Below, piece by piece: positions 1 to 35,720 of a stretch of DNA of 35,720 nucleotides. Positions within the stretch are counted from its first letter, which is position 1; each line of letters starts with the position of its first letter. Location of the stretch: positions 1 through 35,720 of the forward strand of contig JAEKLB010000032.1 of assembly GCA_019510095.1 (NCBI GenBank). Direction: 5' to 3'. The notes beneath the pieces are model-generated. The model searched no databases. It was not told where the DNA came from and saw nothing but the letters and a program-made list of their open reading frames with translations. Position numbers and translations under genes: made by a program. Origin of the DNA: Acidobacteriota bacterium. Lineage in GTDB: Bacteria; Actinomycetota; Acidimicrobiia; Acidimicrobiales; CADCSY01.

Positions 1-516
1 TTCGGGCGGCGGGCCCGGGAGATCATGGACGCCGGGAACCTGGTCCCCGACGACGTGATGGTCGGGATCATGGACGAGCGCCTCGACCGGGACGACACCC
101 GGGGGCGGGGCTTCATCCTCGACGGCTTTCCCCGCACCGTGGCCCAGGCCGAGGCCCTCGAGCGGATGACCGCTCCCCGTGGCATCGATGTGGCCATCAA
201 CCTCGACCTCCCCCGGGAGGTGGCCCTCGCCCGCCTGATCGCCCGCCTGATGTGCGCCGATTGTGGCACCAACTACTCCACGGCCGACCCGCCCAATTAC
301 GGCATGACCTGCGACGTCTGCGGCGACGACGTCGTCCACCGCGACGACGACACCGAGGCCGCCATCGTCCGCCGCCTCGACCTCTACGAAGAGGAAACGG
401 CCCCCCTGATCGCCTACTTCGACGAACGAGGCGTGCTCGAGACCGTCGACGCCATGGGCACCCCCGACACCGTCTCCGAACGCCTCACCAGCATCATCGA
501 CAAAAGACGGAACTAG
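1..516 (+). CDS. adk: Adenylate kinase, 3' part (5' end outside window)
   Basis: Adenylate kinase interconverts ATP + AMP and 2 ADP in the cytoplasm. The reading frame is open from the first base of the window, so the P-loop N-terminus is missing; 171 residues remain. The visible part begins in the AMP-binding region (MDAGNLVPD, then the DGFPRT motif). It continues into a long LID domain with two Cys-X2-Cys pairs (CADC and CDVC), the zinc-binding LID of many Gram-positive enzymes, and ends with the conserved RLDLYEEETAPLI helix. It lies just upstream of infA, as expected at the end of the actinobacterial spc-type ribosomal cluster, but the map gene that usually sits between adk and infA is absent. 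The identification is secure; only the start is unknown. Confidence 0.96.
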   Translation, partial: FGRRAREIMDAGNLVPDDVMVGIMDERLDRDDTRGRGFILDGFPRTVAQAEALERMTAPRGIDVAINLDLPREVALARLIARLMCADCGTNYSTADPPNYGMTCDVCGDDVVHRDDDTEAAIVRRLDLYEEETAPLIAYFDERGVLETVDAMGTPDTVSERLTSIIDKRRN

Positions 517-540
517 ACATCCCAGACGGCGGCTGACACT

Positions 541-564
541 TCCCCCCGCAGGGGGAGGGGGCCA
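541..564. other. GC-rich hairpin after adk
   Basis: A run of C (about 543-550) faces a run of G with a CGCA loop, forming an 8 bp stem with one G-U pair. No T-tract follows, so termination after adk is only possible. The rest of 517-610 shows nothing recognisable. Confidence 0.3.
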
Positions 565-610
565 ATCGAGCATCCCCCGCCCCCGCCCCACAAGAGGGTA
601 AAAGCCCCAG

Positions 611-639
611 TTGGCAGGACAGGCCCCGACGGGTAACCT
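611..639 (+). promoter_or_regulatory. Predicted infA promoter
   Basis: A TTGGCA -35 box (611-616) and a TAACCT -10 box (634-639) are separated by exactly 17 bases, close to the vegetative consensus. Transcription would begin near 646, leaving a leader of about 67 bases before the CTG start proposed for infA. Not experimentally supported. Confidence 0.5.
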
Positions 640-712
640 GGTCAACCGGCCCTGCGGGCAGTTGACGCGCGCCGATCAGATTTCCCCTGAGCTCCTCGAG
701 GAGGGTCGAACA

Positions 713-937
713 CTGCCGAAGCCCAAGGAAGACGCCATCGTGTTGGAGGGCAAGGTCACCGAGCCTCTCCCCAACGCGATGTTCCGCGTGGAGCTCGACA
801 ACGGTCACGAGGTCCTCGCCCACATCTCCGGGAAGATGCGGATGCACTACATCCGGATCCTCCCTGGGGATCGCGTCCAGGTGGAGCTGACGCCGTACGA
901 CCTCACCCGCGGCCGCATCACGTACCGGTACAAGTAG
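713..937 (+). CDS. infA: Translation initiation factor IF-1, probable CTG start
   Basis: IF-1 binds the 30S A-site during initiation. The 74-residue product is a single S1/OB-fold and matches the family almost end to end ([53 protein letters not shown]). The start is the odd point. IF-1 is normally 72-73 residues, and the codon where it should begin is CTG at 713, preceded at seven bases by an excellent GAGGAGGG Shine-Dalgarno (698-705). The only upstream in-frame candidate, TTG at 611, would add 34 non-conserved residues and lies in the predicted -35 box. The Shine-Dalgarno is part of a palindrome (692-703, CTCC-TCGA-GGAG) that could mask it. It is followed by rpmJ, rpsM and rpsK. Product certain; CTG start is inference. 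Confidence 0.93.
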
Positions 938-944
938 GGATCCC

Positions 945-1058
<114 letters not shown>

Positions 1059-1064
1059 CAACAG

Positions 1065-1442
1065 GTGGCACGCATTGCTGGAGTCGACATCCCGCGCGAG
1101 AAGCGCCTGGAGATCTCGCTCACCTACATCTTCGGGATCGGTCCGAGCATCGCCAAGCAGCTGTGCGCGGCGGTCGACGTCAACCCGAACACCCGCGTCC
1201 GCGATCTCACCGACGAAGAGGTGAACCGGATCCGCGGCTGGGTCGACACCAACGTCAAGGTCGAGGGTGACCTCCGCCGGGACGTGCAGAACGACATCAA
1301 GCGCAAGATGGAGATCGGCTGCTACCAGGGCCTGCGCCACCGCCGCGGCCTGCCGGTCCGTGGCCAGCGCACCCACACCAACGCTCGCACCCGCAAGGGT
1401 CCCAAGAAGACCGTCGCCGGCAAGAAGAAGGTCAGGAAGTAG
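1065..1442 (+). CDS. rpsM: 30S ribosomal protein S13
   Basis: S13 sits in the head of the small subunit and contacts the P-site tRNA and the large subunit. The 125-residue product starts [18 protein letters not shown] and includes the conserved YIFGIG segment, the helix-hairpin-helix, the [16 protein letters not shown] motif and a lysine-rich tail ending KKKVRK. The GTG start is six bases after rpmJ. The last base of its stop codon is also the first base of the rpsK GTG, so the two genes are translationally coupled. Confidence 0.97.
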
Positions 1443-1840
1443 TGGCAAAGCCGAAGCCGGGCGGTCGTCGCCCGCGTCGCAGGGAGCGCAAGAACGTCGC
1501 CTACGGGGTGGCGCACATCAAGAGCTCCTTCAACAACACGATCATCTCGATCACCGATCTCGAGGGCAACGTCCTCGCGTGGGCGTCGGCCGGCAACGTC
1601 GGCTTCAAGGGCTCACGCAAGTCGACGCCCTTCGCCGCCCAGATGGCCGCCGAGCAGTGCGCCCGCCGGGCCATGGAGCACGGCGTCCGGAAGGTCGACG
1701 TGCTCGTCAAGGGCCCGGGCTCGGGCAGGGAGACCGCCATCCGCTCGATCATGAACACCGGCATCGAGGTGTCCGGCATCAAGGACGTCACCCCGGTGCC
1801 CCACAACGGCTGTCGCCCGCCCAAGCGTCGGAGGGTCTGA
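1442..1840 (+). CDS. rpsK: 30S ribosomal protein S11
   Basis: S11 lies on the platform of the small subunit near the E site and helps select correct tRNA. The 132-residue product has the family core: [51 protein letters not shown], and the C-terminal [18 protein letters not shown] signature. The GTG start overlaps the rpsM stop by one base (TAGTG). rpsD follows after three bases. Nothing unusual. Confidence 0.97.
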
Positions 1841-1843
1841 CCG

Positions 1844-2473
1844 ATGGCTCGTTACACCGGACCTGTCTGCCGGCTCTGCCGCCGGGAGAAGATGAAGCTG
1901 TTCCTCAAGGGCGCGCGCTGCGAGTCCATGAAGTGCGCCATCGAGCGCCGGCCGTATCCGCCCGGCGACCACGGCCGCACCCAGCTGCGCCGCAAGGACT
2001 CCGAGTACCTGGTGCAGCTGCGCGAGAAGCAGAAGGCCCGCCGCATCTACGGCCTGCTCGAGAAGCAGTTCCGCAACCTCTACGAGGAGGCGAACCGCCA
2101 GAAGGGCGTCACCGGCGAGAACCTGCTGCGCATGCTCGAGCTGCGGCTCGACAACGTGGCCTTCCGCGCCGGGTGGGGGGCCAGCCGGGCCCAGGCCCGG
2201 CAGTTCGTGCGCCACGGCCACGTCAAGGTCAACGACCGCCGGGTCACCGTCCCGAGCTACGCGCTCCGCAAGGGCGACGTCGTGACCCTCGGTGAGAAGG
2301 CGAAGGCGATGATCGTCGTGCGCCACAACCTCGAGACGTCCGACCGCACCGTCCCCGCGTGGCTGGAAGCGGCCGACGGCGGTGCCTCTGTCTCACTGCG
2401 CGATCTGCCGATGCGCGAGCACATCGATGTGCCCGTGCGCGAGCAGCTCATCGTCGAGCTCTACTCCAAGTAA
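1844..2473 (+). CDS. rpsD: 30S ribosomal protein S4, zinc-binding form
   Basis: S4 nucleates assembly of the 16S rRNA 5' domain and in many bacteria represses its own operon. The 209-residue product starts [19 protein letters not shown] and carries four cysteines (C9, C12, C26, C31) typical of the zinc-bound S4 variant. It continues with the GDHGRT segment and, in the C-terminal half, an S4 RNA-binding domain ([13 protein letters not shown] onward). It is encoded between rpsK and rpoA as in most bacteria. Confidence 0.97.
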
Positions 2474-2503
2474 CACCTCCCCCCTTTTCCGAAGGAAACC
2501 CTC

Positions 2504-3442
2504 ATGCTGGTCATGCAGCGTCCCACGGTGGAGCCCCTCGAAGAGGCCGCCGGCAACCGTCAGCGGTTCGCCATCGGCCCGCTCGAGCCTGGCTTCGGTC
2601 ACACGCTCGGCAACTCGCTCCGTCGCACCCTGCTCTCGTCGATCCCCGGTGCCGCCATCACCCAGGTGCGGTTCGACGACGCGCTCCACGAGTTCTCGAC
2701 CATCCCCGGCGTCACCGAGGACGTCACCGACATCATCCTCAACCTCAAGGACGTGGTCCTCACGTCGGAGGCCGACGAGCCGGTGACGATCCGCCTCGAC
2801 GCCCGGGGCCCGGCTGACATCACCGCCGGCGACATTCAGGCCACTGCCGATGTGGAGATCCTCAACAAGGACCTGCACATCGCCACCCTCAACGCCAAGG
2901 GTCGGCTGGCGATCGACATCACCGTCGAGCGGGGCCGGGGCTACGTGTCGGCCGACCGCAACAAGAAGTCGACGACGATCGGTGTCATCCCGGTCGACTC
3001 GATCTTCTCGCCGGTGCGGCGGGTCACCTTCGATGTCGAGCCCACCCGCGTCGAGCAGTCGACCAACTTCGACCGGCTCATCATCGACATCGAGACCGAC
3101 GGCTCCATCTCGCCCCGTGAGTCACTGGCTTCGGCCGGCGACACCCTGCGCTCGCTGGTCGCCCTGGTCGCCGACATGAGCGAGGCCCCCCGTGGCCTCG
3201 AGCTCGGCGAGATCTCGAGCGTCTCGACCGGCTCGCCCGATCTCGAGCTCCCGATCGAGGACCTCGACCTGTCGGAGCGTCCCCGCAACTGCCTCAAGCG
3301 GGCCCAGGTCAACACCATCGGGGAGCTGCTGGAGAAGACCGAGGACGACCTCCTGGCCATCACCAACTTCGGCCAGAAGTCCCTCGACGAGGTCATCGTG
3401 AAGCTCGACGAGCGCGGCCTCTCGCTGCGCCACAAGGAGTAG
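2504..3442 (+). CDS. rpoA: DNA-directed RNA polymerase subunit alpha
   Basis: The alpha subunit dimerises to start RNA polymerase assembly, and its C-terminal domain binds UP elements and activators. The 312-residue product has the N-terminal dimerisation domain (residues about 10-225, with the LEPGFGHTLGNSLRRTLLSS motif), an acidic linker, and the helix-hairpin-helix C-terminal domain (RPRNCLKRAQVNTIGELL to LDEVIVKLDERGLSL). The ATG at 2504 is preceded by a GAAGGAAA ribosome binding site; a second in-frame ATG three codons later is possible. It lies between rpsD and rplQ, the normal arrangement. Confidence 0.97.
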   Translation: MLVMQRPTVEPLEEAAGNRQRFAIGPLEPGFGHTLGNSLRRTLLSSIPGAAITQVRFDDALHEFSTIPGVTEDVTDIILNLKDVVLTSEADEPVTIRLDARGPADITAGDIQATADVEILNKDLHIATLNAKGRLAIDITVERGRGYVSADRNKKSTTIGVIPVDSIFSPVRRVTFDVEPTRVEQSTNFDRLIIDIETDGSISPRESLASAGDTLRSLVALVADMSEAPRGLELGEISSVSTGSPDLELPIEDLDLSERPRNCLKRAQVNTIGELLEKTEDDLLAITNFGQKSLDEVIVKLDERGLSLRHKE

Positions 3443-3445
3443 GTC

Positions 3446-3799
3446 ATGCTCGGTACCCCGACCAAAGGCAAGCGGTTCGGCGGCGGCGCTGCCCACCAGA
3501 AGGCCATGTTCGGCAACCTGGTCGCCTCGCTGATCGCCGCTGAGGGCCTGGTCACCACCGAGGCCAGGGCCAAGGCCATCCGCCCGGTCGTCGAGAAGGT
3601 CATCACCAAGGCCAAGAAGGGCGGGGTGCACAACCACCGCCAGGTCGTCGCCTTCATCCGCGACAAGGACATGGCCCACAAGCTGTTCAACGACGTGGCC
3701 CCCCGCTACGCCGATCGCAACGGCGGCTACACGCGGATCCTCAAGCTCGGCCCCCGCCACGGCGACAACGCCCCGATGGCCCGCATCGAATTTGTGTAG
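3446..3799 (+). CDS. rplQ: 50S ribosomal protein L17
   Basis: L17 binds 23S rRNA near the exit-tunnel side of the large subunit. The 117-residue product contains the expected HQKAMFGNLVASLI region, LVTTEARAKAIRPVVEKVIT, and a C-terminus of GYTRILKLGPRHGDNAPMARIEFV. It starts with ATG three bases after the rpoA stop and closes the ribosomal part of the cluster. A GC-rich hairpin 31 bases after its stop may terminate or attenuate the operon before truA. Confidence 0.97.
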   Translation: MLGTPTKGKRFGGGAAHQKAMFGNLVASLIAAEGLVTTEARAKAIRPVVEKVITKAKKGGVHNHRQVVAFIRDKDMAHKLFNDVAPRYADRNGGYTRILKLGPRHGDNAPMARIEFV

Positions 3800-3829
3800 G
3801 TGACCCTCTTCGATACCGGAGAGAGTGAG

Positions 3830-3855
3830 ACGAGCGGCCCTTCGGGGCCGCTCGT
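3830..3855 (+). terminator. Perfect 11 bp hairpin with UUCG loop between rplQ and truA
   Basis: An 11-base arm (3830-3840) and its exact reverse complement (3845-3855) enclose TTCG, the very stable UUCG tetraloop type. The following bases are only mildly T-rich (CTCCTTGTTGCC). It could end or attenuate the rplQ transcript, or mask the truA start, since the GTG at 3854 begins inside the 3' arm. Confidence 0.5.
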
Positions 3856-4603
3856 GCGCGTTCGGCTCCTTGTTGCCTACGACGGATCTGGCTTCAGCGG
3901 CATCGCGCCGCAGCCGGCGGTGAAGACGGTCGGGGGGACGCTGGCCACCTCGATCGAGCGGGTCCTGCGTCATCCGGTGATGCTGACCGTCGCCGGCCGG
4001 ACCGATGCCGGGGTGCATGCATGGGGCCAGGTGGTCACCTTCGACGCCCGTGCCGACGGTCTGGATCTGGTGTCGTTGCAGCGGTCGATCAACAAGGTGT
4101 GCGGCCCGGCCATCGTGGTGCGGTCGGCGGAGGTCATGCCGCAGGACTTCGATGCCCGGCACTCGGCGCTCGCCCGCCGTTACCGGTACACCATCCTCAA
4201 TGCGGCGACGCCGAGCCCGTTCCTCGCCGGAACCGCGTGGCACGTCCCCGAGGCCCTCGACCTGTCGGTGCTCCGGCTGGCCGCCGATCCGCTGATCGGC
4301 GAGCACGACTTCACCTCGTTCTGCCGCAAGCCCAAGGTGCCTGAGGGTGTCGGGTTCTCCATGACGAGGCGGGTGCTCGACGCCCGGTGGCACGACCTCG
4401 GCGACGGGCTGCTGCGCTTCGACATCGAGGCCACCGCGTTCTGCCAGCAGATGGTCCGGTCGATCGTCGGGACCCTCGTCGAGGCCGGTCTCGGCAAGCG
4501 CACGCCGGCCAGCGTCGTCACCGCCCTGCGCGGCGCCGACCGCACCCTCGCCGCCCCGCCGGCGCCACCCCACGGTTTGTGCCTCTGGGAGGTCGTCTAC
4601 TGA
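3854..4603 (+). CDS. truA: tRNA pseudouridine(38-40) synthase TruA
   Basis: TruA converts uridines 38-40 of the tRNA anticodon arm to pseudouridine. The catalytic aspartate lies in GRTDAGVHA (D51 from this start). Other family signatures are RRYRYTI, the FTSFCRKPK segment, and a C-terminal FCQQMVRSIVGTLVEAGLGK followed by PAPPHGLCLWEV. I chose GTG 3854 (249 residues) because the conserved RVRLLVAYDGSGF begins there. The upstream in-frame GTG at 3800, touching the rplQ stop, would add 18 residues encoded by a perfect hairpin and has no Shine-Dalgarno. The usual GW after the first motif is GI here (GFSGIAPQP). Function is secure; start is a judgement. Confidence 0.93.
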   Translation: MRVRLLVAYDGSGFSGIAPQPAVKTVGGTLATSIERVLRHPVMLTVAGRTDAGVHAWGQVVTFDARADGLDLVSLQRSINKVCGPAIVVRSAEVMPQDFDARHSALARRYRYTILNAATPSPFLAGTAWHVPEALDLSVLRLAADPLIGEHDFTSFCRKPKVPEGVGFSMTRRVLDARWHDLGDGLLRFDIEATAFCQQMVRSIVGTLVEAGLGKRTPASVVTALRGADRTLAAPPAPPHGLCLWEVVY

Positions 4604-4610
4604 GTTTCGC

Positions 4611-4640
4611 CTCGCAAGCGGAGCTTCCTCGGCGAGTTTT
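4611..4640 (+). terminator. Possible intrinsic terminator after truA
   Basis: CTCGC (4611-4615) pairs with GCGAG (4632-4636), and AAGC/GCTT nests inside; TTTT follows directly. The position is right for ending truA before convergent ilvA. The stem is bulged, so the call is moderate. A second small stem (4644-4658) could serve the opposite strand. Confidence 0.4.
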
Positions 4641-4697
4641 GATGCCGCCTCCGGCGGCGAGGGGCACCGACCGGCAACGCCGGCTCTGCGCGCGGAA

Positions 4698-4870
4698 CTA
4701 CGGCACCGTCACGTCCCATTGCATCCGCAATGCGGCCAGGATCTCGGCGCGGTGGGCGGGGTCCCTGGTCTCGACGGTGACGACCACCTCGACCTTGGAG
4801 AGCGGCACCGAGGGCCCCTCGCGGTGGTGTTCGACCTCGAGGACGTTGAGGGCCATGGCGGCCAGCTCGG
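4698..4870 (-). pseudogene. Out-of-frame remnant of the ilvA ACT-like domain
   Basis: Read on the minus strand in a different frame from the dehydratase, this stretch encodes ELAAMALNVLEVEHHREG, later VEVVVTVETRDPAHRAEIL, and ends MQWDVTVP at a TAG (4698-4700). This is the second half of the ACT-like regulatory domain of TdcB-like threonine dehydratases. About 30 residues normally present between the catalytic domain and this segment are missing, and the frame is shifted, which points to a small deletion near 4865-4876 or a sequence or assembly error. Confidence 0.7.
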
Positions 4871-5779
4871 GCGCAGGACGACGGGGTCGACGTTGCCACC
4901 CGACAGCACGACCGCCACCGGGCCGTTCCCGCTGACCTTGCCGGCCAGCACGGCGGCCAGTCCCACCGCTCCCGCCGGCTCCACCACCGCCTTGGCCCGT
5001 TCGAGGAGCAGCAGGAGGGCCCGACTGATCTCCTCATCGGTCACGGTGATGACGTCGTCGACCCGGTCCCTGGCCAGTCCCAGGGTCAGGGCCGAGGGCG
5101 CCTTGAGGGCGATGCCGTCGGCGATGGTCGAGACGTGGTCGAGCCTCACCGGCCGGCCGGCCGCCAGCGAGGCCACCATCGATGCCGCTCCGTCCGCCTC
5201 GACCCCGACCACCCGGCGGCCGCTGCCGGCAAGGGCGACGGCGATCCCGCCGATCAACCCGCCGCCACCGACCGGCACCACGACTGTCTCCGCCGTTGGC
5301 GCCTCCTCCAGCAGCTCGAGGCCGACGGTGCCCTGGCCGGCGATGATCAGCGGGTCGTCGAAGGGGGGCACGAAGATGCCGTCGGCGGCCCGGGCGGCGG
5401 CGATGGCGTCGTCGACCCCGCCGTCGACGAGGACCACCTGGGCGCCATAGTCCCTGGTCGCCGCCACCTTGGGGAGGGGAGCGGCGCGGGGCATGTAGAT
5501 GGTGGCGGGGCAGCCGACCATGCTGGCCGCCAGGGCCACGCCCTGGGCATGGTTGCCAGCCGATCCGGCGACGACGTGCTGGCCGGGGCGGAGCCGGCTG
5601 ATGCGGTTGTAGGCCCCCCGGATCTTGAACGATCCCGTGCGCTGGAGGTGCTCGGGCTTCAGCACGACCGGGCGCCCGGCCAGCCGGCTCAGGCTGTCGC
5701 TCACCAGTGCCGGGGTGGGGCGGATGACGCTCGCGATGCGGCGCCGGGCGTCCTCGATGTCCTCCCTGGTGACGCCCAC
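4709..5779 (-). CDS. ilvA: Threonine dehydratase, catalytic domain intact, C-terminal domain frameshifted
   Basis: PLP-dependent threonine ammonia-lyase makes 2-oxobutanoate from threonine, for isoleucine synthesis or threonine breakdown. The fold-type II domain is complete: the PLP lysine in RTGSFKIRGAYNRIS, SAGNHAQGVALAAS, the phosphate-binding VPVGGGGLIGG, and AVVLSGGNVDPVVL at its end. After that point the frame changes and about 48 unrelated, low-complexity residues follow to TGA at 4709-4711. The true ACT-like tail survives out of frame (4698-4870). The GTG at 5779 is chosen because GVTREDIEDARRRI begins the family alignment; no Shine-Dalgarno is visible, but TACGGT lies seven bases upstream. 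The enzyme may still be active but would lack normal allosteric control. The TdcB-like type is inferred from the size of the tail. Confidence 0.85.
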   Translation of the reverse strand: MGVTREDIEDARRRIASVIRPTPALVSDSLSRLAGRPVVLKPEHLQRTGSFKIRGAYNRISRLRPGQHVVAGSAGNHAQGVALAASMVGCPATIYMPRAAPLPKVAATRDYGAQVVLVDGGVDDAIAAARAADGIFVPPFDDPLIIAGQGTVGLELLEEAPTAETVVVPVGGGGLIGGIAVALAGSGRRVVGVEADGAASMVASLAAGRPVRLDHVSTIADGIALKAPSALTLGLARDRVDDVITVTDEEISRALLLLLERAKAVVEPAGAVGLAAVLAGKVSGNGPVAVVLSGGNVDPVVLRPSWPPWPSTSSRSNTTARGPRCRSPRSRWSSPSRPGTPPTAPRSWPHCGCNGT

Positions 5780-5786
5780 TTTCGCG

Positions 5787-5792
5787 ACCGTA
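5787..5792 (-). promoter_or_regulatory. Candidate leaderless -10 box for ilvA
   Basis: On the minus strand TACGGT stands seven bases before the GTG start, where a -10 hexamer for a leaderless transcript would lie. No convincing -35 box is seen. Confidence 0.35.
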
Positions 5793-5803
5793 GCGATTGC
5801 CCC

Positions 5804-5809
5804 TACACT
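5804..5809 (+). promoter_or_regulatory. Candidate -10 box for rplM-rpsI
   Basis: TACACT on the plus strand would start transcription near 5816, giving a leader of about 63 bases that contains the hairpin at 5843-5861. The -35 region (TTCGCG at 5781-5786, 17 bases upstream) is poor. It overlaps the divergent ilvA promoter region. Confidence 0.4.
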
Positions 5810-5842
5810 CGTCCTCCGGCCCGTGTCCGGGTCTGGCCCTTT

Positions 5843-5861
5843 CCGGCGCCTTCGGCGCCGG
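5843..5861 (+). promoter_or_regulatory. Perfect hairpin in the rplM leader
   Basis: CCGGCGCC (5843-5850) and GGCGCCGG (5854-5861) flank TTC. The stem ends about eight bases before the Shine-Dalgarno (AAGGAAG, 5869-5875) of rplM. A leader structure fits autoregulation by L13, known in E. coli, but no sequence homology to that site can be claimed. Confidence 0.4.
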
Positions 5862-5878
5862 CAGTGACAAGGAAGATC

Positions 5879-6328
5879 GTGCGCACCTTCAGCCCCACCG
5901 AAAAGGACATCGAACGCGTCTGGCACGTCGTCGACGCCGACGGGATGGTCCTCGGCCGCCTCGCGACCGAAGTGGCCAACGTGTTGCGGGGCAAGCACAA
6001 GCCGATCTACGCCGCCCACATGGACACCGGCGACCACGTCATCGTGGTGAACGCCGACAAGATCGTGCTCACCTCCGACAAGGCCGACAAGAAGCTGTCG
6101 TACCGCCACTCGGGCTATCCCGGCGGCCTCCGGTCGACCAAGTACTCGAAGCTCATGGAGACCAAGCCCGAAGAGGTCGTTCGCAAGGCGATCCGGGGCA
6201 TGATCCCCAAGACGAGCCTTGGGCGCTCGATGCTCACCAAGCTCAAGGTGTACGCCGGGCCCGACCATCCCCACCGCGCCCAGTCGCCGGTTCCGCTCGA
6301 CATCCCCGCCGCTCGTCGAGCCGGCTGA
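5879..6328 (+). CDS. rplM: 50S ribosomal protein L13
   Basis: L13 is an early-assembling large-subunit protein. The 149-residue product reads [20 protein letters not shown], then [63 protein letters not shown] and [15 protein letters not shown], the full family pattern. The GTG start at 5879 is chosen because family members begin with M-x-T-[FY] at this point; GTG 5864 in frame is an alternative five codons upstream. Thirteen bases separate it from rpsI, its usual operon partner. The gene is divergent from ilvA. Confidence 0.96.
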
Positions 6329-6341
6329 AGCAGGAGTTCTC

Positions 6342-6749
6342 ATGGCAGACAAGCCGCTCACCCAGACCACCGGCCGCCGCAAGGAAGCGGTGGCCCGCGT
6401 GCGCCTCCGGCCGTCCAGCGGCGAGGGCCCTGGCACCATCACCGTCAACAAGCGGCCGATCAGCGAGTACTTCCCGACCGAGACGCACCGCATGATCGTG
6501 GCCGAGCCGCTCAAGCTCACCTCCACCGATGAGATGTACGACGTCGACGTCACCATGCACGGCGGTGGCGTCACCGGTCAGGCCGGCGCTCTCCGGCTGG
6601 GCATCGCCCGGGCGCTGATCGAGCTCGATCCCGAGCTCCGCGCCACGCTGAAGAAGGCTGGCTTCCTCACCCGCGACGCCCGCGAGAAGGAAAGCAAGAA
6701 GTACGGCCTCAAGAAGGCCCGCAAGGCGCCGCAGTACAGCAAGCGGTAG
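6342..6749 (+). CDS. rpsI: 30S ribosomal protein S9
   Basis: S9 reaches into the P site with its C-terminal tail, which contacts tRNA. The 135-residue product starts [20 protein letters not shown], has [16 protein letters not shown], the glycine-rich [24 protein letters not shown], and ends with the basic tail [17 protein letters not shown], whose last Arg is the tRNA-contacting residue. An AGGAG ribosome binding site precedes the ATG. glmM starts two bases after its stop. Confidence 0.97.
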
Positions 6750-6751
6750 TC

Positions 6752-8059
6752 GTGCTGCGGTTCGGCACGGACGGTGTCCGTGGCGTCGCCGGCGTCGAGC
6801 TCACACCGGAATACGCGCTCTCCCTCGGGCGGGCAGCAGCCCGCGTGCTCGGCGGGCCCCGGTTCCTGGTGGGCCGCGACACGCGTGAATCGGGCTCGCT
6901 GCTCGAGGCCGCGCTGGCAGCGGGCATGGCGGCCGAGGGTGTGGACGTCGAGCTGCTCGGTGTGCTGCCCACGCCGGGCGTGGCGTGGCACGCGGCGCGC
7001 GACGGTGTGCCGGCGGCCATGATCTCGGCGTCGCACAACCCGTATCAGGACAACGGCATCAAGCTCTTCGCGGCGGGCGGGTTGAAGCTCTCCGACGACG
7101 TGGAGCAGCGCATCGAGGCCGAGCTCGGCGGGGCGACGGCGGGCCCGGTCAGCGGGCTGGTGCGGCGGCGGGTGTTCCTCGCCGACGAGCCGTACCAGCA
7201 GTTCCTGGTGCAGTCGCTCGACGGTCGTGGCCTCGACGGCATCCACGTGGTGGTCGACTGCGCCAACGGCGCCGCGTCGCACGTGGCCCCAGCAGTGCTG
7301 GAGGCGCTCGGGGCACGGGTCGACGTCATGGGGGCAGAGCCCGACGGGCGAAACATCAACGACGGGTGCGGGTCGACGCATCCTGAAGCGCTGCAGCGGC
7401 GGGTCGTGGAGGTCGGCGCCGACGTCGGCCTGGCCTTCGACGGTGATGCCGATCGGGTCCTGGCCGTCGACGCGCGCGGGCGCCTGGTCGACGGCCACCA
7501 TCTCATCGCCATCTGCGCCATCGACCTCGCTGGTCGCGGCCTGCTCGCTGCCGACACTGTGGTCGTCACCGTGATGACGAACCTGGGCTTCCGGCTGGCG
7601 ATGGCCGAACGGGGCATCACCGTCGTGGAGACAGCGGTCGGCGACCGCTACGTGCTCGAGGCGCTCGGCCAGGGCGGGTTCTCGCTCGGTGGGGAGCAGT
7701 CGGGGCACCTCATCTTCAGCGACCTGGCGACCACGGGCGACGGCATCCTCTCCGGGCTGCAGGTGCTCGACCTGATGGCTCGCTCGGTGCGCCCGTTGGC
7801 CGATCTGGCTGCCGAGGCGATGACGTCCTTGCCCCAGGTGCTGCGCAACGTGAAGGTGAAGCAGCGAGGTCTCGATGTCGGTGCCGCCGTCGCCGAGGAG
7901 GTCGCGGCGGTCGAAGGTGAGCTCGGCGAGCGGGGGCGGGTGCTGATCCGGCCGAGCGGGACCGAGCCCCTCGTGCGAGTCATGGTCGAGGCCCCCACGG
8001 CCGAGGAGGCGGAATCAGCCGCCGCCCGGCTGGCCGCCGCCGTCGAGCGAGTCAGCTGA
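6752..8059 (+). CDS. glmM: Phosphoglucosamine mutase
   Basis: GlmM converts glucosamine-6-phosphate to glucosamine-1-phosphate for UDP-GlcNAc and peptidoglycan synthesis. The 435-residue product starts at a GTG two bases after rpsI and reads MLRFGTDGVRGVAG. The phosphoserine is S94 in ISASHNP, the metal loop is DGDADR from D230, and the sugar-binding GGEQSGH and phosphate-binding RPSGTEPLVRVM loops follow. Position after rpsI is the actinobacterial norm. Its last eight bases overlap the convergent flavodoxin-like gene. GlmS, which makes its substrate, is encoded 3 kb downstream. Confidence 0.96.
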   Translation: MLRFGTDGVRGVAGVELTPEYALSLGRAAARVLGGPRFLVGRDTRESGSLLEAALAAGMAAEGVDVELLGVLPTPGVAWHAARDGVPAAMISASHNPYQDNGIKLFAAGGLKLSDDVEQRIEAELGGATAGPVSGLVRRRVFLADEPYQQFLVQSLDGRGLDGIHVVVDCANGAASHVAPAVLEALGARVDVMGAEPDGRNINDGCGSTHPEALQRRVVEVGADVGLAFDGDADRVLAVDARGRLVDGHHLIAICAIDLAGRGLLAADTVVVTVMTNLGFRLAMAERGITVVETAVGDRYVLEALGQGGFSLGGEQSGHLIFSDLATTGDGILSGLQVLDLMARSVRPLADLAAEAMTSLPQVLRNVKVKQRGLDVGAAVAEEVAAVEGELGERGRVLIRPSGTEPLVRVMVEAPTAEEAESAAARLAAAVERVS

Positions 8060-8480
8060 CAGGCAGCACCGCGTCGAGCACCTGCTCCACCAGGGCAGTG
8101 CAGTCGCGCTCGACGTGGAAGCGACTCACGGCTTGCCCGCCGATGACCTCGGCCCCACGGTCCTCGACGATGGCGGCCAACTTCTGGACAGCGTGTCCCG
8201 GGTCGACCGCGTACGTGCAGAACACGAAGGCGGGCTTTCCCGTCATGAACGGCAGCGACCACAGCCGCGCCGCCCGCCCTGGCTTCTGACCGACGACGAA
8301 GATGCCGTCGGTCCAGGTGCCGACGATGACCAGCCTGGCTGCCGACAGGGCGGCCAGGTCGACCCGAGCAGCGGGTGAGACCGTGGTCTCGATGCCAGCG
8401 GCGCGCAGGCCTGCCGCGACGAGGTCGGCCGCCTTCCGCGTCGTGCCCGTCAAGCTCTCCCAGATCACCAGCGCGCTCAC
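8052..8480 (-). CDS. Flavodoxin-like protein
   Basis: This 142-residue protein begins MSALVIWESLTGTTRKAADLV: a beta strand followed by the Ser/Thr-rich phosphate loop (SLTGTT) that binds FMN phosphate in flavodoxins. The next strands, LVIVGTWTDGIF and PAFVFCTY, fit the flavodoxin fold. An electron-carrier or flavin-dependent redox role is likely, but the partner is unknown. It starts with GTG 56 bases downstream of the MatB-like gene on the same strand and overlaps the 3' end of glmM by eight bases. Confidence 0.8.
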   Translation of the reverse strand: MSALVIWESLTGTTRKAADLVAAGLRAAGIETTVSPAARVDLAALSAARLVIVGTWTDGIFVVGQKPGRAARLWSLPFMTGKPAFVFCTYAVDPGHAVQKLAAIVEDRGAEVIGGQAVSRFHVERDCTALVEQVLDAVLPVS

Positions 8481-8536
8481 AGCCGTTCTCTAGCAGAAAC
8501 CGGCTGGGTGGTCTCCAGGGAACACCGGCCCGGTGC

Positions 8537-9943
8537 TCATGCCAGCTCGGACCGCAATGCTGCCTTTTGCACCTTGCCCATGGCGTTTCTGGGGAGCTCG
8601 TCGACGACCACCACTCGCTTCGGCACCTTGAACGCGGCGAGGCGCGCCCGCGCCGAGGTTCGGATCGCTTCGGGGTCGAGGGCGGCGTTTGCTTCCGGAA
8701 CGATCACGGCGACGACCGCCTCGCCGAAGTCGGCGTCGGGGACGCCGATCACGGCGCTCTCGAGCACGCCGTCGATGGCGTCGAGGGCGTCCTCGACCTC
8801 CTTGGGGTACACGTTGAGCCCCCCGGAGATGATGAGGTCCTTCGACCGTCCGACGATGGTGAGGTAGCCCTCGTCGTCGAAGGTGCCGAGATCGCCGGTC
8901 TTGAAGAAGCCGTCCGTGGTGAATTCGGTGTCGTTGAGCTCGGGCCGGCGCCAGTAGCCGGGGAACACGTTGGGCCCCCGCAGCTCGATGCCACCCACGC
9001 CGCCGTCGTCCTGATCGGCCAGCCGGATCTCGACGCCGGGCAGCGGCAACCCGACGGTCCCTGGCTTGCGGGCGCCGTGGAGCGGGTTCGACGTGTTCAT
9101 CACCGTCTCGGTCATGCCGTAGCGCTCGAGGATGGCGTGGCCGGTTCGCGCCTCGAAGGCCTCGTGGGTGGAGGCCAACAGAGGGGCCGAACCCGACACG
9201 AACAAGCGCATGTTCCGGCAGACATCGGCCGTGAACCGCTCGTCGCCGAGGAGGCGTGTGTAGTGGGTCGGCACCCCCATGAACACCGTGCAACGGGGCA
9301 GCTCTTCGATCACCGCGTCAACGTCGAAGCGGGGGAGGAAGACCATGCCCGTGCCATTGGCCAGGACGCAGTTGAGGGCGACGAACAGCCCATGGGCATG
9401 GAAGATCGGCAGGGCGTGGAGCAGCACGTCGTCGGGGACGAAGCCCCACGCCTCGTGCAGCGCGGCGGCATTGGAGGCCAGGTTGGCCTGGGTGAGCATC
9501 GCTCCCTTCGGCCGGCCGGTCGTCCCGCTCGTGTAGAGCATCACCGCGACGTCGTCGGGCTCGGCCACGACGCTGTCGAAGGTGGTCGGCTGCGCCGCCG
9601 CCAGCCAATCGATGTCGGCGATCGATCGGACGACCACCGTCGGCTCGGCGTCGCCGACGATGGCTTCGACCTCACCGCCCGTGTAGCCGGGGTTCATCGG
9701 GAGGAACACCGCTCCTGCCCGTAGGCAGGCCAGGTACAGGAACACCACCTCCGGCGCCTTCTCCACGTGGGCGGCGACTCGGTCGCCGGGCCCCACGCCG
9801 GCCGCCCGCAGACCGTTGGCGATGGCGGCGCTGGCGGCGTCGGCGTCGCCGTAGGTGAAGGTCTGCCCCCCGGGGAGATCGAGCAGCACCGTCTCCGGCG
9901 CCGGCCGCCGGCGGGCAAACAGGGTGGGGAGCGTCCGGTTCAT
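8537..9943 (-). CDS. Acyl-CoA synthetase of the MatB (malonyl-CoA synthetase) type
   Basis: An ANL-superfamily adenylate-forming enzyme of 468 residues. The P-loop YTSGTTGRPKG is at 137-147, followed by LFVSGSAPLL, ERYGMTETVMNTSNP, GPNVFPGYWRRPE, the hinge GRSKDLIISGGLNVYPKE, and the C-terminal lysine in NAMGKVQKAAL. Several stretches (HALPIFHAHGLF, MGVPTHYTRLL, RYGMTETVMNTSNP, SGGLNVYPKEVE) resemble the MatB/ACSF3 branch, which converts malonate or methylmalonate + ATP + CoA to the CoA thioester. Substrate assignment is inference. Its ATG overlaps the stop of the upstream amidase gene (ATGA), so the two are probably made together. Confidence 0.85.
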   Translation of the reverse strand: MNRTLPTLFARRRPAPETVLLDLPGGQTFTYGDADAASAAIANGLRAAGVGPGDRVAAHVEKAPEVVFLYLACLRAGAVFLPMNPGYTGGEVEAIVGDAEPTVVVRSIADIDWLAAAQPTTFDSVVAEPDDVAVMLYTSGTTGRPKGAMLTQANLASNAAALHEAWGFVPDDVLLHALPIFHAHGLFVALNCVLANGTGMVFLPRFDVDAVIEELPRCTVFMGVPTHYTRLLGDERFTADVCRNMRLFVSGSAPLLASTHEAFEARTGHAILERYGMTETVMNTSNPLHGARKPGTVGLPLPGVEIRLADQDDGGVGGIELRGPNVFPGYWRRPELNDTEFTTDGFFKTGDLGTFDDEGYLTIVGRSKDLIISGGLNVYPKEVEDALDAIDGVLESAVIGVPDADFGEAVVAVIVPEANAALDPEAIRTSARARLAAFKVPKRVVVVDELPRNAMGKVQKAALRSELA

Positions 9944-11085
9944 GTCCAACTGTCGGCGATGGCGTCCTCGATGGCCAAGCCGGCCCGCAGCAGCTCGTCC
10001 TCCCTGCCCCATGGGCCGACGAGCTGGAGGCTGGCCGGCACCGGCCCGGCAGTGGGCACGGGCATCGACAGCCCGGGCACGCCGGCCAGGTTGGCCGCCC
10101 GGGTCCGGAGGACGACGTAGGACCGGCCCGGGTTCGACAGGGGCGGGGGCGGCTCGACCATGGTCGGCAGCGCCAGCAGATCGACCCGGCCGAACAGGCC
10201 CTCGAGCTGGCTGTGCCAGGTGGTGCGGTCGGCCTCGGCGGCGGCCCGGTCCTCGGCGGTGATGGCGGCGGCCGAGGCGAACCGCCGCAGCGTGTCGTCA
10301 CCGAGGCCCTCGGGCCGGTCACGGGCCAGCCAGCCGATGGTGTCGTGGACCTCGCCCAAGAGGACGACCCGTGCTGCGTCATCGGCGGTGTTCCACGCCA
10401 GGGGGTCGAGCCCGACGACGGTGATGGCGGCGGCCGAGAGGGCCCGGTCGATGGCGTCGTCGACGGCAGGATCGGCCGAGATCCGGATCCGGCCGACGAC
10501 GAGCGGTCGCGACTCGGCCAGGGCGAACCCCGGCTCGAGGAGGGCCATGCCGACGCCCAGCCCGGCGACGTCCCGCGCCAGGGGGCCAATGCTGTCCATG
10601 GTGGGGGCAAGGGCAGCAACGCCCTCCATCGGGAACCGGCCCCATGTCGTCTTGAGGCCGGCGATGCCGCAGCAGCCGGCTGGGAACCGGACGGAGCCCC
10701 CGGTGTCGGTGCCGAGGCCCAGGTCGACCTCGCCGCGCGCCACCGCCACCGCCGGCCCGCTCGACGACCCGCCAGGCACCAGGTCGGGGAATCGGGGGTT
10801 CACGGGCGTGCCGTACCACGGGTTGAGGCCGGTGGTGCCGAAGCCGAGCTCGTGCATGTTGGCCTTGCCGACGATCCGGGCGCCGGCCGCCCGCAGGCCG
10901 GCCAGGCAGGGGGCGTCGGTGGCCGCGGGCTGGGCGTGGTCGGCCACCGCCCGGCAGCCGTTGGTGGTGAGCACCCCTTCGACGTCGAAGACGTCCTTGA
11001 CCGCCACGGTGATCCCGTGACCCTCAGTCGCCAGCCGGGTGATGAACGTGGCGTCGGTAGCCTGGCCCTGCATGTGCGGCATCAT
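9940..11085 (-). CDS. Amidase signature family hydrolase
   Basis: Amidase signature enzymes hydrolyse amide bonds with a Ser-cisSer-Lys triad. Visible here: K30 in ITVAVKDVFDVEG, cis-Ser S107 in PGGSSSGPAVAVARG, and nucleophile S131 in TDTGGSVRFPAGCCGIAGLKTT. The N-terminus is short; the catalytic lysine is only 30 residues in. I chose ATG 11085 because AGGA lies five bases upstream; ATG 11073 is the alternative. Either way the gene meets glmS head to head, since the glmS ATG is at 11072. It is 381 residues long and its stop overlaps the start of the MatB-like gene. That pairing suggests an amide of malonate or a similar acid as substrate, as for malonamidase E2, but this is inference. GatA is unlikely because GatB and GatC are not adjacent. 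Confidence 0.85.
   Translation of the reverse strand: MMPHMQGQATDATFITRLATEGHGITVAVKDVFDVEGVLTTNGCRAVADHAQPAATDAPCLAGLRAAGARIVGKANMHELGFGTTGLNPWYGTPVNPRFPDLVPGGSSSGPAVAVARGEVDLGLGTDTGGSVRFPAGCCGIAGLKTTWGRFPMEGVAALAPTMDSIGPLARDVAGLGVGMALLEPGFALAESRPLVVGRIRISADPAVDDAIDRALSAAAITVVGLDPLAWNTADDAARVVLLGEVHDTIGWLARDRPEGLGDDTLRRFASAAAITAEDRAAAEADRTTWHSQLEGLFGRVDLLALPTMVEPPPPLSNPGRSYVVLRTRAANLAGVPGLSMPVPTAGPVPASLQLVGPWGREDELLRAGLAIEDAIADSWT
11058..11063 (+). promoter_or_regulatory. Candidate leaderless -10 box for glmS
   Basis: TAGCCT ends eight bases before the glmS ATG and lies inside the amidase coding sequence. The same hexamer precedes the 52-residue gene at 26247. No clear -35 box. Confidence 0.4.
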
Positions 11086-14000
11086 CGCGGTCCTGCAGCG
11101 GTCGTCGCGCCGCCCGGTTCCCGCCGTCGACGACCTGCGGGCACTCACCGAGCGGGCCGCCGCTGCCGGGCACGACGCCGAGGGTCTCAACCAGGCGGCG
11201 ACGGCCATCGAGGAGCTCGACCGGTTGCTACAGGGCAGCGTGGGCGTTCGGGCCCTGCTGGGCGACGAGCGCGCCCTGCACGCGCTCGACGAGCCGATGG
11301 CCAGGGTGCGCGCGACGACCGTCGAACAGGTCGAGGCGGCGATCGGAGAGGGCAGCCCGAGCTTCGACGAGCTGAGCGGTGCCGACCTCGAGGCGTTCAA
11401 CGCTGCCCTCCTCCGGCTGAAGGACGCCATCTGGGCGGTCGAGCGAGATCGGCTGCGGACCGCCAGGGAGGTGGCGGCGCTGGCTGGCGAGCTGCGCGGT
11501 GACGCCGCCGTCGAGGCGTTCACTGCCGTGCAGATCGCCCTCTCGGCCATCGACCGGCTCGAGGTGCGGGGCCGCGACTCGGCCGGCCTGCACCTGCTGG
11601 TCGAAGGCCACGGCCTCGACCTCGACGCGCCCGAGGTGGCCGAGCTGTTCGCCGGCCGGCTCACTGACCCGTTGTTCGAGTCGCTCGCCGTGCGCACGCC
11701 GAACGGCCTCCTCAGCTTTGCCTACAAGGCGGCCGCCGAGATCGGTGAGCTGGGCGACAACACCCGCGCCCTGCGCGCCGCCATCGTGTCCGACGAGCTG
11801 TTGCATCGGGCGCTTGCCGCTGACGCCGCCAGGGTCACGGTGCTGGGCCACACCCGCTGGGCCAGCGTGGGCATCATCTCCGAGGCCAACGCCCACCCGC
11901 TCAACTCCGACGAGGAAGGCATGGCCGGGCCGTACGTCACCGCCGCGCTCAACGGCGACGTCGACAACTACGCGGCCTTGCGCGATGCCAACGGCCTGCG
12001 GATACCGGCCGAGGTCACGACCGACGCCAAGGTCATCCCCGCGCTCGTCTCCCGCCGGCTGGCCGGCGGTGACGACGTGGTCACCTCGTTCCGGGAGACG
12101 GTCGCCTCCTTCGACGGCTCGGTCGCCATCGGTGCCAGCACCGCCACCGACCCGGGGCGCCTGTTGCTCGCTCTGCGGGGGAGCGGCCAGGCGCTGTATG
12201 TCGGTCTCGCCGAGGACGCGTTCATCGTGGCCAGCGAGCCCTACGGCCTGGTCGAGCAGACGACGCGCTATCTGCGCATGGACGGCGAGACGGCGTGGGG
12301 AGCCACAGGAACGGCTGGGCAGATCGTCGTGCTCGATCGCGAGGCGGCAGGAGACCTTGCTGGGGTCGGTCGGATGGCCTACGACGGCACCGAGCTGCCG
12401 GTCGATGCGTCGGAGGTGACGACCGCGTCGATCACGACCCGTGACATCGATCGGGGGTCGTCGCCCCACTACCTGCTCAAGGAGATCGGCGAGGCCTCGC
12501 AATCGTTCCGCAAGACCTTGCGGGGCAAGCTCGTCGAGCGGGGCGATCATCTCGGGGTCGTGCTGGGCGATGACACGCTGCCCAGTGCCGTTCGTGACCG
12601 GGTGGCCAGTGGCGCCATCGACCACGTCGTCGTCATCGGCCAGGGCACGGCGGCAGTGGCGGGTCAGGCGGTGGCCGCGGCCATCGAGCTCGCTACCCGC
12701 GGAACGGGCCTGCGGGTGGAGGCGGTCCTTGCGACCGAGCTGTCGGGCTTCCGGCTCGTCGACGAGATGGCGGGCACCCTCGTCGTCGCCATCAGCCAGT
12801 CCGGCACCACCACCGATACCAATCGCACCGTCGACCTCGTTCGCGCTCGCGGCGCGGCGGTGGTTGCCATCGTGAACCGGCGGAACAGCGATCTGGTGGA
12901 GAAGGCCGACGGCGTGCTCTACACGTCCGACGGGCGCGACGTCGAGATGAGCGTGGCCTCGACCAAGGCGTTCTACGCCCAGGTGGCGGCCGGGTTCCTG
13001 CTGGCGACCGCCATCGCCGAGGCGGCTGGTGTCGCCATCCTCGACGGGTCGTGGGCCGACGTGCTCCGCGGCCTCCACGACCTGCCTGCAGCCATGGACC
13101 TCGTGGTCGCCAACCGCCCCGCCATCGCCGATGCCGCCGCCGTCGCGCCGTCGCGCCGCTACTGGGCCGTGGTCGGTAACGGGCCCAACCGGATCGCGGC
13201 TGAGGAGATCCGGATCAAGCTGAGCGAGCTCTGTTACAAGTCGATCGCCTGCGACGGCACCGAGGACAAGAAGCACATCGACCTGTCGTCCGAGCCGCTC
13301 ATCCTGGTGTGCGCGGCCGGCCTCTCGGGTGCCAACGCCGACGATGTCGCCAAGGAGGTCGGCATCTACCGGGCGCACAAGGCCGCGCCCGTCGTCATCG
13401 CCACGGCCGGCGAGAACCGCTTCGCCGCGGCGATGGCCGTGATCGAGGTGCCTGCCGTGCACGAGGCGCTGGCGTTCGTGCTGTCGGCGATGGTCGGTCA
13501 TCTCTTCGGCTATGAAGCGGCGCTCGCCATCGACGCCCAGGCCCTACCGCTCCGCCAGATGCGAGCCGCCGTCGAGAAGGTGGCGTCGGCGCACCCCGAT
13601 GTCGTGCTGCACCTGCTGGCGGCCGAGCTGTCGGTTCCGTCGGCGCGCTTCGTCGATGCCCTCCGGGCTGGCGCCTACGACGGCCACCTCGAGGCGAGCA
13701 CGGCGCTGCGGGTCACGTCAGTGCTTCGCTACGCCCGCGGTCAGCTGCCACTCGAGGCCTACGAGCTCGACTTTGGTGCCATCGGCACGCCGAGCGTGGT
13801 CATCGACGATCTGGTTGCCGCCCTGACCAAGGCGATCGACGAGCTGACCCGGCCCATCGATGCCATCAAGCACCAGGCCAAGACCGTCACCGTGGGTATC
13901 TCCCGCTCGGAGGAGGACTTGTTCGCGGCGCCGGTGGTGCAGGCAGTGCTCGCCGCTGGTGCACCCCGAGATCGACTGACCTATCGATCGTTGCGCACGC

Positions 14001-14479
14001 TGGCCGCCCTCGACCCCGCCATCGCCACCATCACCGGGTACGTGCGGTACCAGGTCGAGGGCGATCCCGACGGCGACGCCACGATCACTGTGGTCGACAA
14101 GGGTGGGGTCGCGTCAGGCATGGCGTCGCGGGCCGACCACGGCGGACCGCTGCAGGGCACCAAGCACCGCGCCGCGCGCCAGCGATGGGTCACCGCGGTG
14201 ATGGGCTACGACGGTCGCACGCTCATCCACGTGCCGGAGACCAAGGGCAGCGAGACAACGGCCATCACGTCGTTGCACGTCGAGTTCCGTGACCGGATCG
14301 AGCCGGCGGTGGCGCGGGCGGTGCTCGAGGGCTACCAGGACCGGTTCGCCGCCATCCGGGAGGCGGTCACCGAGGTGGAGCCGACCTTCCGCGAGGAGGT
14401 CCTGGGCACCGTGCCCGTCACCGACCTGCTCACGCAACCGGTGCACTTCCTCGCCCGGCACTGGAAGGCGACGACATGA
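11072..14479 (+). CDS. glmS: Giant glutamine:fructose-6-phosphate aminotransferase-like protein (GlmS), 1135 residues
   Basis: GlmS makes glucosamine-6-phosphate from fructose-6-phosphate and glutamine. All functional parts are visible: nucleophile Cys2 in MCGIIAVLQ, which fixes the start; about 135 extra, mostly helical residues; RLEVRGRDSAG (about 164); GHTRWASVG (about 258); NGDVDNY and TTDAK (glutamine binding); SIS1 with ISQSGTTTDTN (about 574) and VASTKAF (about 627); SIS2 with GNGPN (about 701), KLSELCY and KKHIDL in place of the isomerase Glu and His. Normal GlmS is about 600-625 residues. Here roughly 300 more follow SIS2, including KHQAKTVTVG (about 932), which resembles the usual C-terminal LAKSVTVE, and then about 200 residues I do not recognise. 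It occupies the usual glmS place and its stop overlaps acpS (ATGA). Reading-frame integrity is good throughout. Confidence 0.88.
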   Translation: MCGIIAVLQRSSRRPVPAVDDLRALTERAAAAGHDAEGLNQAATAIEELDRLLQGSVGVRALLGDERALHALDEPMARVRATTVEQVEAAIGEGSPSFDELSGADLEAFNAALLRLKDAIWAVERDRLRTAREVAALAGELRGDAAVEAFTAVQIALSAIDRLEVRGRDSAGLHLLVEGHGLDLDAPEVAELFAGRLTDPLFESLAVRTPNGLLSFAYKAAAEIGELGDNTRALRAAIVSDELLHRALAADAARVTVLGHTRWASVGIISEANAHPLNSDEEGMAGPYVTAALNGDVDNYAALRDANGLRIPAEVTTDAKVIPALVSRRLAGGDDVVTSFRETVASFDGSVAIGASTATDPGRLLLALRGSGQALYVGLAEDAFIVASEPYGLVEQTTRYLRMDGETAWGATGTAGQIVVLDREAAGDLAGVGRMAYDGTELPVDASEVTTASITTRDIDRGSSPHYLLKEIGEASQSFRKTLRGKLVERGDHLGVVLGDDTLPSAVRDRVASGAIDHVVVIGQGTAAVAGQAVAAAIELATRGTGLRVEAVLATELSGFRLVDEMAGTLVVAISQSGTTTDTNRTVDLVRARGAAVVAIVNRRNSDLVEKADGVLYTSDGRDVEMSVASTKAFYAQVAAGFLLATAIAEAAGVAILDGSWADVLRGLHDLPAAMDLVVANRPAIADAAAVAPSRRYWAVVGNGPNRIAAEEIRIKLSELCYKSIACDGTEDKKHIDLSSEPLILVCAAGLSGANADDVAKEVGIYRAHKAAPVVIATAGENRFAAAMAVIEVPAVHEALAFVLSAMVGHLFGYEAALAIDAQALPLRQMRAAVEKVASAHPDVVLHLLAAELSVPSARFVDALRAGAYDGHLEASTALRVTSVLRYARGQLPLEAYELDFGAIGTPSVVIDDLVAALTKAIDELTRPIDAIKHQAKTVTVGISRSEEDLFAAPVVQAVLAAGAPRDRLTYRSLRTLAALDPAIATITGYVRYQVEGDPDGDATITVVDKGGVASGMASRADHGGPLQGTKHRAARQRWVTAVMGYDGRTLIHVPETKGSETTAITSLHVEFRDRIEPAVARAVLEGYQDRFAAIREAVTEVEPTFREEVLGTVPVTDLLTQPVHFLARHWKATT

Positions 14480-14847
14480 TCGGCATCGGTACCGATCTCG
14501 TCGAGCTCGACCGGTTTCGACTGGCACTGGCGCGCACGCCCTCGATCGTCGACCGGTTGTTCAGTGCCGAGGAGCGGGACTATGCCGGGCGCCAGGCTGA
14601 CCCGGCGCCTCGCCTGGCCGTGCGGTTCGCGGCCAAGGAGGCAGTGCTGAAGGCAATGGGCATCGGCCTGTGGAACTTCCCGCTACGCGAGATCGAGGTG
14701 GCGCGGGCCGAGTCCGGCGTGCCGTCGGTGGTGCTGCACGGCAAGGCGGCGGCGATGGCGGCCGACCGTGGTGTCGACCGCTGGCTGCTCACGCTCACCC
14801 ACACCGAATCCCTTGCCCAGGCGGTCGCGGTCGCGCTCCCGAGATGA
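14476..14847 (+). CDS. acpS: Holo-[acyl-carrier-protein] synthase
   Basis: AcpS transfers 4'-phosphopantetheine from CoA to the serine of acyl carrier protein, activating fatty acid synthesis. The 123-residue product has the two metal-binding motifs: MIGIGTDLVELDRF (D7) and RFAAKEAVLKAMGIG (E55). The C-terminal LTLTHTESLAQAVAVAL strand is typical. Its ATG overlaps the glmS stop, and its own stop overlaps the ATG of nnr, so translation of the three genes is probably coupled. This arrangement is common in actinobacteria. Confidence 0.95.
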   Translation: MIGIGTDLVELDRFRLALARTPSIVDRLFSAEERDYAGRQADPAPRLAVRFAAKEAVLKAMGIGLWNFPLREIEVARAESGVPSVVLHGKAAAMAADRGVDRWLLTLTHTESLAQAVAVALPR

Positions 14848-16217
14848 TCCCGGTTCTCACGCCCGACGAGGTTCGGGCGGTCGACGAGGCTGCTCCGGAG
14901 CCCGTGGCGGTGCTCATTGGCCGGGCCGGGGCCGCGGTGGCTCGATCGGCGCTCGAGCTCCTGGGCGGTGGCTATGGCCGGCGGGTCGTCGTCATCGCTG
15001 GCAAGGGCAACAACGGTGCCGATGGGCGGGAGGCGGCTCGGCTCCTGCGCCGTCGTGGCGTGCGGGTGGAGGTCGTCGACGCCACCGACGCGGCGGCGGT
15101 GCTGCCGAGCTGTGACCTGGTGATCGATGCCGCCTACGGCACTGGCTTCCGAGGTTCGTGGAACGCCCCGTCCACCGACGCGCCGGTGCTGGCCGTCGAC
15201 ATCCCGTCGGGCGTCGACGCTGGCACGGGTGACGCGTGCGATGGTGTTCTGCACGCCGTTCGGACGGTCACGTTCGCGGCGCTGAAGCCCGGCCTCCTGT
15301 TCGGCGCTGGTGCACGGCTCGCCGGTGAGATCGATCTCGCCGACATCGGCCTGGACGTCTCGCGGGCCACGGCGCATGTCGTCGAGCACCTCGACGTGGC
15401 TGCCTGGCTGCCGGCCCGCCGGCCTGACAGCCACAAGTGGAAGGCGGCGGCATGGGTGGTCGCCGGAAGCGCCGGCATGACCGGGGCAGCCACCCTCGCC
15501 ACCCGTGGTGCCCAGCGGGCAGGCGCCGGCTACGTCCGCCTGTCGTCGCCCGGCGCCGTCACCGACGCACCGGTTGAGGCGGTGGCGGTCGACCTCCCCG
15601 GCGTCGGTTGGGCCGACGAGGTGCTGGCCGACGTCGGCCGGTTCAAGGCGATGGTGGTCGGCCCCGGGCTGGGCCGGGCCAGCGACGACGACATCCGCCG
15701 CCTCGCCGCCGACTGCCCCCTGCCCATGGTCCTCGACGGCGATGCCCTCACCGCGCTCGCCGCCGCCCCACCCGGGTTCTGGGCAGAAACGCTCGCCAGG
15801 CGAGCGCAACTGCCCACAACTCGAGGAGCGGCGCGGGTGCTGACGCCGCACGACGGGGAGTACGCGCGCTTGGCGGGTGAGCCGCCCGGGCCTGACCGGA
15901 TCGACGCGGCACGGCGGTTGGCCGCCGCGACCGGGTGCACGGTGCTGCTCAAGGGGTCGACGACGGTGGTGGCCGAGCCCGACGGTTCGGCGCTCCTCGC
16001 CACCCAGGGCGACGCCCGGCTGGCGACGGCGGGGACCGGCGATGTGCTGGCCGGGATCATCGGCGCCCTGCTCGCGCAGGGCATGGCGCCAGCGCGGGCG
16101 GCGGCCGCTGGTGCATGGCTGCACGGCGCCGCGGCGCGTGTCGGCCCGTCGCGAGGGCTCGTTGCCGGTGACCTGCCAGACTGCCTGCCGCTCGTGTTCG
16201 ACCGATTGGGAGTGTGA
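14844..16217 (+). CDS. nnr: Bifunctional NAD(P)H-hydrate epimerase / ADP-dependent dehydratase
   Basis: The enzyme repairs hydrated NAD(P)H. The N-terminal YjeF domain (about 1-190) epimerises the hydrate and shows GKGNNGADGREAA, DAAYGTGFRG and VLAVDIPSGVDAGTG. The C-terminal ribokinase-like domain (about 205-457) dehydrates it using ADP and shows VVAGSAGMTGAA, GPGLGRAS, LTPHDGEYARL, LLKGSTTVV and the signature ATAGTGDVLAGIIGALLAQG. The 457 residues are slightly short for the fused family because the epimerase domain is compact. ATG 14844 overlaps the acpS stop and the CBS gene begins immediately after its stop. Confidence 0.94.
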   Translation: MIPVLTPDEVRAVDEAAPEPVAVLIGRAGAAVARSALELLGGGYGRRVVVIAGKGNNGADGREAARLLRRRGVRVEVVDATDAAAVLPSCDLVIDAAYGTGFRGSWNAPSTDAPVLAVDIPSGVDAGTGDACDGVLHAVRTVTFAALKPGLLFGAGARLAGEIDLADIGLDVSRATAHVVEHLDVAAWLPARRPDSHKWKAAAWVVAGSAGMTGAATLATRGAQRAGAGYVRLSSPGAVTDAPVEAVAVDLPGVGWADEVLADVGRFKAMVVGPGLGRASDDDIRRLAADCPLPMVLDGDALTALAAAPPGFWAETLARRAQLPTTRGAARVLTPHDGEYARLAGEPPGPDRIDAARRLAAATGCTVLLKGSTTVVAEPDGSALLATQGDARLATAGTGDVLAGIIGALLAQGMAPARAAAAGAWLHGAAARVGPSRGLVAGDLPDCLPLVFDRLGV

Positions 16218-16703
16218 ATGCCCGGCTCGTTGCCCGTCCATGACGTGATGACCACAGAGGTGCTGTCGTTCTGGCCCGGTGAGCCGGTGCAGGAGGCCTA
16301 CGACCGGCTGGTGGCCCGCGGCGTCGACGGTGGCCCGGTCGTCGACGACGACGGGACGGTGGTCGGGATGTTGAGCACCGACGATCTCCTCGTGCAGGAG
16401 ACGCAGCTGCACTACCCAACGGTGATCTCCTTGTTCGGCGCCTATCTCGAGCTGCCGTCGTCGCATCGCCGATTCGAGGACGAGCTCCGCAAAGCGGTTG
16501 CGGCCAAGGTCGAGGACGTCATGGCGCGCGAGGTCATCGCGTGCGCCGAGGACGACCCGCTCGAGCGGGCGGCCACGTTGATGCACGAGCACCATCTCTC
16601 GCGCCTTCCCGTCACCCGCGGTGCCCGCCTGGTCGGGATCGTCGCCCGGGGCGACATCCTGCGGGCAGTCATGGGCCAGGAGCCCGCCGAGGGAGCTGTG
16701 TGA
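16218..16703 (+). CDS. Tandem CBS-domain protein
   Basis: This 161-residue protein is two CBS domains and little else: the first from VHDVMTTEVLSFWPG to VVGMLSTDDLL (residues 7-55), the second from VEDVMAREVIACAEDD to LVGIVARGDILRAVMG (about 96-153), joined by a helical linker. CBS pairs bind adenine nucleotides and act as energy or ligand sensors; the partner is unknown. The ATG abuts the nnr stop, and its own stop overlaps the GTG of alr (GTGA), so it is made with Nnr and Alr. Cytoplasmic; no signal or membrane segment. Confidence 0.88.
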   Translation: MPGSLPVHDVMTTEVLSFWPGEPVQEAYDRLVARGVDGGPVVDDDGTVVGMLSTDDLLVQETQLHYPTVISLFGAYLELPSSHRRFEDELRKAVAAKVEDVMAREVIACAEDDPLERAATLMHEHHLSRLPVTRGARLVGIVARGDILRAVMGQEPAEGAV

Positions 16704-17821
16704 CCCGTCCGGCCTGGGCCGAGGTCGACCTCGGCGCGGTCCGTGACAACGTCAGGGCGCTGATCGAGGTGGCGGCGCCGGCCCAGCTGTGCGCGGTCGT
16801 CAAGGCCGACGGGTACGGCCACGGTGCGGTCGAGGTGGCCCGGACGGCGGTCGCCGCCGGTGCCACCTGGCTGGCGGTGGCATTGCCGGACGAGGGGCGG
16901 GCGCTGCGCGATGCCGGTCTCGACGTTCCGATCCTCCTGCTCTCGGAGCCGGAGCCCGAGGCGTGGGACGGCGTCGTCGCCGACCGGCTCACCCCGACCG
17001 TCTACAGCAGCAAGGGCATCGCGTCACTTGCGGTCCTCGCCGACACGGAGAAGCCGCTCGGCGTGCACCTCAAGGTCGACACGGGCATGCACCGAGTCGG
17101 TGTGGCCCCGGCCGAGGCCGTCGACCGGGCGAGGCAGGTGGTCGCGACCGGATCGCTTCGGCTCGACGCGGTGTGGACGCACTGCCCGGTCGCCGACGAA
17201 CCTGAGCACCCGTTCAACCAGATCCAGGCCGACCGGTTCGACGCCGTGCTCACCGACCTGCGAGCTGCCGGGATCGACATCCCGCTCGTCCACGCGGCCA
17301 ACTCGGCGGCGACTCTTGCCCACCCCCGGCTGCGCCACGACCTCGTGCGGTGCGGCATCGCCGTCTACGGCCTCGATCCCGGTCCCCAGCTCCGAGGGGC
17401 AGCCGACCTGCGGCCGGCCCTCTCGTTGCGGGCGCGCGTCTCACACGTGCAGCACATCGCCAAGGGCGAGGCGGTCTCCTACGGGCTCCGCCGGCCAGCG
17501 CCCGCCGACACGACGGTTGCCACCGTGCCGGTGGGCTACGCCGACGGGGTGGCCCGCCGCCTGCAGGAGGTCGGCGGCCAGGTCTTGATCGGGGGCCGGC
17601 GCTGCCCCTTGGCCGGCACCGTGACCATGGACCAGCTGATCGTCGACTGTGGCCCCGGCGCCGAGGTCGCCCCGGGCGACGAGGTCGTCCTGATCGGCCG
17701 CCAAGGTGACCAGGAGGTCACCGCTGCTGAATGGGCCGATCGCCTCGGGACCATCAGCTACGAGATCGTGTGCGGCATCGGGCCCCGGGTCCCTCGCGTC
17801 TACGTCGGCCGACCCTCCTAG
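16700..17821 (+). CDS. alr: Alanine racemase
   Basis: Alr is the PLP enzyme that makes D-alanine for peptidoglycan. The 373-residue product begins [17 protein letters not shown]. The PLP lysine is K35 in [12 protein letters not shown], and the second catalytic base is Y261 in AVSYGLRRP. Other signatures are [46 protein letters not shown] and [11 protein letters not shown]. The GTG start overlaps the CBS gene stop by four bases. Together with GlmS and GlmM it makes this a cell-wall precursor region. Confidence 0.96.
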
Positions 17822-17824
17822 CAT
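17819..17824 (+). promoter_or_regulatory. Candidate leaderless -10 box for the uracil-DNA glycosylase
   Basis: TAGCAT ends six bases before the GTG and overlaps the alr stop codon. No Shine-Dalgarno of note and no clear -35 box. Confidence 0.4.
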
Positions 17825-17830
17825 CGGGTC

Positions 17831-18391
17831 GTGACCGATCTGGCCACGCTCGCCGCCGAGGTGGCGGCGTGCACCCGGTGCCCCCTCCATGCGACCCGCA
17901 CCCAAGTGGTGTTCGGCCGCGGCAATCCCGACGCCGATCTGGTGTTCGTCGGTGAGGCGCCGGGCGCCGAGGAGGATGCCCAGGGCGTGCCCTTCGTCGG
18001 GCGCTCGGGCAAGCTCCTCGACCGGCTGGCAGCCGAGGAGCTCGGGCTGACCGACGCGGACTTCTACGTGATGAACGTGCTGCGCTGCCGACCGCCCGGC
18101 AACCGCGACCCCAAGCCGGACGAGGTGGCGTCGTGCAGTGCGTGGTTCGACGCCCAGCTGGCGCTGCTGCAGCCCAAGGTGGTGGTCTCCCTCGGCAACT
18201 TCGCCACCCGTTCGCTGCTGGGCACGACGGAGGGCATCACCCGCCTCCGCGGCAAGGCCTATCCGTGGCGCGACATCGTGCTCGTGCCCACCTACCATCC
18301 GGCAGCCGCGCTCCGCGGCGGCCCGCAACCGCTGGCCGAGATGCGGGCCGACTTCGTGCGGGCCAAGCAGGTCCTGGAGGCCAGTCGATGA
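17831..18391 (+). CDS. Uracil-DNA glycosylase, family 4 (iron-sulfur)
   Basis: Family 4 UDGs remove uracil from deaminated DNA. The 186-residue product has the four cysteines that hold the 4Fe-4S cluster (C14, C17, C86, C102), the family 4 active-site motif GEAPG (41-45) with [13 protein letters not shown] after it, [13 protein letters not shown], and the C-terminal [12 protein letters not shown] with the conserved histidine. The GTG start follows a TAGCAT box by six bases. The stop overlaps the ATG of tsaE. Association with the t6A genes is common in actinobacteria-like gene orders. Confidence 0.94.
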
Positions 18392-18873
18392 CGGTGCTGC
18401 GGACCACCTCGGTGGAGGAGACTCGCCAGATGGCGGGAGCCATCGCGACCCTTGCCCGGCCCGGCGACGTGATCCTCCTCGTCGGCGACCTCGGAGCCGG
18501 CAAGACAGCGTTCGCCCAGGGCTTCGCCCGGGCCATCGGCGTCGAGGAGCAGGTGACCAGTCCCACCTTCACCCTCGTGCGGTCCTACAAGGGAAAGATG
18601 GTGCTGCACCACCTCGACGTCTACCGGCTCGAGTGGTTGCACGAAGCCGAGGACTTGGGCCTGGCCGAGCTCGTCGACGATGGTGGTGTGGTGCTGATCG
18701 AGTGGGGCGACGCGGTCACGCGGGTGCTGCCCAACAGCTTCCTCGAGCTGCGGTTCACCTTCGTCGAGGACGACGACGACCACCGCGCCATCGCGGTCCG
18801 GGTCGTCGGCCCGTCGTGGGCCAACCGGGCCGTCGCCCTGGCCACCGCGACCCAGAAGTGGTCCGCGTCGTGA
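18388..18873 (+). CDS. tsaE: tRNA t6A37 biosynthesis ATPase TsaE
   Basis: TsaE is the small ATPase that works with TsaB and TsaD to attach threonylcarbamoyl to A37 of ANN-decoding tRNAs. The 161-residue protein has the P-loop GDLGAGKTAFAQGFA, the switch SPTFTLVRSY, HLDVYRL and the LIEWGD motif. The ATG overlaps the glycosylase stop (ATGA). tsaB follows after 16 bases, and tsaD lies two genes downstream, so the full late t6A set is present. Confidence 0.95.
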   Translation: MTVLRTTSVEETRQMAGAIATLARPGDVILLVGDLGAGKTAFAQGFARAIGVEEQVTSPTFTLVRSYKGKMVLHHLDVYRLEWLHEAEDLGLAELVDDGGVVLIEWGDAVTRVLPNSFLELRFTFVEDDDDHRAIAVRVVGPSWANRAVALATATQKWSAS

Positions 18874-18889
18874 CCGAGGACGTCGGACC

Positions 18890-19603
18890 ATGTTGATCTT
18901 GGGCATCGACACCGCCACGCCGCAGGTGGGCTGCGCCATCGGCGGCCACGAAGGGGTGCTGGCCTCGTTCCATGCCGCCCGAGGGCGGCGGCATGCCGAG
19001 ACGTTGGTGCCGGCGATCCAGTTCATCTGCCAGCAGACGCACATCGAGCTGTCGGAGATCGGTGCCATCGCGGTCGACGTCGGACCCGGCATGTTCACCG
19101 GGCTCCGGGTGGGCGTGGCCACCGCCAAGGCCATGGCCTCGTCCCTTCGCATCCCCATGGTGGGTGTGCCCAGCCTCGACCTGCTCGCCTTCCCGGCCCG
19201 GTGGACCGACCGCCGCATCGTGTCGGTCGTCGATGCCCGCCGGGGCGAGGTCTTCTACTGCTTCTACCGCCAGGTGCCGGGCGGCATCCAACGGCTGTCC
19301 GAGCTCCAGGTCGGCAGCCCGCGGCAGCTCTGCTCCGAGATCCAGGCGACCGGCGAGGAGTGCCTCGCCGTGGGCGACGGTGCCATTCGCTACCGGGACG
19401 AGCTCGAGGAGCTGCACCGCGTCGAGATCGGCGAAGCTGGCAACGCCTACCCGTCACCAGGGTCCCTCGTGCAACTGGCCCACGCCCGGGCCCTGCGGGA
19501 GGAGTTCGTCAACTCCTGGGAGCTCGAGCCCTTGTACCTGCGCAAGGCCGACGCCGAGATCAACTGGCAGACGCGGGCGCCCCAGACGAAGGGGACGCGG
19601 TGA
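18890..19603 (+). CDS. tsaB: tRNA t6A37 biosynthesis protein TsaB
   Basis: TsaB is an ASKHA-fold partner of TsaD without catalytic activity of its own. The 237-residue product begins MLILGIDTATPQVGCAIGG, then has GRRHAETLVPAI and the VDVGPGMFTGLRVGVATAKAMA signature. It is normal in length. ATG 18890 is preceded by a weak GGACC; other upstream frames close quickly. Its stop overlaps the start region of rimI (GTGATG). Confidence 0.94.
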   Translation: MLILGIDTATPQVGCAIGGHEGVLASFHAARGRRHAETLVPAIQFICQQTHIELSEIGAIAVDVGPGMFTGLRVGVATAKAMASSLRIPMVGVPSLDLLAFPARWTDRRIVSVVDARRGEVFYCFYRQVPGGIQRLSELQVGSPRQLCSEIQATGEECLAVGDGAIRYRDELEELHRVEIGEAGNAYPSPGSLVQLAHARALREEFVNSWELEPLYLRKADAEINWQTRAPQTKGTR

Positions 19604-20160
19604 TGATCGCGTCGCGCGACGAGCTCGATGCCCTCGACGTCGACATCGTGAGCATGCGCCGGCGCCACCTCCGTGGTGTGCTCCGGATCGAGGCGCAGGT
19701 GTACCCGCGTCCCTGGACGCTGGGACTGTTCATGTCGGAGCTGGCGCTGCGCACCACGCGCATCTATCTGGTGGCCAAGGTGAACGGCACCGTTGTCGGC
19801 TACGCCGGCCTCATGCTCACGGGCGACGACGGCCATGTCACCACGATTGCCGTCGACCCCGCCTGGCACCGGCGGAGCGTCGGTGCCCGGCTGCTCCTGG
19901 CCCTCTCGAGAGCGGGCATCGCCCGCGGCTGCCACGGGCTGACGCTCGAGGTGCGGATGTCGAACGAGCCCGCCCAGGCCATGTACCGGCGGTTCGGCTA
20001 CGCGCCGGCGGGTGTGCGCAAGGGCTACTACGCCGAGACCAACGAGGATGCGCTGGTGATGTGGGCCCATGACGTCGACCTTCCGGCGTACGGCCAGCGC
20101 CTTGCCACCATCGAAAGTGCCCTGACCGGCATCACCACCATCGAAGGCGGGATCCTGTGA
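19603..20160 (+). CDS. rimI: Ribosomal-protein-alanine N-acetyltransferase (RimI-like GNAT)
   Basis: A GNAT-fold acetyltransferase of the RimI type, which acetylates the N-terminus of S18 in E. coli; in actinobacteria it may be a more general N-terminal acetyltransferase. The 185-residue product has MRRRHLRGVLRIEAQVYPRPW, the acetyl-CoA region VTTIAVDPAWHRRSVGARLL, LEVRMSNEPAQAMYRRFGY and a C-terminal YY motif (KGYYAET). The usual R-x-x-G-x-G/A loop reads RRSVGA, with Ser in place of the first Gly. ATG 19603 (GAAGGGG upstream) is preferred to GTG 19600. It sits between tsaB and tsaD, as is common. Confidence 0.9.
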   Translation: MIASRDELDALDVDIVSMRRRHLRGVLRIEAQVYPRPWTLGLFMSELALRTTRIYLVAKVNGTVVGYAGLMLTGDDGHVTTIAVDPAWHRRSVGARLLLALSRAGIARGCHGLTLEVRMSNEPAQAMYRRFGYAPAGVRKGYYAETNEDALVMWAHDVDLPAYGQRLATIESALTGITTIEGGIL

Positions 20161-20180
20161 GCGAGCAGAGCGAGCGAACC
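20161..20180. repeat. GCGAGC-type extragenic motif
   Basis: The 20 bases after the rimI stop contain GCGAGC-AGAGCGAGCGAACC, an internally repetitive GAGCGAG sequence of a style that I recall as dispersed at gene ends in some high-GC genomes. Only one clear copy is seen here; a partial echo (GAGCGAG) lies at about 21303-21310. Confidence 0.3.
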
Positions 20181-20208
20181 ATCAGTGACGCGCCGTTGGG
20201 GAACCGCG

Positions 20209-20223
20209 GCGCCCGGAGGGCGC
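20209..20223 (+). promoter_or_regulatory. Small hairpin covering the tsaD ribosome binding site
   Basis: GCGCCC and GGGCGC flank GGA; the GGAGGG ribosome binding site (20215-20220) seven bases before the tsaD GTG lies in the loop and 3' arm. It may moderate translation. Confidence 0.3.
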
Positions 20224-20227
20224 GGCA

Positions 20228-21229
20228 GTGACCACGATCTTGGGCATCGAGACGAGCTGCGACGAGACGGCGGCCGCGGTGGTGCGCGATGGCCACGACG
20301 TGCTCTCGTCGGTCGTGTCGAGCCAGGTCGATCTGCACGCCCGTTACGGCGGGGTCGTGCCCGAGCTGGCGAGCCGGGCCCATGTGCAGTTGCTCACACC
20401 GGTGATCGCCGAGTCGATGGTCGAGGCCGGTGTCGGCGAGAACGACATCGACGCGGTGGCGGCCACCGTGGGCCCAGGCCTGATCGGCTCCCTCCTCGTC
20501 GGCGTGGCCGCCGCCAAGGCAATGGCGCTCGTGTGGGGTGTGCCGTTCGTCGCGGTCAACCACCTCGAGGCCCACTTCGTCGCTGCCTTCCTCGAGGAGC
20601 CCGAGCTGCGGCCGCCGCTCGTGGTCCTGCTGGTGTCGGGCGGCCACACCCTGCTGGTCGAGGTCAAGGAGATCGGGCACTACCGGGTGCTGGGCGGCAC
20701 GATCGACGACGCCGCCGGCGAAGCCTTCGACAAGGTCGCCCGCTACCTCGGGCTCGGGTACCCCGGTGGGCCGGCGATCGACCGGGAGGCGGCCAAGGGT
20801 GATCCCGAGGCCATCCGGTTCCCCCGGGCGATGCTGGACGAGGGCCTCGACTTCTCCTTCTCGGGCCTGAAGACCTCGGTCATCAACTACGTCCGCAAGC
20901 ACCCTGACGTGTCGACGGTCGATGTCTGCGCCTCCTTCCAGCAGGCGGTCGTCGAGGTCCTGGTGGCAAAGGCTCGCCGGGCCGCTCGCGAGATCGGCGC
21001 AGCCGGCATGGCCCTCGCCGGCGGTGTCGCTGCCAACTCGCAGCTGCGGACCCATCTGCTCGATGCCTGCGAGGCCGACGGGCTGCAGGCCTTCCTGCCC
21101 AGCCGGGCCATGTGCACCGACAACGCCGCCATGGTGGGGGCAGCCGCTTGGTACCGCCTCCGCGACCATGGCCCGACGCCACTCGACGCCGGCGCCGACC
21201 CGAACCTCCGGATCCCGCTGACTGCCTGA
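20228..21229 (+). CDS. tsaD: tRNA N6-threonylcarbamoyladenosine transferase TsaD
   Basis: TsaD transfers the threonylcarbamoyl group to A37 of tRNA. The 333-residue product begins MTTILGIETSCDETAAAVV, the family signature. The metal-binding HLEAH follows in FVAVNHLEAHFVAAF, then LLVSGGHTLLVEV, GTIDDAAGEAFDKVARYLGLGYPGG written across residues about 158-182, ALAGGVAANSQLR and the C-terminal CTDNAAMV. GTG start with GGAGGG at seven bases. A perfect 10 bp hairpin six bases after its stop may terminate the t6A operon. Confidence 0.96.
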   Translation: MTTILGIETSCDETAAAVVRDGHDVLSSVVSSQVDLHARYGGVVPELASRAHVQLLTPVIAESMVEAGVGENDIDAVAATVGPGLIGSLLVGVAAAKAMALVWGVPFVAVNHLEAHFVAAFLEEPELRPPLVVLLVSGGHTLLVEVKEIGHYRVLGGTIDDAAGEAFDKVARYLGLGYPGGPAIDREAAKGDPEAIRFPRAMLDEGLDFSFSGLKTSVINYVRKHPDVSTVDVCASFQQAVVEVLVAKARRAAREIGAAGMALAGGVAANSQLRTHLLDACEADGLQAFLPSRAMCTDNAAMVGAAAWYRLRDHGPTPLDAGADPNLRIPLTA

Positions 21230-21234
21230 GGGCT

Positions 21235-21259
21235 CCGGTTGCGCGATGTGCGCAACCGG
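21235..21259. terminator. Perfect 10 bp inverted repeat after tsaD, overlapping the groES -35 region
   Basis: CCGGTTGCGC (21235-21244) and GCGCAACCGG (21250-21259) enclose GATGT. It could be the tsaD terminator, though no T-tract follows. Its left arm contains TTGCGC (21239-21244), a possible -35 box for groES, so an operator role is an alternative. Confidence 0.45.
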
Positions 21260-21262
21260 CCG

Positions 21263-21294
21263 TATCGTTAGCACTCGACAGCCGAGAGTGCTAA
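21263..21294 (+). promoter_or_regulatory. groES-groEL promoter -10 and CIRCE operator
   Basis: TATCGT (21263-21268) is a plausible -10 box, 18 bases after TTGCGC. Overlapping its last base is a perfect CIRCE element: TTAGCACTC (21268-21276), nine bases, GAGTGCTAA (21286-21294). CIRCE is the binding site of the HrcA heat-shock repressor, so the operon is very probably HrcA-controlled; hrcA itself is not in the window. Confidence 0.93.
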
Positions 21295-21343
21295 CGCCGC
21301 GACGAGCGAGTTAGCTCGCCCACCACGCCAGGGAGGCACCCAA

Positions 21344-21640
21344 ATGAAGCTCCAGCCACTCGAAGACCGCATCGTCGTTCGTCCTGGTGAGTCGGAGGCG
21401 ACCACGGCCAGCGGCCTGGTCATCCCCGACACCGCCAAGGAGAAGCCCCAGCAGGGCGAGGTCCTGGCTGCCGGCCCCGGCCGCCGCTCCGAGCAGACGG
21501 GCGAGATCATCCCGCTCGACGTGAAGGTCGGCGACACCGTCGTCTACTCCAAGTACGGCGGCACCGAGATCACCATCGACAACGAGGACCTGCTCATCCT
21601 GGCCGGCCGCGACGTCCTGGCCATCGTCAACAAGAAGTAG
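21344..21640 (+). CDS. groES: Co-chaperonin GroES
   Basis: GroES is the heptameric lid of the GroEL folding chamber. The 98-residue product reads [18 protein letters not shown], includes the mobile loop ([20 protein letters not shown]), the [11 protein letters not shown] turn, [15 protein letters not shown] and a [14 protein letters not shown] end. It starts at ATG after an AGGGAGG ribosome binding site about 50 bases downstream of the CIRCE element, and groEL follows nine bases after its stop. Confidence 0.97.
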
Positions 21641-23308
<1,668 letters not shown>

Positions 23309-23341
23309 GCCTGTGCTGATCGGCGTCACTGTCGAACTGTG

Positions 23342-23370
23342 AACGGCCGGGCCCTCGGGCCCGGCCGTTT
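23342..23370 (+). terminator. Strong intrinsic terminator of groES-groEL
   Basis: A 12 bp perfect stem (23342-23353 with 23358-23369) closes a CTCG loop and is followed by TTT. Because the stem begins with AA on the other side, it may also serve the convergent DUF4173 gene whose stop is at 23380. Confidence 0.85.
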
Positions 23371-23379
23371 CGCGTCACG

Positions 23380-24891
23380 TCAGGGTGCCTGCGTGGATGC
23401 TGAGCACAGCCTGGCGCGGGCGTGGTCAGCTCGCGACGTGGCCCGGTTCCAGCTGAGCGGGGCGTGGTTCTCGAGACGCGGGCGGCAGAGCCCTCGCACC
23501 ACGATGCGTCGATCTTTCTCGGGCAGGTCGGCCACGCCCCCGACCGACGCGGGCACGGCATCGTCGGACAGCGTGGCGAGGTAGGCGGGGTCGTATCGGC
23601 GGCCGCCGCCCGCGCGGCCGAGATCATGCCGAACGACGAGGGCCTCGGGGTTGCACGCGTTGAGCACCACGAGGATCACGAAGGCCAGCGCCCCGGCGGC
23701 GGGCGTGAACCACGCGCGATCACGCGCGAGGCCGGCGAGGCGCATGGCGAGGAGCACCAGCGCGAGGCCGATCCAGACCGCGCCGGCCTTGGCCACCAGG
23801 CGCAGCAGCGTCCATCCGTACGCGTCCTCGTAGAGGCTGAGTCGTCGTAGAGCGACCAGCAGCACGAGGAACGTCAGCGCCACGCTGACCGCGGTGAGCA
23901 CGGTGAAGCGCCGGCGGTCACGCCTGGTCGAGCGATCGGCAACGGCGCTGAGCAGGCCGAGGACGACAGCGGTCAGGACGGCCACGGCCAGCAGCTGGAA
24001 GTACCCGGTCCTGGCGTAGGCCGCGTAGGTGAGCCCGCGTGTCTCGAGCACCCGGTGGGCGCCACCCGCAGCCGCGACGACCTGCACTGTCGCGAACGCG
24101 GCGAAGAGGGCGGCGACGCTACCGAGCACGATGGTCCACTCCGTGACCCCGAGCTTCCAGCCCGTCGGCGGGAGTGGGCGGGAGGGCGACGCCGAGGCGA
24201 GGCGGAGCACACCGGCCATGCCGAGCGCGCCGATCACCGTCAACATCAGATGGGCGACGGCGTTGCCGGGCACCGAGATGTGCACGCGAAGCATCGACGC
24301 GAACACGGCGTCGGCCGAGACGAACAGCGCGACGAGGACGGCAACCAGGGGTACGGCGAGCGCGGCACCACGACCGACCTTCGCCAGGTTCTCGAAGCGC
24401 TCTTCCCGGTCACCGCGCGCCAACCAGCGGCGGGCTGGATCGACGAGGAAGCCGGCGGCGCGGGCCGCGTGGATGACGGCCAGGACCGCGCGCGACGCGA
24501 GGAGCGCCAGCGACAGGTCGGTCAGCCGTCCGTCACGGGCGAGCATGGCGCCGAGCAGCAGCAGCCCGGCGATGGCCAGCACGTCGGCGGGCACCAGCCA
24601 CGGGCTCATGCGGAGGGGGAGGAACAGGCTGATGACCGCAGCGGCCGCCAGGCAGGTGCGGCTCGCCGCGGTGTGCACCCGACCGCTGGCCTGGAGACCG
24701 ACAGCGGCGACCAGTGCGGCAAGACAACCGCCCACGCTCGCCACCCCTGAGCGAACACCGACATCGAAGGCCACGCCGCCGGCCAGGGCGATGATCGCCG
24801 CTCGGCGGTCGGCGGGTTCGGCCAGTGCCACCCGCCAGTCGGGCCAGCCGACGATGTCGGTCACGCTCCACCCGGCCACCTGGCTCCGCAT
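23380..24891 (-). CDS. DUF4173-type multi-pass membrane protein
   Basis: This 503-residue protein has about ten to twelve hydrophobic segments, e.g. AAIIALAGGVAFDVG, VPADVLAIAGLLLLGAML, AALAVPLVAVLVALFVS and ALAFVILVVLNACNPEALVV. The RRLSLYEDAYGWTLLRL segment near residue 370 resembles the DUF4173/DUF4153 family, whose function is unknown. The C-terminal 100 residues look soluble and contain DPAYLATLSDDAVPA. The ATG at 24891 is six bases after a CACACT -10 box, with no Shine-Dalgarno, so the transcript is probably leaderless. It is divergent from a TetR regulator and a palindrome lies inside its promoter, so it is a likely TetR target. Confidence 0.8.
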   Translation of the reverse strand: MRSQVAGWSVTDIVGWPDWRVALAEPADRRAAIIALAGGVAFDVGVRSGVASVGGCLAALVAAVGLQASGRVHTAASRTCLAAAAVISLFLPLRMSPWLVPADVLAIAGLLLLGAMLARDGRLTDLSLALLASRAVLAVIHAARAAGFLVDPARRWLARGDREERFENLAKVGRGAALAVPLVAVLVALFVSADAVFASMLRVHISVPGNAVAHLMLTVIGALGMAGVLRLASASPSRPLPPTGWKLGVTEWTIVLGSVAALFAAFATVQVVAAAGGAHRVLETRGLTYAAYARTGYFQLLAVAVLTAVVLGLLSAVADRSTRRDRRRFTVLTAVSVALTFLVLLVALRRLSLYEDAYGWTLLRLVAKAGAVWIGLALVLLAMRLAGLARDRAWFTPAAGALAFVILVVLNACNPEALVVRHDLGRAGGGRRYDPAYLATLSDDAVPASVGGVADLPEKDRRIVVRGLCRPRLENHAPLSWNRATSRADHARARLCSASTQAP

Positions 24892-24897
24892 GCCCCC

Positions 24898-24926
24898 AGT
24901 GTGATCGCCCTTGGGCGATCGGTCAA
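24898..24926 (-). promoter_or_regulatory. DUF4173 promoter with palindromic operator in the spacer
   Basis: On the minus strand TTGACC (24921-24926) and CACACT (24898-24903) are exactly 17 bases apart. A perfect palindrome, GATCGCCC-TT-GGGCGATC (24903-24920), fills the spacer. The -10 box ends six bases before the ATG. A bound repressor here would block RNA polymerase; the neighbouring TetR protein is the obvious candidate. A related half-site pair, TTGGGC (24911-24916) and GCCCAA (24934-24939), overlaps it. Confidence 0.7.
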
Positions 24927-24971
24927 GGCAGTTGCCCAAAGCGAATGGTCATCACAACGCGCCAGCATCGG

Positions 24972-24977
24972 TAGCGT
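24972..24977 (+). promoter_or_regulatory. Candidate leaderless -10 box for the TetR gene
   Basis: TAGCGT ends seven bases before the GTG at 24985. A weak -35 at most. About 50 bases separate it from the palindrome, so autoregulation by the same site is less direct. Confidence 0.4.
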
Positions 24978-24984
24978 GGCGGGC

Positions 24985-25602
24985 GTGGCAAAGGCCGGTC
25001 CCCGAACAGCGCCAGCGGGGGGCGACGAGCTCAGGTCGAAGCTCGTCGACGCCACCATCCGCGTCCTGGCCCGCGACGGCTTCGCTCATACGAGCGCCCG
25101 GGCCATCGCCGCCGAGGCGGCCACCGTCAACGGGTCGATCTTCTACTACTTCGGCTCCATGGACGGCCTGCTGGCCGCCACCGCCCGCACGCTGGCGGCG
25201 CGTGGGATCCAGCGCATCCGGGACGGCCTCGGCGGGGACCATGCCCACGCTGAATGGCCCCGCCGGCTCCGCGAGGTCATGCGCGCGGAAGCCGATGGCG
25301 ACGACGGGCGGGCCGTGATGGAGCTCTTCGTCGGGTCCCGAACCTCACCGGTGCTCGCCGCCGAGGTTCGTGCGGCCATCGATCAGGCCATTGCCTTCGC
25401 CACGGCCGAGCTCCAAGCGGTGCTCGGGGGCTCGGCGCTCGACGCGCTCCTGCCCATGACGCTCGTTGCCGAGCTGGCGGCCGCAGCGTTCCTCGGCATC
25501 GAGATCCTCCTCCAGAACGGGCGGGACATCGACCTCGACGGCCTCGCGACGACCCTCGCCCAGGGCCTCCAACTGATCGCCGCCGCCAAGACCCGTCGCT
25601 AA
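24985..25602 (+). CDS. TetR-family transcriptional regulator
   Basis: A 205-residue regulator with an N-terminal helix-turn-helix (about residues 18-64: KLVDATIRVLARDGF, HTSARAIAAEAATVNGSIF, YYFGSMDGLL) typical of TetR, followed by an all-helical ligand-binding domain that I cannot match to a ligand. GTG 24985 is chosen since it lies seven bases after TAGCGT; GTG 24976 is possible. It is divergent from the DUF4173 gene, which has a palindrome in its promoter, and upstream of the MDMPI-like gene on the same strand. Probably a repressor of the divergent gene. Confidence 0.9.
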   Translation: MAKAGPRTAPAGGDELRSKLVDATIRVLARDGFAHTSARAIAAEAATVNGSIFYYFGSMDGLLAATARTLAARGIQRIRDGLGGDHAHAEWPRRLREVMRAEADGDDGRAVMELFVGSRTSPVLAAEVRAAIDQAIAFATAELQAVLGGSALDALLPMTLVAELAAAAFLGIEILLQNGRDIDLDGLATTLAQGLQLIAAAKTRR

Positions 25603-25631
25603 TTGACCTCGCCGCTCGCCTCGCCGAGCAT
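25603..25631 (+). promoter_or_regulatory. Candidate promoter of the MDMPI-like gene
   Basis: TTGACC (25603-25608), 17 bases, GAGCAT (25626-25631), then six bases to the ATG at 25638. The -35 box is identical to that of the DUF4173 promoter. The -10 box is weak, matching only at A2 and T6. Confidence 0.4.
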
Positions 25632-25637
25632 GCAGCC

Positions 25638-26219
25638 ATGCACTCCCCGGCAGCACAGGCCTACGCGTGGGCGTCCGAGTTCTTCGTCGACGTCGTCGCC
25701 CAGATCGGCGTCACCCAGTACGACGACGCCGGTCTCGGCGATTGGAGCGTGCGCGAGCTCATCGCCCACGCCAACCGGGCGCACGTGCTCGTGGTGGAGT
25801 ACATCGAGCATCCCGTCGATCCCGCCCAGGTCCCGGCCGACTACTTCTCCCCGGCATCGATCGGCGCCCGCGCCCGCCAGGCCGTGGTCGACCTCGGGGA
25901 CGACGTGGTCGCCGGTGTGCAGGAGGCGGCTCGCCGGGCCCGCCAGGTGATCGGTGACGCGCCGCCTCGGGCCAAGGTCGGGACGCCCGCTGGCTCCATG
26001 CTGCTCGACCAGTACCTGCCGGGCCGGACCACGGAGCTCCTGATCCATGGCCTCGACCTGGCCCGGGCGACGGGCTCCGGCGCCACCCCACCACCAGAGG
26101 CGATGAAGAGCTGCTTGCGCTTCCTGGCCGACCGGGCTGCGCAGATCGATCAGGCGTTGCCGGTGGTGCTCGCCCTGTCGGGCCGCGGCCACCTTTCCCA
26201 TGACTTCTCGGTCTTCTGA
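25638..26219 (+). CDS. Mycothiol-dependent maleylpyruvate isomerase-like (MDMPI, DinB-fold) protein
   Basis: Members of this TIGR03086-like family are metal-binding four-helix proteins that use mycothiol as cofactor. The 193-residue protein has the N-terminal WSVRELIAHANRAH segment with H44, and TTELLIHGLDLARATG with E133 and H137, matching the His/Glu/His metal site spacing of the corynebacterial isomerase. True maleylpyruvate isomerase activity cannot be assumed, as most relatives are of unknown function, and no other gentisate-pathway gene is present. It implies a mycothiol-using organism. ATG 25638; 35 bases after the TetR stop. Confidence 0.8.
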   Translation: MHSPAAQAYAWASEFFVDVVAQIGVTQYDDAGLGDWSVRELIAHANRAHVLVVEYIEHPVDPAQVPADYFSPASIGARARQAVVDLGDDVVAGVQEAARRARQVIGDAPPRAKVGTPAGSMLLDQYLPGRTTELLIHGLDLARATGSGATPPPEAMKSCLRFLADRAAQIDQALPVVLALSGRGHLSHDFSVF

Positions 26220-26233
26220 GCAAGTGCGGTCGG

Positions 26234-26239
26234 TAGCCT
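26234..26239 (+). promoter_or_regulatory. Candidate leaderless -10 box for the 52-residue gene
   Basis: TAGCCT ends seven bases before the GTG at 26247; the same hexamer precedes glmS. Confidence 0.4.
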
Positions 26240-26246
26240 CGCCGCA

Positions 26247-26405
26247 GTGGACGTACGACCGCCGGCCGATCCGACGAAGCTGCTCGCCTGGTGGATGGAG
26301 TGGGAGAAGGGTGAGACGCCGCCCGGTCGGGTGATGGCCAACCTCAAGACCGGTGGCATGCGCGAGTTCCTCGAAGAGCTCGTCAAGGAGATCAACAACG
26401 GCTGA
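26247..26405 (+). CDS. Small uncharacterised protein, 52 residues
   Basis: A GTG-started open frame of 52 codons fills the gap between the MDMPI-like gene and the Nudix gene. It begins MDVRPPADPTKLLAWWMEWE and ends REFLEELVKEINNG; the middle is KGETPPGRVMANLKTGGM. The composition is that of a real protein: three Trp, amphipathic helices at both ends, and a leaderless-type TAGCCT box seven bases upstream. I recall similar small Trp-rich proteins beside Nudix genes in actinobacteria, but cannot verify this here. No signal or membrane segment. Function unknown; perhaps a small interaction partner. Confidence 0.7.
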   Translation: MDVRPPADPTKLLAWWMEWEKGETPPGRVMANLKTGGMREFLEELVKEINNG

Positions 26406-26451
26406 GTCGGTCCGGGGTGGTCCGCAGCGCCTGCGCATCCCCCGGCCCGAG

Positions 26452-27078
26452 GTGATCCACCCGTTGGCTCCGCCCCCGTGGGCGGCGCTGGCAGCTGCCG
26501 ACCGCCACGTCGACCTCGACCGGGTCCGCGTGGCACTGGCCTCGGCCCCGCCCCCCGGGCTCATCAGCATCCCCGACACGGAGATCGTCGGTGAGGCGGC
26601 CGTGCTGATGCCGATCTTCGAGGAGGCGGGCGAGGCGTGGCTCGTGCTCATTCGCCGGGCGGCACACATGCAGAACAATGCCGGCGACGTCGCGTTTCCT
26701 GGTGGGCGCCGGGAGCCGGGCGAGCTCCTTCCAGACACGGCCAGGCGTGAAGCCGAGGAGGAGATCGGTCTCGATCCGTCGTCGGTGTCCATCGTGGCCG
26801 AGCTCGACCACAACGTCACCGGTGCTGGCTTCGAGATGGTTCCCTTCGTGGGCCTGCTGCCCGGGCGCCCCGTCGAGCTGCGGGCCGACCCCGGCGAGGT
26901 CGAGACCGTCCTCACCGTGCCGATCGCCGAGCTGCTGGTGCTCGGGCACTACCGGGGCGAGGACTGGGGCGACCGCCAGATGCACGAGTTCGACCTCGAA
27001 GGCGACACCATCTGGGGCGCCACCGCCCGGGTGCTCCACCGCTTCCTCGAGCTGGTGCTGGCCGTCGAGCCAGCCTGA
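26452..27078 (+). CDS. Nudix hydrolase of the CoA pyrophosphatase (NudL-like) type
   Basis: Nudix enzymes cleave nucleoside diphosphate derivatives. This 208-residue protein has a perfect Nudix box, G-x5-E-x7-RE-x-EE-x-G-L, from G85 to L107 (GRREPGE to REAEEEIGL). Just before it, RRAAHMQNNAGDVAFPGG matches the NuCoA pattern, R-(S/A)-x3-R-x3-G-x3-FPGG, with Gln in place of one Arg. So CoA or an acyl-CoA is the likely substrate. The start is uncertain: GTG 26452 is chosen because family homology begins soon after, but the frame is open further upstream, through the 52-residue gene. No strong Shine-Dalgarno. Confidence 0.88.
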   Translation: MIHPLAPPPWAALAAADRHVDLDRVRVALASAPPPGLISIPDTEIVGEAAVLMPIFEEAGEAWLVLIRRAAHMQNNAGDVAFPGGRREPGELLPDTARREAEEEIGLDPSSVSIVAELDHNVTGAGFEMVPFVGLLPGRPVELRADPGEVETVLTVPIAELLVLGHYRGEDWGDRQMHEFDLEGDTIWGATARVLHRFLELVLAVEPA

Positions 27079-27117
27079 ACGAGTGTCGTTCGGGCATGGC
27101 CGGGGAACGGTCTGCAC

Positions 27118-27177
27118 ATGTACATCGGACTCGGCACCCTGCTCATCATCATCCTGCTGCTGATCCTCATCTTCTAG
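27118..27177 (+). CDS. Hydrophobic miniprotein, 19 residues
   Basis: ATG to TAG encodes MYIGLGTLLIIILLLILIF, a single perfectly hydrophobic helix long enough to span the membrane, with no charged residue. GGGGAA lies about ten bases upstream. It is placed in a 187-base gap between the Nudix and guaB3 genes. Very short hydrophobic proteins of this style are known in other actinobacteria and proteobacteria, but I cannot assign one. The composition is strongly non-random for a GC-rich gap, because runs of Ile and Leu rely on ATC/CTG codons. Expression is unproven. Confidence 0.55.
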   Translation: MYIGLGTLLIIILLLILIF

Positions 27178-27208
27178 ACCGGGGAAACGAGGCGGCGGCT
27201 CCACCCCT

Positions 27209-27234
27209 ACGGCCGCGGCGAACGCCGCGGCCGT
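27209..27234. terminator. Perfect hairpin before guaB3
   Basis: An 11-12 bp stem (27209-27219 with 27224-27234) closes GAAC. No T-run follows. It may end the Nudix/miniprotein transcript; it lies just upstream of the guaB3 -10 box. Confidence 0.5.
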
Positions 27235-27250
27235 GGCGCGCCAGAGCCCG

Positions 27251-27256
27251 TACGCT
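27251..27256 (+). promoter_or_regulatory. Candidate -10 box for guaB3
   Basis: TACGCT ends nine bases before the GTG at 27266; the transcript would carry at most a few leader bases. No -35 box recognised. Confidence 0.35.
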
Positions 27257-27265
27257 TGCTCCCCC

Positions 27266-28372
27266 GTGGGCGACGTGGAGATCGGTAGCGGCAAGGCGGC
27301 ACGACGCGGCTACGCGCTGCACGAGGTCTCCATCGTGCCCAGCCGGCGAACGCGCGACGCCGCCGACGTCGACATCTCGTGGGAGATCGACGCCTATCGG
27401 TTCGAGCTGCCCGTGATGGCCGCGGCCATGGACGGTGTCGTCAGCCCCGCCAGCGCCGCCGAGATCGGGCGGTTGGGTGGGCTCCCGGTCCTCAACCTCG
27501 AAGGGCTGTGGACCCGCTACGACGACCCCGAGCCGTTGCTGGCCGAGATCGCCGAGCTGGCCGACGACAAGGCCACCCGGCGGCTCCAGGAGATCTATGC
27601 GGAGCCCGTCGACCCCGACCTCATCGGCGTCCGGGTGCGCGAGCTCCGAGCGGCGGGCGTCGTGGCGTGTGCATCGGTCACGCCCCAGCGCACCGTCGAC
27701 CTGGCCTCGACCATCGCCAAGGCCGAGCTCGACCTCCTGGTGGTGCAGGGCACGGTCGTCTCGGCTGAGCATGTGTCCCGCACCGACGAGCCCTTGAACC
27801 TCAAGCGCTTCGTGCGAGAGCTGCCCGTCCCGGTGATCGTCGGGGGTTGCGCCTCGTACCAGGCCGCGCTCCACCTGATGCGCACCGGTGCCGCCGGGGT
27901 GCTGGTCGGGATCGGCTCGGGCAACGTCTGCAGCACGCCGAGCGTGCTCGGTGTCGGCGTCCCCCAGGCGACCGCGATCGCCGATGCCAAGGGCGCCCGG
28001 ATGCGTCATCTCGACGAGACCGGGGTCTACTGCCACGTCATCGCCGACGGCGGCATGAGCACCGGTGGCGACATCGCCAGGGCGATCGCCTGCGGCGCCG
28101 ACGCCGTCATGATCGGTGCCCCGCTGGCTGCTGCCGCCGAGGCCCCCGGCCGGGGCTACCACTGGGGGATGGCGGCGGGCCACGCCACGCTCCCGCGTGG
28201 CACCCGGGCGCATGTCGGCACCGTCGGGTCGCTCGAGGAGATCCTGCTCGGCCCGGCGCATGACGACGACGGGCGCCGCAACCTCATGGGCGCAGTGCGC
28301 AAGGCCATGGCGACCACCGGCTACGCCACCCTCAAGGAGTTCCAGAAGGCAGAGCTGGTCGTCGGCGGCTGA
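27266..28372 (+). CDS. guaB3: GuaB3-family IMP dehydrogenase-related protein
   Basis: GuaB3 proteins have the IMPDH barrel but no CBS domains. The 368-residue product begins [26 protein letters not shown], typical of the family, and has the barrel motifs [27 protein letters not shown] written across residues about 190-216, then [47 protein letters not shown] and [13 protein letters not shown] at the end. Cys222 in GNVCSTP occupies the place of the catalytic IMPDH cysteine. It precedes guaB by 41 bases, on the same strand, so a role in guanine nucleotide supply is likely; actual reaction uncertain. GTG 27266 or GTG 27275 could be the start. Confidence 0.9.
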
Positions 28373-28402
28373 GTGGTACTTCGGCCCGCGCGGGTTCTGC
28401 CG

Positions 28403-28408
28403 TAAGAT
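28403..28408 (+). promoter_or_regulatory. Candidate leaderless -10 box for guaB
   Basis: TAAGAT ends five bases before the guaB ATG. TTCGGC at 28380-28385, 17 bases upstream, could be the -35 box. No Shine-Dalgarno fits in between. Confidence 0.45.
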
Positions 28409-28413
28409 GTCCC

Positions 28414-29910
28414 ATGGCCCTCCTGCCTGATCCGTCCGACGCTCTGTTCGACGAGAAGTTCGGCCGCGAGGGGCTCACCTTCGACGACGTGCTGCTGGTG
28501 CCGGCCGCGTCCGAGGTCGCCCCCACCGAGGCCTCCACCGAGACCCGCCTCACCCGCTCGATCACCCTCGCCATGCCGCTCATCTCGGCGGCCATGGACA
28601 CCGTCACCGAGGCCCGGTTGGCCATCGCGATGGCCCGTCATGGTGGCATCGGCGTCATCCACCGCAACCTGTCGATCGACGACCAGGCGGCTGAGGTCGA
28701 CCGGGTCAAGCGTTCGGAAGCGGGGATGATCAGCGACCCGGTCACCGTGGCCCCGACGGCCACCATCGCCGAGGCCATGGACGTGATGGCCCGCTACCAC
28801 ATCTCTGGTGTGCCGGTCACCGACGAGCGCGGCCAGCTGGTCGGCATCATCACCAACCGGGACCTCCGGTTCCTGCAGGCGAGCGACCGCCCCGTGTCCG
28901 AGGCCATGACGGCCGAGGGCCTGGTGACGGCGCCCGAGGGCACGACCCTCGAGCAGGCCATCGCCATCCTCGGCAAGCACCGCATCGAGAAGCTCCCGAT
29001 CGTCACCTCCGGCGGCGTCCTCTCCGGCCTCATCACCGTGAAGGACATCCAGAAGAAGATCGACTTCCCCAACGCCACCAAGGACGGCCATGGTCGCCTC
29101 CGTGTCGCCGCCGCCATCGGCACCGGCGCCGACGTCTTCGACCGGGTGGCTGCCCTCGTCGAGCGGGGCGTCGACGTGCTCTGCCTCGACAGCTCCCACG
29201 GTCACGCCCGGGCCGTGCTCGACACCGTCGCCAAGATCAAGGCCAACTGGGACATCGATCTCATCGCCGGCAACGTCGCCACCGGCGCCGGCACCGAGGC
29301 CATGATCGAGGCCGGCGCCGACGCGGTGAAGGTCGGCATCGGGCCCGGATCGATCTGCACCACCCGTGTCGTCGCCGGCATCGGTGTCCCCCAGATCACC
29401 GCCATCTTCGACTGCGGCCAGGTCGCCGGTCGCCACAACATCCCGGTCGTGGCCGATGGCGGCGTGCAGTTCTCCGGCGACGTCGCCAAGGCGCTCGCCG
29501 CCGGCGCCGACAGCGTCATGCTCGGGAATGCGCTCGCCGGCGTCGACGAGGCGCCGGGTGAGATCGTCATCCAGCAGGGCGAGCGGTTCAAGGAGTACCG
29601 GGGCATGGGATCGCTCGGTGCCATGCAGGGCCGGTCGTTCTCGAAGGACCGCTACTTCCAGGGCAGTGTCGAGAGCGGCAAGGAGGTGCCGGAGGGCATC
29701 GAGGGTCGCGTTCCCTACAAGGGTCCGATCGCCCACGTGCTCCATCAGCTGATCGGCGGCCTGCACCAGGCCATGGGCTACTGCGGTGCGCACACCATCG
29801 CCGAGCTCCAGACCAACGGCCGCTTCATCCGCATCTCGCCGGCGAGCCTGCGTGAGAGCCACCCCCACGACGTGGTGATCACCAAGGAAGCTCCGAACTA
29901 CCGGCTATGA
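28414..29910 (+). CDS. guaB: IMP dehydrogenase
   Basis: GuaB oxidises IMP to XMP with NAD+, the committed step of GMP synthesis. The 498-residue product has the N-terminal [16 protein letters not shown], a pair of CBS domains (about residues 105-220: [36 protein letters not shown]), the catalytic loop [11 protein letters not shown] with Cys315, [27 protein letters not shown] written over residues about 346-372, and the flap [10 protein letters not shown]. Its stop overlaps the guaA ATG. The start follows TAAGAT by five bases, suggesting a leaderless transcript. Confidence 0.97.
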
Positions 29911-31454
29911 CCCTGCCTGAGTTCGACACCGTCCTCGTCGTCGACTTCGGGGCCCAGTACGCGCAGCTGATCGCCCGCCGGGTGCGAGAGGCCCACGTGT
30001 ACTCGGAGATCGTTCCCCACACGATCACCGCCGAGGAGATCGAGGCCCGCAAGCCGGCCGGCGTCATCTTCAGCGGTGGCCCGGCATCGGTGCACGCCGA
30101 GGGCGCACCGCGGATCGACCAGCGCGTCTACGAGCTCGGGACGCCGGTGTTGGGCATCTGCTACGGCGCCCAGCTGGTCGCGCTCCAGCTCGGTGGTGAG
30201 GTCGCCAAGACCGGGCGGGGTGAGTACGGCCGCACCTCGCTCCAGCTGACGGGCCCATCGGAGCTCCTGGGCGACGACCAGCCCGGCGACCAGACGGTGT
30301 GGATGAGCCACTTCGACACCATCGTGGGGGCGCCGCCCGGGTTCTCGATCACGGCGAGCACGGCCGACACGCCCGGGGCCGTGCTGGAGTCGCCCGCGCG
30401 CCGGATCTACGGGATGCAGTTCCACCCCGAGGTGGCCCACACGCCGTACGGCCAGGCCATGCTCAAGCGGTTCCTCTACGACGTGTGCGGGGCCCGGCCG
30501 ACGTGGACGATGTCGTCGGTCATCGAGACCCAGGTCGAGGCCATTCGCAAGCAGGTCGGTGGCGAGCGGGTGATCTGCGGCCTGTCCGGCGGCGTCGACT
30601 CGGCGGTGGCCGCCGCACTGGTGCACAAGGCCATCGGTCCCCAGCTCACCTGCGTGTACGTCGATACCGGCCTGATGCGGGAGGGCGAGTCCGATCAGGT
30701 GGTCGAGACCTTCCAGCGCAACCTCAAGATCGAGCTCCAACACGTCCGCGCCGGTGACCGGTTCTTCGAGCGGCTGGCCGGCGTGGTCGACCCCGAGGAG
30801 AAGCGCAAGGCGATCGGCGAGCGCTTCATACGCGAGTTCGAGGTCGCCGCCCGCGGCCTCGAGGACGCGCGCTTCCTCGTGCAGGGCACGCTCTATCCCG
30901 ACGTGATCGAGTCGGGCACGCCCGAAGCCGCCAAGATCAAGTCGCACCACAACGTCGGCGGTCTCCCCGACGACCTCAACTTCGAGCTGGTCGAACCGTT
31001 GCGCCTCCTGTTCAAGGACGAGGTGCGCAAGGTCGGCGAGGAGCTCGGCCTGCCCGAGGAGATCGTCTGGCGCCAGCCCTTCCCTGGGCCCGGGCTCGGC
31101 GTCCGCATCATCGGCGAGGTGACCCCCGAGCGGGCCGAGCTCCTGCGCAAGGCCGACGCCATCGTTCGCGACGAGGTCCACAAGGCCGGGCTCGACCGGG
31201 AGATCTGGCAGGTATTCGCGGTGCTGCTCGCCGACGTCCGGTCGGTCGGGGTGATGGGCGATGAACGCACCTATGGCCATCCGGTCGTGATTCGGGCGGT
31301 CACGAGCGACGACGCCATGACCGCCGACTGGGCCCGGCTGCCCTACGACCTGCTCGAGAAGCTGTCGAGCCGGATCATCAACGAGGTTGCCGGGGTCAAC
31401 CGGGTGGCATACGACATCACGTCGAAGCCGCCCGGCACCATCGAGTGGGAGTGA
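29907..31454 (+). CDS. guaA: GMP synthase (glutamine-hydrolysing)
   Basis: GuaA aminates XMP to GMP using glutamine and ATP. The 515-residue product has the class I glutaminase with Cys85 in [15 protein letters not shown] and His173/Glu175 in [10 protein letters not shown], the ATP pyrophosphatase P-loop [13 protein letters not shown], and the dimerisation domain with the [15 protein letters not shown] motif and a C-terminus [12 protein letters not shown] 29907 overlaps the guaB stop (ATGA), so IMP to GMP is encoded by a coupled pair. Normal length. Confidence 0.97.
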
Positions 31455-31530
31455 TTCATCCCGAAGATCACTGAGGTGCCATGAGGGGGCGCGACGACAC
31501 CCGGTCGGTAGTCGGGTAAGAAGCGCACGG

Positions 31531-32061
31531 GTGTCCGTTGGGGAGCAGTTCGACGAGGTGCTCGCCGCGGCGCAGCTGGGCGAGGACTGGGCGGTTGCCG
31601 TGCTCTTTCGCGACCTGGGACCCCCGGTGCAGGCCTATCTGCGGGCTCGGGCAGGGGCCGATGCCGAGGACGTGGCCTCCCAGACCTGGCTCGAGGTGGC
31701 GCGCGGCCTCCACCGCTTCGAGGGGGACGAGAGCGGCTTCCGGGGCTGGGTGTTCACCATCGCCAAGCGCCGTCTGGCCAACGAGCGCCGTCGCCGCACT
31801 CGGCGCCCGACCGAGCTGCTCGGCGACGACGATCTGGCCAGCTGGGACGATCCCGGAACCCGGATCGAGAGCGATGACGCCGTTCGCCGGATCACCAGCC
31901 TCCTGCCCGAGGACCTCGCCGAGATCGTCCTGCTCCGGGTGGTGGCGGGCCTGCCGGTCGAGGAGGTCGCCCAGGTCACCGGGCGGCGGGCAGGCACCGT
32001 CCGGGTCATGCAGCACCGCGCCTTGAAGCGATTGGCCGCCGTGCTCGAAGCGGAGGTGTAA
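31531..32061 (+). CDS. ECF-type RNA polymerase sigma factor
   Basis: This 176-residue protein has sigma region 2 (residues about 20-80: AVLFRDLGPPVQAYLRARAG, DAEDVASQTWLEVARGLHRF, FRGWVFTIAKRRLANERRR) and region 4 (about 125-170: LPEDLAEIVLLRVVAGLPVEEVAQVTGRRAGTVRVM split over two helices), with no region 1.1 or 3. This is the plan of an ECF sigma factor. GTG 31531 fits the usual N-terminal length. The next gene is a single-pass membrane protein of the anti-sigma plan. The inducing signal and regulon are unknown. The 76 bases upstream contain a possible short GTAGTC-type box but nothing I would call. Confidence 0.9.
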   Translation: MSVGEQFDEVLAAAQLGEDWAVAVLFRDLGPPVQAYLRARAGADAEDVASQTWLEVARGLHRFEGDESGFRGWVFTIAKRRLANERRRRTRRPTELLGDDDLASWDDPGTRIESDDAVRRITSLLPEDLAEIVLLRVVAGLPVEEVAQVTGRRAGTVRVMQHRALKRLAAVLEAEV

Positions 32062-32092
32062 CACCACGGAACGGGCCGGGGATGAGGGGGCA

Positions 32093-33109
32093 GTGGACAA
32101 GAACCACGACGACCAGCTGATCGAGCGCCTGCTCGACGGTCGCCTTCCGGCGGACGATGCGCCCCCGGACCTGGCGTCCGCCGTCCGGCTCCTCGACGCG
32201 GCCCGGGCCACGCCTCCCGTGGATCCGGTCGTCGGGCGGGCCACCGTCGCCGCCATGGTCGCTGCCATCGCTGCCGGACCCCAACCACGCCGCACCCCTC
32301 ACCGCTCTCGCCACCTGGTGGCCCGGGTCTTGTCCACCAAGGCAGCGGTCGCTGCCGCCGTGCTTGCGATCTCCGCCACAGGCGCGGCGGCGGCGACTGG
32401 CTCGCTGTCCCATCCCGTCTCGGTCGTGCTCCAGAACGTCGGCATCCACGTCGACGAGGAGCGCCCGACCACGACGACCACGTCGACCTTGCCGCCTGCC
32501 GCGTCGGCACCGGCCCCGCGTCCGCCGGTGGGCCGCGCCGGCCCGTCGGGCGTGGGTGCTGTTGCCCACCCGACCTCGAGCACGTCGTCGACATCGACAA
32601 CTGCCCACGACAACCACGGCGACGAGGTCTCCGGTGTCGCCCACGACACCCGGCCGGGCCCGTGCCACGGCCAGACGGTGTCCGATGAGGCCCGCAGCGA
32701 TGACGGTCGGCGCTCGCACGAGAGCACGACGTCGACGAGCACGTCGACCTCCACCACAGTCCCGACGACCTCGACCTCCACGACGGCGCCCGAGGAGCAG
32801 CAGGGCAGCTGCACTGCACCCGGCGCGACCGCCACACCGACCTCGTCGACGTCGACCACCGACGACGACAAGGGCACCACCAGCAACAAGCCCCTGCACG
32901 ACGGCCGCCGTACGAGCCGTACCCGTGAGCGCGATTCCCGAAGGACGACCACCACCACCACGGTGGCCCCCTCCTCGACGACATCGACCACGGTCACCCC
33001 CACATCCATCCGGACTTCCACGTCCGCCCGCGGCCGAGGTGGTAGGGACGACCGCCTTCGCGGGAAGGGCGTGGACGTGGGGGACATCGGCGACGACGGC
33101 AGTCCGTAG
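32093..33109 (+). CDS. Single-pass Ser/Thr-rich membrane protein, probable anti-sigma factor
   Basis: A 338-residue protein. Residues 1-80 are cytoplasmic and hydrophilic (DQLIERLLDGRLPADD resembles anti-sigma N-termini), about 82-102 form one membrane segment (AAVAAAVLAISATGAAAATG), and 120-338 are an external, low-complexity region rich in Ser, Thr, Pro and Asp (e.g. TTTTTSTLPPAAS, TSTSTSTSTTVPTTSTST). The DNA repeats TCGACG/ACGTCG-like units there. It begins 31 bases after the ECF sigma gene, which supports an anti-sigma role; no zinc-binding HxxxCxxC motif is present. The tail may be glycosylated. GTG start; a hairpin follows the stop. Confidence 0.75.
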   Translation: MDKNHDDQLIERLLDGRLPADDAPPDLASAVRLLDAARATPPVDPVVGRATVAAMVAAIAAGPQPRRTPHRSRHLVARVLSTKAAVAAAVLAISATGAAAATGSLSHPVSVVLQNVGIHVDEERPTTTTTSTLPPAASAPAPRPPVGRAGPSGVGAVAHPTSSTSSTSTTAHDNHGDEVSGVAHDTRPGPCHGQTVSDEARSDDGRRSHESTTSTSTSTSTTVPTTSTSTTAPEEQQGSCTAPGATATPTSSTSTTDDDKGTTSNKPLHDGRRTSRTRERDSRRTTTTTTVAPSSTTSTTVTPTSIRTSTSARGRGGRDDRLRGKGVDVGDIGDDGSP

Positions 33110-33120
33110 GGGAACGGCTC

Positions 33121-33154
33121 GTGGCGGCGGCCCAGGTGCGTCGGCCGCCGCCAC
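33121..33154. terminator. 12 bp hairpin after the anti-sigma gene
   Basis: GTGGCGGCGGCC (33121-33132) and its exact reverse complement (33143-33154) enclose ten bases. No T-tract follows, but position 12 bases after the stop is right for ending the sigma/anti-sigma operon. Confidence 0.55.
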
Positions 33155-33175
33155 AGAGTCAGTCCCACCGATCTT

Positions 33176-33191
33176 CGTGACCCATGTCACG
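33176..33191. promoter_or_regulatory. Palindrome upstream of the exporter gene
   Basis: CGTGAC (33176-33181) CCAT GTCACG (33186-33191) is a 6-4-6 perfect inverted repeat. It lies about 40 bases upstream of a TAAGGT -10 box, where an activator or repressor could bind. Confidence 0.4.
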
Positions 33192-33230
33192 TCGACGCCA
33201 CGGGGTCGGCCGAACACCGTTCGGCTCCCG

Positions 33231-33236
33231 TAAGGT
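33231..33236 (+). promoter_or_regulatory. Candidate leaderless -10 box for the exporter gene
   Basis: TAAGGT ends seven bases before an in-frame TTG at 33244; this favours a TTG start over the ATG at 33184. Confidence 0.4.
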
Positions 33237-33243
33237 CGGCGGC

Positions 33244-34899
33244 TTGGGGGATGATCGGCGCACCTTGTGGTTGGTGATGGGCGCGCTCATGACGTGCCTG
33301 TTGCTCTCGGCCCTCGACCAGACGATCGTGTCCACTGCCCTGCCGACGATCGTCGGCGATCTGGGCGGCCTCGAGCACATCTCGTGGGTCGTGACCGCGT
33401 ATCTCTTGAGCTCGACCGTGTCGGTGCCCCTGTTCGGGAAGATCAGCGACATCTACGGGCGCAAGCCCATGCTCCAAGCGACGATCGTGATCTTCCTCGT
33501 GGGCTCGGTCCTGGCCGGGCTCTCCCAGAACATGCTCATGCTGATCCTGTTCCGGGGCATCCAGGGCATCGGTGGCGGCGGCTTGCTGGCGATGACCTTC
33601 ACGATCCTCGGCGACCTCATCACCCCGCGCGAGCGGGGCAAGTACACCGGCTACTTCACCGCTGTGTTCGCCAGCTCGAGCGTGATCGGCCCGCTGGCCG
33701 GGGGCTTTTTCGTCGATCACCTCAGCTGGCGATGGGTCTTCTACATCAACCTGCCGCTGGGCGCGATCTGCTTGCTGGTGACGGGTCTGCATCTGCACGT
33801 GCCAAAGCCGGCGGAGCGGCGGCCGCTCGACATCGTCGGCTCCGTCCTGTTGACGATTGCCGTGACCTGCTTGCTGCTCATGCTCACCTGGGGCGGGCAC
33901 CAGTACGACTGGGGATCGGGCGTCATCCTCACGCTGGGGTTCGTCGGCGTCGTGACCGGCGTCGTGTTCCTGGTTCAAGCCGGCCGTACACCGGACCCCG
34001 TCCTACCGCTACGCATGTTCCGCGAGCCGGTGTTCACCGTCTGCATCGCCATGGGCGCGCTGCTCGGCGCAGTCGTCGTCGGCGCGGCCGTCTTCCTGCC
34101 GCTGTACCTCCAGGTGGTGAAGGGCGCGTCGGCGACCTCCTCGGGCCTGCTGCTGGTGCCGATGATGGGCGCCATGGTGATCGGGTCGAACACCGCCGGC
34201 CGCATCATCAACCGCACCGGTCGCTACAAGATGTTCCCGATCGTCGGCTCCGGCCTTGCCGTCGCCGGCGTGCTGGCACTGACCGCGCTCGAACGCTCGA
34301 GCTCGCGCAACCATGTGTCGTTCGGCATGGCCATCCTCGGCCTGGGCATCGGCTCGGCCATGCCTGTCACCACACTGGCGGTGCAGAACGTGGCCTCCCA
34401 GAGCGACATGGGTGCGGCGACCTCGGCGGTCAACTTCTTCCGCTCGTTGGGCAGCGCCTTTGGCATCGCCGTCTTCGGCACCGCCATGTCGACCCGCCTG
34501 AACTCGACGCTCGAGCGCCTGCTCCCCGGCACCGATCTGCACCACGACAAGGGGCTCCTCAACAGCCCGGCTGCCATTCGGGCGCTGCCCCGGGTGCAGT
34601 ACGCCGCCGTCGCCCAGGGCATCACCGACGGCGTGGCGATGGTGTTCCGGGTCGCCCTGCCGATCGTGATCGCTGCCTGGGTGGCGTCGTGGTTCCTCAA
34701 GGAGGTGCCCCTGCGCGAGGACCTCGAGGCCTCGGCGTCGATGGTGGAGGGCATGGAGGAGGCCGGCATGGTGTACCAGCCGGCGGTCGAGCCGGCGCCC
34801 ACCCGGCCCGACGACCTCGCTGGCGTGCCGCCGGTCGAGGCGAACGGCAACGGGCACGACCACCGAACGCATCACCAGGACGTCAGACCCCACTCGTAG
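33244..34899 (+). CDS. DHA2-type (EmrB/QacA-like) major facilitator exporter
   Basis: A drug:proton antiporter family protein with about 14 membrane segments. Motifs: LLLSALDQTIVSTALPTI (helix 1), motif A GKISDIYGRKPMLQ, LFRGIQGIGGGGLLAM, and motif C-like SSVIGPLAGGFFVD. The C-terminal 60 residues are hydrophilic and His-rich (GNGHDHRTHHQ). From TTG 33244 it has 551 residues. The upstream ATG at 33184 would add 20 residues, mostly basic and unconserved, and overlaps a palindrome; I prefer TTG because a TAAGGT box stands seven bases before it. Substrate unknown. It lies downstream of the ECF sigma pair and could be its target, but a terminator-like hairpin intervenes. Confidence 0.92.
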   Translation: MGDDRRTLWLVMGALMTCLLLSALDQTIVSTALPTIVGDLGGLEHISWVVTAYLLSSTVSVPLFGKISDIYGRKPMLQATIVIFLVGSVLAGLSQNMLMLILFRGIQGIGGGGLLAMTFTILGDLITPRERGKYTGYFTAVFASSSVIGPLAGGFFVDHLSWRWVFYINLPLGAICLLVTGLHLHVPKPAERRPLDIVGSVLLTIAVTCLLLMLTWGGHQYDWGSGVILTLGFVGVVTGVVFLVQAGRTPDPVLPLRMFREPVFTVCIAMGALLGAVVVGAAVFLPLYLQVVKGASATSSGLLLVPMMGAMVIGSNTAGRIINRTGRYKMFPIVGSGLAVAGVLALTALERSSSRNHVSFGMAILGLGIGSAMPVTTLAVQNVASQSDMGAATSAVNFFRSLGSAFGIAVFGTAMSTRLNSTLERLLPGTDLHHDKGLLNSPAAIRALPRVQYAAVAQGITDGVAMVFRVALPIVIAAWVASWFLKEVPLREDLEASASMVEGMEEAGMVYQPAVEPAPTRPDDLAGVPPVEANGNGHDHRTHHQDVRPHS

Positions 34900-34902
34900 C
34901 AT
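34897..34902 (+). promoter_or_regulatory. Candidate -10 box for the UvrD/PcrA gene
   Basis: TAGCAT ends ten bases before the ATG at 34913 and contains the first two bases of an earlier in-frame ATG (34901). The leader would be a few bases only. No -35 box seen. Confidence 0.3.
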
Positions 34903-34912
34903 GGGCGGGGTC

Positions 34913-35720
34913 ATGCCGACCCCCTCCGACCTCCTCGCCGGCCTCAATCCCGACCAGGCGGAGGCGGTGGCCCACCCCGACGGCCCGCTGCTGATCGTGG
35001 CCGGTGCCGGGTCGGGAAAGACCCGGGTGCTCACCCACCGCATTGCCTGGCTGATCCAGCAGGGGGTCTCCCCGTTCGAGATCCTGGCCATCACGTTCAC
35101 CAACAAGGCCGCCGACGAGATGAAGTCGAGGGTGGCCTCGCTCGTGGGCCCGGTCGCCGCCAAGATGTGGGTGTCGACGTTCCACGCCGCCTGCGTCCGC
35201 ATCCTGCGGCGCGACGGCAAGGTCCTCGGTTATCCGTCGTCGTTCACCATCTACGACCAGGCCGACGCCGTTCGCCTGACCGGCTACGTGCTGCGCGACC
35301 TCAACGTCGACACCAAGCGGTTCCCGCCCCGCAGCGTCCACGCGTCGATCAGCGCCGCCAAGAACGAGCTGACCTCCGTGGAGCAGTACGCCGAGCGGGC
35401 CGGCACGATCTTCGAGCGCCGCATCGCCGAGGTGTACCGCGAGTACCAGGCTCGGCTGCTCCAGGCCGGCGCCATGGACTTCGACGACCTCCTCACGCAG
35501 ACGGTTCGCCTGCTCCAGGCCCACCCCGAGGTGCTCGATCACTACCGCCGCCGCTTCCGCTACGTCCTCGTCGACGAGTACCAGGACACCAATCGGGCCC
35601 AGAACGAGCTCGTCCTCCTGCTGTCGGGCGAGCATCGCAACGTCACCGTCGTGGGTGATGGCGACCAGTCGGTGTATCAATTTCGGGGAGCGGACGTTCG
35701 CAACTTCCTCGAGTTCGAGG
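34913..35720 (+). CDS. UvrD/PcrA-type superfamily 1 DNA helicase, 5' part
   Basis: An ATP-driven 3'-5' DNA helicase used in nucleotide excision repair and replication restart; the frame runs off the window end after 269 codons. Visible motifs: Q motif (GLNPDQAEAV), Walker A GAGSGKT (31-37), motif Ia TFTNKAADEMKSRV, motif Ib-like VSTFHAACVRILRR, motif II (Walker B) VDEYQDTN, motif III VGDGDQSVYQFRGAD. These are typical for PcrA of Gram-positive bacteria, and pcrA lies near guaA in other actinobacteria. ATG 34913 is chosen; ATG 34901 would add four residues. Confidence 0.95.
   Translation, partial: MPTPSDLLAGLNPDQAEAVAHPDGPLLIVAGAGSGKTRVLTHRIAWLIQQGVSPFEILAITFTNKAADEMKSRVASLVGPVAAKMWVSTFHAACVRILRRDGKVLGYPSSFTIYDQADAVRLTGYVLRDLNVDTKRFPPRSVHASISAAKNELTSVEQYAERAGTIFERRIAEVYREYQARLLQAGAMDFDDLLTQTVRLLQAHPEVLDHYRRRFRYVLVDEYQDTNRAQNELVLLLSGEHRNVTVVGDGDQSVYQFRGADVRNFLEFE

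Follow-up and report, generated by a model that had tools for sequence, protein, structure and literature searches.

A double-length GlmS-like protein in the place of canonical GlmS across a large part of the Acidimicrobiia

The locus and the architecture of the encoded protein

The 35,720-nucleotide stretch of DNA analysed here (the window) carries a gene for a GlmS-like protein of 1135 residues, which lies between glmM and three further genes, each of the four neighbours being named by a family match over cut-off:

6752..8059, forward strand: glmM, phosphoglucosamine mutase, which catalyses the step after GlmS (TIGR01455, 514.7 bits, over cut-off)
11072..14479, forward strand: the whole large GlmS-like gene, 1135 amino acids, ATG start, stop at 14477-14479 (translation and 69 full-length relatives)
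14476..14847, forward strand: acpS-like holo-ACP synthase, its first codon overlapping the large gene's stop (TIGR00556 over cut-off)
14670..16217, forward strand: nnr, NAD(P)H-hydrate dehydratase/epimerase, given at its mechanical ORF limits (TIGR00196 over cut-off)
16541..17821, forward strand: alr, alanine racemase (TIGR00492 over cut-off, 340 bits)

This chromosomal slot is widely shared. Among large-form loci, all 60 with 4 kb of flank or more have glmM upstream, and 70 of 71 are followed downstream by acpS, nnr or alr. Canonical glmS genes of other Acidimicrobiia occupy the same glmM-glmS-acpS-nnr-alr order (for example L083-L086 and L144-L149). Large glmS genes away from the glmM-acpS neighbourhood were found at three loci outside the class (L152 in G300 C4, L154 in G189 and L155 in G261) and at one inside it (L158 in G040), which suggests transfer or rearrangement. 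In the window itself, positions 8537-11037 are taken up by two reverse-strand genes, one for an AMP-binding enzyme at 8540-10012 and one for an amidase at about 9943-11037, which part glmM from the large glmS, its direct neighbour in most relatives. A small stand-alone protein with two CBS domains (by similarity; 16218-16703, forward strand) is encoded between nnr and alr, as in many, not all, relatives, and a DUF4153 protein of 519 amino acids lies at 23380-24939 on the reverse strand. A search for an RNA switch of the glmS-ribozyme type gave no Rfam match within the window.

The frame runs uninterrupted for 1135 codons from the ATG at 11072, and the protein begins MCGIIAVL (residues 1-8), with Cys2 immediately after the initiator Met. 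A longer open reading frame has a mechanical GTG start at 11039; the ATG was taken as the start because it alone yields the N-terminal Cys common to relatives. The RGRDSAG motif occupies residues 166-172, so that 157 residues separate it from MCGIIAVL, vs 18 in E. coli GlmS, a net excess of about 139. SIS2 ends near residue 820 and is followed by 315 residues; KHQAKTVTVG stands at residues 933-942, with 193 residues beyond it that have no Pfam match. These counts confirm the outline given by the initial annotation, which had described a GlmS-type enzyme of about twice normal size in a single frame, Cys2 directly after the start, about 135 residues between MCGIIAVL and RGRDSAG, about 300 residues after SIS2 and about 200 unrecognised residues past a tail-like motif. 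Two additions had been overlooked: about 48 extra residues between RGRDSAG and HTRWA (87 residues apart vs 38 in E. coli), and a stretch of about 105 residues that separates SIS2 from the C-tail and leaves the latter held at both ends. The protein can thus be divided as follows:

11072..11098, forward strand: residues 1-9, first glutaminase strand with the catalytic Cys2 (aligns with the invariant E. coli C1; model strand 3-9)
11099..11500, forward strand: residues 10-143, inserted helical bundle without a Pfam match, with invariant G58, E107, D118, W121 and D126 (alignment, structure model, conservation)
11501..11596, forward strand: residues 144-175, canonical helix and RGRDSAG motif (166-172), aligning with E. 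coli RRLEYRGYDSAG
11597..11737, forward strand: residues 176-222 (approximate limits), a further, smaller stretch inserted into the glutaminase domain (from the E. coli GlmS alignment)
11738..12391, forward strand: residues 223-440, remaining glutaminase domain with R262, W263 (channel gate), N294, G295 and D318 (PF13522 above gathering score; residue mapping)
12434..13531, forward strand: residues 455-820, SIS1 and SIS2 isomerase domains with T526, S575, Q576, S577, T580, S630, K716, E719 and H735 (PF01380 above gathering score; residue mapping; Foldseek to GlmS isomerase domains, TMt 0.8-0.87)
13532..13843, forward strand: residues 821-924, helical block between SIS2 and the C-tail (alignment; model)
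13844..13909, forward strand: residues 925-946, C-tail LTRPIDAIKHQAKTVTVGISRS, in which K937 corresponds to E. coli K603 (of its 22 positions, 16 are the same in all 25 diverse members compared)
13910..14476, forward strand: residues 947-1135, C-terminal domain past the C-tail, tentatively of PAS/GAF-like topology, without a Pfam match (AF2 of 822-1135, Foldseek, Pfam scan of 70 members)

A contig scan returned at least 576 relatives, of which the best 80 were retained. Sixty-nine of these aligned over their full length, were 54-72% identical to the window protein and had the same architecture, which rules out that the frame was joined by sequencing error. The architecture is kept in more divergent members as well (L156 and L157, 42-46% identity). 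The large gene of one genome, G131, is broken into two frames of 812 and 431 residues (L160, G131 C1:1179749-1182446), through a frameshift or an assembly error.

A conserved core in a divergent family

GlmS stands at the entry to cell-wall synthesis, supplying its first dedicated precursor, and is a textbook case of ammonia channelling. In the window protein Pfam recognises PF01380 (SIS, 69 bits vs a gathering cut-off of 25) and PF13522 (GATase_6, 42.3 vs 27 bits); the second SIS domain is missed by Pfam and detected by GlmS profiles and the structure model. The curated GlmS models match at scores under their cut-offs: TIGR01135 covers residues 249-819 at 224 bits (215 bits in the genome search), vs a whole-protein cut-off of 418.05, and NF001484 covers residues 246-820 at 241.5 bits, vs 381.

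We compared 25 diverse large forms with the E. coli enzyme and with canonical GlmS of Acidimicrobiia, Proteobacteria, Bacteroidota, Bacillota, Fusobacteriota and archaea; the E. coli sequence used agrees with the PDB alignment. Twenty-three of the 25 E. coli positions checked are identical or conservatively kept. The glutaminase residues C1, R73, W74, N98, G99 and D123 (E. coli numbering) are invariant in 25/25 large forms, as are K485, E488, H504 and K603 of the isomerase/synthase half. At the sugar-phosphate site six of eight positions are kept (S347, Q348, S349, T352 and S401, with T302 as S or T), and the other two differ in every one of the 25, C300 being replaced by Q and S303 by A, of which S303A is found in some canonical GlmS too. 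Core identity averages 65% among the large forms and 46% among the canonical ones, but 28% between the two groups. An unrooted tree parts the two groups by a single, fully supported branch of 2.7 substitutions per site, and without an outgroup it is compatible both with rapid change in place and with an old separate lineage.

The structure model points the same way as the residue mapping. At full length it matches GlmS and GFAT structures (Foldseek E down to 2e-24). Segments of at least three residues under pLDDT 50 in the monomer model are limited to 627-629, 724-739 and 937-945, and these contain the counterparts of E. coli V399, H504 and K603, respectively, which meet at the dimer active site of known GlmS. 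Such low values are as expected if the protein works as a GlmS-like dimer, low confidence alone being no proof of it.

To follow the distribution of the two forms, we scored 149 Acidimicrobiia genomes at least 85% complete (mostly drafts, some in one contig), counting a match over the GlmS cut-off as canonical and a match to the C-terminal profile as large. The large form alone was found in 64 genomes and canonical GlmS alone in 80; none had both and 5 had neither (Fisher 1e-36 for exclusion, which overstates the case because genomes were treated as independent). Thus the survey for a second, normal glmS that had been proposed earlier returned no genome with both forms. Among the genomes scored as lacking both, G135 carries a 753-residue frame with a fragmentary match of 186 bits, and the other four may reflect assembly gaps or true absences. 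Both forms are spread over many families, including inside the window's own order, and the large form occupies the place of canonical GlmS across a large part of the Acidimicrobiia, in nearly half of the sampled genomes. Among 397 genomes of the phylum, the large form occurs outside the class in seven (G154, G182, G189, G242, G261, G300 and G310), six of which have no canonical glmS; the seventh, G189, has both, possibly through contamination (estimated at 5%). Outside Actinomycetota the scope was plasmid records and the contig scan (best 80 of at least 576); of 144 plasmid records, none covers 80% of the query.

The source genome, a draft of 227 contigs estimated to be 97.3% complete, was checked by family search. 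A TIGR01135 search found no second ordinary glmS in it; the sole other match is a glutaminase-only protein in a 540-aa frame, PurF-like by size. The possibility raised earlier, of a second ordinary glmS beside an inactive protein, therefore found no counterpart there. NagB was considered as a source of glucosamine-6-phosphate and rejected, as no nagB scored above cut-off in the source genome (a single weak match of 27.5 bits). The large protein is the only candidate found in this genome for making glucosamine-6-phosphate. A role in cell-wall precursor supply, as first suggested, is backed by the glmM and alr neighbours and by the missing canonical glmS. Further along the pathway, the best GlmU match in the source genome scores 352 bits, just under the cut-off of 366.85 (L143, G000 C84:18321-19373), and covers positions 2-344 of 452 in a 386-residue frame, so GlmU may be shortened or split.

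The C-tail, the added regions and what they may do

Conservation within the large protein peaks at the C-tail. What had been called a tail-like motif, KHQAKTVTVG, proves to be the true GlmS C-tail, with K937 aligned to E. coli K603. When residues 822-1135 were modelled alone (AF2, pLDDT 94.5, pTM 0.65), the domain past the C-tail began with a helix and two strands, continued with two helices and three strands and ended in helices. This order of elements fits that of PAS and GAF domains, whose antiparallel five-stranded sheet runs strand-strand-helices-strand-strand-strand. The top Foldseek match of the C-terminal part is L-GDH180 (7jsr, E 0.009), and most of the matches ranked below it are sensor domains of GAF/PAS type (E about 0.02-0.2); no match reaches E 0.001 and TM-scores are low, so the fold assignment is tentative. 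No Pfam GAF or PAS model matched residues 947-1135 in any of 70 members at E 0.5, the PDB sequence search with the C-terminal profile gave no match, and Foldseek against viral structures gave nothing significant. The domain has 24 invariant positions, several of them charged (R1020, K1031, D1047 and R1049). Its modelled topology favours a part in regulation, short of proof; regulation is one of three possible roles of the additions put forward by the initial annotation, the others being a second binding site and a link to another partner.

The sequence of the helical bundle varies between members, 5 of its roughly 130 positions being invariant. Scans against Pfam and NCBIfam, both with the added regions on their own and with all members, gave chance-level matches only, and neither main added region belongs to a Pfam family; the known common small domains that had been considered as an outcome are thus absent from these separate searches. 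Weak GNAT and transaminase matches were dismissed as isolated and inconsistent.

The large protein is very probably the cell's glutamine-dependent glucosamine-6-phosphate synthase, acting in canonical GlmS's place, because the two forms are mutually exclusive and share a slot, and because no other glmS, or nagB above cut-off, is present in the source genome. By analogy with E. coli GlmS, from which the chemistry is transferred (the residue conservation itself being observed), Cys2 would hydrolyse glutamine and the ammonia would pass through the Trp263 gate, and the SIS domains would isomerise and aminate fructose-6-phosphate using K716, E719, H735 and the C-tail lysine K937. The added parts surround the moving pieces of the enzyme, with the helical bundle seated in the glutaminase domain, and the C-tail, tethered between the helical block and the PAS/GAF-like C-terminal domain, would be the control point: a ligand on the C-terminal domain would hold or release it, thereby linking glutamine hydrolysis to sugar amination or disconnecting the two. 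We infer ligand sensing by this domain, and control of the C-tail and of ammonia-channel closure, from the confident model of the C-terminal domain, its PAS/GAF strand order, the weak and mostly GAF/PAS matches and the conservation of the C-tail. Control is the most likely purpose of the additions, and an enzyme role combined with a regulatory role of the added domains is, taken as one statement, reasonably probable. The specific form of it, in which a PAS/GAF-like sensor on the C-tail opens or closes the ammonia channel in response to a metabolite (e.g. UDP-GlcNAc, a nucleotide or a nitrogen signal), the large enzyme having displaced ordinary GlmS at the same chromosomal position in these lineages, is put forward tentatively. 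Counting against the combined reading of synthase and control are the missed equivalog cut-off, the C300Q and S303A changes, the weak C-terminal Foldseek matches and the presence of both forms in G189.

The main rival keeps the same enzyme activity and makes the added domains structural, serving dimer stabilisation, a higher oligomer or channel sealing with no regulatory ligand. The variability of the helical bundle is as for a scaffold, no ligand-binding family was recognised by sequence in the added regions, and in large glutamate dehydrogenase the extra mass lies partly in inter-subunit contacts (PMC8175468). However, the invariant and partly charged positions of the C-terminal domain, and its likeness in topology to sensor domains, speak for something other than a scaffold, and we regard a purely structural role as rather unlikely. 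The same chemistry might instead act on a different sugar phosphate, with glucosamine-6-phosphate coming from elsewhere; the invariant C300Q and S303A lie near the sugar site and core identity to canonical GlmS is as low as 28%, but the large form and canonical GlmS exclude each other and share one glmM-linked slot, the source genome has no other glmS and no nagB above cut-off, and the catalytic residues are kept, which makes this quite improbable. An artefact or dead paralogue, that is, a misjoined frame or a non-functional relative in a genome whose canonical glmS escaped detection, could draw on the state of the source genome, a 227-contig draft estimated at 97.3% complete. It is refuted by the architecture and active site conserved across genomes: the 69 full-length relatives share both, the large form never accompanies canonical glmS in the 149 Acidimicrobiia genomes, some of them single-contig, and we give the idea practically no weight.

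If the large protein is the synthase of these cells, annotation through GlmS equivalog models would call glmS missing in large-form genomes. About 190 residues beyond the C-tail, in a stand-in enzyme found across many families of one class, amount to a natural experiment on the control of the C-tail and the channel. No published account of a GlmS of this kind was found in the searchable open-licence literature, and the main text of an Acidimicrobiia marker paper (PMC5962788) contains none of the terms glucosamine, SIS domain and glutamine.

Comparison with known systems

Canonical GlmS (EC 2.6.1.16; TIGR01135, NF001484; E. coli 1jxa and 2j6h) shares with the large form the order glutaminase-SIS1-SIS2-C-tail, the catalytic residues and the place near glmM. 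It has about 610 residues, whereas the large form has 1135, with additions at three main places, and its C-tail is the end of the chain, whereas that of the large form is internal. With 28% core identity, a long separate branch and scores below the equivalog cut-off, the large form is set apart; it was not filed under the GlmS equivalog because the curated cut-off was tested and missed. We consider that it probably works like GlmS yet belongs to a separate family of its own, deeply diverged within the same superfamilies.

The C-tail of ordinary GlmS covers the sugar pocket and helps to form the ammonia channel. In human GFAT-1 the C-loop covers the sugar pocket (PMC7000685), and the ammonia channel of GlmS is formed by the Trp74 gate together with C-tail residues (PMC7948480). 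Tags at its ends perturb human GFAT-1 (PMC7000685), and a domain past the C-tail therefore needs particular accommodation. Eukaryotic GFAT (human GFAT-1, 6r4e and related entries) gives the best Foldseek matches of the full large-form model. It is a GlmS-type enzyme allosterically controlled by UDP-GlcNAc, whose binding residues have been named (PMC7000685). Its feedback site lies in the isomerase domain and no domain follows its C-tail, whereas the large form has its C-terminal domain there.

GAF/PAS sensor domains (e.g. the PDE5A GAF, 3lfv, and the A. aeolicus nlh2 GAF, 4g3v) have a helix and strand order like that of the C-terminal domain and make up most of its weak Foldseek matches, with no Pfam GAF/PAS sequence match in 70 members and no significant structural match. 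Closest in spirit is L-GDH180 (7jsr), a large form of a common metabolic enzyme whose PAS-type and ACT-like modules have been proposed as metabolic sensors (PMC8175468). Its catalytic core is unrelated and its structural match to the C-terminal part is weak (E 0.009, low TM-score), but it offers a precedent for an enlarged metabolic enzyme.

Follow-up and report, generated by a model that had tools for sequence, protein, structure and literature searches.

Where a TetR-family regulator gene and a divergent neighbour are less than 200 bp apart, the regulator mostly acts as a repressor of this neighbour (Ahn et al. 2012, PMC3511530). The locus described here resembles the TetR/tetA, ActR and SCO7222 pairs (PMC3511530) in that the divergent genes are separated by less than 200 bp, a dyad lies over the promoter of the neighbour and autoregulation is likely. 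It differs from these pairs in the sequence of its proposed operator and in a target that varies among orthologues. Two further comparisons concern the operator itself. Operators of the QacR type are 28-bp palindromes bound by a tetramer (PMC4482099); similarly, a TTGGGC-17-GCCCAA arrangement in our locus spans 29 bp and contains an inner dyad, so that two dimers are conceivable, whereas, unlike in the QacR type, the full outer pair is kept in just two of the loci compared below. The putative operator of SGR5269, TTGCGCAGTGGGCAA (PMC3511530, Table 2), has the same TTG...CAA ends and a similar length, but with its 15 bp and other inner bases this is a resemblance only.

The window, that is the whole stretch of 35,720 nucleotides that was analysed, carries on the minus strand at 23380–24891 a gene for a protein of 503 aa, which had been named a DUF4173 membrane protein. 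This name has to be replaced, as Pfam reports DUF4153 alone (PF13687, E 7.8e-63, 213.3 bits with a cut-off of 27). The family appears in the literature in the removal of DUF4153 from the Cache clan (PMC4822843) and is also named in a paper on plant markers. Divergent to it, on the plus strand at 24985–25602, lies a gene with a GTG start for the expected TetR-family regulator (TetR_N helix–turn–helix, PF00440, E 1e-11, 44.8 bits with a cut-off of 24). The AlphaFold model of this protein is of moderate confidence (mean pLDDT 73, C-terminal part low) and contributed the fold only: it consists of helices only, and TetR structures came out on top when the PDB was searched with it. The BetI and ScbR models of NCBIfam are the best-scoring TetR models for these proteins, with 46 and 53 bits, respectively, well below the curated equivalog cut-offs of 201 and 150 bits. 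The reading frame of the regulator is open further upstream through the operator to a GTG at 24901 (24901–24984); we favour 24985 as the start, since the orthologues have the N-terminal residues AK-GPR in common there. A third gene at 25638–26219 on the plus strand codes for an MDMPI_N (mycothiol-dependent isomerase-like) protein (Pfam E 1.2e-10).

Close orthologues of the regulator are rare. A search of the order (397 genomes including the own one, with the best seven candidates per genome scored) gave two beyond the window, in G460 (73% identical) and G640 (54%). The family of G640, covered with 39 genomes, yielded a third one in G681, 70% identical to that of G640, and that of G460 yielded none in its five other genomes. 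When the G640 protein was searched against 395 genomes of the whole class, the additional proteins were 32–40% identical. A single-protein scan of genome contigs for close relatives found none.

The spacer between the divergent genes is 93 nt long in the window as well as in G460 and aligns without indels. Within it, at the same offset, the stretch 24911–24939 is identical at 27 of 29 positions, while shuffled pairs (n=150) reached at best 23 for a 29-mer (mean 16.4) and the flanks agree at 5 of 19 positions on the left and 16 of 40 on the right. When all axes in the stretch were scored over the four orthologues (window, G460, G640 and G681), the top axis was that of 24911–24926 with 25 of 32 pairs (6, 5, 7 and 7 of 8, in this order). 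This 16-bp imperfect dyad, TTGGGCGATCGGTCAA, is a variant of TTGAGC-N4-GCTCAA. Its outer halves are TTGGGC/GGTCAA in the window and G460, where they are incompletely paired, TTGAGC/GCTCAA in G640 and TTGTGC/GCACAA in G681, with compensated changes at two positions. Since the element itself served to align G640 and G681, their conservation weighs less than that of G460. The spacer thus harbors a dyad-symmetric site that is conserved in the orthologues.

The 29-bp axis is among the next-ranked (7, 6, 6 and 3 pairs in the same order) and includes a third half-site at 24934–24939. The pattern occurs without mismatch once each in genomes G000, G460 and G640, in each case beside the TetR gene, and the site of G681 deviates at 3 positions. 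The outer TTGGGC/GCCCAA pair is fully kept in the window and G460 only; G640 retains 4 of 6 and G681 3 of 6 positions. The suggestion of the original prediction that such a pair may extend the operator is supported. We consider 24911–24926 as the best-supported candidate for the operator, perhaps with an extension to the GCCCAA ending at 24939. In addition, G640 has an extra TTGGGGCAACTGCC stretch near its TetR promoter (L159:1460–1480), at which a second repressor contact is conceivable.

The pattern TTGAGC-N4-GCTCAA, derived from the orthologues, was then scanned in other loci. We counted 56 distinct TetR homologues from 300 bases upstream to 30 bases into the match, leaving out the window, the orthologues L158, L159 and L185 and the repeats L212, L217 and L218 (of L004, L006 and L175). 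With at least 11 of 12 positions matching, the motif was present upstream of 10 of the 56 homologues and in none of 56 equal-length downstream controls, and at 10 of 12 or better the counts were 16 and 3. Palindromes with shuffled arms (n=199) gave on average 0.03 occurrences at the 11/12 threshold and at most one. Even the looser motif occurred just twice in the 652 kb of 116 DUF4153 loci. Across the more distant TetR homologues (59 loci) it recurs, mostly as exact TTGAGC-N4-GCTCAA. As 40 of the 56 homologues have no site at 10 of 12, the motif is a property of part of the family, and it looks like an operator class for this part, of which the window copy would be a diverged member common to G460. 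With a match at 10 of 12 consensus positions and 4 of 6 outer positions paired, the window copy is weaker than many. The neighbours of the operator-bearing homologues, which were inspected for function, have mixed or no Pfam matches. The motif did not turn up in a limited search of the literature; a paper on AmtR mentions GCTCAA along with palindromes and TetR-family operators. In addition, several loci (L164:537–583, L171:2989–3039, L176:393–408, L177:235–250 and L010:673–688) carry exact sites at about 0.8–1.3 kb upstream from the TetR match, in two of them paired at a distance of 31–35 bp, and these regulators may control further promoters.

The right half of the proposed operator coincides with a putative promoter element. 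On the minus strand TTGACC at 24926–24921 is followed after 17 nt by CACACT at 24903–24898, then by the six bases GGGGGC and by the ATG of the DUF4153 gene at 24891–24889, exactly as had been read before. CACACT is a weak −10 element, matching the consensus at 3 of 6 positions, and a consensus promoter scan called no promoter in this region. The geometry is, on the other hand, kept in all four orthologues: matching hexamers (TTGACC in the window and G460, TTGAGC in G640, TTGTGC in G681) stand at the same place and are in each case one half-site of the operator, 17 nt follow, and the −10-like hexamers CACACT, GATCAT, TAACGT and TAACGT lie 6, 6, 8 and 8 nt ahead of the ATG (window, G460, G640 and G681). 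On the plus strand a TAnnnT is found 7, 7, 6 and 6 nt ahead of the TetR start, in the window as TAGCGT at 24972–24977, seven bases before the GTG. Leaderless genes are common in Actinobacteria (PMC3160421, PMC3898074). With −10-like boxes 6–8 nt from their starts both genes look leaderless, and for the DUF4153 gene, for which this had also been supposed in the original prediction, the spacing makes a leaderless start probable. A leaderless start needs a fixed distance from the −35 hexamer, which may explain why the position of the ATG is the same in G460 without a shared descent of the coding sequences.

Taking together the conserved site, its axis, the enrichment of the motif and the identity of a half-site with the −35 hexamer, the TetR protein probably represses its neighbour and itself. 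The reading that we hold to be fairly likely is that a TetR dimer at 24911–24926 blocks the promoter of the leaderless DUF4153 gene and can regulate its own gene, and that this target is not shared with the orthologues. The dimer would bind the imperfect dyad, possibly extending to 24939, cover the −35 hexamer and keep RNA polymerase off the DUF4153 gene; as the operator is situated 59–74 bases upstream of the TetR start, autoregulation would be allowed, and some ligand would release the repressor. We infer binding, repression and release from the observed conservation, motif enrichment and gene contexts.

One point against this reading is the partner. In all three other orthologues the divergent gene codes for a B12-binding radical-SAM protein (66% identity to that of G460 in G681, 64% in G640), and DUF4153 takes this place in the window alone. 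At E 1e-20 the radical-SAM gene has no match in the own genome (97% complete), and it is absent from all of the other 59 TetR loci (three of them repeats). The orthologues therefore face a different partner, and the case for control of DUF4153 is purely one of position.

The DUF4153 genes point in the same direction. Matches to the family are present in 12 of 59 genomes and, across the class, in 40 of 395 (both sets include the own genome). No TetR gene was found in flanks of up to 1.5 kb of 36 DUF4153 loci besides that of the window, and among 80 loci from named genomes with flanks of up to 3 kb there was one (L124), downstream and on the same strand, in addition to a marginal TetR match in L103 (E 0.006). 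A divergent upstream TetR gene was thus encountered in none of the 116 other DUF4153 loci within the flanks examined, where the two sets overlap (L034/L079, L033/L095 and L041/L112 look, from their lengths, like the same contigs) and some flanks end early at contig ends. Within these flanks DUF4153 and TetR do not form a conserved pair. As observations on the family itself, L039 (genome G037) has two tandem DUF4153 genes, and in L034:1486–4371, L036:64–2928 and L046:1498–4398 the open frames comprise about 950 codons with about 480 ahead of the DUF4153 part, which may be a fusion or a chance open frame.

The surroundings of the three genes suggest how the unusual pair came about. Relatives keep the order tsaD-groES-groEL-Nudix-guaB-like (L221, L223, L226, L231 and L233), and in the window the DUF4153, TetR and MDMPI genes (23380–26219) sit between groEL and Nudix as an insertion compared to them. 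In 14 regions of relatives, 8 of which hold groEL while the other 6 are short or without it, no DUF4153, TetR or MDMPI match was found, and the 16 kb around the G460 regulator contain nothing else that resembles the window. Most simply, the regulator would have been acquired or relocated together with its control region, and would in this way have come to lie opposite DUF4153.

The same facts could be taken to mean that TetR controls itself alone, or a distant gene, and that DUF4153 is a bystander: its other loci have no divergent TetR in the flanks examined, the partner of the orthologues is the radical-SAM gene, and the block is an insertion. We regard this as unlikely, because the divergent −35 hexamer lies inside the conserved element with its spacing kept, so that a bound repressor would cover the promoter whatever the gene. 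Of the original claim that TetR represses the divergent membrane protein gene, the operator-like site over the promoter stands, and a general link of the regulator to DUF4153 is not supported, given the flanks examined of the 116 loci and the three orthologues.

A second alternative places the repressor elsewhere in the same spacer. In the original prediction a perfect 18-base palindrome filling the −35/−10 spacer was proposed as the operator. The inverted repeat GATCGCCC-TT-GGGCGATC at 24903–24920 does exist with arms of 8 bp, yet its TT centre is not self-complementary, so that 16 of 18 positions are symmetric; the right half is overlapped by TTGGGCGATCGGTCAA. It could have newly evolved in this lineage as the operator after the change of target, and it sits in the promoter spacer, a position suited to blocking by a repressor. 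A repeat of this kind is unusual for the spacer and not for the window: a 93-nt spacer of like composition would contain one or more 8-bp repeats with a probability of 0.0019 for a loop of 2 and 0.016 for loops of 0–10, while the window as a whole has six perfect 8-2-8 repeats with 2.05 expected from a first-order Markov model. With exact arms and a free centre the genome has a single copy of it. Among the listed sites the next best have 2 mismatches, and these sites, all with at least 2 mismatches, show no sign of a genome-wide set. With up to 3 mismatches 81 places were counted versus 12 for the reversed pattern, an excess which may come from composition. The footprint across orthologues, however, goes against the repeat: along its axis all 8 positions pair in the window, compared to 2, 4 and 3 in the three orthologues, and the closest of them, G460, retains the neighbouring element and not the palindrome, which is in addition unlike the TTGAGC-N4-GCTCAA consensus of related regulators. 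As its axis is absent from the three orthologues, the repeat was dropped as the first-choice operator; judged from the sequences it is probably not the operator, and its recent origin as one appears improbable to us. That the DUF4153–TetR junction is an error of the draft assembly (227 contigs, 3.01% contamination) with a partner unlike that of the orthologues is most improbable, since groEL on one side and Nudix/guaB-like on the other side follow the order of the relatives, the GC content is even (0.71–0.73 from 23000 to 26000), and the spacer length of 93 nt and the position of the start codon match G460.

We return to the proposed operator at 24911–24926 and a divergent gene that is probably repressed. 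Regulator, operator and promoter frame are common to the orthologues, and the target has apparently been swapped here. As a wider proposal, which we find conceivable without quite favouring it, the regulator, its operator and a leaderless promoter frame could be a portable cassette, with a control region of equal length and layout down to the position of the start codon that faces a B12 radical-SAM gene in related lineages and an unrelated DUF4153 membrane protein here, with the target swapped under an unchanged regulator and TTGAGC-N4-GCTCAA as a common plug in part of an acidimicrobial TetR clade with varied neighbours.

These results offer an operator motif for an uncharacterised TetR group of Acidimicrobiales-type genomes and correct the position of the site in the window. 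Should the swap of the target hold true, the locus would be a case of natural rewiring by gene replacement under a fixed leaderless promoter, and the function of DUF4153 should then not be inferred from its TetR neighbour.
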